NCBI RefSeq assembly: GCF_003096655.1
Contig: NZ_QEKQ01000003.1
Coordinates: 62,001-126,000, forward strand
DNA length: 64,000 nt
Source of the DNA: Tamilnaduibacter salinus
Lineage (GTDB): Bacteria; Pseudomonadota; Gammaproteobacteria; Pseudomonadales; Oleiphilaceae
Direction: 5' to 3'
Shown: positions 1 through 64,000 of the stretch, one piece after another
Layout of the letters: each line of letters begins with the position of its first letter
How positions within the stretch are numbered: the first letter of the stretch is position 1
Notes under the pieces: model-generated
Seen by the model: the letters and a program-made list of their open reading frames with translations, nothing else
Databases searched by the model: none
Told to the model about the DNA's origin: nothing
Program-made: the position numbers and the translations under genes

Positions 1-1666
1 GCTGGGAGAAGAACTGGCGCTCTTCGTAGTCGAACGTGTACTCCTTGATCTCAAGCCCGTTCTCACCGCCGACGCCTTCCTCGACGCGGGCGCTGTTCTC
101 AGTCTTGCGCGAGACCAGCGTGGTCGCTTCCAGCGTGTGGTCCAGACCCAGCTCGGCTCCCAGGGTCACCATCCCGCCGATCTCGACGTTGCGCTCCGCT
201 TCAAAGAAGGTGAAGTCGTCATTCTGGTTCAGCGAGCCACCGACGAACTTGTAGGTGTTCTGCTCACCCTCGTCTTTCACGTCCCAGCCACTTTTGTAGG
301 TGGCCGCGGCGTAGATGCCGTAAAGGTTCTCGCCACGCTCAAAACTGGTGCCGCCGCTGAGGCCGAACTTGCCATCGGGGTAGGCTGTTGAGGTCTCCGG
401 CGCGAGCGTTGGCTCGAACAACTGGCCCATCAGCTCCACCAGCGCGGGCGGGAACCCGTTCGTGGCGCTCGGATCCACCCGACCGAAGGCGGTGGCGCCA
501 TCGACCAGCGCCGGCAGTTCGCGGGTGCCATCATCGAAACCGAAGGCATCGAAGTCGCCATCGGCCGGATCGGTGATCACATCGTCACCCGTGATTCGGG
601 TATTGCCGCCCAGTGAACCGGAGATCTTGAAGAACGGCTCATCCGGAAAGGACCGGGTCTGCAGCTGGACGTTACCGGCGGAGCTGTCACCGGGCATGTC
701 CGGTGTGAAGGCCTTGCGGACTTCCACCTGATCCAGGACACCGGCCGGGAACAGATCCAGCGGCGTGGTGCGGCGGCTGGGGTCGGTGCTCGGCAGGGAG
801 GCGCCGTTCAGTGTGGTGGTGTTGTAGCGTCCGCCCAGGCCGCGAACGAACACGAATTTGCCGTCGGACACATTCACACCGACGCTGCGCTTCACCGCCT
901 CCGCGGCGTTGCTGTCACCAAAGCGGGCGAGCTGTTCCGTGCCAATGACGTCCAGAACCGACTCGGCCGAGCGCTGCTGCTCGGAGGCGGTGTCCGGAAT
1001 GTAACTGCCGGTGGCGACGACTTCCTCGACCGCACCACCATCACCGCTCAGGCTCATGGTGTAGCGCGCTTCACGGGTCACGTTGGCAACAACCCGCACC
1101 GAATCGATGGTCCGGTTACCGTATTCCGGGTGCGCCATCTGCAGCTCGTACTGACCGCGCGGCAACTCCAGCTGGAAACGGCCCTGGGCGTTCGTCGTGG
1201 CGGCATAGTCACTGCCCGGCACAGAAACCCGGGCGCCACTGATGACGGCACCGGTTTCCTGAGAGGAGACCGTCCCGGCCAGCAGGCCGACCGCCTCACC
1301 CTCGCGTTCGCTCAGGTTTTCCCGCGCGTTATAGGTCTCCACCGCAACCTGGGGTGTCTCGCCATCGTCCGTTGGCAGGGTCACGGACACATCGGCGTTC
1401 TGGCCCGCGCCGCTGGAAAAACGGAACTGATGCAGCGTGCTGCCCCCCTGCTCCAGCACTACCCGGTGTTGACCCTGAACCAGTTCGAATGTGGCCGATC
1501 CGTCGGCTCCGGTGGTTTTCGTGGCCTCCCCGTCCAGGCGAACCTGAACATCGGCCACAGGCGACGTGTTCTGAAACACGTACAACAGCAACTCACTGGC
1601 GGCTGCACTCTGGGAGAGCAGCATCAGCGCCAGCAAACTCCAGAGACCTGGCGTTGGCTTCCTCAT
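1..1666 (-). CDS. TonB-dependent outer-membrane receptor (3' part beyond window)
   Basis: The reading frame is open from the ATG at 1666 to base 1 (about 555 codons) and continues off the left edge. Residues 1-23 form a signal peptide (MRKP then a Leu/Ala core ending QSAAA). Two Ig-like/carboxypeptidase-regulatory domains follow (about 25-95 and 130-205; the second has GTVSSQ and NAQGRFQLELPRGQYEL). Next is a receptor plug (about 225-350: ESVLDVI, DSNAAEAV, VFVRGLGGRYNTT, GNVQLQTRS) and the first barrel strands. Such receptors import a scarce large ligand using TonB energy. The ligand cannot be told. The Pho box upstream suggests a phosphorus-linked substrate, which is inference. No TonB box was looked for beyond the visible part. 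Confidence 0.93.
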   Translation of the reverse strand, partial: MRKPTPGLWSLLALMLLSQSAAASELLLYVFQNTSPVADVQVRLDGEATKTTGADGSATFELVQGQHRVVLEQGGSTLHQFRFSSGAGQNADVSVTLPTDDGETPQVAVETYNARENLSEREGEAVGLLAGTVSSQETGAVISGARVSVPGSDYAATTNAQGRFQLELPRGQYELQMAHPEYGNRTIDSVRVVANVTREARYTMSLSGDGGAVEEVVATGSYIPDTASEQQRSAESVLDVIGTEQLARFGDSNAAEAVKRSVGVNVSDGKFVFVRGLGGRYNTTTLNGASLPSTDPSRRTTPLDLFPAGVLDQVEVRKAFTPDMPGDSSAGNVQLQTRSFPDEPFFKISGSLGGNTRITGDDVITDPADGDFDAFGFDDGTRELPALVDGATAFGRVDPSATNGFPPALVELMGQLFEPTLAPETSTAYPDGKFGLSGGTSFERGENLYGIYAAATYKSGWDVKDEGEQNTYKFVGGSLNQNDDFTFFEAERNVEIGGMVTLGAELGLDHTLEATTLVSRKTENSARVEEGVGGENGLEIKEYTFDYEERQFFSQ

Positions 1667-1826
1667 TTCGCACCCTTATCTGTCGTGGTTTTGGCGACTC
1701 CGCAGCCTTAGCCCCTCCGCACCCGGTTTGACGCGCCGGATGCATCGGACGGAATTCGCCCTGAAAGACATTGACTTGCGGAGGAGGTTAGGGAGCGCAG
1801 ATGACGGAAGGGTTACTGACAGTTTA

Positions 1827-1862
1827 AGAATACGTGTCAGCCACATGACGGTCGTATGACCG
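1827..1862 (-). promoter_or_regulatory. Candidate Pho box and -10 for the TonB receptor
   Basis: On the minus strand three 7-bp units lie in 11-bp register: CGGTCAT (1856-1862), CCGTCAT (1845-1851) and CTGACAC (1834-1840), separated by ACGA and GTGG. The PhoB consensus is CTGTCAT, 4 bp, CTGT(C/A)A(C/T). The units match at 6/7, 6/7 and about 6/7. A TATTCT (1827-1832) follows at the distance expected for a PhoB-activated -10. No good -35 hexamer is visible, as is normal for such promoters. The rest of the 1667-1948 gap shows nothing else clear. Confidence 0.55.
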
Positions 1863-1948
1863 GCCCGGACGCGCCGTTCAGGTGACGGTCATGCCGGGAC
1901 ACTCGGGAAACGGTCCGGAATCACACTCCGGCCGGAAAGCGGGGATGC

Positions 1949-2551
1949 TCAGGAGAGCGAGCGGTAGGAGTCCAGAATGGCGATCATGTCCTCCACCAGC
2001 TCCGTGATGGTGCTGGCCGGCACGTCGCGCTGCGCGAACGAGCGCAACCCCATGATCTGGGCCTGAAGCAACCGGGCCAGGCGCTGGCAGTCCGTGCCGG
2101 CGGGCAACTCCCCGGAACGAACGGACGCCTGGAGAATGTCCGCAAACCGGGCCTCGGTCCGCGCCAGCAGTTCATTCACCCGGTCACGGATCATCGGCTG
2201 GTCCCGATTCGCCTCCAGAAGCGTTTTGACCATCATGCAGGCGCGCGCCGGGGTTTTCGGCGCCAACAACTGTCGACCGGCTTCCCGCAGATAGCGTTTG
2301 AGCCCCTCGAGCGGCGTCTCGCCAGCGGCCAGTTGCTCGTCAAGCGCGGCACTCATCTGTCCGGCATAGTGATCCAGCGCCTCATGAAAAAGCCCGTCTT
2401 TACTGCCAAAGGTGGCGTAAAGGCTGCCGGGGCGCATGTCCAGCGCCTGTTCGATCTGTTTCATGGACGAACCGGCATAGCCGCGCTCCCAGAAGAGTCG
2501 CACGGCACGCTCAATCGCTTGGTTCCGGTCGTATCGGGCAGCGCGGGGCAT
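1949..2551 (-). CDS. TetR/AcrR-family transcriptional regulator
   Basis: A 200-residue TetR-type repressor. The N-terminal helix-turn-helix is clear: AIERAVRLFWERGYAGSS (about 12-29) and QALDMRPGSLYATFGSKDGLF (about 34-54). The C-terminal ligand/dimer domain contains ACMMVKTLLEANRD. It is transcribed away from the carboxymuconolactone-decarboxylase-like gene at 2659. The 107-bp shared gap holds an imperfect palindrome over the promoter of that gene, so repression of the neighbour, and of itself, is likely. The inducer is unknown. Members of this branch often sense electrophiles or quinones, which is family knowledge rather than something visible here. Confidence 0.93.
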   Translation of the reverse strand: MPRAARYDRNQAIERAVRLFWERGYAGSSMKQIEQALDMRPGSLYATFGSKDGLFHEALDHYAGQMSAALDEQLAAGETPLEGLKRYLREAGRQLLAPKTPARACMMVKTLLEANRDQPMIRDRVNELLARTEARFADILQASVRSGELPAGTDCQRLARLLQAQIMGLRSFAQRDVPASTITELVEDMIAILDSYRSLS

Positions 2552-2590
2552 GGATGACAGCCTCTTTCAATCGAGTCCATTCATTCTAAT

Positions 2591-2619
2591 TTGAACGATC
2601 ACTCATTTATAGCTAGAGT
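2591..2619 (+). promoter_or_regulatory. Promoter with embedded candidate TetR operator
   Basis: TTGAAC (2591-2596), a 17-bp spacer and TAGAGT (2614-2619) form a plausible sigma-70 promoter reading into the gene at 2659. The 14-bp sequence TGAACGATCACTCA (2592-2605) is a near palindrome centred on GATC (10 of 14 positions symmetric) and overlaps the -35 and spacer. This is the expected place for repression by the divergent TetR protein. Confidence 0.45.
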
Positions 2620-2658
2620 CGCCTTAAATTGAGCAATCCTTCAAAAAGGAGGGGCACG

Positions 2659-3213
2659 ATGAGTGATTTTCCGATTCATGATGAGAACACCGCACCCGAG
2701 GAGTCCCGGCCGTTGGTGGAAGACTCCCAAAAAGCCATGGGCATGATTCCGAGCCTGCATGGTGTGATGGCGGAGTCACCGCAGACACTGGAGGCCTATC
2801 AGACACTCCACGATCTGGTCATGAACTCGTCGTTCGATAAGGACGAGCAGACCGTCCTGTGGCAGACCATCAATGTCGAACACGCTTGCCATTACTGCGT
2901 ACCGGCGCATACCGGCATTGCCAAATCGATGGGCGTTTCCGATGAGATCACCAACGCCCTTCGGGACGAAACGGCGTTGCCGGACGCGAAGCTCGAGGCG
3001 CTGAGGACGTTCGTGCTCGCCGTGGTCCGCAAAAGGGGCAATGTCTCGCCAGACGATCTGAACGCGTTCTACGAGGCCGGCTACGGACATCGCCAGGTTC
3101 TGGAAGTGGTGCTGGGAACGGCCCAGAAGGTTCTGTCCAACTACATCAACCACATCGCCGAGACGCCGGTCGACGCACCCTTCCAGGATTTCCTCTGGAC
3201 GAAAAAGCCGTAA
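2659..3213 (+). CDS. Carboxymuconolactone decarboxylase/AhpD-like protein
   Basis: A 184-residue protein of the all-helical AhpD/CMD fold. The signature HACHYCVPAH places Cys77, Cys80 and His84 as the CxxC...H redox/proton-relay site typical of AhpD-like alkylhydroperoxidases. The ATG at 2659 is chosen because AAAAGGAGG (2645-2653) sits just upstream. A TTG 30 bp earlier has no ribosome site. The divergent TetR gene probably controls it. A role in peroxide or electrophile detoxification is inferred from the CxxC motif. A decarboxylase activity cannot be excluded. Confidence 0.88.
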   Translation: MSDFPIHDENTAPEESRPLVEDSQKAMGMIPSLHGVMAESPQTLEAYQTLHDLVMNSSFDKDEQTVLWQTINVEHACHYCVPAHTGIAKSMGVSDEITNALRDETALPDAKLEALRTFVLAVVRKRGNVSPDDLNAFYEAGYGHRQVLEVVLGTAQKVLSNYINHIAETPVDAPFQDFLWTKKP

Positions 3214-3220
3214 CCGGTTC

Positions 3221-3249
3221 CGGCCGCCGGCGTTCTGTCCCGGCGGCCG
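3221..3249. terminator. Perfect GC hairpin between convergent genes
   Basis: CGGCCGCCGG (3221-3230) and CCGGCGGCCG (3240-3249) form a perfect 10-bp stem with a 9-base loop, between the ends of the genes at 2659-3213 and 3263-3730. There is no T-run on either side, so it may act as a bidirectional, possibly Rho-assisted, transcript end. Confidence 0.5.
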
Positions 3250-3262
3250 ACGCCGACCGCAG

Positions 3263-3730
3263 TCAGTGACGCCGGGCAACGCTTGCCATGGTATCGAATG
3301 GCTCGAACGGCAGATTCAGATAATCCCGGAAAAATGCCTCATGACGGCCTGTATCGCGAATGATTGACGCGTAGTGTTCCCGCAGCGACTGGTTCTCCCA
3401 GGTCCCCCCTTCCGCCAGATGCAGGCTGGTCAAGGCCCGCCGTTCGGCGCACCGGGCCCGATACGTATCCCCCTGATGCCGGCAGGCATTCACCAGATAG
3501 ATCGCCGACAGGGTGAGCTGCAGCAGCGGGGGCTCCTGACCGCCCGTGGTCTGGAACACCCGCTCCTCGGCGAGGTCGTAGGCGCAGCCCAGATAGGGGA
3601 TCGCGTCGTGCCAGACGCCAAGGTCATAGAACAGACCGCCATGACCGAGCCAGCGGAACCAGAGATCCTGCTGGTCCTTCAGCGGCAGGCCGGCGACGTG
3701 TTGCCGATGGCGTGGGCATAGAAAAAACAT
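3263..3730 (-). CDS. Conserved-looking protein of unknown function, probably iron-regulated
   Basis: 155 residues, no signal peptide and no membrane segment. It is rich in aromatic and His/Cys residues (CPRHRQH near the N-terminus; WFRWLGHGG; LGCAYDLAEE; VNACRHQGD; RARCAERR). The helical spacing could be TPR-like, but no family is recognised. The ATG at 3730 has a strong ribosome site (GGAAGGAG) just upstream. A Fur-box-like element lies about 60 bp upstream of the start, so expression under iron limitation is likely. Function unknown. Confidence 0.75.
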   Translation of the reverse strand: MFFLCPRHRQHVAGLPLKDQQDLWFRWLGHGGLFYDLGVWHDAIPYLGCAYDLAEERVFQTTGGQEPPLLQLTLSAIYLVNACRHQGDTYRARCAERRALTSLHLAEGGTWENQSLREHYASIIRDTGRHEAFFRDYLNLPFEPFDTMASVARRH

Positions 3731-3783
3731 GGCAGGCTCCTTCCGTGATCCAATGCCAACCTCTGACCCCGGGATGGCACACT

Positions 3784-3811
3784 AATTTAAGTGATAATCG
3801 TTCTCATTCAA
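3784..3811 (-). promoter_or_regulatory. Candidate Fur box over a promoter
   Basis: The minus strand reads TTGAATGAGAACGATTATCA (3792-3811), close to gammaproteobacterial Fur boxes of the type AATGAGAATNATTATCATT. On the plus strand GATAATCGTTCTCATTC (3793 onward) matches 12 of 19 positions of the classical consensus. It overlaps a possible promoter (TTGAAT 3806-3811, 16-bp spacer, TAAATT 3784-3789) for the gene ending at 3263. The rest of the 3731-3988 gap shows only the ribosome site of the next gene. Confidence 0.55.
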
Positions 3812-3988
3812 TGAAACGATAGCGGAGTGCCCGGGCCGATGCAAGTGTCTGCAATCCGGTGTCCCGCCCGGCTTCGTGACTGGCCCCAAAACCCAGCCCC
3901 ATGCGAGTCCGCCAACGCTGTAACGGATCGACCTCCGCCGTGTCGGTATGACAGAACAGTCACCACTCAGTTAATGGAGGTCACTTCC

Positions 3989-4444
3989 ATGACAGCTCAA
4001 TCAGCCACAACATCAACACCGACTCTTTCCTGGCCCCGCACGGTGGTGGTCGGCCTGATCACCGCTGTGATTCCGTCACTGTTCATGGTGCCGATGTTCA
4101 AACTGGGCCTGTCTCCCATGCCAGCCCCGCCCAGCCTCGAGTTTGCCGAGATGGTGCTGGGCCGGGATCTGCCCATGCCTGTCGGCCTGCTCTTTCATCT
4201 GCTCTATGTCATGCTCTGGACGATCGTCTACGTCCTGTTCCTCAAACCCGGCTCTCTGAAGGCCGCGCTTGGCCTGGCGGGGCTGCTCTGGGTTGGCGTG
4301 CTGTTCGTCTTCTTTCCTCTATTTGGCTGGGGCCTCGCCGGTACGTCAGTCAGCGTGAAGCTGATCCCCGCCTCGTTCATTCCACACCTGCTCTTTGGCC
4401 TGGCGCTCTGGGGCAGCAGCCGCTGGCTGATGCCGAAAGACTGA
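3989..4444 (+). CDS. Small integral membrane protein, unknown function
   Basis: 151 residues with four predicted membrane segments (about 16-38, 61-84, 90-112, 124-145) and short polar ends. The ATG at 3989 is preferred because ATGGAGG (3974-3980) precedes it. The upstream extension of the frame to 3827 is Pro/Arg-rich and unlike protein. It resembles four-helix membrane proteins of unknown role found next to stress genes, but no family is named with confidence. It is followed directly by an intrinsic terminator and is therefore probably monocistronic. Confidence 0.75.
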   Translation: MTAQSATTSTPTLSWPRTVVVGLITAVIPSLFMVPMFKLGLSPMPAPPSLEFAEMVLGRDLPMPVGLLFHLLYVMLWTIVYVLFLKPGSLKAALGLAGLLWVGVLFVFFPLFGWGLAGTSVSVKLIPASFIPHLLFGLALWGSSRWLMPKD

Positions 4445-4470
4445 TCCCCGGGAAGATCAGACGATCCTCT

Positions 4471-4505
4471 GCCGCTGGGGAATCCGTTCCCTTGCGGCTT
4501 TTTTT
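4471..4505 (+). terminator. Rho-independent terminator
   Basis: GCCGC (4471-4475) pairs with GCGGC, and the inner GGGAA pairs with TTCCC. The stem is followed at once by a run of seven T. It lies 27 bp after the stop of the membrane-protein gene. Confidence 0.8.
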
Positions 4506-4639
4506 CGAACGACGCGACGAGATTAAGAGTCTCCGCATTGCCCGGTAGAGAGTCCGGCCAGCCCCCTGATAAACGCTTGCGTCTGCTATTCTGAGGCCTA
4601 TCATCGAAGGCTGACGTACTCACAGCAGAGGAGCGGACC

Positions 4640-5263
4640 GTGAAACTACACGTGAAAGGGATTACCGAGGGTGAACGCATCCCGGACAAATTCGCTTTTG
4701 GCGTCTACAGCGACGAGGACCATATGAGTTTCGGGCCCAACCGGAACCCGGACCTGTCCTGGAGCGACGCGCCGGACGGCACCAAGAGCTATGTGGTGCT
4801 GATGTTTGACCCGGATGTGCCCAGCAAGGCGGACGACGTGAACCAGGAGGGCAAGGTGGTGCCGAAGGATCTGCCGCGCGTGGATTTCTTCCACTGGCTG
4901 CTCGTCGACATTCCCGGCGACATCACGCGGGTCCCGGAAGCGGCTGACAGCGATGGCGTGATTCCCAAGGGTAAAGAGCCGGGACCGGGCACCATTGGTC
5001 TGCGGGGCGTGAACACCTTCACGCACTTTCTCGCGGGTAACCCCGACATGGCGGGCACCTACGGCGGTTACGACGGGCCCTGCCCGCCGTGGAACGATGA
5101 GCTGATGCACCATTACCACTTCGAGGTCTATGCGCTGGACGTACCGTCACTGGGCCTGTCCGGACCGTTCGAAGGCGATGCGGTACGCGAGGCCATGAAA
5201 GGGCACGTGCTCGACAGCGCCCGGGTCACTGGTACCTACACGCTGAACCCCGACCTGATGTAA
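4640..5263 (+). CDS. PEBP-like protein (YbhB/YbcL family)
   Basis: 207 residues of the bacterial phosphatidylethanolamine-binding-protein/RKIP-like family. It shows the ligand-site motifs FDPDVPSK (about 56-63), FFHWLLVDIP (about 83-92) and GYDGPCPPWND followed by HHYHFEVYALD (about 142-168). No signal peptide, so cytoplasmic. The start is GTG at 4640 with AGAGGAG (4627-4633) upstream. Bacterial members are poorly characterised; proposed roles are small-molecule or anion binding and inhibition of other enzymes. It stands alone between a terminator and a strong hairpin. Confidence 0.92.
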   Translation: MKLHVKGITEGERIPDKFAFGVYSDEDHMSFGPNRNPDLSWSDAPDGTKSYVVLMFDPDVPSKADDVNQEGKVVPKDLPRVDFFHWLLVDIPGDITRVPEAADSDGVIPKGKEPGPGTIGLRGVNTFTHFLAGNPDMAGTYGGYDGPCPPWNDELMHHYHFEVYALDVPSLGLSGPFEGDAVREAMKGHVLDSARVTGTYTLNPDLM

Positions 5264-5275
5264 CACCAGCGCCGG

Positions 5276-5301
5276 GCTGCGGGCCCGACCGGGCCCGCAG
5301 C
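5276..5301 (+). terminator. Strong hairpin after the PEBP gene
   Basis: GCTGCGGGCCC (5276-5286) and GGGCCCGCAGC (5291-5301) form a perfect 11-bp stem with loop GACC, 13 bp after the stop codon. Only a weak T-rich tract (CCTTCCTTC) follows, so termination strength is uncertain. Confidence 0.6.
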
Positions 5302-5380
5302 AACCTTCCTTCACTCCCCTCTGTAACAAGCCTGGCTCGTGGGTGTCTCTCACTTCATGGAGCGGAATACGGAGAGGGTT

Positions 5381-6334
5381 ATGATCATTTCACGCGTCTT
5401 TTTCTGCACACTGGTAGCGGGTCTTCTGGCCTACGCCCTGAATGCGGCCGCCATCTCAAAGAACGGCTTTGATCTGTCCAATGCCACGATTCCGGCGCAG
5501 AGCATTCTCTCCGGCGGGCCACCCCGGGACGGCATTCCGGCGTTGACGGATCCGGCATTCCGGCCGACGGACGACGTCCAGCCCTGGCCCGACGACCACC
5601 TGCTGATCCGCCTTCGTGTCAACGGTACCAATTACGGCTTTCCCCGCGGCATCATGAACTGGCATGAAATCGTCAACTTTACCGACGGGGGGCAGTCAAT
5701 ATTGCTGACCTACTGTCCGTTGTGTGGCACCGGTATGGCGTTCAATCGCAAGGTCGACGGACGAACGCTGAGCTTCGGCGTCTCCGGCCTGCTCCACAAC
5801 AGCGACCTGTTGATGTACGACCGGGAGACCGAATCGCTCTGGTCCCAGATTCCCGGCAGGGCCGTCTCCGGGCCGATGGCCGGTGAAGCACTGGAGCGTC
5901 TTCCCACGGACTACGTCAGTTGGGCGCAATGGCGGTCCCGCTACCCGGACGGCCAGGTTCTCACCCGGCAAACCGGTCACCGACGGGACTACAGCCAGTC
6001 TCCGTACGGCAACTACGAAACATCGCGGACAGTCTACTTCCCGACATCCGCCGAGAGCCGCCAGTATCACCCCAAAACATGGGTGGTCGGGCTGACGCAC
6101 AATGGTGAAAGCCGGGTCTGGCCGTTTCCGGAGCTGGCCGAGGGGCCGAAAGAGATTCGGGACAAGGTGGGCGGCATGACGGTGCGGATCGTGTTCGACG
6201 CGGAAACACCCTCAGCACAGGTGATCGGGCCAGATGGCGAACCGTTGCCCGCAACCCAGGCCTATTGGTTCGCCTGGTATGCGTTTCATCCGGAAACCAC
6301 GATTCATACACATGACTCGGGCAACCCCGAGTAA
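5381..6334 (+). CDS. DUF3179 domain protein, exported
   Basis: 317 residues from the ATG at 5381 (GGAGAGGG just upstream; earlier in-frame starts lack a site). Residues 1-25 look like a signal peptide or membrane anchor (IISRVFFCTLVAGLLAYALNAAA). The DUF3179 domain fills the rest, with the characteristic Cys-Pro-Leu-Cys-Gly-Thr-Gly motif (TYCPLCGTG, about 109-117) and conserved SQIPGRAVSGP and ESRVWPFPEL stretches. The two Cys could bind metal or form a disulfide. Function unknown; related exported proteins occur in marine bacteria, often alone as here. Confidence 0.9.
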   Translation: MIISRVFFCTLVAGLLAYALNAAAISKNGFDLSNATIPAQSILSGGPPRDGIPALTDPAFRPTDDVQPWPDDHLLIRLRVNGTNYGFPRGIMNWHEIVNFTDGGQSILLTYCPLCGTGMAFNRKVDGRTLSFGVSGLLHNSDLLMYDRETESLWSQIPGRAVSGPMAGEALERLPTDYVSWAQWRSRYPDGQVLTRQTGHRRDYSQSPYGNYETSRTVYFPTSAESRQYHPKTWVVGLTHNGESRVWPFPELAEGPKEIRDKVGGMTVRIVFDAETPSAQVIGPDGEPLPATQAYWFAWYAFHPETTIHTHDSGNPE

Positions 6335-6345
6335 ATCAGTCGTGG

Positions 6346-6921
6346 TCACCAAAGCCCAAGATGCTGCGTCAGAATTCCGCTGCCGATACCGATCAGGATC
6401 AGGCCACCCAGGAATTCCACGGGCCGGCCGACCCTGTCCGTGAGCCAACGGCCAAAGAGAGTACCGAGGGTCGCCATCAGCGTCGTCGCCGCGCCGATGG
6501 CCAGCGCCGTCGTGACGATGTTCACGTCCATCAGCGCAAGCCCGACGCCCACCGCGAGGGCATCAATGCTGGTCGCGAAGGCCGTCGCCAGCAATAACCA
6601 CCAGCCTCTGCGGTGCCGGGTTGCCGCACTGGAGCGACCCTCGCCATCCGCCGCGAAGCTGGCATACATCATGTGGCCGCCGATCAGCAGTAGGAGGCTG
6701 AACACAATCCAGTGATCCCAGGTATCCACGTACTGGGCCGCGCCCATGCCCAGGGTCCATCCGACCAGCGGCGCGATGGTCTCGACAACACCAAACACCA
6801 GCCCCCGGCGAAGGGCATGCAGTGGATGCGGCTGGCCCATGCGGGCTCCGCTGCCAATGGACGCGGCAAAGGCGTCGGCGGACATGGAAAAGGCAAGGAG
6901 AAGGGTGGTTAATGGCGTCAT
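6346..6921 (-). CDS. mntP: Manganese efflux pump MntP
   Basis: 191 residues, about the length of E. coli MntP (188), with six hydrophobic segments. Two repeats carry the acidic transport-site motifs: FSMSADAFAASIG near residue 11 and ATSIDALAVGVGLAL near 116, with GGLILIGIGSG at the end. It exports Mn2+ from the cytoplasm when manganese is in excess. No yybP-ykoY Mn riboswitch was recognised in the 91 bp upstream. It lies downstream of, and co-oriented with, the sigma/anti-sigma pair but separated by 91 bp. Confidence 0.92.
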   Translation of the reverse strand: MTPLTTLLLAFSMSADAFAASIGSGARMGQPHPLHALRRGLVFGVVETIAPLVGWTLGMGAAQYVDTWDHWIVFSLLLLIGGHMMYASFAADGEGRSSAATRHRRGWWLLLATAFATSIDALAVGVGLALMDVNIVTTALAIGAATTLMATLGTLFGRWLTDRVGRPVEFLGGLILIGIGSGILTQHLGLW

Positions 6922-7012
6922 AGGGCAGGATTATCGGTCGATGACGGAAGCGAGTCTACTCCTGCTCCCGAATGACCTCAATCACGCTCTTGAGGAAGTG
7001 CTGATCAATTCC

Positions 7013-7258
7013 TTAACGCCCGGCACTGTCTTTCAGGGCCCTTTCAATCGCCTCATCAATCCGGCGGGCGTAGGCCTCATCCAGGGGGTCGGCGGATTCA
7101 CGCCGGATCAGCTCCATACTCTCGCGCAAATTACCGACAAAGCTCCGGCAGTGGCGGCACATCATCAGATGGCTCTTCACAGACAGGCGCTCCATGACAC
7201 CGAGCCGCCCTTCGATATAATCACTGGCGATTGCCGCCAGGTCCTGGCACATCAGCAT
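7013..7258 (-). CDS. Zinc-binding anti-sigma factor (ZAS type)
   Basis: 81 residues. The motif HLMMCRHC gives His30, Cys34 and Cys37, the H-x3-C-x2-C of zinc anti-sigma factors, with Cys4 available as fourth ligand. No membrane segment follows, so it is a soluble, ChrR/RsrA-like single-domain regulator. Its start overlaps the end of the ECF sigma gene by 7 bp, indicating translational coupling, so it most likely binds and silences that sigma factor. A redox or metal signal is plausible but not shown. Confidence 0.88.
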   Translation of the reverse strand: MLMCQDLAAIASDYIEGRLGVMERLSVKSHLMMCRHCRSFVGNLRESMELIRRESADPLDEAYARRIDEAIERALKDSAGR

Positions 7259-7887
7259 TCGCCGGTCTCCTGGAATCGTTCCACCATGAGGAAGATCTTC
7301 TGCCGCGCCCGATGCAGCAGCACTCTCAGGTTAGATGCACTCACTTCGAGAATGTTACAGACTTCACTGGACTGATGCTGGTGGGCTTCGTAAAGAATCA
7401 GCGCCGAGCGTTGCTGCTCGGGCAGGGCCGAGAGATGGTGATCCAGGCAGTCCCGCAGGGCGTCGCTTTCCAGTAGCCGGTCCGCCGTTTCCACGTGCTG
7501 CAGCGTGGGCGGGACGGACCAGCGTCGGTTCTCGCCGAACCGGCTTGCCAGTTCCGGGTCAAGCATGTCATCGACGGAGACATCGGATTCGCGTTTACGG
7601 TCGCGAAGCCGGTTGCGACACTGATTCGACACAATCCGATGCAGCCAGGTCTTCAGGCCCGAGCGCCCCTGAAAGCCGCCAATGGCCGTGACGACCTTGA
7701 TCCAGCAGTCCTGGACCACTTCTTCGGCACTGGCAGAGTCCAGATAATAGCGCGCAACCGCCAGCATACCGGGAGTATGAAGCCGGACCGCGTCACGGAA
7801 AGCCGCTTCATCCCCGCGTCTGAGCGCCTCGATGAGCGCCGTTTCGTCGTCCTGTTCCGGTGGCAATGCGGTCATGACGGGCGTCAT
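7252..7887 (-). CDS. ECF-type RNA polymerase sigma factor
   Basis: About 211 residues from the ATG at 7887; the frame extends to 7989 but that extension is not convincing. Region 2 is present (AVARYYLDSASAEEVVQDCWIKVV, then GRSGLKTWLHRIVSNQCRNRLRDRKR) and region 4 (ALPEQQRSALILYEAHQHQSSEVCNILEVSASNLRVLLHRARQKI), joined by a linker (about 100-140). Such sigma factors direct RNA polymerase to a small stress regulon, and the zinc anti-sigma gene overlapping its 3' end is its likely antagonist. The target promoters were not identified. No strong ribosome site was found for the start. Confidence 0.9.
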   Translation of the reverse strand: MTPVMTALPPEQDDETALIEALRRGDEAAFRDAVRLHTPGMLAVARYYLDSASAEEVVQDCWIKVVTAIGGFQGRSGLKTWLHRIVSNQCRNRLRDRKRESDVSVDDMLDPELASRFGENRRWSVPPTLQHVETADRLLESDALRDCLDHHLSALPEQQRSALILYEAHQHQSSEVCNILEVSASNLRVLLHRARQKIFLMVERFQETGEC

Positions 7888-8009
7888 CCCTGTCTGAAAG
7901 GTTCTTGAACGCACGCTACACAAAGACTGGGATGAGGGCAATGGGGAGACCCGGAGGTCGGTCCCGGGCACTAATGCCTCGTCTGGCACGATGTCTACCG
8001 CGCAGGCTC

Positions 8010-9245
<1,236 letters not shown>

Positions 9246-9275
9246 GGGTCGCTCCTGTGATCACTTCGAAAGTCA

Positions 9276-9314
9276 TCAAACTATTCGATATTTCGACCGA
9301 CGTCAAACTATACT
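9276..9314. promoter_or_regulatory. Divergent control region: palindrome, direct repeat and -10
   Basis: TCGATATTTCGA (9285-9296) is a near palindrome (10 of 12). TCAAACTAT occurs twice, at 9276-9284 and 9303-9311, 27 bp apart. A TATACT (9309-9314) can serve as -10 for the ArsR gene, placing its transcript start near 9321. Together these are a plausible ArsR operator set between the two divergent genes. Confidence 0.45.
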
Positions 9315-9350
9315 AAGATGGCCGGCACACTTCCCGGAATGGAACACCGA

Positions 9351-9644
9351 ATGACGCCCCGTGGTGACGCCGACGCGCTGACCAAAGCCTTTAAGGCCCT
9401 GTCCAACCCAAACCGCCTGCGCATCTATCAGGAACTGGTCGATCAACAGATTGATCCGCTGACCAATAGCGGCTGCAAGCTTGTCGATGTGATCAACTCG
9501 TTGAAAATCGGTGCCCCAACCATTTCCCATCACGTCAAAGAGCTGGCCAATGCCGATCTGATCCGGGTTGAACGACAGGGCCGCTTTGTGACCTGCCATG
9601 TCAATGACGCCATGCGCGATGAGCTGCGCGGTTTCTTCCGGTAA
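9351..9644 (+). CDS. ArsR-family winged-helix regulator
   Basis: About 97 residues from the ATG at 9351. In-frame ATGs at 9318 and 9339 exist, but the -10 at 9309-9314 would place the first upstream of the transcript start. The winged helix is clear: KAFKALSNPNRLRIYQELV, recognition helix KIGAPTISHHVKELANADLI, wing RVERQGRFVTCHV. The metal-sensor motif CVCD is absent; only one Cys occurs near helix 3 (GCKLVDVI), so a non-metal effector is likely. Divergent from the old yellow enzyme gene and co-directional with the operon at 9874, either of which it could control. Confidence 0.88.
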   Translation: MTPRGDADALTKAFKALSNPNRLRIYQELVDQQIDPLTNSGCKLVDVINSLKIGAPTISHHVKELANADLIRVERQGRFVTCHVNDAMRDELRGFFR

Positions 9645-9685
9645 ACGGGCCGATCACGCCTTTTTATCGCTTCGTTACGGTTTTG

Positions 9686-9716
9686 GGACACATTCCTGGT
9701 GTCCACTCACTATGCT
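9686..9716 (+). promoter_or_regulatory. Interrupted palindrome and -10-like hexamer before the TVP38/radical SAM operon
   Basis: GGACAC (9686-9691) and GTGTCC (9699-9704) are perfect inverted arms 7 bp apart, followed by TATGCT (9711-9716). No good -35 is present. This fits an activator- or repressor-bound promoter about 160 bp before the operon. The remainder of 9645-9873 shows nothing distinct. Confidence 0.35.
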
Positions 9717-9873
9717 GGATAACAACATCGTCTGAACGCCGTCTGGCGACGTACCGTCTTCTCCCGACATCCACCTGTAACGGTACCGACGTTTTCGTGT
9801 CTTTGACGGTGTCCGCCAACCGATCGAGCGGGGGCGGTCATTCGACACCTTCACCAGATAACGGGACATCATA

Positions 9874-12069
9874 ATGAATCGAGGCAAACTGATTGTCATC
9901 GCCGCAATAGCGATTCTGGTCACTCTGTTCATCAGTTTTGGAGGCCAGGACGTTCTGACCCTGGACAACCTCCAGCGACACCAGGCCGATTTGGGTATCT
10001 GGATCGACAACAACCTGACGATTGCCCTTCTCGCCTTTATGGCGATCTATGTGGTTGTGACGGCGCTGTCACTGCCCGGAGCCGCTATAATGACGCTGGG
10101 TGCAGGCGCCTTTTTCGGCAACATCTACGGTGTCTTGGCGGCCTCCATCGCGTCCACCACCGGCGCGTCCGTCGCCTTTCTGGTCGCCCGTTTCCTGCTA
10201 CGCGATACGCTCAAAGGGCGCTACGGCGAGACAATTCAACGCATTGATCGGGGTATTGAAAAAGACGGCGCCTTCTATCTCGCCACGCTCCGTCTGGTAC
10301 CGGTCTTCCCGTTCTTCCTGATCAACCTGGCCATGGGCCTGACGGCCATGCCGCTGCGCACCTACGCGCTCGTGAGCTGGATCTTCATGATTCCAGGCAC
10401 CTTCGTGTACGTGAACGCGGGCACCCAGTTGGCCCAGATCCAGTCCATGGGCGACATCGTCTCTTTAGAAGTGCTGGGCGCCTTCGCGCTGCTGGGCGTG
10501 TTCCCGCTGATCGCCAAGGCGGTGATCGGCCTGATCCAGCGGCGTCGCGTCTATCGGGGGTTCGAGAAACCCCCGTCCTTCGACTACAACCTGCTGGTGA
10601 TCGGCGGCGGCTCGGCCGGTCTGGTGTCCGCCTACATTGGCGCGGCGGTCAAGGCCCGGGTGGCGCTGATTGAAAAAGACAAAATGGGCGGCGACTGCCT
10701 CAACACCGGCTGCGTTCCCTCGAAAGCCCTGATCCGCAGCGCCAAGGCGGCGGACACGATGCGCCATGCCGACCGGTACGGCCTGGAGAGCGTGCCGGTC
10801 AAAGGCCAGTTCCGCCAGATCATGGCGCGCGTGAAGCGGGTGATCGACACCGTCGAGCCCCACGACTCGCCGGAGCGCTATCGACAGCTGGGTGTGGACT
10901 GCATCTCCGGGACGGCCACCTTCGTATCCCCCTGGGAGGTTTTGGTCACCGAAAACGACGGCACGCAGCGCCGACTAACCGCCCGTAGCATCGTCGTCGC
11001 CACCGGCGGACGCCCGGCCATGCCGCCGATTGAGGGAATCGCGGACATGGCGCCACTGACTTCGGACAATCTCTGGTCTCTGCAGGAACGGCCGGAGCGC
11101 CTGCTGGTTCTCGGTGGCGGACCGATTGGCTGTGAGCTGACACAGGCTTTCACGCGACTGGGCTCACACGTGACGCAGGTGGAAATGGGGAACCGGCTGC
11201 TGGCAAAAGAAGATGAGGACGTGGCGGCCTACGTGCTGGAGCAGTTCCACGAAGACGGCGTGGATGTGCGGCTCGGACACCGTGCTGCCCGCTTCGCGAT
11301 CGAGTCCGGCGAGAAAGTGCTCTACTGCGACCGTGACGGCGCCGAGGTGCGCATTCCCTTTGATCAGGTCCTGGTCGCGGTTGGCCGGACCGGCAATACC
11401 AACGGGCTGGGCCTGGAGACACTGGGCATTGAACCTGAGCGCAATGGCACTGTCCCGGTCAACGAGGATCTCAGCATGACATACCCGAACATCTATGCCT
11501 GCGGGGATGTGGCGGGCCCCTATCAGTTCACTCATGCGGCGGCGCATCAGGCCTGGCACGCGGCCGTCAATGGCCTGTTCGGCACCTTCAAACGCTTCCG
11601 GGTGGATTACCGCATCATGCCCTGGGTGACGTTTACCGCCCCGGAAGTGGCACGCGTCGGCCTGAGTGAAGCCGAGGCAACCGAGCAGGGCGTGGCACAC
11701 GAAGTCACCCGGTATGACCTGGGCGATCTGGACCGGTCCATTGCCGAGAGCGGCGGCCCGGGGCTGATCAAGGTCCTGACCCCGCCGGGGAAGGACAAAA
11801 TCCTGGGTGCGGTGGTGGTTGGTCCGCAAGCGGGTGAAATCCTGGCCGAGTTCACGCTGGCCATGAAACACGGCCTGGGACTGAACAAGATTCTCGGCAC
11901 GATTCATCCCTATCCGACCTGGACGGAAGCGGCCAAATTCACCGCCGGACAGTGGAAGCAGGATCACGCACCGCAGGGCGTTCTCGCCCTGCTGGAAAAG
12001 CTGCACACCTGGCGCCGTGGCGGTTCCCATCCATCCACAAGTGTCGATCCCGCGGAGGGCCGGCCATGA
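9874..12069 (+). CDS. TVP38/TMEM64 (DedA-like) membrane domain fused to mercuric-reductase-like disulfide flavoprotein
   Basis: 731 residues. Residues 1-222 are a SNARE-associated/TVP38 membrane domain: helices at about 5-22, 47-80, 84-108 and 138-220, and the family signature GAGAFFGNIYG with RLVPVFPFFLINLAMG. From 236 a pyridine-nucleotide disulfide oxidoreductase follows: FAD site GGGSAG (244-249), redox pair Cys275/Cys280 in GGDCLNTGCVPS, NAD site VLGGGPIGCELTQ, second FAD motif YACGDVAG, and the active-site His678 in HPYPTWTEA. The N-terminal NmerA domain and C-terminal Cys pair of true MerA are absent, so mercury reduction is unlikely. It probably tethers disulfide/NAD(P)H chemistry to the inner membrane. 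First gene of a tight operon; its stop overlaps the next start (ATGA). Confidence 0.93.
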   Translation: MNRGKLIVIAAIAILVTLFISFGGQDVLTLDNLQRHQADLGIWIDNNLTIALLAFMAIYVVVTALSLPGAAIMTLGAGAFFGNIYGVLAASIASTTGASVAFLVARFLLRDTLKGRYGETIQRIDRGIEKDGAFYLATLRLVPVFPFFLINLAMGLTAMPLRTYALVSWIFMIPGTFVYVNAGTQLAQIQSMGDIVSLEVLGAFALLGVFPLIAKAVIGLIQRRRVYRGFEKPPSFDYNLLVIGGGSAGLVSAYIGAAVKARVALIEKDKMGGDCLNTGCVPSKALIRSAKAADTMRHADRYGLESVPVKGQFRQIMARVKRVIDTVEPHDSPERYRQLGVDCISGTATFVSPWEVLVTENDGTQRRLTARSIVVATGGRPAMPPIEGIADMAPLTSDNLWSLQERPERLLVLGGGPIGCELTQAFTRLGSHVTQVEMGNRLLAKEDEDVAAYVLEQFHEDGVDVRLGHRAARFAIESGEKVLYCDRDGAEVRIPFDQVLVAVGRTGNTNGLGLETLGIEPERNGTVPVNEDLSMTYPNIYACGDVAGPYQFTHAAAHQAWHAAVNGLFGTFKRFRVDYRIMPWVTFTAPEVARVGLSEAEATEQGVAHEVTRYDLGDLDRSIAESGGPGLIKVLTPPGKDKILGAVVVGPQAGEILAEFTLAMKHGLGLNKILGTIHPYPTWTEAAKFTAGQWKQDHAPQGVLALLEKLHTWRRGGSHPSTSVDPAEGRP

Positions 12070-12863
12070 GACGTCTGCTGTTTGCTCTGGGCATGATCGC
12101 GTCGGTCGCCGCCTCCGGGGCCTCCTTCGACCACCAGCATAAGCCCTGGGACGCGCTTGTTGAGCGGCACGTCACCTGGGTCAGCGATCACACCGCAAGC
12201 GTTGTCGACTACGCCGGCTTTCGCGAGGATCGGCCGACGCTGAACCAATACCTGGCAAGCCTGTCGCAGGTGAGCGAATCGCAGTATCAGTCCTGGGGGC
12301 CGGACCAGCAGCTGGCGTTCCTGATCAATGCCTACAACGCCTTCACGGTGAAGCTGATCCTCAGCGAGTATCCCCAGCTCGATTCCATCAAGGACCTGGG
12401 TGGGTTGTTCACCTCACCCTGGGATAAGGCGTTTTTCGAACTCCGGGGACAGCAACGCACGCTCGATGAACTGGAACACGAGATGATCCGCGTGGAGTTC
12501 AACGAGCCCCGTATCCACATGGCGGTCAATTGTGCGTCGGTCGGGTGCCCGGCGCTTGCGGACGAGGCCTATGTCGCCGGCCGGCTGGACAGCCAGCTCG
12601 ATGCCGCCGTGCGGGCTTTTCTGTCCGACGCCTCCCGTAACCGCTACGCCCCGGACACCAACACCTTTGCCGTATCGTCCATCTTTGACTGGTACGGCGA
12701 GGACTGGAACGAGGCCAGCGGATACCCCAACGGCGTCCGCGGCTTCCTCTGGCAATACCGATCGGCTTTCGAGACACCGCCGACGGACCAGTCGGACACA
12801 CTGAACGCAACGCTTCGGTTCCTGGATTACGACTGGGCACTGAACGATAACGACCAATCATGA
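12066..12863 (+). CDS. DUF547 protein, exported
   Basis: 265 residues beginning with a signal peptide (MRRLLFALGMIASVAASGAS). The DUF547 core is visible: VDYAGFREDRPTLNQYLASL, LAFLINAYNAFTVKLIL (about 86-102) and the Cys/His segment RIHMAVNCASVGCPAL (about 152-167). The conserved NAYNA and NC.S.GCP patterns suggest a cysteine-based or metal site, but no activity is established for the family. ATGA overlap with the flavoprotein gene and a 12-bp gap to the radical SAM gene show co-transcription. Predicted to act outside the cytoplasmic membrane. Confidence 0.9.
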   Translation: MRRLLFALGMIASVAASGASFDHQHKPWDALVERHVTWVSDHTASVVDYAGFREDRPTLNQYLASLSQVSESQYQSWGPDQQLAFLINAYNAFTVKLILSEYPQLDSIKDLGGLFTSPWDKAFFELRGQQRTLDELEHEMIRVEFNEPRIHMAVNCASVGCPALADEAYVAGRLDSQLDAAVRAFLSDASRNRYAPDTNTFAVSSIFDWYGEDWNEASGYPNGVRGFLWQYRSAFETPPTDQSDTLNATLRFLDYDWALNDNDQS

Positions 12864-12875
12864 TGAGGTAGGACC

Positions 12876-13838
12876 ATGACCGCTCAAGCGCAAAGCGCCG
12901 ATCGCATTCCGGTCACGGAAATCGTGGAACCCCGGGCCACCGAGAGCTGGACCCATACCCGCTCCGGCGAACCGCGAGGCTACATCGATCCGCAGCAGCT
13001 CCGGGAGTTGTGGATTCACACCGGAACCGCCTGTAACCTCTCCTGCCCGTTCTGCCTGGAGGGCTCACACCCGGGTGACGGACGGATTCCCGGCATGAAG
13101 CTGGACGATGTGCGCGGTTACCTGCACGAGGCCATGGACCTGGGCGTCGAGCAGTTTTCCTTTACCGGTGGCGAGCCTTTCGTCATCCGCGATTTCGTCA
13201 ACATTCTCGATTACGCCAGTCAGCACCGGCCCTGCTTCGTGCTGACCAACGCGACGGACCCGCTGCTCAAGCGCCGTCATCAGGTCGAGCCGCTGCTGCA
13301 CAATGCCTACCCGATCCACTTCCGGGTCAGCCTCGACTTTCCGGACGAGGCCCGGCACGACCATGACCGGGGCGCAGGCAGCTTCAACAAGGCGCTGGAA
13401 GGCATCCGCTGGCTGGTGGATCAGGGCTTCGAGGTCTCGATTGCCCGTCAGATCGACGATAATGAGGACCCGGAGGCGGTCGAGGACGCCTTCCGTGCGA
13501 TCTTCCGGGACTGGGGCATACCCGACACACTCGCGTTCACCGCCTTCCCGGACCTGGGCACGCCGGGCACCGACGACGGCAGTCCGGAAATCACCGAGTC
13601 CTGCATGGAGAAGTACCCGACCGAGCAGAGCCGGTCCCACTTCATGTGCACCTATACCCGCATGCTGGTGAAAAAGGACGACGAGGTCCGGATCTTTGCC
13701 TGCACGCTGGTGGACGACGACCCCCAGTACGATCTGGGGACATCGCTGAAGGAAAGCATGGAGGAGCGCATCATGCTGCGCCACCACCGCTGCTTTGCCT
13801 GCTACCGCTTTGGCGCCTCCTGTAGCGCGCCCTCCTGA
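12876..13838 (+). CDS. Radical SAM protein with C-terminal cysteine cluster
   Basis: 320 residues. The [4Fe-4S]/SAM site is CNLSCPFC (Cys53, Cys57, Cys60), followed by the SAM-binding FTGGEPF (Gly98-Gly99-Glu100) and a half-barrel to about 220. The C-terminal 80 residues hold six more Cys (243, 258, 276, 306, 309, 316), ending in RCFACYRFGASC. This spacing recalls SPASM/Twitch auxiliary iron-sulfur domains, though it is not a canonical match. The protein is cytoplasmic. No known named subfamily (MoaA, PqqE, NirJ, ArsS) is assigned. Good ribosome site (GATGAGGTAGG). The substrate is unknown; the operon offers no precursor peptide of obvious type. Confidence 0.92.
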   Translation: MTAQAQSADRIPVTEIVEPRATESWTHTRSGEPRGYIDPQQLRELWIHTGTACNLSCPFCLEGSHPGDGRIPGMKLDDVRGYLHEAMDLGVEQFSFTGGEPFVIRDFVNILDYASQHRPCFVLTNATDPLLKRRHQVEPLLHNAYPIHFRVSLDFPDEARHDHDRGAGSFNKALEGIRWLVDQGFEVSIARQIDDNEDPEAVEDAFRAIFRDWGIPDTLAFTAFPDLGTPGTDDGSPEITESCMEKYPTEQSRSHFMCTYTRMLVKKDDEVRIFACTLVDDDPQYDLGTSLKESMEERIMLRHHRCFACYRFGASCSAPS

Positions 13839-13864
13839 CAACGACAGAAGAAGGAAACGACATC

Positions 13865-15277
13865 ATGACCGGCGTTGAAGCCGCTTTGTTCTGGGGCTTT
13901 CTGCTCGTCTACGGCATCATCATGTACTGGCTGTCGCCGCGTAGCCGCAACGCGGCGTCGTTCTACCGGGGCGCCAGCGACAGCGGCCGCCCGGTCAGCC
14001 AGTGGTCGCTCACCGCCAGCGTGTTCATCAGCTGGATCTTTGCCAAATCGGTCACCAATGCCGCCAATCTCGGGGCGGCCTACGGCGTGACCGGCGGCCT
14101 GGCATACGCCACCTACTGGCTGTCGATCCCGGTGGCCGGGTACATCATCTACCTGATCCGGACCCAGACCGGCGCCACCAGTCTGCAGGATTTCCTGACC
14201 TCCCGGTTCGGCCGGCTGGCCGCCCTGGGCTTTGCAGCCGCTGTTCTGATCCGGCTCTATAACGAGATCTGGAGCAATACGGCAGTGGTGGGCGGTTATT
14301 TCGGCGTGGCCGGGCAGTGGGAGTATTACCTGGCCGCCATTCTCTTCACGGCCTTCACGCTCGCCTACAGCCTCAAGGGCGGGCTTCGCAGCTCAATATT
14401 CACGGACGTCATCCAGGCGATCGTGTTCGTCTTCTTCGTCGGCGCCGTGCTGTTCCTGATCATTCCGGCCAACGATACCGGCGCGCTGCTGAGCAATGGT
14501 GACATGCGACTGGATGCGGGTGCCGACCTGCTACTGGTGGCCGGGCTGCAGATCTTCAGCTACCCGTTCCACGACCCTGTACTGACCGACCGGGGCTTCG
14601 TGAACCGGGAAAAAACGATGCTCAAGAGCTTCGTGGTAGCGGGGCTGCTGGGCTTCGTCGCGGTGTTCATCTTCAGCCTGGTAGGCGTCCACGCCCGCCT
14701 GAACGGCATCGAGGCCATGGGCAATGCGCCGGCCGCCGTCGGGCAGTCCCTCGGGCTGACGGCGCTGTTTCTGATGAGCGTGGTAATGATGACCTCCGCC
14801 GGCTCGACGCTGGATTCAACGTTTACATCGTTGTCAAAATCCATTGCCGTGGATCTGCCGCAACTGGCCCGCCGGGCCAGTGACAGACTGCCGTCGATGC
14901 GACTCGGGGCGGTGGTGATGGTGCTGTTCGCCATCCTCGGCAACCTGCCGATGTTCGCCGGCACCGACATCCTCAAGGCCACAACCATCTCCGGCACCAT
15001 GGTGATGGGCCTGGCACCGGTATTCCTGTTCTACCGGTTCACCCCGTGGTCGCCGGCGAGTTTCCACCTGAGCTTCTGGAGCGGGGTGGTACTGGGCATC
15101 CTCCTGGCGGCGGGACTGATCCCGCAGAGCTGGCACATCGGTGAGGGCGCTTACGCGGCGCTGCTGGGCACCAACGCCTGGGGCTTTTTGATCTGCAGCG
15201 CCGGCTTCCTCTTGCCAATCCTCTTTCAGAAGATCGCCGGCCCGACGTCCGAATCCCGACCCGCTGAAGGGAGTTAA
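13865..15277 (+). CDS. Sodium:solute symporter family transporter
   Basis: 470 residues with about 12-13 membrane helices in the LeuT-fold SSS arrangement. Recognisable parts are WSLTASVFISWIFAKSVTNAAN (helix 2), YSLKGGLRSSIFTDVIQAIVF (the SSS signature region) and MMTSAGSTLDSTFTSLSKSIAVDL (sodium-site helix 8 with the Ser/Thr pair). It would bring a small organic solute into the cell with Na+. It sits 26 bp after the radical SAM gene and 6 bp before the next, so it is part of the same operon and may import the substrate of the pathway. Confidence 0.92.
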   Translation: MTGVEAALFWGFLLVYGIIMYWLSPRSRNAASFYRGASDSGRPVSQWSLTASVFISWIFAKSVTNAANLGAAYGVTGGLAYATYWLSIPVAGYIIYLIRTQTGATSLQDFLTSRFGRLAALGFAAAVLIRLYNEIWSNTAVVGGYFGVAGQWEYYLAAILFTAFTLAYSLKGGLRSSIFTDVIQAIVFVFFVGAVLFLIIPANDTGALLSNGDMRLDAGADLLLVAGLQIFSYPFHDPVLTDRGFVNREKTMLKSFVVAGLLGFVAVFIFSLVGVHARLNGIEAMGNAPAAVGQSLGLTALFLMSVVMMTSAGSTLDSTFTSLSKSIAVDLPQLARRASDRLPSMRLGAVVMVLFAILGNLPMFAGTDILKATTISGTMVMGLAPVFLFYRFTPWSPASFHLSFWSGVVLGILLAAGLIPQSWHIGEGAYAALLGTNAWGFLICSAGFLLPILFQKIAGPTSESRPAEGS

Positions 15278-15283
15278 CGAGTG

Positions 15284-15694
15284 ATGGATAGACTTCGGCA
15301 AACCTGGCATTCATACCGTAGCCTGCCAACCTGGGTTCAGATCTGGGTTGGTCTCATTCTGGTACCGGCCAATGCCCTGCCTTTCGCATTTCTCGACACC
15401 CCGACCGGGTACTGGGCCGCCGTCGCCGCGCTGTTCGTCGTGATGACAAACATTCCCATAATGCTCGCGTGTCGGGGAATGAGTCGACTGATGTCTCTGC
15501 CACACCTGATCGCCTGGATCCCGCTGGAAGCCTATCTTCTGGTGCGGCTGACAACGACCGGTTATGTCGATGCCACGGAAACCAGCTTGGCGGCGTTGTT
15601 GCTGATCATCAATGGCATCAGTCTCGTCTTCGATACTGTCGATAGCATACGCTGGTGTCGTGGCGAGCGGGAGGTACCGGGTTGTGACGGTTGA
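15284..15694 (+). CDS. Small four-helix membrane protein, unknown function
   Basis: About 136 residues with hydrophobic segments near 17-38, 43-66, 75-92 and 99-118; the C-terminus is charged (RWCRGEREVPGCDG). Start ATG 15284, or the GTG one codon earlier; AAGGGAG (15266-15272) is the ribosome site. No family is recognised. Its last 11 bp overlap the next gene, so it is translationally coupled. It may be an accessory subunit of the symporter encoded just upstream, which is inference from order only. Confidence 0.75.
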   Translation: MDRLRQTWHSYRSLPTWVQIWVGLILVPANALPFAFLDTPTGYWAAVAALFVVMTNIPIMLACRGMSRLMSLPHLIAWIPLEAYLLVRLTTTGYVDATETSLAALLLIINGISLVFDTVDSIRWCRGEREVPGCDG

Positions 15695-16637
15695 TTCCGG
15701 AATGCCGGGGCGAAGTTGCCCAATCGACTACCGCTACCGGCCGGAGGCGTTGTGCGCCGATCCGGTGGCGGCCGAGAGCGAAACGATGTATGTGATCGGC
15801 GGCCTCTATGGCAATACCGTTGCCCTGGCGACACTGGACCGCCGGGTCGACGGTGACATGGCGTCCGGCGCCGCCCCCCAGCTCGTTTTCAACGGCGACT
15901 TCAACTGGTTCAACATCGACCCTGACGCCTTTACGACGATCAACCACACGGTTCTCGGGCATGACGCCATCCAGGGCAATGTCGAGCACGAACTGGCGGA
16001 ACCGGACGAGGAGGCCGGCTGCGGCTGCGCCTATCCGGATTTTGTCGAGCAGGCCATGGTCGAACGCTCCAATCGCATCATCCAGCGGCTGCAGCAGACG
16101 GCCCGCGACTTTCCGGACCTGAGCGCCGCACTTGGCCGGCTGCCGCGCTACCGATGCTACCACCTCGCCGGGCAACGGATTCTTGTTCTGCATGGAGATC
16201 CGGAATCCCTCGCCGGCTGGGGGCTGGCCCACGAATCGCTGACCCGGCCCGGGCACGACGAAGTGGTGGCCAACTGGTTCCGCGCAACCGATGCCGACGT
16301 GATCGCCTGCACACACACCTGCCTGCCCGCCGTCTGGCAACGCGAGGTGGACGGGCGTCGCCGCCTGGTCATCAATAATGGCTCGGCCGGGATGGGCAAC
16401 CTCCGGCAGGATACCCGTGGACTGATCACCCGTCTGGCCACGACACCGCACACGGAAGCGCTCGTGAACGCCCGTTGCGGCGAACTCTGGGCATCACTGG
16501 TCCCACTGGACTTCGACCTGACCGACTGGCTGACGTCGTTCGACCGGTGGTGGCCCAGCGGCACTGCCGCCGCCATCTCCTACCGGGACCGGCTGGTCAA
16601 CGGCACCTCCCTCGCGCCGTCGGACCTCCTGATCTGA
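15684..16637 (+). CDS. Metallophosphoesterase-like protein with degenerate metal motifs
   Basis: About 317 residues from GTG 15684, which has GGGAGG (15670-15675) and overlaps the previous stop. The calcineurin-like order can be followed: VIGGLYGNTVAL (37-48, where D-x-H-G-N is usual), FNGDFNWF (69-76, the GD...D motif), GNVEHE (98-103, the GNHE motif), HGDPE, and CTHTCLP (the GHTH motif). Asp and His of the first motif are replaced by Gly and Tyr, and an unusual GCGCAYPDF follows motif 3. It may bind metals with other residues or bind a ligand without hydrolysing it. Last gene of the operon. The alternative start at 15612 would overlap the upstream gene by 83 bp and is less likely. Confidence 0.82.
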   Translation: MTVDSGMPGRSCPIDYRYRPEALCADPVAAESETMYVIGGLYGNTVALATLDRRVDGDMASGAAPQLVFNGDFNWFNIDPDAFTTINHTVLGHDAIQGNVEHELAEPDEEAGCGCAYPDFVEQAMVERSNRIIQRLQQTARDFPDLSAALGRLPRYRCYHLAGQRILVLHGDPESLAGWGLAHESLTRPGHDEVVANWFRATDADVIACTHTCLPAVWQREVDGRRRLVINNGSAGMGNLRQDTRGLITRLATTPHTEALVNARCGELWASLVPLDFDLTDWLTSFDRWWPSGTAAAISYRDRLVNGTSLAPSDLLI

Positions 16638-16715
16638 CGGCAAAAATCACGGTTCCGGGCGATTTCCCAGGGGGCCGAAACGTTGCCACATCGTGGACCG
16701 GCAACCGCAGTCGAT

Positions 16716-16743
16716 TTGATTTTTATTTTGTGGTCTATATAAT
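16716..16743 (+). promoter_or_regulatory. Sigma-70 promoter of ectA-ectB-ask
   Basis: TTGATT (16716-16721), a 16-bp spacer and a perfect TATAAT (16738-16743) lie in an AT-rich island. The transcript would start near 16750, giving a leader of about 143 nt before ectA. A second weaker candidate (TTGTTG at 16752) follows. The 16638-16892 gap holds nothing else clear. Confidence 0.7.
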
Positions 16744-16892
16744 TAAAGCTCTTGTTGAGATCGACTCCCATCCAATATCGACGTGTTTTCAGCGTCTTGG
16801 CTGGCTCAGGGCGGCTTCCGGCGATCAGGAACTGCTCACCAGGGGTTGATCGATTCAATTTAACTCTAAAAGAGTGTGCTATCAGGACAACC

Positions 16893-17414
16893 ATGACACC
16901 TGACGATTCGAATACCACCGCCATCACCCTTCGTCTGCCGACCAAGGATGATGGCTACCGGCTCAACCGGCTGGTGGACCAGTGTCCGCCGCTGGATCCC
17001 AACTCCATCTACTGCAACCTTCTGCAGTGCAGCCACTTTGCCGATACCGGCATCGCCGCGGAAATGGACGGCGACCTCGTCGGTTTCATCTCCGGCTACA
17101 TTCCGCCCCAGCAGCCCGACACCATCTTCATCTGGCAGGTGGCCGTCCATGAGAAAGGCCGGGGCCAGGGCCTGGCCAAGCGGATGCTGAAGGCCATTGC
17201 CGGTGGCGAGGCCTGCCGTGACGTGACCCACATGGAAACCACCATAACCGCTGATAACGAAGCAAGCTGGGCGCTGTTCCGCTCCTTCGCCCGGGATGTG
17301 GGTGCTGAGGTCACCGATCATGAGCACTTCGAGAAAGAGGCCCACTTCGGGGGCCATCATGACTCCGAATACCTCCTCCGCATTGGTCCGTTCACCAAGC
17401 CGGTGCACGGCTGA
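16893..17414 (+). CDS. ectA: L-2,4-diaminobutyrate N-gamma-acetyltransferase EctA
   Basis: 173 residues, the normal length. It is a GNAT enzyme with LVDQCPPLDPNSIYCNLLQCSHF (typical EctA N-terminus), the acetyl-CoA loop EKGRGQGLAKRML (about 88-100), and the family segment ETTITADNEASWALF. It acetylates diaminobutyrate to N-gamma-acetyldiaminobutyrate, the second step of ectoine synthesis. The start at 16893 follows AGGA; longer in-frame starts upstream lie inside the leader. First gene of ectA-ectB-ask, with a sigma-70 promoter about 150 bp upstream. Confidence 0.95.
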   Translation: MTPDDSNTTAITLRLPTKDDGYRLNRLVDQCPPLDPNSIYCNLLQCSHFADTGIAAEMDGDLVGFISGYIPPQQPDTIFIWQVAVHEKGRGQGLAKRMLKAIAGGEACRDVTHMETTITADNEASWALFRSFARDVGAEVTDHEHFEKEAHFGGHHDSEYLLRIGPFTKPVHG

Positions 17415-17537
17415 CGCCGCACCGGCTGGCTGACGGAAGCCCGTTTCCCGCGCTCTCGATCCCGGCTGGCCGTCATGCCGCTTGATGGGGTCGCGAAGCG
17501 CATTCACCTCGAACCTGACATGCTAAGAGGCAAGACC

Positions 17538-18809
17538 ATGGAAATCTTCAAGTCGACCGAATCCGAAGTCCGCGTTTATTCCCGCTCGTTCCCGGTCATC
17601 TTCAACCGGGCGAAAAACGCGCACCTGTTCACCGAGGACGGTACCCCTTACCTGGACTTTCTGGCCGGGGCCGGTTCGCTGAACTATGGTCACAACAACG
17701 ACATCCTGAAAAAGGCACTGCTCGAATACATCGAGAATGACGGTGTGAGCCAAGGCCTGGACATGTTCACCACCGCCAAGCATGACTTCATGGAAACCTA
17801 CCGGAAGTACATCCTTGAGCCGCGTGGGCTGGACTACAAGATGCAGTTCACCGGGCCCACCGGCACCAACTGTGTCGAAGCCGCGCTGAAGCTGGCCCGC
17901 AAGGTGAAGGGGCGGGACACCATCATCTCGTTCACCAACGGGTTCCACGGCGTGTCCCTGGGCGCGGTCGCCACCACCGGCAACAAGCACCACCGTGGCG
18001 GCGCCGGCGTGACACTGGGCGGCGTCAACTTCATGCCGTACTGCAATTATCTCGGCGAGCATGTCGACACCATCGAAGCGATGGACAAGATGCTCGTCGA
18101 CGGCTCCTCCGGCATCGAAACGCCGGCCGCGGTCATCGCCGAAGCCGTACAGGGCGAAGGCGGCCTGAACGTGGCGACCGCCGAATGGCTCCAGAAGCTG
18201 GAAAAGGTCTGCCGCAAGCACGACATGCTGCTGATCATTGACGACATCCAGGCCGGCAACGGCCGGACCGGTCAGTTCTTCAGCTTTGAGCAGGCCGGCA
18301 TCAAACCGGACATGGTCACCGTGTCCAAGTCCCTGAGCGGCTACGGCCTGCCGATGGCCCTGGTGCTGTTCCACCGTGATCTGGACGCTTGGGCACCGGG
18401 TGAACACAACGGCACCTTCCGGGGCAACAACATGGCGTTTGTCACCGCGCGGGCGGCCATCGAGACCTACTGGAAGGACGAGAGTTTTGCCAACGAGGTG
18501 AAACAGAAGTCTGAGATTCTGGGCACCAAGCTGCAGGCCATCTGCGATCAGTACGGCGCGGAGAACTTCCAGCGCAAGGGCCGTGGCATGATGCAGGGCA
18601 TCGCCTGCCGCGACGGCGAGCTGGCGGACGACATTTCGAAGCAGGCCTTCAAGAAGGGCCTGATCATCGAAACCGCCGGCCCGGACGATGAAGTGGTCAA
18701 GTGCCTGATGCCGCTGACGATCAGCGAGGAAGACCTGACCAAGGGTCTGGACCTGCTGACCGAAAGTGTGGCAGATGTGATGAAGGACGACATGAGCCAG
18801 GCTTCCTGA
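17538..18809 (+). CDS. ectB: Diaminobutyrate-2-oxoglutarate transaminase EctB
   Basis: 423 residues, a full-length class III PLP aminotransferase. Motifs: [32 protein letters not shown], the cofactor Asp region [13 protein letters not shown] (about 234-246) and the PLP lysine in [11 protein letters not shown] (about 265-275). It converts aspartate semialdehyde to L-2,4-diaminobutyrate with glutamate as donor. The ATG at 17538 is preferred over 17475 because AGAGG (17526-17530) precedes it and known EctB proteins start with M-x-I/T-F. ectC, which usually follows, is not here. Confidence 0.96.
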
Positions 18810-18816
18810 GACAATC

Positions 18817-18866
18817 GGGACCGAGGGGGCCGGCCCGCCGGGAACTCGCAAGAGCCGGCCGGTCCC
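18817..18866 (+). other. Intercistronic hairpin where ectC is normally found
   Basis: GGGACCG (18817-18823) pairs with CGGTCCC (18860-18866), and GCCGGC (18829-18834) pairs with GCCGGC (18854-18859); a 5-base bulge separates the two stems. No T-run follows. It may modulate read-through or mRNA stability between ectB and ask. Confidence 0.55.
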
Positions 18867-18917
18867 CGCGCTCACGACCGATCCCGGCATTCATGTGAAG
18901 CGACCGAAGACAGAACC

Positions 18918-20360
18918 ATGACTACTCAAGAGCACACCGTAGAGAAAATCGGCGGCACGTCCATGAGCGACTACAATGCCGTCCGTGACAATCTGGTGGT
19001 GGGCAACCGCGAGCCCGACGACCTGTACCAGCGCATCTTCGTGGTATCCGCATACGGTGGGGTCACCGACGAGCTGTTGGAACACAAGAAGACCGGTGAA
19101 CCGGGCGTCTACGCGCTGTTTGCCGATGCCGAGTCGGACTGGGCCTGGGGCGACGACCTCACCAAGCTCACCCACATGCTGACCGACATCAACCAGGAAC
19201 TGTTCGACGACCCGATGCTTCAGCAGCAGGCGGATCAGTTCATCATGGACCGTGTCGAAGGCGTGCGCGGCTGCCTGATTGATCTCCAGCGCCTGTGCTC
19301 CTACGGGCAGTTCCAGTTGGAGGAACACCTGCTGACGGTCCGCGAAATGCTGGCCGGCATCGGTGAGGCCCACAGCGCCTTCAACACCGCACTCAAGCTC
19401 CAGGCCGAGGGCATCAACGCTCGTTTCGTGGACCTGACCGGTTGGCGTGACAACGAACTACTGCCACTGGACGAGAAACTCCAGCAGGCGTTCGACAACG
19501 TCGACCTGACCCGTGAACTGCCCATCTGTACCGGCTACGCCCAGTGCCAGGAAGGCCTGATGCGGACCTTCGACCGGGGCTACAGTGAGATGACCTTCAG
19601 TCGCATCGCGGTGATCACCGAAGCGCGCGAAGCCATCATCCACAAGGAATACCACCTGAGCTCGGCAGACCCGAAGGTAGTCGGTGAGGACAAGGTAGTG
19701 CCGCTTGGCCGCACCAACTACGACGTTGCCGACCAGCTGGCAAACCTCGGCATGGAGGCGATCCATCCCAAGGCCGGCAAGGGCCTGCGCCAGAGCGACA
19801 TTCCGTTGCGCGTCAAGAACACCTTTGAACCGGAGCACACCGGCACACTGATCACCCGCGACTACGTCAGCGAGAAACCGCGCGTGGAGATCGTGGCCGG
19901 TCAGAAGGGCGTGTTCGCCATCGAGGTGTTTGACCAGGATATGCAGGGCGAGCCCGGCTCGGACCGTCGCGTGTTGGACGTTCTTTCCCGGTACAAGATG
20001 CGCTGCGTCTCCAAGGACACCAACGCCAACACCATCACCCATTACGTGGACAGTACGCTGAAACACGTCAAACGGGTGGTCCGGGCGCTGAAAGACGAGT
20101 TCCCGAACGCCGAAATCAGCACCCGGAAGGTGGCCCTGGTCTCTGCGATTGGCAGCGACATGCAGGTACCGGGCATTCTGGCGAAAACCGTCCAGGCCCT
20201 GGCGGACGAGGAAATTTCCATCCTCGCCCTGCACCAGTGCATGCGGCAGGTGGACATGCAGTTCGTCATCGACGAAGAGCATTACGAGAAAGCGATCGTC
20301 AAACTGCACGCCACACTGATTGAGCCGCACAACCACGAATACGCCATCGTTGCGGCGTAA
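18918..20360 (+). CDS. ask: Aspartate kinase of the ectoine cluster (Ask_Ect)
   Basis: 480 residues. The kinase domain starts EKIGGTSMSDYNAV (the K-x-GGTS phosphate site near residue 10) and contains FSRIAVITEAREAIIHKEYHLSSADP (aspartate site, about 231-256). Two ACT-type regulatory regions follow (about 325-400 and 404-475). It phosphorylates aspartate to feed aspartate semialdehyde into ectoine synthesis; cluster-specific kinases of this type are known to escape the feedback control of the housekeeping enzymes. Co-oriented 108 bp after ectB, probably one transcript with it. Confidence 0.95.
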   Translation: MTTQEHTVEKIGGTSMSDYNAVRDNLVVGNREPDDLYQRIFVVSAYGGVTDELLEHKKTGEPGVYALFADAESDWAWGDDLTKLTHMLTDINQELFDDPMLQQQADQFIMDRVEGVRGCLIDLQRLCSYGQFQLEEHLLTVREMLAGIGEAHSAFNTALKLQAEGINARFVDLTGWRDNELLPLDEKLQQAFDNVDLTRELPICTGYAQCQEGLMRTFDRGYSEMTFSRIAVITEAREAIIHKEYHLSSADPKVVGEDKVVPLGRTNYDVADQLANLGMEAIHPKAGKGLRQSDIPLRVKNTFEPEHTGTLITRDYVSEKPRVEIVAGQKGVFAIEVFDQDMQGEPGSDRRVLDVLSRYKMRCVSKDTNANTITHYVDSTLKHVKRVVRALKDEFPNAEISTRKVALVSAIGSDMQVPGILAKTVQALADEEISILALHQCMRQVDMQFVIDEEHYEKAIVKLHATLIEPHNHEYAIVAA

Positions 20361-20552
20361 CGGTTATCGGTGTCGGGGATCGGTCGCCCCCGTCACCGGT
20401 AAATAGGAGGACGTCTTGCCTCCTGATCGGTCCCGCCTGACCCTCGGGTTGGGCGGCGCCGGTCACCCTCCTCCAGCGCCCCCGGGCAATCTGCTCCACC
20501 GCGCCAGTCGTAGTAATAGACAAATACCATACTGTTCGACTGGACGATCACT

Positions 20553-21602
20553 ATGACCGATTTAGCGTGGACCGAGCCGGCCCCGGCGGTGTCCGGGCTG
20601 GACACGACTGGCGAAACCCCCATTCCCTGGAGCGCGAAGGCGTCAAAAGACACTGAGACGCCGTCGCTGGTTACCCGGTACTTCACCGAAGCGTCCCGAC
20701 ATCCGGTGCTGGGCGAGCGGGCCGAGCGAAAGCTCGGTCGTCAGCTGGCCCGCGCCCTCGCGTCACTACGCATCGCATTGGGTCATCCAGACAACACCGC
20801 GCTGACGCTGCGCGATGTGATTGGCAACCGCCGGGAAGAGGAACTGGACTCACGACGGCTACGCCGCTGCTTCCGGATTGCCGAGGCCTGCCGCCAAAGG
20901 CTGATTCAGAGCAACCTGCGACTGGCCGTCCATATCGCCCGCCGCCACAACGGCCGGCACTTGCCACTCACGGACCTGATCCAGGAGGCCAACATTGGTC
21001 TGATCAAGGCGGTCGAACGCTTCGATCCGGAGCGGGGGTTCCGATTCACGACCTATGCCTATTGGTGGGTCTCCGAGGAGGTCAAACGCAGTCTCAAGCG
21101 CGGGCCTGGGGTCGTGCGGACACCGGAGAACATGGTGGACGACCTGCGGGCGCTCAACGCGGTGCAGCAGCGTCTGTCGAGTGAGTTGGGCCGTGCGCCG
21201 GAAGCCAATGCGCTGGCCGCCGCGCTCGGCTGGTCGGCACAGCATGTCCGCCAGCTTCAGCGACGGTCCCTGGGGGAAATTTCCACCGATACACCGCTGC
21301 CCGACAGTGACGACCTGGTGGTCGGTGATCGCCTTGCCGGCGATGAGATGATGCAGCCGGATGCATTGCTCGAACCGCGGGACCAACGCCGCATCGTCAG
21401 TGACATCCTGAGTCACCTGACAGTGCGTGAGCAGGATGTGCTCAGCCGGCGTTTCGGACTGAACCGGCCTGAGCCGGAAACCCTCCAGATCATCTCCGAT
21501 CAGCTCGGACTGAGCCGGGAGCGTATCCGGCAGATCGAAAAACGGGCGCTGGAGCGGCTTCGCCAGGCCTACACCAATCTGGGCGATCTGACGGGCAACT
21601 AA
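20553..21602 (+). CDS. RpoS/RpoD-like sigma-70 factor with divergent region 2.4
   Basis: 349 residues. Region 1.2 (TRYFTEASRHPVLGERAERKLGRQL), region 2.1-2.3 (RLIQSNLRLAVHIARRH..LTDLIQEANIGLIKAVERFDPERGFRFTTYAYWW), region 3 (about 190-240) and region 4 (LTVREQDVLSRRFGL; helix-turn-helix LGLSRERIRQIEKRALERL) are all present. The melting Trp pair is kept, but the -10 recognition helix reads VSEEVKRSLKRG instead of IRQ-T/A-I-type residues, and the following segment is VVRTPENMV rather than IR-I/L-P-IH. It therefore probably reads different -10 sequences from RpoD and RpoS. It follows ask by 192 bp in the same direction; a role in osmotic stress is inference from position. A repeat copy begins 2 bp after the stop codon. 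Confidence 0.9.
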   Translation: MTDLAWTEPAPAVSGLDTTGETPIPWSAKASKDTETPSLVTRYFTEASRHPVLGERAERKLGRQLARALASLRIALGHPDNTALTLRDVIGNRREEELDSRRLRRCFRIAEACRQRLIQSNLRLAVHIARRHNGRHLPLTDLIQEANIGLIKAVERFDPERGFRFTTYAYWWVSEEVKRSLKRGPGVVRTPENMVDDLRALNAVQQRLSSELGRAPEANALAAALGWSAQHVRQLQRRSLGEISTDTPLPDSDDLVVGDRLAGDEMMQPDALLEPRDQRRIVSDILSHLTVREQDVLSRRFGLNRPEPETLQIISDQLGLSRERIRQIEKRALERLRQAYTNLGDLTGN

Positions 21603-21604
21603 TG

Positions 21605-21700
21605 ACTCGTCTGGTTCATTCGCTAACTGACTGCGTATCTGTGACGGCGCTGGGCAAGGCGTCACTCCGCAGGCGGGGTCAAGGGCCGACAACGCCGCGG
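21605..21700. repeat. Diverged partial copy of an intergenic repeat
   Basis: From ACTCGTCTGGTTCATTCGCT through CTGGGCAAGGCGTCA and CCGCAGGCGGGGTC to GACAACGCCG this matches the left half of the element at 51247-51340, with scattered substitutions and a deletion of about 10 bp (CACTCCCCGT). The right terminal repeat is missing. It lies immediately after the sigma-factor stop, the same type of position as the other copies. Confidence 0.75.
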
Positions 21701-21720
21701 GACGCTTGAAGCCCCTTAGA

Positions 21721-22170
21721 TCACCCCATCACGAAGGACGCAGCAACGACCAACTGTGACAGACAGGCGACGCTGGTCAGCAGCAGCCTCAACCGCAGAT
21801 ACCATGTCGGCCAATAGAGCCGCATCAGCCGGACGTCGACGAAATAGAGCAATAGATAGCTGATCGGGTAGAAAATCGCCTGACCCTGGAGCGGCAGCAA
21901 CAGCGCCAGGCCTGCCGTCAGGAAGAAGAGCTGACTGATGAGGAGCGTCCAGACCGGCGACAGCGGATAATGGCAGCCATCATCAAGCTGGAGAGCGATC
22001 GGCCAGTACACCCCCGCCATGAAGGCCAGAATTCCGGCGCTGTAGATGTAGAACAGTTCCACCCATTCGGTATCGGCCTCCGGGCAGGTGGCGACGGCCA
22101 ACGTACCCACCAGAAACGGGATCAGGCCGGCAAAGCCGAACGCAATCGCCAGACGGGCGGCGGAAATCAT
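21721..22170 (-). CDS. DUF3429 membrane protein
   Basis: 149 residues with five hydrophobic segments (about 5-27, 39-60, 70-94, 98-117, 125-146) and the DUF3429 pattern FGFAGLIPFLVGT and YSAGILAFMAGVYWPIAL. Function unknown; an inner-membrane location is clear. Its ATG overlaps the stop of the DUF6482 gene by 4 bp (ATGA), so the two are translationally coupled. Confidence 0.88.
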   Translation of the reverse strand: MISAARLAIAFGFAGLIPFLVGTLAVATCPEADTEWVELFYIYSAGILAFMAGVYWPIALQLDDGCHYPLSPVWTLLISQLFFLTAGLALLLPLQGQAIFYPISYLLLYFVDVRLMRLYWPTWYLRLRLLLTSVACLSQLVVAASFVMG

Positions 22171-22472
22171 GACGGCCCCCGACGGCGCAGGCGCATTGGC
22201 TGCGCCCCGCTCTGGGGCAGGCCGATCATCTCATCGTAGGCCGAGTCATGGACTTCCTCGACCACGTCGATATGAAAGGCCGCCAACGCATCCCGCGCCT
22301 GCCAGGCGCTGCGGAAGAGGATGGTGGTGCCGTGGCGATCGGACAGCACCTGAGGCTGGGGCGTCTGCGCCACCCACAGCCGCGCCATGTAGTACTGGCC
22401 TTCGATTGATCGAATCTCGAGACGCTCAATGACGATACCGTCGTTGGCGAGCTCCTCTGTGGTGATACGCAC
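22167..22472 (-). CDS. DUF6482-type small protein
   Basis: 101 residues, soluble, mainly beta then helix: ITTEELANDGIVIERLEIRSIEGQYYMARLWV, then GTTILFRSAWQARDALAAF and a basic tail. The family assignment rests on memory of the VIERLEI and S.EGQ.Y patterns in marine gammaproteobacteria and is moderate. Function unknown. It is coupled to the DUF3429 gene. Confidence 0.72.
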   Translation of the reverse strand: MRITTEELANDGIVIERLEIRSIEGQYYMARLWVAQTPQPQVLSDRHGTTILFRSAWQARDALAAFHIDVVEEVHDSAYDEMIGLPQSGAQPMRLRRRGPS

Positions 22473-22566
22473 GTGCGTCGACCCTCCCGCTTCGGCCTGG
22501 GTGTCCCTGAACCTACGTCACCGGAGTCGCTAAGGATCAGGCCGGCGGGGAAAACAGCGACCGGAT

Positions 22567-23175
22567 CTACCCGAAACGGCGCCCGTCGCCCAGCTTTCGG
22601 CAGGTCTCGTGCAGGGGGCAACCCACGAGATGGTCATTCACCATCCCAACCGCCTGCATAAACGCATAAACGATGGTCGGCCCGACGAAATTGAATCCGC
22701 GGCGTTTGAGCGCCCCCGAGAGCGCCTTCGCCTGCGGCGTGTGAGCGGGTACCTCATCCATCGTCACCCAGCGATTCTGGATGGGCTGGTAATCCACATG
22801 GGACCAGAGCAGGGCGGGGAAGGACTCGCCGGCGTCTCGCATCGCCAGCAGGGCCCGGGCATTGCGAATGATCGACTCCACTTTGCGACGGTTGCGGACG
22901 ATCGCCGGATTGGTCAGTAGGGTCTCGATATCGGCGTCGTCGTACCGCGCGATCGCCTCCGGGTCAAAGCCGTCGAACGCCGCCTGATAACCCGACTGTT
23001 TGCGAAGAATGGTCAACCAGCTCAAACCCGCCTGCTGGCCATCGAGACACAGCTTCTCGAACAGCTCGCGCTCATCGTCCACCGGGCGCCCCCAGACGGT
23101 GTCGTGATAGTCGACGTACAAGGCATCAGTGCCACACCAGTCGCAGCGCCCGTCCTCGGTCGGCCCGGTCCTCAC
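22567..23175 (-). CDS. tag: DNA-3-methyladenine glycosylase I
   Basis: 202 residues, the usual length of Tag. It begins with the zinc-site Cys and His (RCDWCG...YHDTVWG) and ends with the partner ligands (CPLHETC). The helix-hairpin-helix core contains FEKLCLDGQQAGLSWLTILRKQ and GFNFVGPTIVYAFMQAVGMVNDH. It removes 3-methyladenine from alkylated DNA to start base excision repair. The ATG overlaps the pdxH stop by 4 bp. Confidence 0.96.
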   Translation of the reverse strand: MRTGPTEDGRCDWCGTDALYVDYHDTVWGRPVDDERELFEKLCLDGQQAGLSWLTILRKQSGYQAAFDGFDPEAIARYDDADIETLLTNPAIVRNRRKVESIIRNARALLAMRDAGESFPALLWSHVDYQPIQNRWVTMDEVPAHTPQAKALSGALKRRGFNFVGPTIVYAFMQAVGMVNDHLVGCPLHETCRKLGDGRRFG

Positions 23176-23807
23176 GGCTGCAGCCTCTGAATAACCCAGT
23201 CGCCATTATTGCGACGATACTCAAACCGGTCGTGAAGCCGGCTGGTGCGGCCCTGCCAGAACTCAAAACGCTCAGGCACCAGGCGGTAGCCACCCCAGAA
23301 CGGCGGGCGAGGTATCTCCCCTTCCCCGAACCGTTCGCTCTCCCGTGCCACCTGTTGCTCAAGCGCCTCCCGGGAATCGATGGTCTGGCTCTGCCGGGAC
23401 GCCCAGGCGCCAACGCGGCTGCCTCGGGGGCGGGCGGCAAAATAGGCCTGGGACTGCTCATCCGGGATCTTCTCGACATGCCCCTCAATGACCACCTGCC
23501 GATTCAGGTCGAGCCAGGGGAATAGCATGGCCGCGCGCGGGTTGGCGGCCAACGCCTGGGCCTTGGTGCTTTCATAGTTGGTGAAGAACACAAAGCCATG
23601 CTCATCATAGGCCTTCAACAGGACGGTGCGGACGCCGGGCCGGCCATGGCCATCGGCCGTCGCCAGCGACAGGGCATTCGGTTCCAGAAGGTTCGCCGCC
23701 TGGGCCTGCCGGAACCAGGCATCGAACTGGGCGACCGGGTCGTCGGCCAGGGCCGTCCGACTCAGTCCATCGCTCTCGAATTCCCGACGCATATCGCCAA
23801 TATCCAC
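23172..23807 (-). CDS. pdxH: Pyridoxamine/pyridoxine 5'-phosphate oxidase
   Basis: 211 residues, full length. FMN- and PLP-binding motifs are present: DGHGRPGVRTVLLKAYDEHGFVFFTNYES (about 52-80), AAMLFPWLDLNRQV, SRVGAWASRQSQ and the C-terminal FWQGR..RLHDRFEYRR..W...RL.P. It oxidises PNP and PMP to pyridoxal 5'-phosphate using FMN and oxygen. This is the salvage/last step for the cofactor that EctB and the PLP protein at 45.4 kb need. First gene of a two-gene unit with tag. Confidence 0.97.
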   Translation of the reverse strand: MDIGDMRREFESDGLSRTALADDPVAQFDAWFRQAQAANLLEPNALSLATADGHGRPGVRTVLLKAYDEHGFVFFTNYESTKAQALAANPRAAMLFPWLDLNRQVVIEGHVEKIPDEQSQAYFAARPRGSRVGAWASRQSQTIDSREALEQQVARESERFGEGEIPRPPFWGGYRLVPERFEFWQGRTSRLHDRFEYRRNNGDWVIQRLQP

Positions 23808-23958
23808 TGTGATGCTCCCTCTGTGCTGATCGGCGCCTCCGGCCAGTCAGGCTCTGGACGCCATGGCTTTTCTGGCCGATCATAGCTGACAACAGTCACC
23901 AATCCCGGCACAGCACTCGCCAACATGTCGCCAGCGCTGCCGGGGGCCTTGGACAGGG

Positions 23959-26901
23959 ATGATGACACAGGACTCCCCAAGACCGCGAAAACCGTACCAT
24001 CGTCGGGTCAGCGTCTGGATCGCGGCGCTGGTACTGCTCTACACACTGGCTGGCTTTGCCGTGCTGCCCTGGTGGCTGGAGCGGCAGGTTCCCGGAGAGC
24101 TCCAGACCCGGCTTGGCTGGCAGGGGTCGGTGGAGGACATCCGCTTCAACCCCTATTCGATGTCACTTTCCGTTGAGGGGCTGGACGCGTCGGATGACGA
24201 ATCACGCATTGCCGGACTGGGCGCCCTGCACGTCAATGTCGGTTTCTGGGCCTCCCTGTTCGGGCCGTTAACACTCGAAACCATTGAAGTGGAACAGCCC
24301 TTTGTAAGGGTGGATCGATTGCCAGACAACCGGATCGGACTGGTTCAGGACTGGCTGGAGAACAATCCACCATCACAGGAGCCCCGCGATAACCGGCCAG
24401 CCGATAGTGAGCCGGTACCACTGCTTTTCGAGCGCATCGCCATCGCCGGTGGCCATGTCCGGTTCCGGGACCAGGCCGCATCTCCCTCCGAGACCTTCGA
24501 AATCGAACCGCTGGACCTGGCGATCAACGACTTGGCCACCTATTCACGCCCGGACAGGGGCAATGCCGGTCAGGACCGACTCACGGCCGCGGTCGGCAAC
24601 CAGACCATCGAGTGGGAGGGCCAGCTGCGGCTCGCCCCGGTCCGTTCAAAAGGGCACCTGTCGATCGGCGGCGTCCAGCATGACACCATCGCCCACTTTG
24701 CCGAAGGGCGGATTCCCTATCACCTGGCAGGGGGCGAGGTATCGCTGGAAAGCGACTATGCCGTCAGCCTGGAGGATGGCCTGTCTCTCGATGTCCGCGA
24801 AGGCCGGATCACGCTCACTGGCCTGGAGACGCGCCTGGAAGCCGAAGGCCGCCCCGTGACGCAACTGGACACGCTGACCGCCTCCGGCATTGGCTTCCAG
24901 CTGCCCCGTCCCGAATTGACGATCGAAACGGTTGAGGGGTCGGGTCTGCTTATGAACCTGGCGCGTCAGTCCGATGGTTCCATCAACCTGCTTGCACCCT
25001 TCGCCGGCGCAAGCGACAGCGGCACCGCGCCCCAGGAGCCGGCGCCGGCCAGTCAGGGCGGCACCGACCGCTTCCAGTGGTCGATTGGAACCATCACGCT
25101 GGCCGGGAGCCGCATCAACTGGCGGGACGACAGCCTCTCACAACCGGCCACGCTGGCGCTGACCGATCTTTCACTGTCGCTGGACAACCTCAGCCACCGG
25201 CTTGGCGAACCTGTTCCCTATTCCCTGAGATTCGCCACGCCAGCGGACGGGTCGGTGACCGTTGACGGGCAGACCACCCTCGCCCCCTTCACACTGGAAG
25301 CCGCGATCGGGGTGGATGCCGTCGCTCTGTCCCCCTTGTCACCCTACGTGCAGAATCAGGTACCGGTCAGCATCACCGACGGCACACTGGACGTGAAAGG
25401 CAATCTGGATCTCGACGACCAGACGCCTCAGTTGACCGGCACGTTCAACGGACGCGGCGCGCTCACCAACCTGGCGCTGGACCATCCCGACCACGACGAC
25501 ACCTGGGTAAGCTGGCAGCAGCTCGCTTTCGAGCCCGTTGAGTACAATATCCAGCCTGCCCGGCTGGAAATCGGCACCGTCTCTCTGACCGACGCCAGCG
25601 CCGCCATCCAGCGCTTTGCCGACGGCCACACCAGCCTCGACGCGCTGACACCGCCCGCTTCGGGCAACAGTGATCGCGACACGACAGCAGACGAATCCGC
25701 GTCCGGAGAAGGGTTTGTGTTCCGGATCGACCAGTTCCGTCTGGCCGGGTCCCAGGTGTCGATCACGGATGAGGCCATCGAGCCCAGGTTCCGGAGCCGG
25801 CTTCATGACCTGGGCGGCACCGTGTCCGGCATCAGCAACGTACCACCCCAGGAGGGCACCCTCTCGCTGACGGGCCGTGTTAACGACCAGGCCGATCTGA
25901 CTCTGAATGGCCAGCTGGGTGCCATCGACGACAGCAGCACCAGTCAGATCACGGTAGCACTGAGCAATCTTGGCCTGCCGTTGCTGTCCCCGTATTTCGG
26001 GCGCTATCTCGGGTATGGCATCGACAGCGGCAAACTGGCCCTGGATCTGAACTATCAACTCACCGGCACCCAGCTTGATGCCAGCAATAACGCGGTGTTG
26101 GACCAACTCGTTCTCGGGTCATCCATAGAGAGCGAGCAGGCCGTCAACGCGCCCATCAAACTCGGCCTGGCGCTGCTGCGCGACACCGACGGGCGTATTG
26201 ACGTCACCCTGCCTGTTCAAGGCGATCTGGCGAGCCCCGAGTTCAGCCTCGGCCCCGTCCTCATGGAGGCATTCACCACCCTGCTGGTCAAAGCCGCCTC
26301 CTCACCATTCAGCGCCCTCGGCTCGCTGGCGGATCTGGCCGGGTTCAGCGGCGAAGAGCTCGGGCAGGCATTGTTCGTCCCAGGAACCACCGAGCTTCAG
26401 GATGGTGAAGCGGCCAAATTGCCGGCGCTGGCAAAAGCGCTGTCACAACGCCCGGGCCTGATTCTGAACATCCGCGCGAACACTTCGGAGTCACTGGACG
26501 GCGCCGCGCTGCGTGAACAGGCCGTGAACGACCAACTGCCCGTCACCGCCGACACGCCACTGACCGAACGGATCGCGGCGCTGGAAGCCCTCGCCCGCGA
26601 CCGGCTGGGCGAGTCGGCGCTATCGGCCCGTCGCCAGTCCGCCACACCGGACGGGGCCGACGCACCGCCGCCGGCGGCCTGGCACGAAACGCTGATGACC
26701 GCACTGGCCGAGCGCCAGACTCTGGCGCCGGATGCGCTGACCCAACTGGCCCGACAACGCGCCAGCAAGCTGCGCCGGGCACTGGTGGATGAACAGGGCG
26801 TTGATGAAGACCAGGTCTTCACTCTGGCGCCGGTGACCGACGCCAGTGGCGAGGAAGATGGCTCAGCGGTGGTCGTTCCGTTCAGTCTGAAGCCCCGCTA
26901 G
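23959..26901 (+). CDS. DUF748 (AsmA-like) large envelope protein
   Basis: 980 residues. An N-terminal anchor (about 17-38, WIAALVLLYTLAGFAVLPWWL) is followed by a long periplasmic beta-rich region: ELQTRLGWQGSVEDIRFNPYSMSLSVEGL, repeated FN.F..L.ID-type strands, and the DUF748 core ending GKLALDLNYQLTGTQLDASN...GRIDVTLPVQGDLASPEFSLG. Proteins of the AsmA/TamB/DUF748 group are thought to form lipid-transporting or scaffold grooves across the periplasm. The start has GGACAGGG next to two tandem ATGs (23959, 23962). The 3' end overlaps the convergent gene by 39 bp. Confidence 0.9.
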   Translation: MMTQDSPRPRKPYHRRVSVWIAALVLLYTLAGFAVLPWWLERQVPGELQTRLGWQGSVEDIRFNPYSMSLSVEGLDASDDESRIAGLGALHVNVGFWASLFGPLTLETIEVEQPFVRVDRLPDNRIGLVQDWLENNPPSQEPRDNRPADSEPVPLLFERIAIAGGHVRFRDQAASPSETFEIEPLDLAINDLATYSRPDRGNAGQDRLTAAVGNQTIEWEGQLRLAPVRSKGHLSIGGVQHDTIAHFAEGRIPYHLAGGEVSLESDYAVSLEDGLSLDVREGRITLTGLETRLEAEGRPVTQLDTLTASGIGFQLPRPELTIETVEGSGLLMNLARQSDGSINLLAPFAGASDSGTAPQEPAPASQGGTDRFQWSIGTITLAGSRINWRDDSLSQPATLALTDLSLSLDNLSHRLGEPVPYSLRFATPADGSVTVDGQTTLAPFTLEAAIGVDAVALSPLSPYVQNQVPVSITDGTLDVKGNLDLDDQTPQLTGTFNGRGALTNLALDHPDHDDTWVSWQQLAFEPVEYNIQPARLEIGTVSLTDASAAIQRFADGHTSLDALTPPASGNSDRDTTADESASGEGFVFRIDQFRLAGSQVSITDEAIEPRFRSRLHDLGGTVSGISNVPPQEGTLSLTGRVNDQADLTLNGQLGAIDDSSTSQITVALSNLGLPLLSPYFGRYLGYGIDSGKLALDLNYQLTGTQLDASNNAVLDQLVLGSSIESEQAVNAPIKLGLALLRDTDGRIDVTLPVQGDLASPEFSLGPVLMEAFTTLLVKAASSPFSALGSLADLAGFSGEELGQALFVPGTTELQDGEAAKLPALAKALSQRPGLILNIRANTSESLDGAALREQAVNDQLPVTADTPLTERIAALEALARDRLGESALSARRQSATPDGADAPPPAAWHETLMTALAERQTLAPDALTQLARQRASKLRRALVDEQGVDEDQVFTLAPVTDASGEEDGSAVVVPFSLKPR

Positions 26902-27666
26902 GGACTCGGGGAAGGGCAGATGGTACCGTGAGAGCAGCGCCCGGTAGGTGCCGTCGGCAATCACGTCCTTGAGGATGCCCTCCAGAGCACGCTTTGAAGG
27001 CTCTATGCCCGGGCGGACCAACACCCGGAGCCGGTAGGCCTGGTCGATCTTATCCGAGACCAACAGCCGATCGTACCGGTCCGGGTTGCGTTCGGCGTAT
27101 AAGGACAGGTAGGAGCGTGTCACCACCGCCACTTCCGCCAGTGAAGGGCGATCGGCCTGGATCAGCTTGAGGTTACGGGCGTGACTCCGTGACATGGTGA
27201 TATTAAACCGGTTCTTGAGTGCGCCCTCTACCGGGTCGAACCCGGCAAAGCCGTAGTGATACCCCAGAACCCCGACAATCTGTCGCTCGGCCAGATTGTC
27301 GAAAAACGACTGGTCCCGGTCAGGTTTGTCGAGCGCAATGTAGACCTCGGCATCACGCAGGATCACGAAAGTGGATTCGATGTCGTGGTCCTGCCAGCTC
27401 CACCGTGGCGACTCAAAGAAAATCACATCAAACCGGCCCGCGTCGTAATCGCGATACCGTCGTTTCGGCGTGGTCTCAACCACCTCGAACCGGAAGCGGT
27501 CCTGTCGGCGGTTCAGCTCATCCAGCAGATCAGACAGCAGCCCTTTCACCGCACCCTGTTCATCGAATCCCGCCAGCGGTGGGAACGGGTACGCGCCAAC
27601 ACGAACCGTGGACGCCGCCTGGACAAGCGGGCTGAACAACAGAACAATGATCAGCAGGACACGCAT
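26863..27666 (-). CDS. Periplasmic solute-binding protein (SBP family 3-like)
   Basis: 267 residues from the ATG at 27666 (the longer frame to 27696 would spoil the signal peptide). Signal peptide MRVLLIIVLLFSPLVQA. The mature part is a small bilobal type II binding fold: VRVGAYPFPPLAGFDEQGAVKGLLSDLLDELNR, RFDVIFFESPRW and LAERQIVGVLGYHYGF. No permease or ATPase gene is adjacent, so it may be an orphan ligand sensor rather than a transporter subunit. Its last 39 bp overlap the convergent DUF748 gene. Confidence 0.85.
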   Translation of the reverse strand: MRVLLIIVLLFSPLVQAASTVRVGAYPFPPLAGFDEQGAVKGLLSDLLDELNRRQDRFRFEVVETTPKRRYRDYDAGRFDVIFFESPRWSWQDHDIESTFVILRDAEVYIALDKPDRDQSFFDNLAERQIVGVLGYHYGFAGFDPVEGALKNRFNITMSRSHARNLKLIQADRPSLAEVAVVTRSYLSLYAERNPDRYDRLLVSDKIDQAYRLRVLVRPGIEPSKRALEGILKDVIADGTYRALLSRYHLPFPESLAGLQTERNDHR

Positions 27667-27769
27667 GGCACCACCCGACAAGGCCTGAACAATCACTCAA
27701 CATTATCACGGCCCTGGAGTGTCGTTAAACCGGACAGGGTCCGTTGATGGAACAGGAAAGCAAACTCCG

Positions 27770-28366
27770 ATGAAACACAGTGCCAGCCGCTTTTTTGCCT
27801 ACATCGCCCGCCTGCGATGGATCCGCCGCTGGGGCCTGATGCGCAATGCCATTGAAGAGAACGTCGCGACCCACTCCTGGGAGGTGGCCACCATTGCTCA
27901 CGGCCTGGCCCTGATCCGCAACCACGTTTTCAACGGCGATGTGAATGCCGACCGCGTCGCGGCCGCGGCGCTCTACCACGACGCGACGGAAGTGATTACC
28001 GGCGATATGCCGACACCGGTGAAATACCACTCGGCCGTTATGCGCGAGGCTTTCGGCGATATCGAGAGCCGGGCCGAAACTGAACTGCTCGACTTGCTGC
28101 CGGAAACACTCCGGGACGGTTTTCGACCGTACCTGGCCGAAAGCGTCCAGGACGCCGATACCCGGGCGCTGGTCAAAGCCGCCGACCGCCTCTCGGCCTG
28201 GCTCAAGTGCCAGGCGGAGATCAACGCCGGCAACCGTGAGTTCGAACCGGCTGCCCATAAGATCCGCCAGCGCCTGGATGAAGACCCCCTGCCGGAAGTG
28301 GGGTACTTTCTGGCGGTATTCGCCCCGGATTACAGCGCGCCGCTGGACCATCTGCTGGGGGATTGA
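27770..28366 (+). CDS. yfbR: 5'-deoxynucleotidase YfbR-like HD hydrolase
   Basis: 198 residues from the ATG at 27770 (AGGAAAG upstream), matching YfbR in length. HD-domain metal ligands are visible: ENVATHSWEVATIAH (first His), ALYHDATEVITGDMPTPVKYH (His-Asp and the Asp lid) and DADTRALVKAADRLSAWLKC (last Asp). It dephosphorylates deoxynucleoside 5'-monophosphates and helps balance dNTP pools. It stands alone between divergent and co-directional unrelated genes. Confidence 0.94.
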   Translation: MKHSASRFFAYIARLRWIRRWGLMRNAIEENVATHSWEVATIAHGLALIRNHVFNGDVNADRVAAAALYHDATEVITGDMPTPVKYHSAVMREAFGDIESRAETELLDLLPETLRDGFRPYLAESVQDADTRALVKAADRLSAWLKCQAEINAGNREFEPAAHKIRQRLDEDPLPEVGYFLAVFAPDYSAPLDHLLGD

Positions 28367-28438
28367 AGCCCTACCCGGTCCGTCACCCCTGGCGTGTATT
28401 TGCTACGCTTTGGGGAGTAACTGGATGAGGGGTGTTCC

Positions 28439-30400
28439 GTGACGTTTACAAAAAAGCTGGTTCTGACGTTTGTTGCCATTCTGGTGGTCGTGATCGTGAG
28501 CCTGTCGTTGATTGCGATCCAACAGGCCCGCCAGACCGCAGAACACAACTCGGAGCAGGCAAGCCTGCGCCAGATCGAGCAGATCGAGTACTCGGTGGCC
28601 CAGTTCTTCGGCGCCATGAAAGCCGAAGCACAGTTTCTGGCCTCCCACCGGGAGCTGGCGGAGGCGGTCGGTCGGCTGACCACCTACCTGGATCCCAGTC
28701 AGGGCGGACAGATGACGCCGCTCAAAAACAGCCCCACTGAGGCCTCCCTCTTTCGGCTTTTCGAAAGCTTTGCCGACGCCAAGGGCGGTCTGCGCTATGT
28801 CTACTACGGCACGGAAGAAGGGGAGTTCGTCCAGTGGCCCCTCGGTGAAAGCGGTGCCCCCTATGACCCCCGTGAACGCCCCTGGTATAACGCCGCGCTG
28901 CAGGCCGGCGAAGGCGGCGCGATCACCGATGCCTACTATTTCGAAACCGATGACGCCAGCATCATCAGCGTGACCCATGAGGTTCGCGATCAACGCGGCA
29001 ACACCGCCGGTGCGGTAGGTATCGACGTCTCTCTGGAAGGATTGACGGCCATGATCCGGGACGTGGAAATCGGTGACTCCGGCAAACTCCTGCTGATCGA
29101 GGACACCGGCACCATTCTGGCCAACCCGCTCGCCCCGGAGACCAATTTCCAGTCCGTTGACGAGCTCGAGACCGATATTCTGGCGTCGCTTCAGTCCCAG
29201 GGAGAGGGGAATCAAACCATCGAGTACGCGGGAACCACGTATGAGGCGACGGTATTCACGTCACCGGAGCTTGGCTGGACCTTCATCGGGCTCGTGCCCC
29301 GGGACAAAATGATGGCCAGCGCCACGGACCTGGGCTGGACGATCGCCATTGTTGGGCTGCTGTTCCTCGCGCTTGCCATCGGGGTGGCGGTGGTTCTGGG
29401 GCGCATGCTCACCCGCCCGCTGCGCACCGTGTCAGACAAGATGCGCGACATCGCCGCCGGCGAAGGCGACCTGACCCAGAGGCTGCCGGAGCAGGGCACG
29501 GACGAAATCGGCGACCTCTCCCGACAGTTCAATGCCTTCGTGGAACGGATGCATCAGACCATTCAGGATGTGGATGGTACGACCCAGAGTCTTGCGTCCG
29601 CGGCCGAGCAGCTCAACCAGGTCGCCAGCGAGACCCGCCAGTCCGTGGAGCGGCAGAGCAGTCAGACGGACCAGATCGCGACGGCCATCAACGAAATGAC
29701 CGCGACGGTTCAGGAGGTCTCACAGAATGCCACCAGCGTCGCCGACGCCGCCTCGGACGCGGACACGAAAGCGCGCGAGGGGGGCACCGTGGTCGGCGAC
29801 AACTCCCGCGCCATGGAAACGTTGATCGGCGAGCTGGATGATATGGCCACCGTCATCGGACAGCTCGCCCAGCGCAGCCAGGAGATCAAGACCGTGCTGG
29901 ACGTCATCCATTCGGTTACCGAACAGACCAACCTCCTGGCGCTCAATGCCGCTATTGAAGCGGCCCGTGCCGGCGAGCAGGGTCGGGGTTTTGCCGTGGT
30001 CGCCGACGAGGTGCGCTCGCTGGCCCAGCGCTCAAACAAGTCCGCCGATGAAATCCAGACCATCATCGATGGCCTGATCACCGAAACCGACCGAGCGGTG
30101 CATTCCATGGAGCAGGCCAAGGAACGCTCTGGTGAAAGCCAGCAACGAGCATCCAAGGCCAGCGAGGCGCTGACGGACATCGAAAGCTCCGTCTCGACCA
30201 TTCATGAGCAGGTGACTCAGATCGCCACCGCGGCCGAGGAACAGAGTCAGGCCGCTGAAGAGATCAACCAGAACGTGACGGGCATTGTCGAGGCCGCGCA
30301 GCACAGCAGCTCGGGCACGGAACAGACCAACTCGGCAAGCGACGAGGTGGCTCGAATGGCCGAGCGGTTACGGGACGTGGTCGGGCGCTTCCGTATATAG
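28439..30400 (+). CDS. Methyl-accepting chemotaxis protein with dCache sensor
   Basis: 653 residues. TM1 about 7-27; a periplasmic double-Cache domain about 35-285 (YYGTEEGEFVQWP, YDPRERPWYNAAL, GAVGIDVSLEGLTAMI); TM2 about 297-320; HAMP to about 375; and a cytoplasmic coiled-coil signalling rod with the receptor tip [38 protein letters not shown]. The DERPWY-like and D residues suggest an amino acid or small amine/carboxylate ligand, as in related dCache receptors, but this is not certain. The start is GTG 28439 with GAGGGG upstream. No other che genes are near. Confidence 0.95.
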   Translation: MTFTKKLVLTFVAILVVVIVSLSLIAIQQARQTAEHNSEQASLRQIEQIEYSVAQFFGAMKAEAQFLASHRELAEAVGRLTTYLDPSQGGQMTPLKNSPTEASLFRLFESFADAKGGLRYVYYGTEEGEFVQWPLGESGAPYDPRERPWYNAALQAGEGGAITDAYYFETDDASIISVTHEVRDQRGNTAGAVGIDVSLEGLTAMIRDVEIGDSGKLLLIEDTGTILANPLAPETNFQSVDELETDILASLQSQGEGNQTIEYAGTTYEATVFTSPELGWTFIGLVPRDKMMASATDLGWTIAIVGLLFLALAIGVAVVLGRMLTRPLRTVSDKMRDIAAGEGDLTQRLPEQGTDEIGDLSRQFNAFVERMHQTIQDVDGTTQSLASAAEQLNQVASETRQSVERQSSQTDQIATAINEMTATVQEVSQNATSVADAASDADTKAREGGTVVGDNSRAMETLIGELDDMATVIGQLAQRSQEIKTVLDVIHSVTEQTNLLALNAAIEAARAGEQGRGFAVVADEVRSLAQRSNKSADEIQTIIDGLITETDRAVHSMEQAKERSGESQQRASKASEALTDIESSVSTIHEQVTQIATAAEEQSQAAEEINQNVTGIVEAAQHSSSGTEQTNSASDEVARMAERLRDVVGRFRI

Positions 30401-30469
30401 AGCCTCAGAACAGACGTTCGTCGCCCGCTGGAGCCGCGCTATGTGTCAGTGAAGCAACCCGACGGGGCA

Positions 30470-31126
30470 CTAGTCGATGCCGACAATCTTATGCATCTGC
30501 AGCGTCAGTCGCCACTGGGGATGCGCCAGGCAATACTCGGTCGCCTTGCGGGTATTGGCGGTCTTGAGGCGGTCCGGACCCTCGGTCGGCGCGACCGGTG
30601 AGGCCATGGGCGAGAGGAAGAAGTGCCGGGCCCGGATGGATTCGAACCGCTCTGGCATTGCATCGGTCTGGGGGTAGACAAGCTTCAACTCGTCACACTG
30701 CTCAATCACCACCGGAGCGGTGGCCTTCGGGCTGACACAGAGCCAGTCGATCCCGTCCGGTGCGGGCAATGTCCCATTGGTTTCCACACCGACCTCGAAG
30801 CCGCGTTGGTGAAGGGCGGCAATCAGCGGCTCGTCCAGTTGCAACAGGGGCTCGCCACCGGTACAGACCACGTAGGGGCGACCGGTGTCGTGAGGCCAGA
30901 GCGAAGCGACATGCGCCGCAAGGTCGCCGGCGGTCTCGAATTGACCGCCGTTCTGACCGTCGGTGCCGACAAAATCCGTATCGCAGAAGGTGCACACCGC
31001 CGTCGCGCGGCCACTTTCCCGGCCGTTCCAGAGATTGCACTTGCTGAACCGGCAGAACACGGCTGCCCGGCCGGCCTGGGCGCCTTCGCCCTGAAGGGTG
31101 TAAAAGGCTTCCTTGATCCGGTACAT
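30470..31126 (-). CDS. queE: 7-carboxy-7-deazaguanine synthase
   Basis: 218 residues. Radical SAM enzyme with the proteobacterial QueE cluster motif C-x14-C-x2-C (CNLWNGRESGRATAVCTFC) after TLQGEG and AVFCRFSKC, and the SAM motif VVCTGGEPLLQ. It converts 6-carboxytetrahydropterin to 7-carboxy-7-deazaguanine, the ring contraction step toward preQ0/queuosine. Its ATG overlaps the queC stop by one base, so the two are coupled. Confidence 0.97.
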   Translation of the reverse strand: MYRIKEAFYTLQGEGAQAGRAAVFCRFSKCNLWNGRESGRATAVCTFCDTDFVGTDGQNGGQFETAGDLAAHVASLWPHDTGRPYVVCTGGEPLLQLDEPLIAALHQRGFEVGVETNGTLPAPDGIDWLCVSPKATAPVVIEQCDELKLVYPQTDAMPERFESIRARHFFLSPMASPVAPTEGPDRLKTANTRKATEYCLAHPQWRLTLQMHKIVGID

Positions 31127-31806
31127 CAGGCCTCCGGCACGTGACGGGTCTCGTACGGCAGCGGGTCACTCACGCCGTGGTGTGCAAAGGCCTCCAAGCG
31201 CTCAACGCAGGAGCCACAGCGACCACAGGCCGCTTCACGGCCGTTGTAGCAGGTCCAGGTCTGGCTGTAGTCCAGTCCCATGGCGAGTCCCTCGGAGAGG
31301 ATCTCGGTCTTGTCCAGCGCGAGGTAAGGCGCCTCAACCTGAACGGGCTCGTAGTTGGCAACGCGACAGGCGGCGTCCATCTTCTCGACAAACTCGGGAC
31401 GACAGTCCGGATAGATGGCGTGATCACCTCCGTGTGCGCCGAACCAGACGCGGTCCGCGCCGACCGTCACCGCATACCCCGTCGCCAGCGACAGCAGAAT
31501 CATGTTGCGGTTGGGCACCACCGTCGCCTTCATCGTGTCCTCTTCGTAGTGGCCTTCCGGCACGGGGGTGTCGTCCGTCAGGGCGGAGCCACTGAGCAGC
31601 CCCCCGAGGCCGGCCAGATCCACCGTTCGGTGGGGGATGCCTTCACGCTCACAGACTGCCCGTGCCGCCGTCAGTTCACGCACATGGCGCTGGCCATAGT
31701 CGAACGAGATGGCATGGACCCGGTAGCCATCGCGCCGGGCACGATGCAGCAACGTAAAGGAGTCCATACCACCGGAATAGATAACGACGACGGATTGGGA
31801 CATCAA
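31126..31806 (-). CDS. queC: 7-cyano-7-deazaguanine synthase
   Basis: 226 residues. PP-loop ATPase motif [14 protein letters not shown] at the start, [43 protein letters not shown], and the C-terminal zinc cysteines in [22 protein letters not shown]. It makes preQ0 from 7-carboxy-7-deazaguanine with ammonia and ATP. The first step enzymes (queD, folE) are not in this window. A TACAAT (31852-31857, minus strand) may be its -10. No preQ1 riboswitch was recognised upstream. Confidence 0.97.
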
Positions 31807-31959
31807 CGCTCTCCAGCCGGTTCGGGGGAATCAGATTGGGTCCGGAGGTCTATTGTAACAGGCCCGTCAGGATCTTCCCCGAGGCTATCACTCCGATGAT
31901 TCGCGTCTCCCGGTTCGGGCGGTTAAACTCACCGGAACAGTTGCAGAAGAGCCGATGCC

Positions 31960-32475
31960 ATGACCATCGCCGAGCCACCGGCCTTTATCGACTTCGAAGC
32001 ATCCAGCCTGGATCTGATCGCCAGCTATCCGATTGAAGTCGGGCTGAGTCTCCCCGATGGTGTGTTACACAGCTGGCTGATCCGCCCACACGTCCTCTGG
32101 CAGGACTGGTCCACCAGTGCCGAAGCCATCCACGGCATCCCCCGCGACGAGTTGCAGCGCGAGGGGCACGACGTTCTGGACGTCGCACAGGCTCTCAACG
32201 AACGACTCAATGGCGTTGTCTACTGCGACGCCTGGACGTTCGACAGTTTCTGGCTGCACCGGCTCTACCGCGCCGCGAATGTGACGCCCGCCTTCACGCT
32301 GGAATCGGTCTCCGCCATTCTCGAACCAGAGCAGATACGGCTCTGGCCGGATACCCGACAGGCGGTGATTGAGGGCCTGGGCCTACCGGTTCACAGGGCG
32401 GCCAACGACGCGTTGATTCTTCAGGAAACCTGGCGTCGGGTCACCGACCCCGAGACCGAAGACCAGTCACCCTGA
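31960..32475 (+). CDS. DEDDh-type 3'-5' exonuclease-like protein
   Basis: 171 residues with an RNase H-like exonuclease core. The four acidic ligands and His can be placed: FIDFEASS (Asp-x-Glu, about 9-16), VVYCDAWTFDSFWL (Asp about 89-93) and HRAANDALIL (His and Asp about 147-153). The size and motif order resemble stand-alone DnaQ-like exonucleases rather than RNase T or oligoribonuclease. It could trim RNA or DNA ends; the substrate is unknown. It is single, in a divergent arrangement with queC. Confidence 0.82.
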   Translation: MTIAEPPAFIDFEASSLDLIASYPIEVGLSLPDGVLHSWLIRPHVLWQDWSTSAEAIHGIPRDELQREGHDVLDVAQALNERLNGVVYCDAWTFDSFWLHRLYRAANVTPAFTLESVSAILEPEQIRLWPDTRQAVIEGLGLPVHRAANDALILQETWRRVTDPETEDQSP

Positions 32476-32476
32476 G

Positions 32477-32710
32477 TCAGCATTGCGTCGGGCGGCGGCG
32501 GGCCACCAGCCCAATCAGATCCTGAGCCGTGTGGAGTACCGCAAACGTGGCGAAGACCATCAGGGTCGCCCCCAGCGCGGTAAACGTCAGATCATCACCC
32601 ACCTGCTGACCGCGGGCAAAGAAGAAGTAGAGGGCAAGAGCCACAACCAGTAGTCCATTGGTTATGGCGTCCAGTTTCAGTCTGTCGGTAAGTCCTGACT
32701 CGTCAGGCAT
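32477..32710 (-). CDS. Small two-helix membrane protein, unknown
   Basis: 77 residues from the ATG at 32710. The frame runs to 32839, but the upstream part looks non-coding. Hydrophobic segments at about 15-34 (ITNGLLVVALALYFFFA) and 44-70 (FTALGATLMVFATFAVLHTAQDLIGLV), with a basic C-terminus. The stop lies 2 bp from the end of the convergent exonuclease gene. No family recognised. Confidence 0.6.
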   Translation of the reverse strand: MPDESGLTDRLKLDAITNGLLVVALALYFFFARGQQVGDDLTFTALGATLMVFATFAVLHTAQDLIGLVARRRPTQC

Positions 32711-32856
32711 AGTGGTTTCGGATTGACCTCGTTTCTCTATGAATGCGATCAAATGATAACCAACGAGGGCGCACGCTTCTGTACGAGGAAACCGACCCGG
32801 GCGGGAGACGAAAAAAAAGGCGACCAAATGGCCGCCCAATCAAGGAGAGATTCATC

Positions 32857-33032
32857 ATGCCAACCGATCCGGAGAGCTTCCGAGAAGGATGATGAAGACA
32901 CAACGTGAACATGTGACACTGTCTATGATGGGCCAGTACCCGATCCGGGTCTGTACGGGGTTTCCGCAATCAGTCAGCGCTTTCCGGGAGGCTTGCATGT
33001 TCCGATACAGGGAATACACTGGAAGACAATGA
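32857..33032 (+). other. Two overlapping micro-ORFs with ribosome sites (coding status uncertain)
   Basis: ATG 32857 follows AAGGAGA (32843-32849) and encodes the 11-residue MPTDPESFREG ending at 32892. A second ATG at 32889 overlaps that stop (ATGA), has AGAAGG before it, and runs 47 codons to 33032 (contains VTLSMMGQYPIRV and FRYREYTGRQ). The arrangement looks like a translated leader or a pair of tiny coupled genes. No homologue is recognised and the region could equally be part of a non-coding RNA. Confidence 0.3.
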
Positions 33033-33034
33033 GA

Positions 33035-33184
33035 CAGAGTAACCCCCATAACGCAATGAGTATCGGGATGCCCGTTCAGACCACAATGATCTGACACCGG
33101 AGCCTTCTTCAATGGAAGGTTCCCGGCGGGGACCTTCCGAATCGGCTTGAAAAGCCCGGAAGCGACCCGCTTTCGGGCTTTTTT
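33035..33184 (+). ncRNA. Candidate small RNA ending in an intrinsic terminator
   Basis: Between the micro-ORFs and the next gene, the plus strand folds into a row of stems: TCAGA/TCTGA (33076-33094); GGAAGGTTCCC/GGGGACCTTCC (33114-33138, 11 bp including one G-U pair, loop GGC); and the terminator stem at 33150-33182 with a T6 tail. No ORF ends just before the terminator, so the transcript ended there is either a small RNA or the 3' part of the micro-ORF transcript. The 5' end is not located. No known RNA family was recognised (not 6S, tmRNA, SRP RNA or RNase P). Confidence 0.4.
33150..33184 (+). terminator. Strong Rho-independent terminator
   Basis: AAAAGCCCGGAAGC (33150-33163) pairs with GCTTTCGGGCTTTT (33169-33182) around loop GACCC: 14 consecutive pairs including one G-U, with six T at 33179-33184. 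It ends a plus-strand transcript that carries no long ORF. Confidence 0.88.
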
Positions 33185-33233
33185 AATGGCAATGACATGA
33201 TGAATCGATCGCGCACACCTCAGGTACATCATC

Positions 33234-33348
33234 GCCTTCCACGGGCGAAGGCCCGTTCACTCCCCCGCATGGGCGCGGGTGTGAACGGTATTGTGATGCC
33301 TGTTTGCTGACGGCCGTCCCGACCCGGGCGCCGTCAGGCTCCGGGTCG
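33234..33348 (+). promoter_or_regulatory. Structured leader with mutually exclusive hairpins before a small gene
   Basis: Upstream set: GCCTTC/GAAGGC (33234-33239/33247-33252), ACGGGC/GCCCGT (33241-33246/33251-33256) and CCGTTCAC/GTGAACGG (33253-33260/33281-33288, with inner CCCGC/GCGGG) share strands and cannot all form. Downstream set: CTGACGGC/GCCGTCAG (33307-33314/33330-33337) and CGACCCGG/CCGGGTCG (33320-33327/33341-33348) are interleaved. All arms are perfect. This looks like a switching RNA leader for the gene at 33417. The promoter and any ligand are unknown. Confidence 0.45.
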
Positions 33349-33416
33349 CGCCAGCCACGTGACGCCCCGGGGCCACAGCCATCGGTCCATGTATCGGCAA
33401 CTATGAGGAGAGCGTC

Positions 33417-33677
33417 ATGAGACAGCAGCACCATCGTTCCGCACCACGTTCCGGCCAGGGCGCTCTGCGCCGTCCGTCCAGCCTGCCGTTGCTGGATGCC
33501 ATCTGTAAGCGGCTGAACCAACGCGTCAATTTCGACAATGAACAGAGCGTGTTGGGGCTCTATGAGCGAGGCTGGATCTTCAATGGCGTCATCGCCACGA
33601 TGAGCGAACAGGAGGCCCGCTATGTCCGGGCGCTGGCGAGCCGGCACAATTCCTGGATCGCCCGCCAGGTGGCCTGA
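33417..33677 (+). CDS. Small basic protein of unknown function
   Basis: 86 residues. Ribosome site GAGGAG (33402-33407) lies at good distance from the ATG. The N-terminus is basic and unstructured (MRQQHHRSAPRSGQGALRRPSS); the rest is helical (LLDAICKRLNQRVNFDNEQSVLGLYERGWIFNGVIATMSEQEARYVRALASRHNSWIARQV). No membrane segment and no Cys pair; no family recognised. The long, highly structured upstream region suggests post-transcriptional control. Confidence 0.7.
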   Translation: MRQQHHRSAPRSGQGALRRPSSLPLLDAICKRLNQRVNFDNEQSVLGLYERGWIFNGVIATMSEQEARYVRALASRHNSWIARQVA

Positions 33678-33719
33678 GCGCCACAGTGAGGAACCGCCAG
33701 CGATCGGCCCGGCGGTTCC

Positions 33720-34133
33720 TCAATGCCGGCGATGAAGACCGTCCGGCATAGTGATCTGGTCACCGTGGACGGTCAGGTAGTTATTGACGACATCCAGGAT
33801 TTTCTCCCGGGAGTAGGGCTTGACCACATAGCCATTGGCTCCGGCGCTGATGGCACGCTGGATGCTCTCAATGGAATCATCGGCCGTCACCAGCACAATG
33901 TGTTGCTGCTCGTCCTGCCGCTTGATCCGCCTCATCAGGTCATGGCCATCCAGATCCGGCAACCCCAGATCCAGCATGACAATGTGATAACACCCCGGGG
34001 CATACCGTTCTTCGGCCTGCTGGCCATTCTCGCAGGTATCCACCCAGGTGACTCCGGCATCCAGCAGCATATCGTGGAGCAGGTCACGCATCGTGGCCTC
34101 GTCTTCCACTACCAGTACTTTCAGCTTTTCCAT
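33720..34133 (-). CDS. Single-domain response regulator (CheY-like receiver)
   Basis: 137 residues, receiver domain only. Acidic pocket VVEDEA (about 9-14), phospho-acceptor Asp in IVMLDLGLPDLDG (about 52-64), Thr in LVTADD, and Lys in YVVKPYSREKI. The basic tail after 120 has no output domain. It lies 63 bp downstream of the membrane-protein gene and in the same direction as the hybrid kinase, so it is a likely phosphate acceptor from the HPt domain of that kinase. Confidence 0.92.
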   Translation of the reverse strand: MEKLKVLVVEDEATMRDLLHDMLLDAGVTWVDTCENGQQAEERYAPGCYHIVMLDLGLPDLDGHDLMRRIKRQDEQQHIVLVTADDSIESIQRAISAGANGYVVKPYSREKILDVVNNYLTVHGDQITMPDGLHRRH

Positions 34134-34196
34134 GTTGATCTCCGGTCATTCAGGGCCGGCCCTGGACCCATGACAGCTCGCGGGACGTGATCGCGT

Positions 34197-34745
34197 TTAC
34201 TCGGCCCCAGCCCCTCGATTGTCCGCTCCACCACGGCGCGGAACAACCAGCCTGGCCGGCGCCTGCTCCATCTCATGCCCGGTTTCCCCGGCATCCGGTT
34301 CGTCCAGGGCCCGTCCCGGACGACTCAACATGTTACTGATGCTGATGGCGGTGGTGTAGAGGGAAATGGCAACAATCAGCAGCACCGGCTGCAGAAACGC
34401 AACGAACCCCGGCACCGCCTCATTCCCCTCGATACTCAGGATCAGTATCAGTGCCGGACCCATGACCAGAAACAACGTCAGAGCGATGAAGAACACGATC
34501 CGTTCCTTGTAGTCGCCCAGCCCCGGATCGGTCACCAGCCCCAGCACGAACTTGCCAATCGCCAGCCCCGCCAGAATCGCCGAGGCGATACTCAGATCGG
34601 GCCGCAGCAGGACCTGCGCCATATTCCCGTCCCAAAGGTGCTGCATAATGATGACCAGGAACGGGAACAGCACGAACAGAATGTCCGCGTAGGTCCCGAA
34701 CATGCGGTTCAGGGTTGCCGTTTCATTGGATGATGACTGGTCCAT
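34197..34745 (-). CDS. Integral membrane protein in the kinase operon, unknown function
   Basis: 182 residues with four hydrophobic segments (about 20-38, 52-72, 84-106, 112-138) and a soluble, Arg/Glu-rich C-terminal tail (about 140-182). It starts 18 bp after the hybrid kinase stop and is followed by the receiver gene, so the three form one operon. It could be a sensor partner or a target of the pathway. No family is recognised. Confidence 0.75.
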   Translation of the reverse strand: MDQSSSNETATLNRMFGTYADILFVLFPFLVIIMQHLWDGNMAQVLLRPDLSIASAILAGLAIGKFVLGLVTDPGLGDYKERIVFFIALTLFLVMGPALILILSIEGNEAVPGFVAFLQPVLLIVAISLYTTAISISNMLSRPGRALDEPDAGETGHEMEQAPARLVVPRRGGADNRGAGAE

Positions 34746-34763
34746 GATACCCCGTCTCCCAGA

Positions 34764-37700
34764 CTATGAATCGAATGTTGCTCCCGACGACCGGAACTCG
34801 TGATCCCGGCTCGCCGCCTCAAGCATCGGTCGTAATGCAGCCAGAGCCGCGCCAATCGCCTCCGGCTCCTCCTGCCGGCATTGCCGCTCCAGAGTGGCCG
34901 CCTGTTCGGTCATGTCGGGATAGCCCATTGCGCCCGCTGTCCCCTTGACCTGATGGGCGTGGCGCTGGAGCGCGACCCAGTCCTGCGCTGACCACGCCGC
35001 CTCCAGTGCCTCAAGCCGCTCGGGCAGCCCTTGCCGGAATCGTTCCACCAACGCCTCCAGACCACTGGATTCGGTCTGCCGGGCGGACGTATTGCTCTGG
35101 TAGTCGGCAAGATAACGATCCAGCAGGGATGCCAGATGGCCGGTATCGATGGGCTTGGTCAGCACGCCCTCACAGCCGGCATCGGTCAGCGCATCAATCT
35201 CCTGTTGATCCCCGGCCGTGAAAGCGATAATCGGCCGCCGGAAACCGGTCTGGCGCAGCGTACGGGTCGCCTCCGGCCCATCCATTTCCGGCAGGTGCCG
35301 GTCCATCAGAACCAGGTGCACCGTGTCGGACAGGGCCCTCTGGACCGCCTCACGGCCGTTGGTCACGGCCATGACGGTAATGCCGAAGCGGGCCAGCAGC
35401 CGCTCGACCAGTCGCCGGTTGTCCTCATTATCCTCTACCACCAGTACCGTCGCCTGATACTGCTGCTCCTCCGCGGCCGTTGGCCAGTCCTCGAGCGTCA
35501 GGTAGCGGGCCAGCATCTCGTAGAACCGCCGGCGATCGATGGGCTTGGCGATGTGGTCCGTGCAGCCGGCACGCCGGTAGTCCTCGATATCTTCGCCCAT
35601 GACGTTGGCCGTCAGGGCGATGATGGGGGTGTTGACGCCGGCCTTACGGATGGCGGCGGCCGCATCCCGACCGTTCATCACCGGCATCTGGATGTCCATG
35701 AGGATCAGGTCCCAATCCTCACGGGTCGCTTTCTCGAAGGCTTCGGCGCCGTTCTCCACATAGGTCACATCCGCGCCCGTCCGCTCAATCAGCAGGCCCA
35801 CCAGCCGGCGATTCACGTCATTGTCTTCCGCGCAGAGGATCCGACCCTTCAGCTGGGGCGCACTGACCACCGGCAGCAGCCGGTTGCGCTGGGTCAGTTC
35901 CGAACTGTCACGCAGCAGGTGAACGCCTTCGAGCGAACCGGTGGCGACATGGACCTCGAACTCGCTGCCCTCACCGTAGGTGCTGCTGACGCTGATGCGC
36001 CCGCCGAGCAGTTCCGCCAGCCGGCGTGAGATGCTCAGCCCCAGGCCGGTACCGCCGTACTGGCGGGTCACTTCCGCTCCTCCCTGGGCAAACGGGTCAA
36101 AAAGCCGGTTCAGCTGATCCGGCGTCATACCGATTCCGGTGTCGGCCACGCGGATCAGCAACTCTTCGGTCGGGCGGTGGCAACGGATGCTGACCGAAAT
36201 CGCGCCCTTTTCCGTGAATTTGAGGGCATTGCCACACAGGTTGATGATGATCTGGCGCAGCCGCGTGGGATCCGTCTGGATGGTCTCCGGCAGCGGGAAA
36301 TCGCAGTTGACGCTGAATTCGATGCCCTTCTCGCGGGCACGAGGCGTGAAGAAGGCACGGACCTCGTCCAGCAGTTCCGGCAGGTCAACGGTGACGATGT
36401 CCACCGAGAGCTTGTTGGCATCGATTTTCGAATGATCCAGAATATCGTTGACCAGATCCAGCAGGTGCCGGCCGCTGCGCACCACGGTTTCCGCACTCGC
36501 TTCCTTGGCATCGCGATCCAGTGCCGGGTCGAGCAGGCTCTCACCGTAACCGATGATCGCGGCAAGCGGCGTGCGGATCTCATGACTCATGTTCGCCAGG
36601 AACTGGCTCTTGGCTTCAGCGGCATTGCGGGCAACGTCCTTTTCCAGGCGCTCGTTCTCCCGCTCACGCTCCATCTGCTCACGCTGCTTACGCTCGGTGA
36701 TGTCGATGCAGGTTCCTTCCAGGTGACTCGGCTCGCCCTCGGCGTCGTAAACGGTATTGATCGACAGGCTCAGCCATCGCTCTTTCCCGTTACCCACCTG
36801 GCAGGGCGCCTCCACGCCCTTGATGCCCCCATCACGCTCGAGCGCCGCCACCACCTGGGCGCGGCGCTCCGGGTCGGCGAAGAACAGCGACAGCACATCC
36901 GGCACCTCGCGCCGCAGACGTTTCGACGAAGCATACCCCACCATTCGCGCCAGCGCCGGATTAACGGTGATGAAACGCCGCTCCAGCGACATCTGGAAAA
37001 TCCCTTCGACAGCGTTGTTGAACAGGGACTGGTAGCGCCCCAGATTGGCAAGCGCACGGCGATTCCAGTCCAGTGCCTCGGCCTGGATCAGCTTGATGCG
37101 GTCGGCCAGCGCAAAGGAGAACAGCACGGCCTGGAGCGCAAAACCGATGTGAGGGGCATGAGCCGAGACGCTGTTGAGCGGGATGTGGCCGGTGACGGTG
37201 AGGGCGTAGACACCGATACCCACATGAATGGATGTCCACGCCAGAAAGTAGCTCCGTGCGCTGCCATCCACATTACGCCAGAACCAGAAGCTGACCACCA
37301 GCATGAACAGCGCCAACAGCATCGAACCAAGCACCGTCCATTCCATGGCGGTGTGATATGGCATGAACGGACTCATGAGCAGGGTAACGCCCACCCCGAC
37401 CATACCGACCCGCACGGCCTTGTCGATTCCAGGTGCCCGCTCGGGAAGCTCGAGCAGCTGACGGGCCATCTGCAAACCGAACAGCCACGCGAGCAATATC
37501 TGGTAATGCAGCAGCTGTTTGTCCAGAAACCAGGGCCGGGACTCGAACAGCTGCAGCCCATGCACCTGTTCGGTGACCAAGAAAAGGGTGCCGAACACCA
37601 GGAAGAGGACGTAGTTGACGTTGCTCGGCTCGCGAACCGACACTGCCACGAACAGGTTGTAGGCCATCATCGCCAGCATGGCGCCCAGGAACAGACCCTG

Positions 37701-38309
37701 AATCAGTTCATCAACCGCCACCTGCTCGAGATACGCCGACGGCTTCCAGAGCACTAACGGTAAGCGGAAGGTGTTGGCCGTCTCCACCCGAAGGTACAGG
37801 CGCAAGGTCTCCTCGGGGCGCAGCGTCAGTTGGTAGACCGGATTCGGAACCTTCAGCTCCCGGTCGCTCCAGAGGCTGTCATACCCCATGCGCCGGGTAT
37901 CGGTCAGCTCGCCATCCCGGAGAATGTACAGGGTGGCCTCATCCACCAGCGGCAGACTGAGCTCCAGCAACCGGCCGACGGGTGCGTCCGCCTCGCCGAG
38001 CGCCAGATCCAGCCGCGTCCAGTAGACGGACTCCGTGTAGCCGAGATTGAGAATGCCGCCGTCGTGACGGCGGAACGCGCCATCGGCATCCCGTTGCTGG
38101 ATCGCCTCGAACGTCAGCGTGTCTTCCGGGTCTTCAAGAAACCAGAGACAGGAGCCCAGATCGACGCGGTCGCTGCCCGGGTCCACTGTCAGAGGCATAC
38201 CATGACAACCGCTATCGTCGGTCGCGGCAGACGCCGGCAGGCACCACAGGCCGAGCAACAGGGTCAGGGCGGTTAACCAGCAGCAACCGGACAGGGACAG
38301 TCGATGCAA
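34764..38309 (-). CDS. Hybrid sensor histidine kinase: 7TMR-DISM, PAS, HisKA, HATPase, two receivers, HPt
   Basis: 1181 residues. Signal peptide 1-28; a periplasmic 7TMR-DISM extracellular domain (about 40-185, GGILNLGYTESVYWTRLDL, LRLYLRVETANTFRLPL); seven membrane helices (about 200-400); PAS (about 425-545); HisKA with His in FLANMSHEIRTPLAAIIGYGES; HATPase (IRVADTGIGMTPDQL, GGTGLGLSISRRLAELLGG); receiver 1 (CAEDNDVNRRLV, LILMDIQMPVMNG); receiver 2 (VVEDNEDNRRLV, LVLMDRHLPEMDG); and a C-terminal HPt with His in HAHQVKGTAGAMG. All phosphorelay residues are present, so it is a complete phosphorelay in one chain. DISM domains are thought to bind carbohydrates or other small ligands. Confidence 0.96.
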   Translation of the reverse strand: MHRLSLSGCCWLTALTLLLGLWCLPASAATDDSGCHGMPLTVDPGSDRVDLGSCLWFLEDPEDTLTFEAIQQRDADGAFRRHDGGILNLGYTESVYWTRLDLALGEADAPVGRLLELSLPLVDEATLYILRDGELTDTRRMGYDSLWSDRELKVPNPVYQLTLRPEETLRLYLRVETANTFRLPLVLWKPSAYLEQVAVDELIQGLFLGAMLAMMAYNLFVAVSVREPSNVNYVLFLVFGTLFLVTEQVHGLQLFESRPWFLDKQLLHYQILLAWLFGLQMARQLLELPERAPGIDKAVRVGMVGVGVTLLMSPFMPYHTAMEWTVLGSMLLALFMLVVSFWFWRNVDGSARSYFLAWTSIHVGIGVYALTVTGHIPLNSVSAHAPHIGFALQAVLFSFALADRIKLIQAEALDWNRRALANLGRYQSLFNNAVEGIFQMSLERRFITVNPALARMVGYASSKRLRREVPDVLSLFFADPERRAQVVAALERDGGIKGVEAPCQVGNGKERWLSLSINTVYDAEGEPSHLEGTCIDITERKQREQMERERENERLEKDVARNAAEAKSQFLANMSHEIRTPLAAIIGYGESLLDPALDRDAKEASAETVVRSGRHLLDLVNDILDHSKIDANKLSVDIVTVDLPELLDEVRAFFTPRAREKGIEFSVNCDFPLPETIQTDPTRLRQIIINLCGNALKFTEKGAISVSIRCHRPTEELLIRVADTGIGMTPDQLNRLFDPFAQGGAEVTRQYGGTGLGLSISRRLAELLGGRISVSSTYGEGSEFEVHVATGSLEGVHLLRDSSELTQRNRLLPVVSAPQLKGRILCAEDNDVNRRLVGLLIERTGADVTYVENGAEAFEKATREDWDLILMDIQMPVMNGRDAAAAIRKAGVNTPIIALTANVMGEDIEDYRRAGCTDHIAKPIDRRRFYEMLARYLTLEDWPTAAEEQQYQATVLVVEDNEDNRRLVERLLARFGITVMAVTNGREAVQRALSDTVHLVLMDRHLPEMDGPEATRTLRQTGFRRPIIAFTAGDQQEIDALTDAGCEGVLTKPIDTGHLASLLDRYLADYQSNTSARQTESSGLEALVERFRQGLPERLEALEAAWSAQDWVALQRHAHQVKGTAGAMGYPDMTEQAATLERQCRQEEPEAIGAALAALRPMLEAASRDHEFRSSGATFDS

Positions 38310-38464
38310 AATGTGATCTCCGAGAGGGCGTGTGCCTGATGTTTAACGTATTGTTGGGGGTTTCAGGCGATCAGCAATCGCGGCCCGGCCCGTTCCCCGG
38401 CGCGCGATCCCCGAACGGTTACTGTAGCCTGTACTGAAGCGTTTCGCATCCCGGAGGAGTCGCC

Positions 38465-39466
38465 ATGCCGCGTACCATTCCCGTTCTGGCCTGTATCACC
38501 ACCCTGACGCTGCTGAGCGCCTGTGGCGGGGGGAGTCAAAACCTGGATACCGGCAGCGGTGGCTCCTGCGGCGCGGCGTTCAATCCGGCGGCAACGGTGC
38601 GCCTGTCCCTGGGCAATTTCACCATCAGCGATCCCGAACCGTTGTCGGAAACACTGTTGTCGGACCTGGCGCAGGGCACGCAACCGAACAGCAGCGCCAC
38701 ACCCGCCAAGCAGGACTATGGAAACCAGGTCCACAGCGATCTGCTAACCCAGTCCCAGCCGTTTATCGGGTCCACCAGTGATGAGGACTACAACCAGGCT
38801 CGAAACCCCTATGATCTCATGAACAAAGTGATCGCCTCTGGCGAGGTGGACAACTTCAACGCCGGACGAGGCTACATCAGTGACTGCATCGATGCCGGCA
38901 ATCCGGCCGAGTACAGCAACAGCGCCAACAACGTCACCATCCAGTTCAACGAGGTACAGAACGAGAACACCACCGAACAGTTCCGGTATCCGCAACTGCG
39001 CTGGGTCTATACGCCCGCGACCACCAACACTGTACAGCGGGTCGTCCGGTATCAGGGGGGCGACTTCTTAGATGGGCTGACGGTGGGCAGCAGTTTTGCC
39101 AGCAGTACCTTCTCCACCACCGGCTACAATGCGCCGCAGCGGGTGGAAGCGTCTTTTGCAGCTGACAGCAACGATGAAGACTCCCAACAGAGCCTGATTA
39201 TCGTCCAGCGATTCGTCGACCCCGATCAGCCAGACGACCGTCAGGACGAATGGCTGTACTCGGACACAACCGGTACCACCTTCGACTTCGCCGGAGCGAC
39301 AGATGTGGACTGCGCGCGGGTACTTGTCGACTACGACATGCAGAAAGCGTACGTCTTCACCTCGTCAGACGAACCTTCGGACAGTCCAGCGTACTGTGGC
39401 AATCGGGCGATGGACGAGTCGGACAATGACTACCCAACCCAGCCCGTCAGTGAACGGAAGCAATAG
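38465..39466 (+). CDS. Exported lipoprotein of unknown function
   Basis: 333 residues. Lipobox LLSAC (about 17-21) followed by GGGSQ predicts a lipoprotein; there is no Asp at +2, so outer-membrane sorting is expected. The mature part is Asn/Ser/Thr/Asp-rich, with a low-complexity linker at the N-terminus, and is strongly acidic (DSNDEDSQQ, DPDQPDDRQDEW, DESDNDYP), as is usual for exported proteins of halophiles. Several Cys (CGAAF, DCIDAGN, DCARV, YCGNR) could form disulfides. No domain recognised. The ribosome site is GGAGGAG. Confidence 0.8.
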   Translation: MPRTIPVLACITTLTLLSACGGGSQNLDTGSGGSCGAAFNPAATVRLSLGNFTISDPEPLSETLLSDLAQGTQPNSSATPAKQDYGNQVHSDLLTQSQPFIGSTSDEDYNQARNPYDLMNKVIASGEVDNFNAGRGYISDCIDAGNPAEYSNSANNVTIQFNEVQNENTTEQFRYPQLRWVYTPATTNTVQRVVRYQGGDFLDGLTVGSSFASSTFSTTGYNAPQRVEASFAADSNDEDSQQSLIIVQRFVDPDQPDDRQDEWLYSDTTGTTFDFAGATDVDCARVLVDYDMQKAYVFTSSDEPSDSPAYCGNRAMDESDNDYPTQPVSERKQ

Positions 39467-39545
39467 CGATAAAGTGGCTCATGACACCGAGCGGGCGATC
39501 GCAGGCCAGCGGCTTCCAGGTACAGCGCTAACCGTCTGTTCACCG

Positions 39546-39576
39546 GTCGCCCGCACGGGCGACTCCGAAGTCGGAG
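39546..39576. terminator. Two abutting hairpins between convergent genes
   Basis: GTCGCCCG/CGGGCGAC (39546-39553/39556-39563) is followed at once by CTCCGA/TCGGAG (39563-39568/39571-39576). They lie between genes ending at 39466 (+) and 39610 (-). No T-run is present; probably a bidirectional transcript end. Confidence 0.5.
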
Positions 39577-39609
39577 ACATCGACTACGGGTGATACGCGG
39601 TTCCCGTGA

Positions 39610-39864
39610 TCAGGTGTCGGCGCACCAGCGGTCGAGAAACGCTTTCTTGCGTTCGATCACACGCTGGTAGCTGTTGAGCATGATGGCCGTATGGGGAGCG
39701 TTCTGGGCGTGAAGGTGCCGGACCCGCGCTTCCAGATCAGACACTTCCTGCCTCAGACGTTCACGCAAATGGTCGCGCACGCTCTCGTATTCATTCAGAT
39801 CGGGCTGTGATGGGGCCGCGATCGGATCGTCCAGTTCCTTGGTATGTCCGGCAAGGGCTGCCAT
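39610..39864 (-). CDS. Small charged helical protein, unknown
   Basis: 84 residues from the ATG at 39864, chosen because GGGAGAGAG precedes it (the frame extends to 39963 without a site). Long amphipathic helices with coiled-coil character: YESVRDHLRERLRQEVSDLEARVRHLHAQ and SYQRVIERKKAFLDRW. One Cys near the end. No family recognised; cytoplasmic. Confidence 0.68.
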   Translation of the reverse strand: MAALAGHTKELDDPIAAPSQPDLNEYESVRDHLRERLRQEVSDLEARVRHLHAQNAPHTAIMLNSYQRVIERKKAFLDRWCADT

Positions 39865-40145
39865 GTCTCTCTCCCTGGTGCTCGTTTCCCTGAGTGCAGG
39901 ATCTTCATTGATCCCCCGGCAGGGAAGGCCCGTTCCTTTGTTATCCATTCTGCGTATGGCCACCGTACGACAGATCTCGGATATTACGCATTGTTATTCT
40001 AGCCAATACAGTGTGCCGATTCGAATCAGTCACTTCAACAAAAAATGAACGCGCATTCACAAACAGGACGGACCAATGTGATCCGGACCACGTCGGGCAG
40101 CTGCTATGCTGACTAGCACGACACCGAATCAGGAGAGCCCAAGGC

Positions 40146-40490
40146 ATGACCGCTCCATCTGTCGCTGACACCCTGCGAGAATATCTATCGCTGCTGGACC
40201 TGCTGGATGATGCCTATTGGGAGGCAGGCAGCATCCGCCACAAGGACATGCTGTACGACATCATCAGCATCTTTAATCAGGAGGTCGCCGAGCTGAACAA
40301 GCTCAGCATCCTCGATCATCACTACCCCTATGAAGTGATCACCGAGGGCATACGGCGTGTGATGCCCAAATTGCAGCGGCTCGAGCAAGAACATGAGGAG
40401 GCGGTGCAGCGAACCACCACGCTCACTGACCTGAAAGAGGTACAGTCCTCTGTATTCGCGATTCTGGAGGCACAGCTCGGGGATTGCTGA
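40146..40490 (+). CDS. Small acidic helical protein, unknown
   Basis: 114 residues, pI clearly acidic, mostly helical: VADTLREYLSLLDLLDDAYWEA, HKDMLYDIISIFNQEVAELNKLS, VMPKLQRLEQEHEEAVQRTTTL. AGGAGAG (40131-40137) precedes the ATG. No membrane segment or known motif. The 180 bp between it and the divergent gene at 39864 are AT-rich and likely hold promoters, but none was fixed. Confidence 0.72.
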   Translation: MTAPSVADTLREYLSLLDLLDDAYWEAGSIRHKDMLYDIISIFNQEVAELNKLSILDHHYPYEVITEGIRRVMPKLQRLEQEHEEAVQRTTTLTDLKEVQSSVFAILEAQLGDC

Positions 40491-40535
40491 CGACCGACGC
40501 GTCCCCGACGCGCCGGCCGTCACACGGAGGACGGG

Positions 40536-41819
40536 TCAGGCCGCCAGCGGGCGGCGCTCTTCGGGAAGGCGGGGAAACTCCCGACAGGTGGCCATCACAA
40601 ACCGCGCCAGCGCCGGCAGATGATGGCCCACGATGGGAATACCGGTATTCACCAGACTCACCGCAATATCCCGCGAGGCATCCGCCCAGCACAGTTTATT
40701 GATCAAGCCGATGTGACCGAACGCTTCCCGGCTGTTGGGGCCGAACAGCCCCACCGGATCGCCTCCCAGCATGAACCCGGCACTGAAACGCATGGGTACC
40801 ATCATGGTCCGGTCGATCTGCAGGGAACCGTACTGCTGAATGGCACGACGCACGGTGACCGGATCGCAGATCCGCCGCCCCTCCCAGACACCGCCATTCA
40901 ACATCATCTGGAAGAATCGGCCCATTTCCTCGGCCGTGCCACACAGATTGCCGGCCGGTATCACCGCTTCCTGGAAACGCGGATCGTTGACGACGTCCTC
41001 GATGGTCGCCATGTCGCCGCCCAGTGCCCGCTTGATCACCCAGGATACCGGGAATACGGGCGTCGGCCCGGTGGCGTAGTTGGTCGCGAGCTGATTCAGC
41101 CGGTCGGGCTGGATGCCGTAAGTGAACCAGGTCATTCCCATCGGCTGGCGAATGTGCCTGTCGAGGAACGCCTCGATGCTGTCGCCGGTCACTGTCTCCA
41201 GTACCCGCTGCAGCACATAACCCCCCGTGATGGCGTGATAGGCCACTTTGGCGCCGTCCACCTCGACCGGCACCTGGTCGCACAGCAGCTCCCAGATGGC
41301 GTCACTGTCCCAGAGGGTATCCAGCGGGGTGTCCCGTGGAATGGCCGGAATGCCGCCACGGTGGGACAGGATCTGGTGAATGGTGATGGTCCGCTTGCCC
41401 TTACGGCCGAATTCAGGGCAATAGACACTCACCGGATCCAGCAGGTTGATCCGGCCCTGTTCGGCCAGGATGTGGATCAGCAGTGCCGTCACCGCCTTGG
41501 ACGCGGAGAAGTAGCAGATCGGCGTTTCCGTCGTCATCGGAACCACCGGCGTGCCTTTCGGGTCATGGGGTCCGTTACCGCTGGCGTGACCGATCGCCCG
41601 GTGAATCACGGTTTCACCCCGGTGCCGGACGTGAAGCTGCATCCCCGGGTGCGTCCCCGTCTGATACAGACGCTCCACGCTGCGCCAGATGGTCTCCACT
41701 GATGTCGGGCTCATCCCCACCGACGACGGCGCCACCTCGTCCCCGGCATAGTGAGTGACCGAGGCCAGGTCCCGGGAAATCCGGGATGCATTGAGCAAAC
41801 GACGCGCCACTGCATTCAT
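40536..41819 (-). CDS. Serine hydrolase of the beta-lactamase/esterase family
   Basis: 427 residues from the ATG at 41819, with GGAGGAG upstream (the frame extends to 41840). The class C-like fold has the nucleophile motif Ser-x-x-Lys in CYFSASKAVTALLIHIL (about 104-120), a Tyr motif in KVAYHAITGGYVL (about 190-202) and FGHIGLINKLCWAD near the C-terminus in place of the K-T-G triad. No signal peptide, so cytoplasmic. Such proteins act as carboxylesterases or lactonases (EstB/LACTB type); beta-lactam resistance is not indicated. Substrate unknown. Confidence 0.88.
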   Translation of the reverse strand: MNAVARRLLNASRISRDLASVTHYAGDEVAPSSVGMSPTSVETIWRSVERLYQTGTHPGMQLHVRHRGETVIHRAIGHASGNGPHDPKGTPVVPMTTETPICYFSASKAVTALLIHILAEQGRINLLDPVSVYCPEFGRKGKRTITIHQILSHRGGIPAIPRDTPLDTLWDSDAIWELLCDQVPVEVDGAKVAYHAITGGYVLQRVLETVTGDSIEAFLDRHIRQPMGMTWFTYGIQPDRLNQLATNYATGPTPVFPVSWVIKRALGGDMATIEDVVNDPRFQEAVIPAGNLCGTAEEMGRFFQMMLNGGVWEGRRICDPVTVRRAIQQYGSLQIDRTMMVPMRFSAGFMLGGDPVGLFGPNSREAFGHIGLINKLCWADASRDIAVSLVNTGIPIVGHHLPALARFVMATCREFPRLPEERRPLAA

Positions 41820-41917
41820 GGACGTACACTCCTCCATCATACCGTAAGGGCGATCATGCTACCGACTCGCCCTGACCATCGCACGACCGCGGGGACCGGA
41901 CAGCGGCGTCGCTGGAG

Positions 41918-43501
41918 TCATTCACCCGCCACGCACACACGGTTGCGACCGGCGTCCTTGGCCCGGTACATGGCGCGGTCAGCGGCATCGCACAGCGCCT
42001 CACCACTGGTACCGTGTTCCGGGAAGACCGCCAGACCGATACTGATGGACAGGGACACGGAACCGGAGCCCGGCACCCGGATGGTCTGGGAACACACCCG
42101 CTCACGAAGGCGCTCGGCCGTCTCCCAGGCCTCCAGGCGGTTGCGTTCGGGCAGCAGCACGATGAACTCCTCGCCACCGTACCGGGCCACCCGATCCACC
42201 GCCCGGACGGACGTTTCCAGCATCTCACTCAACCGTCGCAACACGTGATCGCCCGCCGCATGGCCGTGCTCGTCATTCACGGCCTTGAAGTGGTCCAGGT
42301 CAATCCAGAGCATAGCAAGGGAATGGCCATACCGTTCAGCCCGCTGGACTTCTTCCTTCAGGCGCACTTCCATCTCCCGACGATTCAGCAGCCCGGTGAG
42401 CGCATCATGGGTCGCCAGCTCGGACAGCTCCTCCTCCAGATGCTTGCGACTGTTGATGTCCAGTATCAGCCCTTCCAGGGCCAGACGACCGCTGTCGTCG
42501 ACCCCCCGGCCCTTTTCCCAGACCCAGATTGTCGTACCGTCCCGGCGCCGGATGGGGTACTCAACGGCAAACGGCTCGCCAAGACCGATGGCATCCTCAA
42601 CCTCCCGAGTCACGCGCGCACTGTCGTCCGGGTTAATCAACTGCGCCCAGCTGACGGTCCGATTGTCCAGCAGATCCGACGGCTCGTAGCCGGTCAAAGC
42701 CCGGCACCCGCTGGAGACAAATCGCATCGTCCAGTGCTCGTCGAACAGGCTGCGATAGGCCATACCCGGCAGATTGTCCATAAGATTGGCCAGCTGGCGC
42801 TCGCGCTGTTGCAGCTCCCGCTCCGCGGCACGCTGTTCAGTCACATCCGTTGCGATCGCGATTGAGCCGTTGACGCGGCCCTCGCCATCAAAGAAACGAC
42901 GGGAATTCCAGGACAGGCGTCGATAGCCGCCCTCCCGGGTCCGGATACAGGTTTCGAATGCCTCCAGCTCCAGGCCGTGGTCCAGAATCTCCTGGGCCCG
43001 CTCAACGATGGACTGGCGATAGGCATCATCCGGATACAGCCATTCCCAGAGATCGTCGCGCCCGACGATCTCCTCGCGTGGATAACCACTGATCTGCTCT
43101 GCTGCCTTGTTCCAGACGACGACGCGGGCGTCGGTGTCGAGAACGTTGATCCAGGTGCTGGCATTGTCGATGATGCTTTCTCGGAATTGGCTCAGATCCA
43201 GTATCTGCTCCGCCTGCTGGCGATTGATTTCCATCACCTCCTGATAGCGGCGGAACTGCCGAAAGGTCAGGCCGAAGAACAGACACGACGTCATCAGCAC
43301 AAAGGCCCACCCCTTCCACGTCTGGAGTCCGGCCACGGCATCCACATCCCGGGTGAACACAAGCAGGAGCTGGTCACTACCGAGAATCCAGAGGACCCCC
43401 ACAAGGGCATAGACCCCGCTGATGGTCAGCGCCCGCCGCAGGGGGGACGGCAGTTCCTCGAATGGCTCCATGCTGCGGAAACGTTCCTGTCCAGTCGTCA
43501 T
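41918..43501 (-). CDS. Membrane diguanylate cyclase with PAS domains
   Basis: About 527 residues from the ATG at 43501 (others in frame up to 43555). Two N-terminal membrane helices (about 24-46, 62-80), PAS 1 (about 110-225, VVWNKAAEQISGYPREEIVG), PAS 2 (about 240-355, MRFVSSGCRALTGYEPSDLL) and a GGDEF domain (about 365-525). The active site is RYGGEEF and the inhibitory I-site R-x-x-D (RAVD) stands five residues before it, so the enzyme should be active and product-inhibited by cyclic di-GMP. There is no EAL domain. The PAS 1 Trp/His-rich loops might bind a cofactor, but none is assigned. Confidence 0.94.
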   Translation of the reverse strand: MTTGQERFRSMEPFEELPSPLRRALTISGVYALVGVLWILGSDQLLLVFTRDVDAVAGLQTWKGWAFVLMTSCLFFGLTFRQFRRYQEVMEINRQQAEQILDLSQFRESIIDNASTWINVLDTDARVVVWNKAAEQISGYPREEIVGRDDLWEWLYPDDAYRQSIVERAQEILDHGLELEAFETCIRTREGGYRRLSWNSRRFFDGEGRVNGSIAIATDVTEQRAAERELQQRERQLANLMDNLPGMAYRSLFDEHWTMRFVSSGCRALTGYEPSDLLDNRTVSWAQLINPDDSARVTREVEDAIGLGEPFAVEYPIRRRDGTTIWVWEKGRGVDDSGRLALEGLILDINSRKHLEEELSELATHDALTGLLNRREMEVRLKEEVQRAERYGHSLAMLWIDLDHFKAVNDEHGHAAGDHVLRRLSEMLETSVRAVDRVARYGGEEFIVLLPERNRLEAWETAERLRERVCSQTIRVPGSGSVSLSISIGLAVFPEHGTSGEALCDAADRAMYRAKDAGRNRVCVAGE

Positions 43502-43602
43502 CAACTCCACATTAGCCGGGGAAGCGGGCGGCGTCGAGCAGGCATTCCATCGCAATGCTCATTATTGCAGCATTTAACGACCATCTTGCAGAGAAACCCC
43601 CT

Positions 43603-43631
43603 TTGACGCACAATACGTGACACATTGTTAT
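43603..43631 (+). promoter_or_regulatory. Promoter of the exported redox operon
   Basis: TTGACG (43603-43608), a 17-bp spacer and TGTTAT (43626-43631), in the AT-rich gap between the divergent GGDEF gene and the cytochrome lipoprotein gene. The transcript start would fall near 43638. Confidence 0.5.
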
Positions 43632-43634
43632 GTT

Positions 43635-43991
43635 ATGAGTGTCTTTATGCGCCCGACCGTCGCACTCCTGAGCCTCACACTGTTGCTGACCGGTTGCAGT
43701 GATCCGCCAGACCCGGAACGCGCCCGCAGCGTGCTGCCCGAGAGCGAGCGCCTGCAGACGCTCTACCAGCAGTCCTGCCAGGGCTGTCACGCCCGGCCCG
43801 GGACCGGAGCACCGTTGACCGCCCATCCGTCCCAATGGGCTGCCCGCCTGAACAAGGGCATGGACCGACTGGTAGAGAGCGTCGTTCGTGGCTACGGGGC
43901 CATGCCCCCCGGCGGTCAGTGCCTCGAGTGTGATCGCTCCGACCACCGCGCGTTGATCCGCTTCATGAGCGGATCTGGGGGCGACGCATGA
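43635..43991 (+). CDS. c-type cytochrome lipoprotein (cytochrome c5-like)
   Basis: About 118 residues from ATG 43635; ATG 43647 (MRPTVALL) is equally possible and fits the promoter better. Lipobox LLLTGC gives a lipid-modified Cys21 followed by SDPP. Haem c motif Cys48-x-x-Cys51-His52 (CQGCH), axial Met90 in GAMPP, and an extra Cys pair (Cys96, Cys99 in CLEC) as in the cytochrome c5 family. It would carry one electron at the periplasmic face. The stop overlaps the start of the flavoprotein gene, so it is the natural electron acceptor or donor for that enzyme. Confidence 0.88.
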   Translation: MSVFMRPTVALLSLTLLLTGCSDPPDPERARSVLPESERLQTLYQQSCQGCHARPGTGAPLTAHPSQWAARLNKGMDRLVESVVRGYGAMPPGGQCLECDRSDHRALIRFMSGSGGDA

Positions 43992-45370
43992 GCAGCCGAC
44001 GTGACTTCCTGCAGATGCTGCTGGCAGCCTCCGCGACGCCCTGGCTCCCCGATGTGTCGGCCGCCACCACAACGAACACCGATGGCGAACCCATGGCCTG
44101 GTACAACTGGTCCGGCGCGCTCAAGGCCAAGCCTCGCCACCGGGCTGCTCCAAAAACGATCGAAGCCCTTCAGGCTCTGGTGCGGGACAGTCGTGACACC
44201 ATCCGGCCGGTCGGTTCCGGCCACTCCTTTGCGCCACTGGTACCCACGGACGGCACCCTTGTCTCGCTCTCGCACTTCAACCGACTCCAGTCTGTGGACG
44301 AACCACAAATGCGGGCCACCATCGGCGCCGGCACCCGGCTGGAACAGATCGGTCAGCCACTGGCCGACGCCGGTCAGGCACTGGTCAACATGCCGGACAT
44401 CGACGAGCAGTCCCTGGCCGGCACCATTGCCACCGCCACCCACGGCACCGGCGCCGGGCTGCCGTGCCTGTCGGACCAGGTCACAGCCCTGACACTGGTG
44501 GACGGGCGCGGGGAGGTGCATCGGTGCAGTGCCGACCACAACCGGGATCTGTTCGACGCCGCCCGGGTGGGACTGGGTGCCCTCGGCCTGGTGACGTCAG
44601 TCACACTCCAAAACCGGCGCCCCTACCGACTGCGCCGGGTCACCGAGTGGCATCCCATTGAGGCCATCCTGGACCAGGCGGAGCAGATGGCCGATCGCCA
44701 CCGCAACTTCGAATTCTTCTACATTCCCTTCTCCGGCATGGGGTTCATGGACTGGCAGGACATCACGGAGGAGCCGCTCTCGAGCACCGAATCGCTGGAC
44801 CAGAACGAGGGCGCCCGAACCCTGCGCACCGTCCGGGACATGCTCGGCTGGTCGCCCCGGTTGCGGGAGCTGGCCCTGGGCACCTACATGAAAACCATTG
44901 ACCGGTCCGAACGGGTGGCGCCAGCCTGGCGCAACTACGCCAGCAGCCGCCAGGTCCGGTTCAACGAAATGGAGTATCACCTGCCCCGGGAAGCGGGGCT
45001 GCCGGCGTTACGGGCCGTACGCCGGAAAGTCGAAAAGGACTTCCCGGACGTCTTCTTCCCGTTCGAAGTGCGCTACGTGAAGGGCGACAATGCCTGGCTC
45101 AGTCCCTTCTACCGTCAGGACTCGATGTCCATCGCCGTCCACCGGGTTCACGACGAACCCCACGACGCGCTGTTCCGGGCGGTCGAGCCCATCCTGCGCC
45201 AACATGGCGGCCGACCGCACTGGGGCAAGATGCACTCGCTGACCGCCGCCGAGGCCCGCGCGCTCTATCCACGCTGGGAGGACTTCCAGGCCGTGCGCCG
45301 GACCATGGACCCCGAGGGACGATTTCTGAACGAGCACCTCCGGCGTCTGTTCGCAGAGGGGACCTCATGA
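43988..45370 (+). CDS. Exported FAD-linked oxidoreductase of the aldonolactone oxidase family
   Basis: 460 residues. The N-terminus has a Tat-like signal (MSSRRDFLQMLLAASATPWLPDVSA). The FAD_binding_4 domain has IRPVGSGHSFAPL (about 72-84; the His in GSGHS is the covalent flavin site in this family) and GTIATATHGTGAGLP. The C-terminal ALO domain ends with the HWGKMH motif, as in gulonolactone and arabinonolactone oxidases and alditol oxidases. It should oxidise a sugar lactone or polyol. A cytochrome gene overlapping its 5' end suggests it works as a periplasmic dehydrogenase rather than an oxygen-using oxidase. ATGA overlaps on both sides. Confidence 0.9.
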   Translation: MSSRRDFLQMLLAASATPWLPDVSAATTTNTDGEPMAWYNWSGALKAKPRHRAAPKTIEALQALVRDSRDTIRPVGSGHSFAPLVPTDGTLVSLSHFNRLQSVDEPQMRATIGAGTRLEQIGQPLADAGQALVNMPDIDEQSLAGTIATATHGTGAGLPCLSDQVTALTLVDGRGEVHRCSADHNRDLFDAARVGLGALGLVTSVTLQNRRPYRLRRVTEWHPIEAILDQAEQMADRHRNFEFFYIPFSGMGFMDWQDITEEPLSSTESLDQNEGARTLRTVRDMLGWSPRLRELALGTYMKTIDRSERVAPAWRNYASSRQVRFNEMEYHLPREAGLPALRAVRRKVEKDFPDVFFPFEVRYVKGDNAWLSPFYRQDSMSIAVHRVHDEPHDALFRAVEPILRQHGGRPHWGKMHSLTAAEARALYPRWEDFQAVRRTMDPEGRFLNEHLRRLFAEGTS

Positions 45371-46641
45371 GCCTGAGCCGACGCCAGCTCCTGATCGGCG
45401 GCGCCGCCACGGCCGGCGCCGTCGGACTCGGCCTACTGCGGCCCTCGGATCAGGGGGGACCGCACGACCGCTATTTCCAGTCCCTGCAGCGGTGTCTGAG
45501 TGAGCAACCGCTTGCCCGGCCGACCATGGTGATCGACCGCGATCGGCTCCATCACAACCTCAACCTCGTCACCCGGCGGCTTGGTGATCAGTACGCCCTG
45601 CGGCTGGTAGCCAAATCGCTCCCTTCACTGTCCTTACTGGACCACCTGATGGACCATGCCGGAACCCGGCGGCTGATGCTGTTCCATCGGCCCTTTGTCA
45701 GCCAGGTGGCCGCCCACCGACCGGATGCGGACATCCTTCTGGGAAAACCCATGCCGGTTGATGAGGCCCGACTCTTCTACCAGGAGTGGCAGCCGGCAGG
45801 CGGCTTTCAGCCGGAAACACAACTCCAGTGGCTGATCGACAGCCCGCAACGGCTGCTGGACTACCAGCAGTTGGCCGCCGAGCGGGATCAGCCACTTGGC
45901 ATCAACGTGGAGCTGGACATCGGCCTCCATCGCGGCGGCGTGGCCGACCGCGACCGGTTGGCCGCCATGCTGACCCGGATACGCGATGACAAGCGCCTGC
46001 GATTCCGCGGGTTCATGGGGTATGAGCCCCATATCGTGAAAGTCCCCGGCGACGATCACGCGCTGCGTGACGAGGCCATGGCGCGCTACCGTGAGGCCGT
46101 GCACACCGCGCGGGCCGTATTCGGCACGCTGCCGGCGGGCCTGACGTTCAATACCGGCGGCAGCAGCACCTACACGCTGTACCCGGGACAGGACACGCCG
46201 GCCAACGAAATCGCACTGGGGTCCGGACTGGTCATGCCAACGAATTTTGATGTCCCGACATTGTCCGGCCATCGCCCGGCCTGTGTCATCGCCACGCCGG
46301 TGCTCAAGACGATGGCCCCGGCGAGGCTACCGGGACCCGAGGCGCTCGCTTCATTGATGCGTCTGTGGAACCCCAACCGCCAACAGGCGTTCTTCATCTA
46401 CGGCGGTCATTGGAAAGCCCGGCCCGTTTCTCCGCCCGGACTGTCCCCGAACCCGGTCTTCGGGCGCTCGTCCAATCAGGAAATGCTCAATGGGTCGGAT
46501 GCCGTCCCAATCGCTCCGGGCGACTGGGTGTTCCTGCGCCCCCACCAGAGCGAATCGGTCTTCCTGCAATTCGGAGACCTGGCGCTCTATGACCCCGACC
46601 GCCAGGCTCTGACCGACCGCTGGCCAGTGCTGCGCGGTTAG
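45367..46641 (+). CDS. Exported PLP enzyme of the alanine-racemase-fold/DSD1 family
   Basis: 424 residues. Twin-arginine-type N-terminus (SLSRRQLLIGGAATAGAVGLGLL). The mature domain resembles D-threonine aldolase/D-serine dehydratase-like proteins: TMVIDRDRLHHNLNLV, the PLP lysine in LRLVAKSLPSL (Lys83), INVELDIGLHRGGV, RGFMGYEPHI, FNTGGSSTYTLY, and the C-terminal beta domain with GDWVFLRPHQSESVFLQFGDLALYD. PLP enzymes are rarely exported; Tat export would allow cofactor loading in the cytoplasm. Substrate unknown (D-amino acid or beta-hydroxy amino acid by family). It ends the three-gene coupled operon. Confidence 0.87.
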   Translation: MSLSRRQLLIGGAATAGAVGLGLLRPSDQGGPHDRYFQSLQRCLSEQPLARPTMVIDRDRLHHNLNLVTRRLGDQYALRLVAKSLPSLSLLDHLMDHAGTRRLMLFHRPFVSQVAAHRPDADILLGKPMPVDEARLFYQEWQPAGGFQPETQLQWLIDSPQRLLDYQQLAAERDQPLGINVELDIGLHRGGVADRDRLAAMLTRIRDDKRLRFRGFMGYEPHIVKVPGDDHALRDEAMARYREAVHTARAVFGTLPAGLTFNTGGSSTYTLYPGQDTPANEIALGSGLVMPTNFDVPTLSGHRPACVIATPVLKTMAPARLPGPEALASLMRLWNPNRQQAFFIYGGHWKARPVSPPGLSPNPVFGRSSNQEMLNGSDAVPIAPGDWVFLRPHQSESVFLQFGDLALYDPDRQALTDRWPVLRG

Positions 46642-46807
46642 ATCGCTCAGAACGACACCGCCTGCTCCCCGTGCGGACCTCGCAGCGGCAGGCTGACCGG
46701 GCCCTTCCGGGGGCGCTGTCGAGTTGGTCAAACCGCAACCAGAACGAGGCATCCGTTCCCCTTCCAGGTGCGTACTGACCCGGACCGGACCAACCTGCGA
46801 GGCTGAC

Positions 46808-47692
46808 GTGATCCGATCCATTGTGTTCCTTTCCCTGCTCGGGCTATCGACAGGATGCGCTCACCATCAGAACGCACCGACCGCGCCAACACCGCTGCCG
46901 GAGACCGGCTGGAACGCTCAGTACGACCAACGGTATTCTCCGTCCGGCTGGCCGGAACCGCTTTACGCTGACGTGTACACGCCAACCACCGCCGGTCCCC
47001 ATCCGGCGGTTCTGGTGGCCCATGGGGGTGGCTGGACCCGGCGCTCCCGGGGCGACATGAGTGACATCGCTGAAACACTCGCCAGTGTCGGTTTCGTCGT
47101 GATGAATATCGATTACCGGTTCGCACCAGCCCACCGGTTTCCTGCGCAGCTTCATGATCTTCAGGTGGCCATGCACTGGCTGCATGACCGACGGCAGGCG
47201 CTGTCGATTGATCGGGAACGTATTGGCGCACTGGGATTTTCATCCGGCGGACATCTGGTGAGTCTGCTGGGCGTGGTCGCCGGTGACGACGGGGCACTGG
47301 ACCAGCCCTGGGGCGGTCCCGAAACCCGGCTGGCGGCGGTGGTCTCGGGGGGCACACCCAGTGATCTGCGCAAGTTCGGCGACGGCAGGCTGGTGGAGCA
47401 GCTGCTCGGCGGCACCATCGACGAGGTGCCCGACGCCTACCACCAGGCCTCCCCCGTCGTGCACGTGGACTCCGATGATCCGCCTTTCTTCCTGTTCCAC
47501 GGCACCTGGGACATGCTCGTGCCGATCGATCAGGCCACGGATTTCCACGCCACGTTACAGGCCCATGGCGTGCACAGCGAACTCTACCGGATGCGAGGGC
47601 GGGGCCACATCGCCAGCTTCCTCACCAGCGGAAGCGCGATCGAGGCCGGAGCGCGGTTTCTCAGGCGCACTCTCTCCCCGTCGAACCAATAG
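46808..47692 (+). CDS. Alpha/beta hydrolase (esterase) lipoprotein
   Basis: 294 residues from GTG 46808, with GAGG (46799-46802) five bases upstream; the longer frame to 46724 would destroy the lipobox. Signal MIRSIVFLSLLGLSTGC (lipid Cys17). Esterase/BD-FAE-like fold: VLVAHGGGWTRRS (oxyanion hole HGGG), nucleophile LGFSSGGHL, acid DMLVP region in LFHGTWDMLVP, and catalytic His in RGRGHIASF. An anchored periplasmic or outer-membrane carboxylesterase is expected. It lies 166 bp after the PLP gene and 73 bp before ectC. Confidence 0.9.
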   Translation: MIRSIVFLSLLGLSTGCAHHQNAPTAPTPLPETGWNAQYDQRYSPSGWPEPLYADVYTPTTAGPHPAVLVAHGGGWTRRSRGDMSDIAETLASVGFVVMNIDYRFAPAHRFPAQLHDLQVAMHWLHDRRQALSIDRERIGALGFSSGGHLVSLLGVVAGDDGALDQPWGGPETRLAAVVSGGTPSDLRKFGDGRLVEQLLGGTIDEVPDAYHQASPVVHVDSDDPPFFLFHGTWDMLVPIDQATDFHATLQAHGVHSELYRMRGRGHIASFLTSGSAIEAGARFLRRTLSPSNQ

Positions 47693-47701
47693 CAGAAACA
47701 A

Positions 47702-47732
47702 TTGAACTGGGCTTAGAGAGCGTGTTTATACT
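47702..47732 (+). promoter_or_regulatory. Own promoter of the displaced ectC
   Basis: TTGAAC (47702-47707) and TATACT (47727-47732) with a 19-bp spacer, or TTATAC (47726-47731) with 18 bp, in the 73-bp gap before ectC. Confidence 0.5.
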
Positions 47733-47765
47733 TCCGCTTCTGTCACCCCGGAAATGGAGACCGCC

Positions 47766-48158
47766 ATGAAGATTGTCGACGTCAACAAGATCATCGGAAC
47801 CGACCAGGACGTGCACGGACCGGGCTGGAACAGCCGCCGAATGCTGCTGAAAAAGGATGGCATGGGCTTCTCCATGCACGAGACCATCATTCCGGCGGGC
47901 GCCGAGCTGAACCTGTGGTACAAGAACCATCTGGAAGCGGTCTACTGTGTGGCCGGCAACGGGTCTATCGAAGACAAGGCCACCGGCGAAGTTCACGAGA
48001 TCTACGATGGCATCCTCTACGCGCTCGACAACAACGATCGGCACACCCTGCGTGGTGGTACTGAGGACATGCGTCTGATCTGCACGTTCAATCCGCCGGT
48101 TTCCGGCCGCGAGACCCACGACGAGGACGGCTCCTACAACATCCCGGATGACGAGTAA
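47766..48158 (+). CDS. ectC: L-ectoine synthase EctC, separated from ectAB
   Basis: 130 residues, the normal EctC length. The cupin is unmistakable: [43 protein letters not shown] (metal-ligand Glu), [18 protein letters not shown] (metal-ligand Tyr and His), [23 protein letters not shown]. It closes N-gamma-acetyldiaminobutyrate to ectoine. The ATG at 47766 is preferred to 47754 because GGAG sits at proper distance. It is about 29 kb from ectA-ectB-ask, in the same direction, and its 3' end overlaps an MFS gene by 11 bp. Confidence 0.95.
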
Positions 48159-49338
48159 GGCCTCGCCCTCCACCCCGACGGCCCGATCCGGACTCGCGTT
48201 ACTGGCACTGCTCTGGCTGGCCGGACTCTACCTGCGGGTGCCGGTGCTGGTCGCGCCGGCCCTTGCCCCGTTTGTCGCGGAGGACCTGGGCCTCTCCCAG
48301 GCACTCACCGGGGCCCTCACCACCCTTCCCGTATTCATGCTGGCCGTCGGCGCCATGCCCGGATCGCTGGCCATTTCCCGGATCGGACCGCGGGCCACCC
48401 TGGCCATTGCGCTGGTGGTGACTGCGCTGGGGTCCGCACTGCGGGGCCTTGCCCCCGAAGCCATGACGCTGATGGCAGCCAGCACCCTCATGGGCCTGGG
48501 CATCGCCGCCATGCAGCCGGCCCTGCCCGCGCTGCTTCGCGTCTGGCTGACGCCGGATCGTCTGGCACTCGGCACGGCCGTGTACATGAACGGCATGCTC
48601 ATGGGCGAATTCATCGGCGCCGGGGTGACCCTGCCGGTCATGATGCCGCTGATGGACGACAGCTGGCGCTGGACGCTCATCGGCTGGTCCGTTCCGGCGT
48701 TTCTGGTCGCCGCCGCGCTGTTCCTGCCCCGTGAACGGGTCTCGGGCGGGACCGCGGAGGCGGATCCGTGGTTACCGGACTGGAAGAACCCACTGACCTG
48801 GCGGCTCGGCGTCCTGCTGGGCGCCTCCGGTGGCCTGTTCTTCGGTACCAATGCCTACATGGGCAATGTCCTCGAGCAGCGCGGTTCACTGGACGCGTTG
48901 GACTCGGCCCTTTTCTGGCTCAACCTGGCCCAGGTCGCCTCGTCGCTGATAATGCTGAAAATGGCCCGTCAGTGGGTCGGCCGGCCGCGGGTGATTTTCC
49001 TCATGCTGATGATCGCCATCGTCACGCTGGCGCTGTTCCTGCTGACTGAGGGCCTTACCAGTATCGTTTTCGTGTTCATGATGAGTTTCACCGCCGGCAT
49101 CATGCTGATCCTGCTGGTGGCGCTGCCGCCACAGGTGGCCCGTGCGGGCGAGACCGGTCGACTCGCCGCCGGTAACTTCACCATCGGCTATACGCTGTCG
49201 TTTGGCGTGCCCATGCTGGGCGGGCTGGTAGCGGACCTGACTGGCCAGGCCAATCACGCGGTACTCGCGATGCTGATTTACGGACTGCTGGTGATGCCCA
49301 TCGCCTGGACGCTGCAGCTGCCCTCCCGGAATCACTGA
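48148..49338 (+). CDS. MFS transporter, CynX/NimT-like
   Basis: 396 residues with 12 membrane helices. Start region [42 protein letters not shown] and [27 protein letters not shown] fit the cyanate/nitroimidazole group of the major facilitator family. The ATG at 48148 overlaps the end of ectC by 11 bp, so it is translated with it. The substrate is unknown. Pairing with ectC hints at a compatible-solute or nitrogen-related role, but this is only positional. Confidence 0.9.
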
Positions 49339-49665
49339 GGGGACATCAGGCCACTGGCCGTCGCTTCCTGTATCAGCCAATGGCGAAGTCGGCGGATGGT
49401 GCTTTCATTCCGACGACTGGTCTTGTGGGCAATGTAGAAACGATCACCAGTGATCAGAACAGGTCCCGGCAACCGCACGAACGATTCGCGGTCGTCCTGA
49501 TGGCTGAGCATGTAGTCGTTGGTCAGGGCAATGCCATGGCACTGGCCTACGATGTGTTCATCAAACGGCTGGAGCCGGGCACGTCCATCTTGCAGCTCGT
49601 GTTCCTCATCGCGACAGTTGACCCTCGTGAAAAAGGGTCTGGCCTGTCGGACCCTTGCCGGGTGT
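49332..49665 (-). pseudogene. C-terminal remnant of a LysR-type regulator
   Basis: On the minus strand an open frame of about 110 codons ends at 49332 and encodes a LysR substrate-domain tail: RPFFTRVNCRDEEHELQDG, FDEHIVGQCHGIALTNDYML (the GIAL segment), VLITGDRFYIAHKTSRRNESTIRRLRHWLIQEA (typical LysR end). A TGA stands in frame at the upstream end and no start, helix-turn-helix or first half of the effector domain is found. It is therefore a truncated relic. The 85 bp to the next gene hold only its ribosome site. Confidence 0.75.
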
Positions 49666-49749
49666 GATCAAAACCCGTCCAATAGAGTCCAGAAAAGGAG
49701 CCCGATGGTCGGGTTCCCAGAACAGGCAACCCGGTGGGAGAGATGTGTT

Positions 49750-51246
49750 ATGGCAAGGCCTGACTATGATGTGTTGATTGTGGGCGCCGGTCTGTCGGGC
49801 GTGGGTGCCGCATGGCACCTGCTGAACGAATGCCCGGGCAAGACCTTTGCCATTCTGGAAGGGCGCGACGCCATGGGCGGCACCTGGGATCTGTTCCGGT
49901 ACCCGGGCATCCGCTCCGACTCCGACATGTACACGCTGGGCTACAACTTCCGCCCCTGGACCGACGGCAAGGCCATTGCGGACGGCCCGTCGATCCTCAA
50001 CTACATCCACAACACCGCAGAACAGAACCACATCGACCAGAAGATCCACTACAACCACTGGGTCGAGAAGATGGACTGGTCGAGTGAGGACGCTACCTGG
50101 ACGGTGACGGCGAAGCTGCCTTCGGGAAAAACGAAGACCGTCACAGCCAACTACCTGCTGAACTGCAGCGGTTACTACCGCTACGATCAGGGCTATATGC
50201 CGGACTTCCCCGGGAAAGACCAGTTCCAGGGGCAACTGATCCATCCGCAGCACTGGCCGGAAGACCTGGATTACACCGGGAAGAAGGTCGTGGTGATCGG
50301 CAGTGGCGCGACAGCGGTCACTCTGATTCCGTCCATGACGGACAAGGCCGCGCACGTCACCATGCTGCAGCGGTCGCCAACCTACATCATCTCCCAGCCG
50401 GATGCGGACGTGATCGCCAACGCGCTGAACCGGCTGCTTCCCAAGCGGCTCGCGTACCAGATCACCCGCTGGAAAAACGTCTCCCTGCAGACGCTGTTCT
50501 ATCAGGCCTGTCGCCGTTACCCGAAGGCCATGCGACGCATCCTGCGTCTGCACCTGCGACAGCAGCTCGGCAAGGACTTCGACATCGATACCCACTTCAA
50601 TCCGAGCTACAACCCGTGGGATCAACGCCTTTGCCTGGTACCGAACGGCGATCTGTTCAAGGTGCTGCGCCGCGGCGAGGCGTCCATCGTGACGGACCAC
50701 ATCGATACCTTCACCGAGAACGGTATCCGACTCAAATCCGGGGAAGAGCTCGAAGCGGACATCATCATCAGCGCCACCGGGCTGAACCTGGTCACGCTGG
50801 GGGGCGCGGAAATCTCCGTGGATGGACAGCACATCCGCCCCAGCGACACCATGAGCTACAAAGGCATGATGCTCAGCGATGTGCCCAATATGTCCATGAT
50901 TGTCGGGTACACCAACGCCTCCTGGACGCTCAAGGCCGATCTGGCCAGCGAGTACACCTGTCGGCTGCTGAACCATATGGACCGACAGGGTGTTGACTAC
51001 TGCGTGCCGGTGGTGGGCGACGATGTGAAAGAGGCGCCGTTCCTCGACCTGGAAGCCAACTACGTGTTGCGGGCGCTGGACCACCTGCCCAAGCAGGGTG
51101 ATCGTGCGCCATGGAAGCTGTACCAGAACTACCCGCTGGACCTGATCAACCTGCGCTTCGGGCCACTGAAGGACAAGGCGATGCAGTTCCGGACCGCCCA
51201 CCGGGTGGCACAGTCAGGAGGCCAGGCCGCTCGGTCCGCTGCCTAG
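49750..51246 (+). CDS. almA: Flavin-containing monooxygenase, AlmA/Baeyer-Villiger type
   Basis: 498 residues from the ATG at 49750 (GGGAGAG upstream). FAD site LIVGAGLSGVGAAWHL (about 8-23), then GGTWDLFRYPGIRSDSDMYTLGY, FMO-type FIHPQHWP equivalent LIHPQHWPEDLDY, NADP site VVVIGSGATAVTL, FNPSYNPWDQRLCLVP and FGYxNASWTL equivalent GYTNASWTLKADL. These match AlmA of Acinetobacter, which attacks very long-chain alkanes, and the related EthA Baeyer-Villiger enzymes. Alkane use is thus likely but ketone oxidation is possible. The stop codon TAG lies inside a CTAG that borders an inserted repeat element. Confidence 0.88.
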   Translation: MARPDYDVLIVGAGLSGVGAAWHLLNECPGKTFAILEGRDAMGGTWDLFRYPGIRSDSDMYTLGYNFRPWTDGKAIADGPSILNYIHNTAEQNHIDQKIHYNHWVEKMDWSSEDATWTVTAKLPSGKTKTVTANYLLNCSGYYRYDQGYMPDFPGKDQFQGQLIHPQHWPEDLDYTGKKVVVIGSGATAVTLIPSMTDKAAHVTMLQRSPTYIISQPDADVIANALNRLLPKRLAYQITRWKNVSLQTLFYQACRRYPKAMRRILRLHLRQQLGKDFDIDTHFNPSYNPWDQRLCLVPNGDLFKVLRRGEASIVTDHIDTFTENGIRLKSGEELEADIIISATGLNLVTLGGAEISVDGQHIRPSDTMSYKGMMLSDVPNMSMIVGYTNASWTLKADLASEYTCRLLNHMDRQGVDYCVPVVGDDVKEAPFLDLEANYVLRALDHLPKQGDRAPWKLYQNYPLDLINLRFGPLKDKAMQFRTAHRVAQSGGQAARSAA

Positions 51247-51512
51247 TGTCTCGTCTGGTTAATTCGCTGACTTACTGCGTGCCTCTGACGGTTCTGGGCA
51301 AGGCGTCAGTCCGCAGGCGGGGTCACTCCCCGTCAAGGGCTGACAACGCCGCTCCAGAGCCGTCAGCGGCGCGCCCTTCGGGAGCCCTTGAAAGGTCTGA
51401 TAGCCGCGTTGCGCTGACTCGATTTGGAACCACCAAACCTTCGCCATCGCGCCTTGCTCTCAGACCTTTCAATGGCTCAGTAAGTCAGCGAATTAACCAG
51501 ACGAGACACTAG
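51243..51512. mobile_element. MITE-like element with perfect long terminal inverted repeats
   Basis: The ends 51242-51277 and 51478-51513 are perfect 36-bp inverted copies. If the outer CTAG on each side (51243-51246 and 51509-51512) is a target duplication, the element is 262 bp (51247-51508) with 31-bp inverted repeats beginning TGTCTCGTCTGG. Inside are further inverted pairs (GAAAGGTCTGA and TCAGACCTTTC) and no plausible transposase; the 62-codon minus-strand frame looks like noise. IS5-group elements duplicate CTAG/YTAR, so mobilisation in trans by such an element is a possibility. The insertion preserves the TAG stop of the upstream gene. Confidence 0.75.
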
Positions 51513-51513
51513 G

Positions 51514-51655
51514 AGTCTGGGTCATTTGTTGACTTGACGCGTGTCTCTGACCGTTCTGGACAAGGCGTCAGGCCGCAGACGGGGTTGTTCCCCGTCAAGG
51601 GCTGGCAACGCAGGCCCGGAGCCCTCAGAGGCACGTCCTTCGACAGCCCCGGTGG
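51514..51655. repeat. Diverged relative of the neighbouring repeat element
   Basis: TTGACTTGACGCGTGTCTCTGACCGTTCTGGACAAGGCGTCA and onward (about 51530-51650) aligns with the interior of the adjacent element (GCGTG.CTCTGAC.GTTCTGG.CAAGGCGTCAG, GTCAAGGGCTG.CAACGC), with many substitutions. It lacks the right terminal repeat. The intact element thus sits directly beside an older copy. Confidence 0.7.
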
Positions 51656-51674
51656 TCGCCTGACAAAGGACTTC

Positions 51675-51683
51675 TGCTATGAT
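51675..51683 (+). promoter_or_regulatory. Extended -10 promoter before the chemoreceptor gene
   Basis: TGCTATGAT (51675-51683) fits the extended -10 pattern TGnTAtaAT. No good -35 is present. It lies 42 bp before the start at 51725 and just after the repeat copies. Confidence 0.45.
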
Positions 51684-51724
51684 GCGGGCGTCCCTTTCCT
51701 GCATTGTGGAGTCCGTTGTCAGCC

Positions 51725-52954
51725 ATGTTTCGTCTGCTCGCCAACCTGCCACTGAAATACAAGTTCTGGCTTCTGAACGTCGTTGTACTTGCCACCCTCC
51801 TGGCGCTGGTCACCGTGGCGATGACAGTCATTGCCAGTGCCACCGGCGCCGGTTTCTGGCGCGTTTTTGGCGATCATGCGCTTACGTTCGCCGGTGTCGT
51901 TGCCGGGCTGATGGTGGTGGAAATGACATGCTCCCAACTGCTGATCCAGTTTGTCGTCCGGCACGTGAATCAGCTTAAGGACACCATGCTGACCGTCGAA
52001 CGCACCGGCGATCTGGATGCCCGCGCCAGCGTCGATTCCACCGACGAAATCGGTGCGATGGCCCGCGCATTCAATGCCATGCAAAACCGGACGGCCGGGG
52101 TTGTCGAGAGCATGAAGGACGCCACCCGTCGGCTGGAATCCGAGGTCTCGGAGCTGGCTGACAGCACCCGGCGCAATCGGGACGACCTGCATCGCCAGGC
52201 TGAGGACACGGACCGATCTGCTGACGTGATTCATCAGATGCTGGAGAGCTTCCAGGGGATTGCTGGTCAGGCTGAACAGGCCCGGGACCAATCGGCCTCA
52301 GCGCGCCAGACGACGGATGATGGCCGCCACAAGGTGGCGACCTCCGCCAATGCCATCCAGGATCTGGCCGAGCGCATTTCAACCTCCGCTCAAAGCGTCG
52401 GGAGACTGTCCGACAACAGCCGTGATATCGGGGAGGCCGTTTCCGAGATCGGCGGGATCGCCGAGCAGACCAACCTGCTGGCGCTGAACGCGGCCATCGA
52501 GGCGGCGCGGGCCGGTCATGATGGGCGCGGGTTTGCCGTTGTGGCAGACGAGGTCCGCAAGCTGGCCCAGCGGGTTCAGGACTCTACCGAACAGATCGAG
52601 TCGAGCATTCAGCGGCTTCTCAGGAGCATGGATGAGGCGGTGGATCAGATGAACAGCAGCTCGTCAGTGGCCACTGAGTGCGTCTCGGCCGCGATGGAGG
52701 CCCAGCAGGCGCTGACCGACATCGAAGCCGCCGTCGAAGGCATCAACGACACCAACCGGGACATCGCCCAGGTCTCCGGCGCACAGATGGAACAGACCGA
52801 CCACACACTGCAACACATCGACGGTATTCGCAGCACGACGCGCAGTATGGCAGAGCAGCTGGATGGCAGTGCCGCCATGGGGCAACGGCTGCAGGCACTG
52901 ATCCGGGAACTTGATGACGCGGGCGCCAGCGTCGCGGTGTCCCAAAGGCACTGA
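51725..52954 (+). CDS. Methyl-accepting chemotaxis protein lacking a large sensor domain
   Basis: 409 residues from the ATG at 51725. Two membrane helices (about 14-37 and 45-72) with only a few residues between them, then HAMP (about 75-125, [39 protein letters not shown]) and a signalling rod with the tip [39 protein letters not shown]. With no periplasmic domain it probably senses a membrane or cytoplasmic cue, or works with a partner protein. It ends 5 bp before the convergent MFS gene. Confidence 0.92.
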
Positions 52955-52959
52955 CGCGG

Positions 52960-54174
52960 TCAGGCCGGCCGGCGGTGCCAGTCTTCAGGGCGCGGCACGA
53001 AGAACGCAAAGGCCAACCCCCACGCCAACGCGCCAACCCCGATCCAGAAGGCGCTTTCCAGCGTGCCGCCATGGTTGAGCCACTGTTCGGCCAGCCAGGG
53101 ACCGATCATCTGAGCGAGCGCGTAGAGCGCCACCATGGCCGCCGAAAGCCGCGGCCCCTGATGGGGGTGCAGGGCACGGGCGAGTCGCTGGGTCAGCAGG
53201 ACCGTTCCCAGGAACGTACCGCCCACAAGAAGGGCACACAGGGCGATGCCGACCGGCCCGCCCCAGATCACGGCGGCCAGGACACCGAAGAGCTGCACTG
53301 CAAAGTTGATCCGGATCGCTTTGACGTCGCCCAGCCTCGCGCCCAGCGTGTTCCAGAGCCAGGCTGAAGGGATGGTTCCGAGCGCCACCAGCAGCCAGGA
53401 GCCGTCCACCAGCCAGTTGCCCGGATCAAGCTGAAGTTTGGCCAACAGCGGCAGGAAGGTCATGGGCAGGATATAGCCCAGCCCGGCTCCGGCGTATTGC
53501 AGGAACAGGGGAATACTGGCGCGATCAAGCAGCGAGCCCTTCTGTGGCAGGGATCCATCCGGCTTTTCCGGCCGAACCGGGACCTCCAGACGGCTCAGTC
53601 GATGCCAGCCCCAGACCGCCAGCGGAATGGACACGATGGCCGCCGGCCACCAGAGTGAAGGCCCGCTCAGCCAGCTTCCCGTGGCACTAACCAGCATACT
53701 GGACACCAGCAACCCCACGCCGACACCCAGATAGGTCAGGCCACTGAGCCTCGCCCGGTTGCGCAGCACCAGCCACTCCAGGATAAAGGCGGGTGCCTGG
53801 ACGAATACGGCGCCATTGGCAACACCGTTGATCCCGCGGATCACATCAAGAGCGACGACGTCACTGATCTGCGTCTGAAGCAATGTGGTGACCACGTGCA
53901 CGATCATGGCGATCGGCAGAATCCGGCGAATGTGGGACACCCGGTACCATCGAATCGCCAGCATCGCGCCCACGAAATAGCCAAGGTAGTTCCACGTCGC
54001 CATGGCGGCGCCCTGTTGCGCGGTCACCACCCCGTCATCGATCAGGTAAGGCAGCATGGGGGTGAAAATGAACCGGCCCAGCGTGTGTACCACCAGCAGC
54101 AGGGCGGCGCCGGCGGCGATGACGGAGATGATTTCGCGGGTGTCTGCGGTCGGGGCAGACGTGGATGAGGACAC
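52960..54174 (-). CDS. MFS transporter of the YbfB/YjiJ family
   Basis: 404 residues, 12 membrane helices. The family mark LGRFIFTPMLPYLIDDG (about 32-48) near helix 1, then AAMATWNYLGYFVGAMLA, and RGINGVANGAVFVQAPAFIL in helix 4. The central loop (about 195-220) is charged. Substrate unknown. It is convergent with the chemoreceptor gene and lies 80 bp from the end of the oxidase operon, in the same direction but with its own gap. Confidence 0.88.
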   Translation of the reverse strand: MSSSTSAPTADTREIISVIAAGAALLLVVHTLGRFIFTPMLPYLIDDGVVTAQQGAAMATWNYLGYFVGAMLAIRWYRVSHIRRILPIAMIVHVVTTLLQTQISDVVALDVIRGINGVANGAVFVQAPAFILEWLVLRNRARLSGLTYLGVGVGLLVSSMLVSATGSWLSGPSLWWPAAIVSIPLAVWGWHRLSRLEVPVRPEKPDGSLPQKGSLLDRASIPLFLQYAGAGLGYILPMTFLPLLAKLQLDPGNWLVDGSWLLVALGTIPSAWLWNTLGARLGDVKAIRINFAVQLFGVLAAVIWGGPVGIALCALLVGGTFLGTVLLTQRLARALHPHQGPRLSAAMVALYALAQMIGPWLAEQWLNHGGTLESAFWIGVGALAWGLAFAFFVPRPEDWHRRPA

Positions 54175-54254
54175 AACAACCCCCTACACCGGAAGCGACG
54201 GCGCAAGTGTAGGGATTTCCGGCGCCGGTGGGAAGACGCCGATGGTCGTAAGCG

Positions 54255-54446
54255 TTATGCCCCGCCGATCGCCGGTGACGGACTGAGCCCCGCCACGTCA
54301 GGCACCACGAACGGAGCAGCGGCCGTTTCCGCCTCCGCCGGCAGGATAAACTGGCGTGCGAGGACAAGCGTGACAATCGCCACAATCAACAGGAGCAGGA
54401 CCGCAACCGTTCGGCGAATACCTCGTTTCTGCCGGGCATCGGGCAT
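54255..54446 (-). CDS. Small single-helix membrane protein at the end of the oxidase operon
   Basis: 63 residues from ATG 54446; a TTG at 54455 overlapping the cyoE stop is an alternative. One membrane helix (about 12-32, TVAVLLLLIVAIVTLVLARQFIL) and a Pro/Ala-rich periplasmic tail. It occupies the place where many oxidase operons carry a Sco-type copper chaperone and may be an unrelated accessory protein or the remains of such a gene. No motif to decide. Confidence 0.55.
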   Translation of the reverse strand: MPDARQKRGIRRTVAVLLLLIVAIVTLVLARQFILPAEAETAAAPFVVPDVAGLSPSPAIGGA

Positions 54447-54451
54447 AAGCG

Positions 54452-55348
54452 TCAATAGAACCAGAAGTGATCCACCAGCAGCACCACAAAGAGTGCCATC
54501 AGGTAGGTGATCGAGTACTTGAACGTCGTCAGCGCCACGCGCCGGTCGTCGCCACGCAATAACCGGATGGCGTAATGCAGGAACCGCAGACCCAGCAACA
54601 GCGCCCCGATCAGGTAAATGCCGCCGGACATACCGGTGGCGTATGGGAGCATGCTGGCAGCCAGCAGAATCAGCGTATAGAGCAGAATATGCAGCTCGGT
54701 GTAGCGGTTACCATGGGTCACCGGCAGCATGGGAATGCCTGCTTTGGCGTACTCCTCCTTGCGGTGAATCGCCAGCGCCCAGAAGTGCGGCGGCGTCCAG
54801 GCAAAGATAATCAGCACCAGCAACAGGGCATGCCCGTCCACCTGACCGGTCACTGCCGTCCAGCCAAGGAGTGGCGGCATCGCCCCGGCAATCCCCCCAA
54901 TCACGATGTTCTGGGGGGTAGCGCGCTTGAGAAACAGGGTATAGACGCCGGCATAACCCACCAGCGAGGCCAGCGTCAGCCAGGCGGTCAGCGCATTCAC
55001 CTGCCAGACCAGCACCAGCATGCCGCCGAGGGCCAGGCTGGTGGCGAAAATCAGGGCATCCGGCGTGGACACCGTGCCCGTGGCGACCGGACGCTTCTTG
55101 GTTCGCGCCATCACGGTATCGATCTTGTAGTCCACCACGTGGTTGACCACCGCCGCGGCGCCGGCCAGCAATGCGATGCCCAGATTGCCGAAGACAAACA
55201 CGGTCCAGTCCGGGACCCCCGGCCGGGCAAGCAGCATGCCGATGACGGCCGTCAGCATCATCAACGCGACAACCCGGGGCTTGGTCAGCTCCAGAAAATC
55301 GCGCCAGTTGGCGGCTCTTTGCGTTTGCGCGATGGAGGTATCGCTCAT
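54452..55348 (-). CDS. cyoE: Protohaem IX farnesyltransferase (haem O synthase)
   Basis: 298 residues from ATG 55348, which has AGGAGG upstream; the frame goes to 55420 without a site. Nine membrane helices and the prenyltransferase motifs NHVVDYKIDTVMARTKKRPVATG (Asp-rich site 1) and FAWTPPHFWALAIHRKEEYAKAGIPMLP (site 2). It adds farnesyl to haem B, making haem O, which the next enzyme turns into haem A for the oxidase. Part of the cox operon. Confidence 0.96.
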   Translation of the reverse strand: MSDTSIAQTQRAANWRDFLELTKPRVVALMMLTAVIGMLLARPGVPDWTVFVFGNLGIALLAGAAAVVNHVVDYKIDTVMARTKKRPVATGTVSTPDALIFATSLALGGMLVLVWQVNALTAWLTLASLVGYAGVYTLFLKRATPQNIVIGGIAGAMPPLLGWTAVTGQVDGHALLLVLIIFAWTPPHFWALAIHRKEEYAKAGIPMLPVTHGNRYTELHILLYTLILLAASMLPYATGMSGGIYLIGALLLGLRFLHYAIRLLRGDDRRVALTTFKYSITYLMALFVVLLVDHFWFY

Positions 55349-55395
55349 GCCGTGGCCTCCTGGTGCGTTGTTATTGTTCGGGATACAGTGCGCGC

Positions 55396-56433
55396 TCAAG
55401 ACGGTGGATGCAATCGCCAAAGCAGGTTCACCACCGCCAGCAACAGGGCAGCGCCCATCGCGTTATGGGCGATGGCGACCGGCAGCGGAATCTGCCAAAG
55501 CACGTTCGCCAGCCCAAGACCGATCTGCGCCAGCAGTACGGCGCCGGTCAGCGCCACCCATGGCCGTATTGCTGGTGTGGCCATAGCGCGCCACATGGCC
55601 ACCAGAAGCGCTCCGAGCACCGTCAGAACCAGTACCGCGCCAAGCCGATGCGTCACATGGATCGCCACACGGCCATCCGCTGTCAATTGGCCACCGAGAT
55701 AATTTGGACCAACGTGCTGGGTCACGTCAAAACCATGACGGAAATCCATGGGCGGCCACCACTGACCCTGACAGGTCGGCAGGTCGACACAGGCCACAGC
55801 GGCATAATTTGCCGCGGTCCAAGCGCCCAGAGCAATCTGAGCGACCACAAGTCCCAGGGCAACGAACAGCCAGGCCCGCCATCGGTGGCGGTCCCGCGCG
55901 AGGGCCGGACCATCGGGGGGGCGCCGCCCCCTGAGTCTCATCGCCAGCAGGAACAGCAGTGTGAGCGTGGTAAACCCACCAAGCAGGTGCAGCGCAACGA
56001 CCTGTGGCCAGAGTTTCAGCGTCACGGTCCACATGCCAAACGCCGCCTGAAGCACCACGAAACCCGCGATCAGCAACGGCTGTCGCAGCGGAACATCCGG
56101 CGCTCGGCGATGGCGCAGCGCGTACCCGGCAATGGCGAACACCACCAGTCCGAGCGTACCGGCGGCATAACGATGAATCATTTCCGGCCAACCCTTGCTG
56201 CGGTCCACCGGGGATTCCGGAAAGCGGGCTTCGGCGATCGAGACCGCCTCCTCCGACTCCGGCACGCTCAGGAATCCATAACAGCCTGGCCAGTCCGGGC
56301 AGCCGAGGCCAGCGTCCACCAGCCGTGTCCAGGCACCCAGCATCACCACGACGACAGTCAGCAGAGTGGCGACCACCGCCATCCGCCCCATCACCCTCCG
56401 CACATGTGGGTTCCCGTTCACCATGGCCGTCAC
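55396..56433 (-). CDS. ctaA: Haem A synthase (Cox15/CtaA)
   Basis: 345 residues, eight membrane helices in two pseudo-repeats. GAWTRLVDAGLGCPDWPGCYG (conserved Cys pair, about 32-52), MIHRYAAGTLG (first haem His), ALHLLGGFTTL, VDLPTCQGQWWP (second Cys region) and VTHRLGAVLV and AHNAMGAALLL (later His ligands). It oxidises haem O to haem A. The start overlaps the end of the Sco-like gene by 4 bp. Confidence 0.95.
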   Translation of the reverse strand: MTAMVNGNPHVRRVMGRMAVVATLLTVVVVMLGAWTRLVDAGLGCPDWPGCYGFLSVPESEEAVSIAEARFPESPVDRSKGWPEMIHRYAAGTLGLVVFAIAGYALRHRRAPDVPLRQPLLIAGFVVLQAAFGMWTVTLKLWPQVVALHLLGGFTTLTLLFLLAMRLRGRRPPDGPALARDRHRWRAWLFVALGLVVAQIALGAWTAANYAAVACVDLPTCQGQWWPPMDFRHGFDVTQHVGPNYLGGQLTADGRVAIHVTHRLGAVLVLTVLGALLVAMWRAMATPAIRPWVALTGAVLLAQIGLGLANVLWQIPLPVAIAHNAMGAALLLAVVNLLWRLHPPS

Positions 56434-57041
56434 CCGAGTTGGGAGATCTTCATGAGGTGTTCGATGTCTTCGAGCATGTCTTTGCCGGAGTGGTCTGGAC
56501 CGTACTGCATCATCACGTTGCCGAAAGGGTCGACCAGGTAGGCCCGGGGGGCGTCAAATGGTCCGTTGCCTCTCGGCCAGTCCGCGGATGCCGGCTCCGG
56601 CAGGCTCAGCAGTCGCATCTCCGGATAATCGGACAGGTCCGCCGGTGGCTGTTCCAGCCAGGCGGCCCGTTTCACGCGGTTCTGGTTCTTGCCCAAGGCC
56701 GTGTTGACCTGTCGCGCCAGGTACAGCATCTCCTGGCAGGCATCGGCACAGGCATCCGCCGCCGTAATCAGCAGCGTCCAGTGGCTACCTGAGACCTCCG
56801 GACCAAATTCCGACTCAAACGGGCGTCCTTCCGCCGTCTCAAGCCCCATTGATGCCACCGGCTCCGGAGGCTGGATCAGAATCCCCTTGTTGGTCCGGTC
56901 CGACGGGTTCAGCCAGCCGGTGTAGAACATGATGGTCGCCACCACGATCGGGCCAAAGCCCACAAGAAACAGCAACAGGGCGATGCGGCGGCCCCGGCGG
57001 ATGTCCTGCGGGGTCGCTTCGTGTACGTCGGTATCAGCCAT
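56430..57041 (-). CDS. Membrane-anchored Sco/thioredoxin-like protein of the oxidase operon
   Basis: 203 residues. One N-terminal membrane helix (about 18-42) and a periplasmic domain with thioredoxin/Sco character: SHWTLLITAADACADACQEMLYLARQVNTALGK (Cys-x3-Cys, as in Sco proteins), YLVDPFGNVMMQYGPDHSGKDMLEDIEHLMK (Sco-like end). The usual Sco His ligand near the C-terminus is Pro-Asp-His here and could serve. It may deliver copper or reduce the CuA site cysteines. It overlaps SURF1 by 8 bp and ctaA by 4 bp. Confidence 0.8.
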   Translation of the reverse strand: MADTDVHEATPQDIRRGRRIALLLFLVGFGPIVVATIMFYTGWLNPSDRTNKGILIQPPEPVASMGLETAEGRPFESEFGPEVSGSHWTLLITAADACADACQEMLYLARQVNTALGKNQNRVKRAAWLEQPPADLSDYPEMRLLSLPEPASADWPRGNGPFDAPRAYLVDPFGNVMMQYGPDHSGKDMLEDIEHLMKISQLG

Positions 57042-57777
57042 GGTTGGAATCGGTCCGTTGTTCGGGTTTTCGGTAGCTTGCCACGAGAGTCATCGTCAGG
57101 AGAAGCGCCGCCAGCAGCGCCCACTGCCCGGCATAGCCGTAGTGTGTGCCGGGTCCCATCACATCCAGCTCCCAGTCCGCCCGGAATGCCCCCGGCTGGT
57201 CCGCCCCATCCAGACGCAGACTGACGGCCGCGACGGTGGGCGCCACGTCCCGGACCCGTTCTCGCGGAAGGGACTGCACCCGACGCGGCCACGATGTGGA
57301 CACCGTTGTCTCGCCAATGACCGGCGGGGTCGGGTAATCGGCCACCCGGGCCCGGATGGTCACCATCCCGGTCGGTGTCCGGACCGACGGCAGTGCGTCC
57401 CGGCGCCGGGGAGCCGGGACCCATCCGCGATTGACCAGCACCGGATCTCCGGTCATCGGCTCAAAGAGCGACAGCACTTCGTAGCCGCTCTGCCCGTTGC
57501 GGGTCCGGTTGTCCAGCAGCCAGAGCGGTCCGGGGCGGTACCGTCCCTGAATCCGGATCGGTTGTCCGGCGGTCAACGCACCCGACTGCAACGCTCGCCA
57601 GGGCGCCTCTGACCGGGTCTGCTGCCACTGATCCATTCGCTGTTCCTTCTCACCCGCTCGCTGCCACTGCCAGACAGACAGACTGACCAGCACCGGAAAC
57701 AGCAGGCCGGTGAACAGCCAGAGTCGCCAGTCGAAGCGCCAACGTCGGCGGAGTGAGGAAGGAGGGGCGGTACTCAT
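57034..57777 (-). CDS. SURF1-family oxidase assembly protein
   Basis: 247 residues. Two membrane helices (about 17-38, LWLFTGLLFPVLVSLSVWQWQRA, and about 216-236) flank a periplasmic domain with the SURF1 marks RIQGRY, LLDNRTRNGQSGYEVLSLF, VLVNRGWVPAPRRRDALP and HYGYAGQWALLA. It assists haem A insertion into subunit I. It overlaps the Sco-like gene and is divergent from the DUF2909 gene. Confidence 0.92.
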   Translation of the reverse strand: MSTAPPSSLRRRWRFDWRLWLFTGLLFPVLVSLSVWQWQRAGEKEQRMDQWQQTRSEAPWRALQSGALTAGQPIRIQGRYRPGPLWLLDNRTRNGQSGYEVLSLFEPMTGDPVLVNRGWVPAPRRRDALPSVRTPTGMVTIRARVADYPTPPVIGETTVSTSWPRRVQSLPRERVRDVAPTVAAVSLRLDGADQPGAFRADWELDVMGPGTHYGYAGQWALLAALLLTMTLVASYRKPEQRTDSNHG

Positions 57778-57828
57778 CGTCTGCTATAGTGGCGACTGTC
57801 ATCCCACCGACACATCGGAGCCGCGCTC

Positions 57829-58032
57829 ATGTTGAAAGCCGCCATTGTCATACTGCTGATCGCCGTGGTCGTAAGCCTGTTCAGCGGTCTGGTGTTTCTG
57901 TTTCGGGACGACGGGGGGAAGCGGCGTCTGCTCAATTCCCTGATCGTCCGCGTGTCCCTGAGCGTGGCATTGCTGGTGCTGATTGGCATCGCCTTATGGA
58001 GCGGGGAACTGTCGATGAACCCCACTCCCTGA
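57829..58032 (+). CDS. DUF2909 twin-transmembrane protein
   Basis: 67 residues with two helices (about 4-27 and 40-60) joined by RDDGGKRRLLNSLIVRVSLS, the DUF2909 pattern. It sits between coxC and SURF1 but on the opposite strand to the whole oxidase operon, ending 7 bp from the coxC stop. Probably a small oxidase-associated membrane protein; role unknown. Confidence 0.85.
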   Translation: MLKAAIVILLIAVVVSLFSGLVFLFRDDGGKRRLLNSLIVRVSLSVALLVLIGIALWSGELSMNPTP

Positions 58033-58039
58033 CGCCCGC

Positions 58040-58930
58040 TCAGATGATGTAGACGAACACGAACAGGCCGAGCCAGACCACGTCCACGAAATGCCAGTAC
58101 CAGCTCGCGGCCTCGAAACCGAAGTGTTTCTCCGGCTCAAAATGCCCCTTCAGAATGCGGATCAGCATCACCGTCAGGATGATGGTCCCCAGAATGACGT
58201 GGGCCCCGTGGAAGCCGGTGAGCATGAAGAAGGTACTGCCATAGATCCCCGAGGACAGGGTGAGCCCCAGGTCCCCATAGGCATGGGCGTATTCCTCTGC
58301 CTGGAAAATCAGGAACACCAGCGCCAGCACGATCGTCGCCGCCATCCAGATTTTCAGCTTGGCGCGGTTGCCCGCTTTGAGCGCATGGTGCGCAACGGTA
58401 ATCGTCACTGAGGAGGTCACCAGAAGAATGGTGTTGAGAAGCGGCAGCCCCCAGGGACCGATGACTTCTTTTGGTCCGGGATACGCCTCTGGGTCGGGAT
58501 TCTGCAGCAGGGGCCAGGTCGCCTCGAACCCGTCCCAGAGCATGGCACTGGAGCCCTTGTCACCCTCACCGCCCAGCCACGGCACGATGAAGACCCGGGC
58601 ATAGAACAGGGCACCGAAGAAGGCGGCGAAGAACATCACTTCGGAGAAGATGAACCAGCCCATGCCCATTCGGAAGGTCCGGTCCATCTGGGCATCATAG
58701 AGTCCGGAGCGGCTCTCGCGAACCACGCTGCCGAACCAGCCAAAGAGCATGTAGATGGTCAACGCCACCCCGACCAGGAAGACGAGCCAGTCGCCGAAGC
58801 CGGCCTGGCCCTCCTGGGTGTTGGTGACCATCACCGACGCCAGACCGTACATCATGACGCCCATCCCGACCGTGGCGATGATCGGCCATTTGCTCTGTTC
58901 GGGAACGTAGTAGGACTGTTCTGCTGACAT
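58040..58930 (-). CDS. coxC: Cytochrome c oxidase subunit III
   Basis: 296 residues, seven membrane helices. Typical stretches: YYVPEQSKWPIIATVGMG, GMGWFIFSEVMFFAAFFGALFYAR (subunit III signature), LLVTSSVTITVAHHAL, YGSTFFMLTGFHGAHVILG, FGFEAASWYWHFVDVVWLGLFVFVYI (C-terminal lipid/proton region). It stabilises the oxygen-reducing core. coxC follows coxA directly, with no ctaG between. Confidence 0.97.
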   Translation of the reverse strand: MSAEQSYYVPEQSKWPIIATVGMGVMMYGLASVMVTNTQEGQAGFGDWLVFLVGVALTIYMLFGWFGSVVRESRSGLYDAQMDRTFRMGMGWFIFSEVMFFAAFFGALFYARVFIVPWLGGEGDKGSSAMLWDGFEATWPLLQNPDPEAYPGPKEVIGPWGLPLLNTILLVTSSVTITVAHHALKAGNRAKLKIWMAATIVLALVFLIFQAEEYAHAYGDLGLTLSSGIYGSTFFMLTGFHGAHVILGTIILTVMLIRILKGHFEPEKHFGFEAASWYWHFVDVVWLGLFVFVYII

Positions 58931-58973
58931 GGCAGCCTCCGACAGCGTGATATTCAGATCTTTTTATTATTAC

Positions 58974-58995
58974 GTCCCCGGTCTCGGCCGGGGAC
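58974..58995 (-). other. Hairpin between coxA and coxC
   Basis: GTCCCCGG (58974-58981) and CCGGGGAC (58988-58995) form a perfect 8-bp stem with a 6-base loop, just after the coxA stop. On the operon strand it is followed by A-rich sequence, so it is not an intrinsic terminator; it may protect the coxBA message or mark the place where ctaG was lost. Confidence 0.5.
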
Positions 58996-58999
58996 TCCG

Positions 59000-60592
59000 T
59001 TACTTGACCTCAGGCGGCGTGGCGAACGTGTGGTACGGCGCCGGCGAGGGCAGGGTCCATTCCAGGCCCTCCGCGCCATCCCAGGGCTTGGCCGGGGCCT
59101 TCTCGCCGCCGCCTCGGATGCACTTGACCACGATGTACAGGAACAGCAACTGAGTGGCCCCGAACATGAAGGCGCCCACGCTGGAAATCATGTTGAAGTC
59201 GGCGAACTGCAGCGCATAGTCGGGAATGCGTCGCGGCATGCCCGCCAGCCCCAGGAAGTGCATGGGGAAGAACGCCAGGTTCATACCGATGAACGACATC
59301 CAGAAGTGGGTCTTGGCCAGCGTCTCGTCGTACATGGTGCCGGTCCACTTCGGCAGCCAGAAGTAGGCCGAGGCAAAGATACCGAAGATCGCACCCGGCA
59401 CCAGCACGTAGTGGAAGTGGGCCACCACGAAGTAGGTATCGTGGTACTGGAAGTCGGCTGGCGCGATCGCCAGCATCAGGCCCGAGAACCCGCCGATGGT
59501 GAACAGGATGATGAACGCCACGGCGAACAGCATCGGTGCCTCGAACGACAGGGCACCCCGGAACATGGTCGCGACCCAGTTGAACACCTTCACACCGGTG
59601 GGCACCGCAATCAGCATGGTGCAGTACATGAAGAACAGCTGACCCGCGATCGGCAGACCCACCGTGAACATGTGGTGCGCCCAGACAACGAACGACAGAA
59701 GGGCGATGGCGGCAACCGCATAGACCATGGAGGCATAGCCGAACAGCGGCTTGCGGGAAAAGGCCGGGATAATCTCGGACACCGCGCCGAACGCCGGCAG
59801 GATCATGATGTAGACCTCGGGGTGACCAAAGAACCAGAACACATGCTGGAACAGCACCGGGTCACCGCCACCGGCCGCATCAAAGAAGCTCGTGCCGAAG
59901 TTGATGTCCATCAGCATCATGGTCACTACACCCGCCAGTACCGGCATGACGGCAATCAGCAGGAAGGCGGTGATCAGCCAGGTCCAGACGAACAGCGGCA
60001 TTTTCATCAGCGTCATGCCGGGTGCCCGCAGGTTCATGATGGTGGCGATGACGTTGATCGCCCCCATGATGGACGAGATCCCCATGATGTGGATGGCGAA
60101 GATGAAGAAGGTCGTGCTTGGTGGCCCGTAGGTGGTCGACAGCGGCGCATAGAAGGTCCAGCCAAAGTTGGGGCCACCGCCTTCCATGAACAGTGTGGAG
60201 ACGAGAATCAGGAATGCCGCCGGCAGCAGCCAGAAGCTCCAGTTGTTCATTCGGGGCAGGGCCATGTCGGGCGCGCCGACCATCATCGGGATCATCCAGT
60301 TCGCCAGGCCCACGAAGGCGGGCATCACGGCACCGAAGACCATGATCAACCCGTGCATGGTCGTCATCTGGTTGAAGAATGCCGGCTCGACGATCTGCAG
60401 CCCGGGCTGGAAAAGCTCCGCCCGTATCACCATGGCCATGGACCCGCCGAGCAGGAACATGGCAAAACTGAAGATCAGGTACATCGACCCGATGTCTTTG
60501 TGGTTGGTCGTCAACAGCCACCGCGTGAAGCCCTTGGCCGGGCCATGATGCTCGTCGTGACTGTGGTCGTGGGTATCGATGACCGCACTCAT
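59000..60592 (-). CDS. coxA: Cytochrome c oxidase subunit I
   Basis: 530 residues, 12 membrane helices. Haem a and haem a3-CuB ligands are present: MTTMHGLIMVFGAVMP, WFFGHPEVYIMILPAFG with the downstream Tyr, VVWAHHMFTVGLP (His-His pair), and DTYFVVAHFHYVL (two His). The K-pathway and D-pathway residues look canonical for A-family oxidases. This is the catalytic subunit reducing oxygen to water. The 103 bp between coxB and coxA hold no clear signal beyond its ribosome site. Confidence 0.98.
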   Translation of the reverse strand: MSAVIDTHDHSHDEHHGPAKGFTRWLLTTNHKDIGSMYLIFSFAMFLLGGSMAMVIRAELFQPGLQIVEPAFFNQMTTMHGLIMVFGAVMPAFVGLANWMIPMMVGAPDMALPRMNNWSFWLLPAAFLILVSTLFMEGGGPNFGWTFYAPLSTTYGPPSTTFFIFAIHIMGISSIMGAINVIATIMNLRAPGMTLMKMPLFVWTWLITAFLLIAVMPVLAGVVTMMLMDINFGTSFFDAAGGGDPVLFQHVFWFFGHPEVYIMILPAFGAVSEIIPAFSRKPLFGYASMVYAVAAIALLSFVVWAHHMFTVGLPIAGQLFFMYCTMLIAVPTGVKVFNWVATMFRGALSFEAPMLFAVAFIILFTIGGFSGLMLAIAPADFQYHDTYFVVAHFHYVLVPGAIFGIFASAYFWLPKWTGTMYDETLAKTHFWMSFIGMNLAFFPMHFLGLAGMPRRIPDYALQFADFNMISSVGAFMFGATQLLFLYIVVKCIRGGGEKAPAKPWDGAEGLEWTLPSPAPYHTFATPPEVK

Positions 60593-60695
60593 TGGAAACC
60601 CCCGTAACCGCCTGTTGTTCTTTGGGCGTTGGCTTGATCGTTACCGGGCCCTGACGGGTCCAGACTGTGTGATTGCGTATAACGCCCAGTGATGC

Positions 60696-61823
60696 TCACT
60701 GGGCATTCTTGTAGTCGAGAATCTGCTTGGGCGTCACCTTCTCACCGGTGTCGTTACCCCAGGCATTGCGCTCGTAGGTAATGACGGCGGCCAGGTCCAC
60801 TTCGCTGAGTTGCTCGCCGAACGCCTGCATGGCCGTGCCGGACACCCCGTTCACAACGATGTCCAGGTGCTGGTCCATATTCTCGGTGGCCACCGTGCTG
60901 TCCTTCAGAGCCGGGAACGCCGGTGGGGCACCGGAGCCGTCCGCCTGGTGACAGGACGCGCAGGCCGTGTTGTAAACGCCCTCACCGCGCTCCATGAGCT
61001 CCTCAAGCGACCAGTCCTTGCTGGTCAGGCGACGCTCCTTCTCGGCCGCCGCTACTTTTTTTGCGGCCCACTCCTCGTACTCGTCTTTCGGAACGGCCTT
61101 GACCACCACCGGCATGAAGCCATGATCCTTGCCACACAGTTCCGTGCACTGGCCCCGGTAGATGCCGGGCTCCTCGACCCGGGCCCAGCTTTCATTGATG
61201 AAGCCGGGAATCGCGTCCTTCTTGACGCCCAGGTCCGGCACCCACCAAGAGTGAATCACATCTTTCGAGGTGATCATGAAACGGACTTTGGTATCGACCG
61301 GTATCACCAGCGGGTTATCGACTTCCAGCAGGTAGTTCTCGTTCTTGTCCAACCGGTTGTAGATCTCTTCCTTGGATGTGGCCAGGTTGGAAAAAAAGCT
61401 GAATTCCTTGTCCAGGTAGCTGTACTGCCACTTCCATTGATAGCCGGTCACCTGAATATCGATGTCGGCGTCCTTGGTGTCGTAAATGTCCAGCAATGTG
61501 CCTGTGGCCGGCACCGCCATGGCCACAAGAATGCCGAACGGAATCACCGTCCAGAGCACTTCGACCCAGGTGTGTTCATGGAAATTGGCGGGCTTGTAGC
61601 CCTTGGACTTGCGGTGGGCGATGATCGACCAGAACATGACGCCAAACACCACCACGCCGATGGCGACGCAGATCCAGAAGATGATCATGTGCAGGCTGTA
61701 GATGTCCTTGCTGACATCCGTCACGCCCGGTGTCATGTTGAGTTCCCAGGCCGCCAGCGCAGACTGCGGCACCAGGAACAATCCGGCCATCAGGGAACCG
61801 GCTCTCGACAACTGCACGCGCAT
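60696..61823 (-). CDS. coxB: Cytochrome c oxidase subunit II with fused cytochrome c domain
   Basis: 375 residues from ATG 61823 (GGAGAG upstream, clean signal peptide MRVQLSRAGSLMAGLFLVPQSALA). Two membrane helices (about 45-70, 90-112), then the CuA cupredoxin domain: VIHSWWVPDLGVKKDAIPG and GQCTELCGKDHGFMP (two Cys, His, Met ligands). A C-terminal cytochrome c domain has YNTACASCHQADGSG (haem Cys-x2-Cys-His) and a later Met in GTAMQAFG. This caa3-like layout lets the enzyme take electrons through its own haem c. First gene of the operon. Confidence 0.96.
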   Translation of the reverse strand: MRVQLSRAGSLMAGLFLVPQSALAAWELNMTPGVTDVSKDIYSLHMIIFWICVAIGVVVFGVMFWSIIAHRKSKGYKPANFHEHTWVEVLWTVIPFGILVAMAVPATGTLLDIYDTKDADIDIQVTGYQWKWQYSYLDKEFSFFSNLATSKEEIYNRLDKNENYLLEVDNPLVIPVDTKVRFMITSKDVIHSWWVPDLGVKKDAIPGFINESWARVEEPGIYRGQCTELCGKDHGFMPVVVKAVPKDEYEEWAAKKVAAAEKERRLTSKDWSLEELMERGEGVYNTACASCHQADGSGAPPAFPALKDSTVATENMDQHLDIVVNGVSGTAMQAFGEQLSEVDLAAVITYERNAWGNDTGEKVTPKQILDYKNAQ

Positions 61824-61955
61824 ACCGTGTCTCTCCAACGAGTCGTTTTTATTGTCGGCCAATGATCAGCGCCCGGGTTCGGTATGACAATCCAGGGGGC
61901 TGCCGGGGCAGGTCGTGCCGTCTGGACACTAGCCTCTCATGAATGACCAGATTCG

Positions 61956-61985
61956 AGTATAGACAGAGAGTGTTACAAGTCTCAA
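61956..61985 (-). promoter_or_regulatory. Promoter of the cytochrome oxidase operon
   Basis: Minus strand: TTGAGA (61980-61985), an 18-bp spacer and TATACT (61956-61961), about 135 bp before the coxB start. The surrounding 61863-62063 gap is AT-rich; nothing else was fixed. Confidence 0.6.
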
Positions 61986-62063
61986 AACATGGCTTAAAAT
62001 TTAGACGAATAACAGCTTGATTCTTAGAACGGCGTCGCACACTCACCGACCACCGGCGGTGTC

Positions 62064-63392
62064 ATGACCTCCATTGACAAGCGGCTCTGGCAACTGGCCT
62101 GGCCCCTGATGCTAACCAATATGACCGTCCCGCTGCTGGGTCTGGCGGACACCGCCGTACTGGGTCATCTGGACCGGCCGGAGTATCTTGGCGCCGTCGC
62201 GGTCGGCGGCAACCTGTTCAGCATTCTGTACTGGACCTTCGGTTTCATGCGCATGGGCACCACCGGCCTCGCCGCCCAGGCCTATGGGCGCCGCGATGCC
62301 TTCGGACAGAGCGCCCTGCTCGTGCGCTCACTGTTGCTGGCCGTTGGTATCGGCCTGCTACTGATTCTCTTTCACCGGCCACTGATTACCATCGGACTGT
62401 CGCTCATGGAACCTTCGGCGGAGGTGGCCGACCTGGCAGCCGGCTACGCCAGCGTCCGGATCTGGAGCGCACCGGCCGTTCTGTGCCAGTACACCCTGGT
62501 GGGTTGGCTGATCGGCACCCAGTACCCGCGCGGGCCCATGCTGATGCTGGTAGCGGCGAACAGCCTCAACATCGTCCTGGACGTCCTGTTCGTCACCATC
62601 ATGGGCTGGAACAGCCAGGGGGTCGCGGCCGCGACGGTGGCCGCCGAGTACAGTGCCACCGGACTGGGCCTGTGGCTGGTCAGCCGGCGGCTACCGACAC
62701 GCCTGAGCCCATTTCGTGCCCTGCTGGGACAGGCCCGGGATTACCTCGCCATTCTGCAGGTCAACCGGTACATCATGGTCCGGACCGTTCTGCTGCTGCT
62801 TTCGCTCGCCTTTTTCACCGCACAGGGCGCTCAACAGGGGGATACCGTACTGGCCGCCAATGCCGTGCTTATCACCTTTCTGCTGATCATATCCAATGGA
62901 CTGGACGGCTTTGCCAATGCCGCCGAGGCCCTGGTGGGCGAGGCGGTGGGCCAGTCCGGCCGCGCCCCGTTCCATCGTGCCTGCGGCGCCGCCCTGCGCT
63001 GGTCGGTCTGGGGTGGCGTCGCCTTTACGGCGGTGTTCGTCCTTTTCGGCCAGACCATCATCAACGCCCTGACCAGTATCGAGGCCGTGGCCACCACGGC
63101 CGGCCATTACCTGCCGTGGATCTGGGTGATGCCGCTGGCCGCTCTATGGGGGTTTCTGCTGGACGGCATCTTCATCGGCGCCACCCGCACCCGGGACATG
63201 CAGAACACCATGATTGTGTCGGTGCTGGTCGTGTATCTGCCGGTCTGGTACCTCACCCAGCCACTGGGCAATCACGGGCTGTGGCTCGCTCTGATCGCCC
63301 TGATGCTGGGCCGCGCCGTCACCATGGGAGGCCTGTTCCTGCACCACACCCGCCGGAACGTCTGGTTTGCGGTGCGGGCACAGACCCGCTGA
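62064..63392 (+). CDS. MATE-family efflux transporter, DinF-like
   Basis: 442 residues with 12 membrane helices in two MATE halves. Start KRLWQLAWPLMLTNMTVPLLGLADTAVLGHLDRPEYLGAVAVGG (the N-lobe signature of the DinF branch), later FGFMRMGTTGLAAQAYGR, NSLNIVLDVLFVTIMGWNSQGVAAATVAAEY and NGLDGFANAAEALVGEAVGQ. It would export drugs or oxidised metabolites with H+ or Na+. It is divergent from the oxidase operon across a 240-bp control region. The name dinF is avoided because no lexA neighbour is present. Confidence 0.92.
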   Translation: MTSIDKRLWQLAWPLMLTNMTVPLLGLADTAVLGHLDRPEYLGAVAVGGNLFSILYWTFGFMRMGTTGLAAQAYGRRDAFGQSALLVRSLLLAVGIGLLLILFHRPLITIGLSLMEPSAEVADLAAGYASVRIWSAPAVLCQYTLVGWLIGTQYPRGPMLMLVAANSLNIVLDVLFVTIMGWNSQGVAAATVAAEYSATGLGLWLVSRRLPTRLSPFRALLGQARDYLAILQVNRYIMVRTVLLLLSLAFFTAQGAQQGDTVLAANAVLITFLLIISNGLDGFANAAEALVGEAVGQSGRAPFHRACGAALRWSVWGGVAFTAVFVLFGQTIINALTSIEAVATTAGHYLPWIWVMPLAALWGFLLDGIFIGATRTRDMQNTMIVSVLVVYLPVWYLTQPLGNHGLWLALIALMLGRAVTMGGLFLHHTRRNVWFAVRAQTR

Positions 63393-63474
63393 GCGCGAAG
63401 CCTCCGATTCTCTTCTACACTCACAGAGGGCCCGGCCGGGCCGGTTGTTCGACAGCAGTGGATTCTCCGACACG

Positions 63475-64000
63475 ATGACACCAACCGCAGTCCTCGACAT
63501 CATCGATCAGGCGCGCCGACAGGAAGCCCGTTCGGGCACGTTTCTGGAGCAGATGAAACGACGCTCGCAGCAGCTTCCTGAGAGCGTCGTCGTTCAGGAC
63601 GACGACCCGGGTCTGTGCCTGTTCCAGTTTGCCATCGAATACATTGAGGTGGCGCCGCGCCTGATCGACTGTGTTGAAACCTGCGCCCACGATGCGCGCA
63701 TCTACTGGCTGTTCGAGCCGTTCGTTCAGGCGGCAATACGGTATTTCACCCAACCATCGGTCATGCTGACCCGCTACGACGGGCTCGACGGTCTGCTCAT
63801 CAAGGCCTACCTCTGCCACCGGCTGATGGAGGAAATGTATGAGAACAACTACTCCATCCGCAGTAGTCAGCTTGTGGATGTGGAAGCCACCCAGGCCAAC
63901 CTGGTGGCCCATCACCTGATTGGGGAACCGTTTGCGAACGAGCTGGACGAATCCATCACCATCACCGTCATTCAGATTGCCGGGTCTCCCGATTATTACG
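63475..64000 (+). CDS. Protein of unknown function (3' end beyond window)
   Basis: An open frame of 175 codons from ATG 63475 to the window end. The protein is acidic and mostly helical: TAVLDIIDQARRQEARSGTFLEQMKRR, PGLCLFQFAIEYIEVAPRLIDCVETCAHDARIYWLFEPFVQAA, GLDGLLIKAYLCHRLMEEMYENNYSIRS. No signal peptide, no membrane segment, no recognised family. The ribosome site is weak. It follows the MATE gene by 82 bp. Confidence 0.7.
   Translation, partial: MTPTAVLDIIDQARRQEARSGTFLEQMKRRSQQLPESVVVQDDDPGLCLFQFAIEYIEVAPRLIDCVETCAHDARIYWLFEPFVQAAIRYFTQPSVMLTRYDGLDGLLIKAYLCHRLMEEMYENNYSIRSSQLVDVEATQANLVAHHLIGEPFANELDESITITVIQIAGSPDYY

Follow-up and report, generated by a model that had tools for sequence, protein, structure and literature searches.

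A radical SAM protein family of Marinobacter-type bacteria keeps the gene partners of the arsenosugar enzyme ArsS

What substrate is served by an operon that combines a radical SAM protein with a membrane flavoprotein, a sodium symporter and a phosphoesterase-like protein? The question is raised by six genes, A to F, all on the + strand of a 64,000-nucleotide stretch of Tamilnaduibacter salinus DNA, hereafter the window. Gene A (9874..12069, 731 aa) encodes a VTT (TVP38)-flavoprotein fusion and overlaps by 4 nt the DUF547 gene B (12066..12863, 265 aa). The radical SAM gene C, here rSAM-C (12876..13838, 320 aa), follows after 12 nt, and the SSS-family sodium/solute symporter gene D (13865..15277, 470 aa) after a further 26 nt. 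Six nucleotides on, an ATG opens E (15284..15694), which encodes a small, roughly 136-aa membrane protein and has a GTG at 15281 ahead of this start, and E overlaps by 11 nt the metallophosphoesterase-fold gene F (15684..16637, 317 aa), whose GTG start is where homologue alignments begin. An ORF check of the window confirmed strand, order, overlaps and gaps, all as described in an earlier sequence-only reading. The Pfam scan assigned VTT_dom, Pyr_redox_2 and Pyr_redox_dim to A, DUF547 to B and Radical_SAM to C, and zero families to E. Upstream of A lies an ArsR/SmtB-type gene (9318..9644, + strand; NF033788, 57.7 bits against a cut-off of 55) that is possibly a regulator of the operon; as a conserved regulator it was ruled out, with no match in the Marinobacter loci.

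Comparison across genomes, with genes called by a codon-based method that had been validated against an annotated plasmid, revealed which of the six genes belong together. The rSAM-C gene is present in 133 of 163 family genomes. Among 80 homologous Marinobacter-type loci that carry it, fusion A lies beside rSAM-C in 76, the symporter D in 74 and the phosphoesterase F in 66; B does so in only 3, and the one match to E (60% identity) is in locus L048. Association of A, C, D and F exceeds chance, and that of B and E does not. The conserved unit is thus four genes rather than the six first grouped together, with B and E as occasional members. B, which has an N-terminal signal-like segment, is an occasional passenger outside the core in the Marinobacter-type lineage; DUF547 genes also occur near rSAM-C or ArsS in loci L141, L145, L151 and L236, and the literature searched contains no DUF547 paper that also involves radical SAM plus TVP38 or metallophosphoesterase proteins.

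In nearly all Marinobacter loci the gene set adjoins the ectABC ectoine cluster, and the gap between rSAM-C and the symporter gene ranges from -18 to 667 nt; an Rfam scan of this variable gap in seven loci for a riboswitch or other ncRNA gave only a tRNA. Both the position beside ectABC and the variable gaps would suit a set that is mere syntenic baggage with unrelated functions. We consider this highly improbable, as it is contradicted by other families, in which the same partner genes recur at sites apart from ectABC (L158, L185, L186, L221, L225, L228 and L229). A functional tie to ectoine synthesis was rejected on the same ground, because the gene set is found elsewhere without ectABC.

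The most telling evidence on function comes from locus L185, in a genome (G420) of the same order as the source genome. Its operon reads ArsS, SSS symporter, phosphoesterase, VTT-flavoprotein, with tight or overlapping spacing; the ArsS scores 450 bits against TIGR04167 (cut-off 300), and its partners are 58% (symporter to D), 43% (phosphoesterase to F) and 56% (VTT-flavoprotein to A) identical to those of the window. L185 corresponds to the operon of the window, canonical ArsS replacing rSAM-C. Locus L186 is arranged as ArsS, SSS, VTT-flavoprotein and two glycosyltransferases, and the partner genes of the window operon are those of these two canonical ArsS loci. Fusion A shares 54-59% identity with the fusions that neighbour canonical ArsS in L181, L182, L185 and L186, and a tree of VTT-flavoproteins places the L143 copy, a neighbour of rSAM-C, within those associated with ArsS (local support 0.99). 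ArsS itself is a characterised enzyme of arsenosugar biosynthesis, as cited in PMC8552651 and PMC12159101.

In fusion A, a membrane domain of the VTT (TVP38) type is linked to an FAD disulfide reductase that resembles MerA and dihydrolipoyl dehydrogenase. Its best PDB match is mercuric reductase 5x1y, and it shares with MerA the flavin disulfide reductase fold and a CxxxxC redox motif (CLNTGC, C275/C280). Unlike MerA, it has a fused VTT domain, scores below the TIGR02053 cut-off (362 against 454 bits) and lacks the C-terminal Cys pair, its last Cys being residue 543 of 731; an N-terminal heavy-metal domain is also absent.

By score, the radical SAM protein falls outside the ArsS family. It carries a CxxxCxxC motif (C53/C57/C60) invariant in 41 sequences and six further invariant Cys (243, 258, 276, 306, 309 and 316), and it matches TIGR04167 with 41 bits over residues 38-186 only, far under the 300-bit cut-off. 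Its best NCBIfam match is the uncharacterised Rv1681 (MoeX)-type family NF049973, at 105 bits over residues 39-216; this matches the N-terminal core alone and lies far below that family's cut-off of 380 bits. A full-length profile alignment of rSAM-C to ArsS gave an E-value of 2.4e-17, and the C-terminal Cys are similarly spaced (258, 276, 306, 309 and 316 in rSAM-C; 250, 265, 304, 307 and 315 in ArsS), in a pattern that resembles SPASM/twitch domains generally. The C-terminal halves alone gave a weak profile match (probability 17%), and we therefore limit any claim of shared ancestry with ArsS to the radical SAM core. The AlphaFold model of rSAM-C (mean pLDDT 63) is too weak for fold inference. 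The reading we favour for rSAM-C is that of an alternative arsenic-adenosylating enzyme standing in place of ArsS.

An arsenic assignment is further supported by genetic context. In a 398-genome sample of the same phylum, rSAM-C and ArsM occur together 15 times against 3.4 expected (Fisher 4e-8) and rSAM-C and ArsS 0 times against 10.8 expected (1.8e-6), in statistics that overstate independence because the genomes are related. Either rSAM-C or ArsS is present in 33 of the 37 ArsM genomes, and an L143-type ArsM is absent from 22 of the 37 rSAM-C genomes. ArsM adjoins rSAM-C or lies within one gene of it in six loci of other Proteobacteria (L143, L144, L145, L151, L203 and L214), often together with an MTA phosphorylase and TIGR04282/04283 glycosyltransferases. 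The sequence-only reading had set an arsenosugar role aside for want of arsM or a glycosyltransferase nearby; ArsM beside rSAM-C in such loci, and ArsS in the L185 operon, reinstate it. The source genome carries no L143-type ArsM, its best NF008823 match (62 bits) falling in the UbiE-like range. It does encode a TIGR04283/TIGR04282 pair on another contig (TIGR04283 at G000:C11:48927-49583, 270 bits against a cut-off of 182). We dropped these families as arsenosugar markers and treat the pair as weak evidence, because 56 of 61 family genomes have it, with or without ArsM.

ArsS and rSAM-C might instead be enzymes that adenosylate a soft nucleophile promiscuously, acting on a substrate that resembles methylated arsenicals, such as a selenium, tellurium or phosphonate/phosphinate compound. 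A Roseomonas plasmid cluster of PhnDEC-type transport genes with rSAM-C and a phosphoesterase, a SelD-partner-like oxidoreductase (TIGR03169) after the ArsS operon of L185, and the lack of ArsM in the window's genome would all fit such a substrate. The genome-wide association with ArsM, its adjacency in six loci and the established role of ArsS weigh against it, and we judge it quite unlikely.

The distribution of the symporter bears on where the arsenical would come from. D scores 44.1 bits against Pfam SSF (gathering score 22.8). The SSS gene is rare, being found in 8 other genomes of the class, of which 7 have ArsS (6) or rSAM-C (1) (binomial 3e-5 at a rough base rate), and it lies directly beside ArsS in L185, L186 and L226. 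Among gammaproteobacterial genomes nearly all of which have ArsS or rSAM-C, ArsM occurs in 1 of 11 that bear the SSS gene versus 8 of 12 that lack it (Fisher 0.009); here too, relatedness of the genomes makes the values overstate independence. As SSS-bearing genomes are mostly without ArsM, we infer that the symporter probably imports a methylated arsenical. Exceptions are G542, which carries both SSS and ArsM; G607, with SSS and the phosphoesterase and neither ArsS nor rSAM-C found; and G463, G352, G441 and G204, with ArsS and neither SSS nor an L143-type ArsM. An arsenosugar-type module could also operate without arsenical import, with rSAM-C acting on inorganic arsenite or on methylarsenicals from an unrecognised methyltransferase and D moving other cargo, such as an osmolyte or carboxylate, in or out. 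The interchange of rSAM-C and ArsS holds whatever D carries, a few Marinobacter genomes (G048, G053, G067 and G122) have a divergent ArsM, and the nearest solved relatives of D are, weakly, SGLT sugar transporters. Such a module is nevertheless unlikely in view of the specific tie of SSS to ArsS or rSAM-C genomes and the scarcity of ArsM in genomes that bear SSS.

The phosphoesterase-fold protein F adds a candidate metalloid site. Its Pfam match to Metallophos_2 is weak (18 bits against a cut-off of 27), and its AlphaFold2 model (pLDDT 90.2) indicates a calcineurin-like metallophosphoesterase fold, with the asymmetric Ap4A hydrolase SapH (3qfn) as best Foldseek match in the PDB (E 7e-11). Metal motif I (DxH) is replaced by GGLYGN or GG.Y.N in all 12 aligned homologues, the replacement being invariant in 30 Marinobacter-type sequences, and a CGC motif (C113-G114-C115) is invariant. 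Together the CGC motif and the lost metal ligands suggest metalloid binding, possibly at a thiolate site, over ordinary phosphate-ester hydrolysis. Homologues of F adjoin SSS in L185, L221, L225, L228 and L229.

Overall, A, C, D and F probably form an arsenosugar-type module. D would import, along with Na+, a methylated arsenical that is most likely dimethylarsinate; A would reduce the pentavalent arsenical to a trivalent, thiol-bound form at the membrane; and C would cleave SAM and transfer the 5'-deoxyadenosyl group to arsenic, the ArsS step of known arsenosugar biosynthesis. Glycosyltransferases encoded elsewhere in the genome, with the TIGR04283/TIGR04282 pair as candidates, would finish the product. 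Symporter import followed by radical SAM modification and thiol/disulfide redox, as first proposed from the sequence, still gives the best provisional frame for these genes.

This module resembles ArsM- and ArsS-dependent arsenosugar biosynthesis in the shared VTT-flavoprotein fusion, in the symporter and phosphoesterase of L185, in the ArsM company of rSAM-C in other genomes, and in the shared length class and similar Cys layout of the radical SAM enzymes. It differs in that rSAM-C is a separate family, the source genome lacks ArsM, and a Na+ symporter takes the methyltransferase's position in the window operon. Arsinothricin biosynthesis (arsQML) likewise involves a small arsenic operon with a radical SAM enzyme and a transporter, but ArsL is a noncanonical enzyme of 428 aa that carries one cluster, the exporter ArsQ is GntP-like, and ArsM lies in the operon (PMC8552651). 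The literature searched, with the primary ArsS papers outside that search, contains no account of this arrangement or this radical SAM family, in keeping with the earlier view that the set has no named pathway, although its partners match those of arsenosugar biosynthesis.

Oxo-arsenosugars of bacterial origin have been reported from several cyanobacteria (PMC12159101), and uptake mechanisms for small organoarsenicals have been described as largely unknown (PMC12608789). We tentatively suggest, as a possibility short of an even chance, that Marinobacter and its relatives draw methylated arsenic from seawater through a Na+ symporter dedicated to it and, with no arsenic methylation of their own, turn it into adenosylated arsenicals or arsenosugars by means of another radical SAM family, recruited independently, F with its CGC motif being a new metalloid-handling protein. 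If true, rSAM-C would join ArsS as a radical SAM family that forms C-As bonds, and D would be a candidate importer for methylated arsenicals. Common heterotrophic marine bacteria would then also make adenosylated arsenic compounds, from dissolved methylated rather than inorganic arsenic, which would offer a testable account of arsenosugar origin in marine food webs.

The six co-directional open reading frames proposed in the sequence-only reading stand exactly as placed (A, 9874-12069; B, 12066-12863; C, 12876-13838; D, 13865-15277; E, 15284-15694; F, 15684-16637; all +). Neighbouring frames overlap by 4 and 11 nt or lie 12, 26 and 6 nt apart. Pfam assigns a VTT (TVP38)-flavoprotein fusion (A), DUF547 (B), a radical SAM protein (C), a sodium:solute symporter (SSS; D) and a sub-threshold Metallophos_2 domain (F), and gave no match for E, a small membrane protein. 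By NCBIfam, A is kin of MerA, dihydrolipoyl dehydrogenase and glutathione reductase, below every equivalog cut-off shown, and C is closest to the Rv1681 radical SAM family, with a score far under cut-off. Upstream, an ArsR/SmtB-type regulator gene (9318-9644, +) diverges from an old-yellow-enzyme-type flavoenzyme gene (8010-9245, -), and the intergenic region common to both contains an imperfect 20-nt direct repeat (9265-9311) that could be an operator.

Of 163 genomes in the window's family, 133 carry the gene for C (its radical SAM family is here called rSAM-C), as a rule at near 80% identity, and the named relatives are almost all Marinobacter. Among 80 such loci, C is accompanied by A in 76, D in 74 and F in 66. 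The proposed co-occurrence of all six genes thus holds for these four, but DUF547 appears at 3 of the 80 loci and E has one recognisable homologue among the compared loci; the conserved unit is therefore A-C-D-F. This set adjoins ectABC in Marinobacter, an adjacency absent from locus L158 and from outside the genus. In the window, ectA, ectB and an aspartokinase-like gene (16893-20360) directly follow the operon, and the adjacency recurs in nearly all Marinobacter loci. Between the phosphoesterase gene and ectA, both L081 (13438-17295) and L159 hold genes for an ABC transporter of the sulfate/thiosulfate type, and the symporter there shares just 37% identity with D, as if replaced. On Marinobacter adhaerens HP15 plasmid pHP-187 (L140, 9896-12758), an unannotated rSAM-C copy in two pieces adjoins an intact symporter gene.

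Across 398 sampled genomes of the phylum, rSAM-C relatives occur in 37, in identity tiers of >70%, ~49% and ~35%; neighbourhoods were read with a codon-based gene caller, checked on an annotated Roseomonas plasmid. Within the 49% tier, L143 combines rSAM-C with an arsenic methyltransferase (ArsM)-like protein, TIGR04282/TIGR04283 glycosyltransferases and a VTT-flavoprotein fusion, and in L144 and L145 rSAM-C adjoins ArsM and MTA phosphorylase. ArsM company is seen again in the alphaproteobacterial loci L151, L203 and L214. ArsM homologues of the L143 copy (L143-type ArsM) share a genome with rSAM-C in 15 cases versus 3.4 expected, an overlap spread across ten families, with co-occurrence p-values in this sample inflated by kinship among genomes. 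Roseomonas plasmid p546-1 (L141, 7013-18115) carries a relative of C in a cluster with a second, TrsS-like radical SAM gene, genes for a PhnDEC-type transporter and for a homologue of the phosphoesterase F, two DUF547 genes, and MauE/DoxX, flavoprotein and VTT genes; here the module is accompanied by another type of transporter.

ArsS (TIGR04167) is the radical SAM enzyme that, according to work cited by PMC8552651 and PMC12159101, has been shown to act together with ArsM when arsenosugars are made. In the 398 genomes, ArsS and L143-type ArsM coincide in 18, ArsS and rSAM-C in none (10.8 expected), and 33 of 37 ArsM genomes hold ArsS or rSAM-C. L185, from a genome of the same order, comes nearest to a controlled comparison: there, a single tight operon encodes ArsS, an SSS protein (58% to D), a phosphoesterase (43% to F) and a VTT-flavoprotein (56% to A). 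L186 holds ArsS, SSS, VTT-flavoprotein and both glycosyltransferases, and in the fusion-protein tree the rSAM-C-associated L143 copy is nested among ArsS-associated copies; ArsS and rSAM-C therefore swap places beside the same partners. Their sequences align over full length (E 2.4e-17). Compared by themselves, however, the C-terminal halves show only a weak match, and their Cys spacing is of the general SPASM/twitch kind, so rSAM-C is not put forward here as an ArsS. As a candidate TIGR04167 member, rSAM-C falls far under the cut-off. MTA phosphorylase genes adjoin canonical ArsS in L182, L183, L226, L234 and L235, a placement that fits adenine removal from an arsenical adenosine.

Homologues of D (E <= 1e-70) were found in only 8 other genomes among 369 of the class, and 7 of these 8 hold ArsS or rSAM-C. 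The homologue adjoins ArsS in L185, L186 and L226, and a phosphoesterase in L185, L221, L225, L228 and L229. Among gammaproteobacterial genomes, L143-type ArsM occurs in 1 of 11 with the SSS versus 8 of 12 without, nearly all of them, G607 excepted, holding ArsS or rSAM-C. In Psychrobacter (L064), a close rSAM-C (77%) occurs without D, and ArsM is present. The pattern is a tendency, since G542 holds both D and ArsM and four ArsS genomes hold neither. On the simplest reading, D would provide the methylated arsenical for which ArsM is the source in other genomes.

Protein A retains the redox CxxxxC motif but lacks the C-terminal Cys pair of MerA; it would bring a methylarsenical from the pentavalent to the trivalent state, as ArsS-type chemistry requires. 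The fold of F is predicted with confidence (pLDDT 90.2) to be that of a phosphoesterase, and its best match in the PDB is an Ap4A hydrolase. Throughout the family of F, motif I reads GGLYGN instead of the usual DxH, and a CGC motif is invariant; these sequence features favour a putative thiolate site and speak against normal hydrolytic activity based on the customary two metals.

The sequence-only reading knew of no named pathway with this set. An arsenosugar-type pathway is already known as a type, but the literature searched, which took in few subscription papers and not the original work on ArsS, yielded no description of the rSAM-C family, of an importer in place of the methyltransferase, or of near-universal presence in Marinobacter. 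The TIGR04283/TIGR04282 glycosyltransferase pair is itself near-universal in the window's family, with or without ArsM, so its 'arsenosugar' label looks too narrow. On another contig of this genome (C11, 48790-50287; L170, 8790-10287) the pair adjoins a glutaredoxin-like gene. Overall, D's company and the scarcity of ArsM suggest that D would import a methylated arsenical; A, judged by its family, would carry out reduction, and C, given its interchange with ArsS, adenosylation, while enzymes encoded elsewhere, with the C11 pair as candidate, would complete the product.

Follow-up and report, generated by a model that had tools for sequence, protein, structure and literature searches.

The window analyzed here, i.e., the whole stretch of 64,000 nucleotides of Tamilnaduibacter salinus DNA, contains a gene of 86 codons at positions 33417-33677 of the forward strand, with the location and length given in the original prediction. 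All leader features described below are on the same strand. The Shine-Dalgarno (SD) sequence AGGAG of this gene was identified from the sequence at 33405-33409. The encoded protein of 86 residues was assigned to the AbiEi-like proteins by profile matches, the PADLOC model for AbiEi antitoxins (PDLC02281) matching with an E-value of 1.8e-13; Pfam and NCBIfam gave no match. An AlphaFold2 model of the protein had a mean pLDDT of 71. Its comparison to the PDB using Foldseek resulted in a best E-value of 4.1, which is meaningless, and PDB sequence searches with two profiles and with one toxin sequence returned nothing.

Matches to the 86-residue protein were found in 131 of 163 Marinobacteraceae genomes, the window genome being the sole representative of its genus in the set searched. 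In genome_contigs, 44 contigs were matched, of which 43 are titled Marinobacter and one is a Halomonas MAG. The neighborhood is conserved on these 44 contigs, with queE and queC on 42 each, the exonuclease on 37, the response regulator on 35 and the next membrane protein on 34, counts for which it has to be considered that some contigs end early. The gene had been described as an orphan, which does not hold for a member of the AbiEi-like family that is conserved and syntenic in the Marinobacteraceae.

A profile search of the order matched 24 of 390 genomes, six of them outside the family (distant relatives), and a search of the class matched two of 369 genomes, one being the window genome itself, i.e., one further relative. 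At five of the distant loci (L199, L200, L201, L203, and L204), a nucleotidyltransferase reading frame comes after the small gene, with the two overlapping or nearly so; at L205 this frame is partial. The three nucleotidyltransferases tested (L200, L203, and L204) belong to the AbiEii family PF08843. A profile-profile comparison of the lone and the paired forms gave 99.1% over 72 columns. At a further locus, L202 (G516), the small gene continues in frame into an apparent C-terminal remnant of the toxin gene, as after a deletion, and repeats follow this fusion.

No toxin gene adjoins the 86-codon gene of the window, its neighbors being the response regulator and others; an operon with an AbiEii toxin occurs only in the distant relatives. 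The cognate toxin type (PDLC02298) was detected in three of the 163 family genomes (G011, G057, and G091) and is absent from the window genome. General AbiEii genes (PF08843) are common, being present in 75 of 163 family genomes including that of the window. The unlinked PF08843 gene of the window genome is located on contig C4 of G000 at 103409-104077 (E-value 5.8e-31), and its PADLOC type differs from that of the toxins encoded next to relatives of the 86-residue protein. Judged by its sequence, the 86-codon gene belongs to a small family of antitoxin-like genes, in which it is a lone member located on the chromosome and has a putative antitoxin role.

Upstream of the gene, a promoter-like site (TTGCAT-16-TACACT) was identified at 32993-33020, 424 nt before the ATG. 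Of 129 relatives, 123 share this pattern upstream of the gene, its distance from the ATG being 262-311 nt in most cases. A transcription start downstream of 33348 had been named as one of two observations that would speak against the original prediction, and the promoter-like pattern lies upstream instead. The original prediction was restricted to 33234-33348, which is contained in a far larger unit reaching from the promoter-like site to the SD sequence at about 33405 and including two candidate leader ORFs and an additional attenuator upstream. A second conserved intergenic stretch, perhaps a small RNA or another leader, precedes the promoter-like site at 32810-32975. It carries an inverted repeat beside an A-run, then AAGGAGAGATTCATCATGCCAACC, which combines an SD sequence with the ATG of a very short ORF. 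Words resembling ACAACGT..CACGTGACA and CTGTACGGG..TTGCCGCAA come further downstream and are shared by g12 relatives (L002, L003, L007, and L160).

The first candidate leader ORF is located at 33056-33094 (MSIGMPVQTTMI, followed by a stop codon). It has no clear SD sequence, and its assignment from the sequence is tentative; short ORFs at this position were also read by eye in the g12 relatives. It is followed by the switch segments of attenuator I at 33097-33164 (s1 at about 33097-33108, s2 at 33114-33124, s3 at 33128-33138, and s4 at about 33150-33164), for which exclusive folds were obtained with the RNA naked and with s1 masked. An intrinsic terminator consisting of s4:s5 and a run of six U is located at 33148-33186, according to both sequence and folds, and reading of the sequences by eye revealed a counterpart in all six g12 genomes. 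The terminator of this upstream attenuator (module 33056-33186) is strong according to the predicted folds. The stretch 33022-33195 is strongly stable (z-score of -3.55, 0 of 200 shuffles), and 33200-33380, immediately downstream, is only mildly stable (z-score of -2.2, single sequence). Neither the promoter-like site nor the terminator of attenuator I was detected by a simple promoter and terminator scan; their identification rests on comparison and folding.

The second leader ORF spans 33197-33310, with a candidate ATG at 33197 or 33200, the C-terminal sequence NGIVMPVC and the stop codon TGA at 33308-33310. It is without a clear SD sequence and without an ATG 29 codons before the stop; its place and frame are those of the conserved leader ORF of the relatives. 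The stop codon is contained in s1:s2 (33307-33314:33330-33337) of attenuator II, which is followed by s2:s3 (33320-33327:33341-33348) and, excluded by the latter, by an s3:s4 hairpin at 33338-33373. The 160 nt that precede the ATG of the window gene contain no terminator-like site, and the distance from the stop codon to the ATG is 109 nt vs. about 122 nt in the relatives. Attenuator II has kept s1 to s4 and has lost the s5 arm and the U-run that are present in the relatives. Termination in the window would rest on attenuator I, since the second terminator is decayed. Possible roles of the remaining s1 to s4 of module II are a Rho-dependent effect or a translational effect, or they may be a remnant. 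In the predicted folds of 33366-33416, the SD sequence of the gene is somewhat less accessible when s1 is masked, so module II might act on translation in the window species. A second copy of the leader was not found in the window genome, all other matches being short and having E-values above 0.3.

All five perfect arm pairs of 6-8 bp on which the original prediction was based are present and exact in the sequence. The first stem set consists of the short, overlapping 6-bp pairs 33234-33239:33247-33252 and 33241-33246:33251-33256, and an 8-bp hairpin is formed by the exact arms 33253-33260:33281-33288 inside leader ORF 2. The most notable arms are the interleaved 8-bp pairs of the second set (33307-33314:33330-33337 and 33320-33327:33341-33348), positions 33337 and 33341 being separated by 3 nt. 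None of 500 dinucleotide shuffles contained two interleaved perfect pairs with a minimum length of 8 bp. With the minimum lowered to 7 bp, such pairs appeared in 3 of the 500 shuffles and, when the window was divided into 983 overlapping tiles of 130 bp, in 2 tiles. Both sets had been interpreted as the pattern of a switch, thermosensor or attenuator. Only the second set is part of the switch, being identical to s1:s2 and s2:s3 of the conserved chain described below. The first set was rejected as a part of the switch because it sits in the leader ORF, the sequence of which varies among relatives; no counterpart of this set or of the 8-bp hairpin was noticed in their leaders, and the set looks species-specific.

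For the comparative analysis, 130 relative loci were fetched (L001-L030 and L083-L182, L001 being the window's own), and 129 remained after exclusion of L182 as a toxin-paired type. Left unfetched were the second matches of G011 and G057, as well as matches of G117 and G073 that were partial or weak. L160, L167, L168, L170, L176-L179, and L181 were excluded from the leader alignment due to an insertion, a deletion or lack of alignability, and L149 failed the stop-codon pattern. After removal of duplicates, 106 unique leaders were obtained. For covariation, 47 representatives below 90% identity were used, with L015 trimmed before its insertion.

The last 29 codons of the leader are open in 105 of the 106 unique leaders, compared to 60 and 4 in the other two frames. 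An ATG exactly 29 codons before the stop codon was present in 78 of 106. Starts were counted by this codon distance, as their selection by SD score had been inconsistent. Nearest-neighbor comparisons of the 78 leaders with an ATG at this position (77 unique) resulted in a dN/dS-like ratio of 0.58 in the leader frame vs. 1.09 and 0.73 out of frame. The stop codons (85 TAA, 13 TGA, and 8 TAG) abut or fall inside the first arm of the switch. Conservation of the frame and the fixed ATG in the relatives point to a short leader ORF preceding the switch. Position profile and composition of the 78 leaders revealed no run of codons for one amino acid, and by this measure the leader does not belong to an amino-acid-specific attenuator of the trp or his type. 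Since such a run is missing, a general translation signal is likelier than a single amino acid. In the 77 unique leader peptides of 29 residues, tryptophan does not occur and leucine accounts for just 3.4%.

In the 47 non-redundant leaders, five segments form a chain of four helices, s1:s2, s2:s3, s3:s4, and s4:s5, the last being an intrinsic terminator immediately before the gene. Terminator and antiterminator helices are mutually exclusive, as is characteristic of an attenuator. For the set s1:s2 and s3:s4, 91.1% of the alignment cells are paired and five pairs are changed on both sides, with a covariation score reached in 0 of 500 shuffles. Compensatory changes in relatives, proposed as a check of the original prediction, thus do exist. 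For the alternative set, s2:s3 and s4:s5, 98.4% of the cells are paired. These percentages lean towards the proposed helices, since the structures were read off the same sequences. Two results weigh against the proposed chain. A slide by +1 also resulted in changes on both sides (six pairs), although only 59% of the cells were paired, and RNAalifold recovered from the alignment only the terminated set (s2:s3 and s4:s5), with almost no covariation term. An intrinsic-terminator-like site within 160 nt before the ATG was identified in 122 of 129 relatives, compared to 12 of 200 chunks of the window and one of eight paired relatives. The gene starts about 120 nt after the leader stop codon in the relatives.

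The same chain, with the stop codon at s1, recurs in unrelated sequences. It was found at L170/L176, L177, and L181, which represent three other genera, and furthermore in attenuator I of the window, L002, L004, L007, and L015. According to the folds, this recurrence is the strongest support for the switch. A covariance model of the module (R1) matched 130 of 163 genomes with an E-value of 0.1 or better, the match being largely sequence-driven. The strong matches compared by eye, a subset, are located directly upstream of the gene, and weak second matches look like background.

The effect of a ribosome on the chain was analyzed in silico. In naked transcripts ending at s4, the mean pairing was 0.91 for s1:s2, 0.94 for s3:s4, and 0.01 for s2:s3. 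A ribosome footprint at the leader stop codon changed these means to 0.53 for s3:s4 and 0.41 for s2:s3, and with a ribosome stalled 10 codons upstream the pairing was as in the naked transcript. Under masking, s3:s4 fell from above to below 0.5 in 19 of the 47 leaders, remained above in 26 and was already below in two. The window is among the 19 and switches completely, with a value for s3:s4 of 0.98 naked and 0.00 masked. Masking of L170, L176, L177, and of attenuator I of L004 and L007 abolished s1:s2, and s3:s4 persisted in the fold up to s4; only when the full-length RNA was folded did s2:s3 form together with the terminator. For the full RNA at equilibrium, the probability of the terminator was 0.60 naked and 0.64 masked. 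As these values hardly differ, the model requires that the decision is made during transcription.

Directly observed are a leader ORF and exclusive pairings, both conserved, a terminator preceding the gene and the recurrence of these features in unrelated sequences. We infer from them that ribosome position drives the choice of fold, as well as the polarity and the signal. The region is probably, with a likelihood of roughly three in four, an attenuator leader through which the ribosome controls transcription of the gene for a lone small protein of the AbiEi family. The promoter about 400 nt upstream would give rise to a leader RNA that, in the window, holds two successive attenuators, both provided with a candidate leader ORF. 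In the family-wide module, to which the arms of the original prediction belong, the leader stop codon is located at or inside s1 and the five segments pair as a chain. With no ribosome at the leader stop codon, s1 would hold s2, leaving s3 free for s4; s3:s4 would pre-empt the s4:s5 terminator and RNA polymerase would read into the gene. When the leader peptide is finished, the ribosome would cover s1, s2 would capture s3, s4:s5 would form and transcription would end. Expression would consequently rise when translation of the leader is incomplete, as under starvation, tRNA damage or ribosome inhibition. The original prediction, which had suggested an attenuator with exclusive folds, was right in kind but incomplete; its observation of the arms is confirmed, and the helices of the second stem set are supported across relatives.

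The same attenuator could also work with the opposite polarity or for a narrow signal, with arrest of the nascent peptide at its C-terminus under a specific ligand or antibiotic driving the gene. The last five leader codons are indeed the most conserved ones, with V at -4 in 73 and M at -5 in 66 of the 78 leaders, and the Marinobacter leaders end in RAMVKDI followed by the stop codon, i.e., in a conserved M-V-K-D-I-stop end. However, the end differs between lineages (window, g12, and L020 type; GIVMPVC in the window), while the ORF and the position of its stop codon stay, and a ribosome resting at the stop codon is predicted to favor termination and not read-through. This alternative is considered unlikely.

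Alternatively, the leader ORF could be a separate small gene ending in a terminator of its own, with the 86-codon gene transcribed from its own promoter and the stems being incidental, which would be in line with an intrinsic terminator after the ORF. This explanation is very improbable in view of the promoter-like site, which 123 of 129 relatives retain upstream of the ORF, and the exclusive chain that recurs in unrelated sequences. Furthermore, the distance from the U-run to the ATG is only about 30 nt in Marinobacter, which is too little for a promoter, and the gene must be reached by read-through.

Least probable of all is a ligand riboswitch, thermosensor or protein-binding leader working without the ribosome, to which mutually exclusive helices would also fit, as neither the window nor any of 12 relative loci had an Rfam match at gathering (a permissive search of 32800-33700 gave only matches below gathering), no conserved aptamer-like core is present and conservation is centered on the ORF and its stop codon; a thermosensor or ligand, as originally considered, is not needed.

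Assuming ribosome-controlled attenuation, the natural variants form a series of one attenuator, tandem attenuators, a lost terminator and a deleted leader, which could be used for studying the gain and loss of attenuators and in which the pairing chain is kept while the sequence is replaced. Two modules in series are present in seven genomes, that of the window and the six g12 genomes, and L168 has a terminator of the first type only. In L167 (G050) the whole leader is deleted, leaving 64 nt from the beginning of the promoter pattern to the ATG, due to which this strain may express the protein without attenuation. In L160 (G145) an insertion of roughly at least 100 nt splits the terminator, between s4 and the gene.

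A rather unlikely though attractive extension is that the lone antitoxin-family protein, silenced by one or two ribosome-read attenuators and released when translation fails, might be an on-demand guard against tRNA-modifying toxins of the AbiEii/MenT type. Toxins from plasmids, defense islands or neighbors would cause starvation of the leader ribosome, which in turn would induce the antidote directed against them. The attraction is an analogy only and stems from the AbiEii-related MenT toxins, which lengthen the acceptor ends of tRNAs and of which MenT1 is inhibited by MenA1, a protein of 68 residues (PMC10435456). MenA1 is considered here as a functional analogue only. If the proposed polarity is right, the state of translation would be tied to a lone member of a toxin-antitoxin family, which raises the question of what lone antitoxins do. 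In place of an orphan gene with hairpins, a regulatory circuit would be obtained that can be tested and is conserved in a family of marine bacteria.

The leader resembles the trp and his attenuators of enteric bacteria in its leader peptide, exclusive stems and intrinsic terminator. In those attenuators, an untranslated leader leads to termination. The leaders described here differ in that they have no regulatory codon run and that, based on the chain, an untranslated leader should read through.

A closer counterpart is PA5471.1/armZ of Pseudomonas aeruginosa, in which deletion of the leader or an early amber codon raises ArmZ (PMC13041342) and a defect of the tRNA CCA end induces expression (PMC13041342; PMC12057347). 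Both systems have a leader ORF before a terminator; in PA5471.1, complete translation results in termination and deletion or an early amber codon in read-through. The polarity proposed here, an unfinished or untranslated leader giving read-through, agrees with this experimentally described system. Differences are the gene and the sequence, the longer leader (29 codons in 78 of 106) and the tandem modules in seven genomes. The chain of five segments is a feature of the system described here.

Among the open-licence PMC papers listed on attenuation or leaders in Marinobacter, none dealt with this system, and Marinobacter is not mentioned in the main text of PMC2965389. Among those listed on toxin-antitoxin systems with transcription attenuation and leader peptides, only the topAI paper deals with such regulation, judging by the first lines of the abstracts. 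There, toiL of topAI-yjhQ in E. coli is described as a uORF sensing translation stress before a toxin-antitoxin locus (PMC12121999), similar to the leader ORF that is proposed to sense translation ahead of a toxin-antitoxin-related gene in this study. In contrast to toiL, for which a hidden ribosome-binding site and Rho-dependent termination are described, an intrinsic terminator and a lone antitoxin-like gene are found here. The protein belongs by profile to the same family as the AbiEi antitoxins (PDLC02281), whose paired relatives are encoded directly before a PF08843 toxin, whereas no toxin is located beside the gene described here. Compared to these systems, what would be new is a variant of ribosome-controlled attenuation ahead of a lone AbiEi-like gene.
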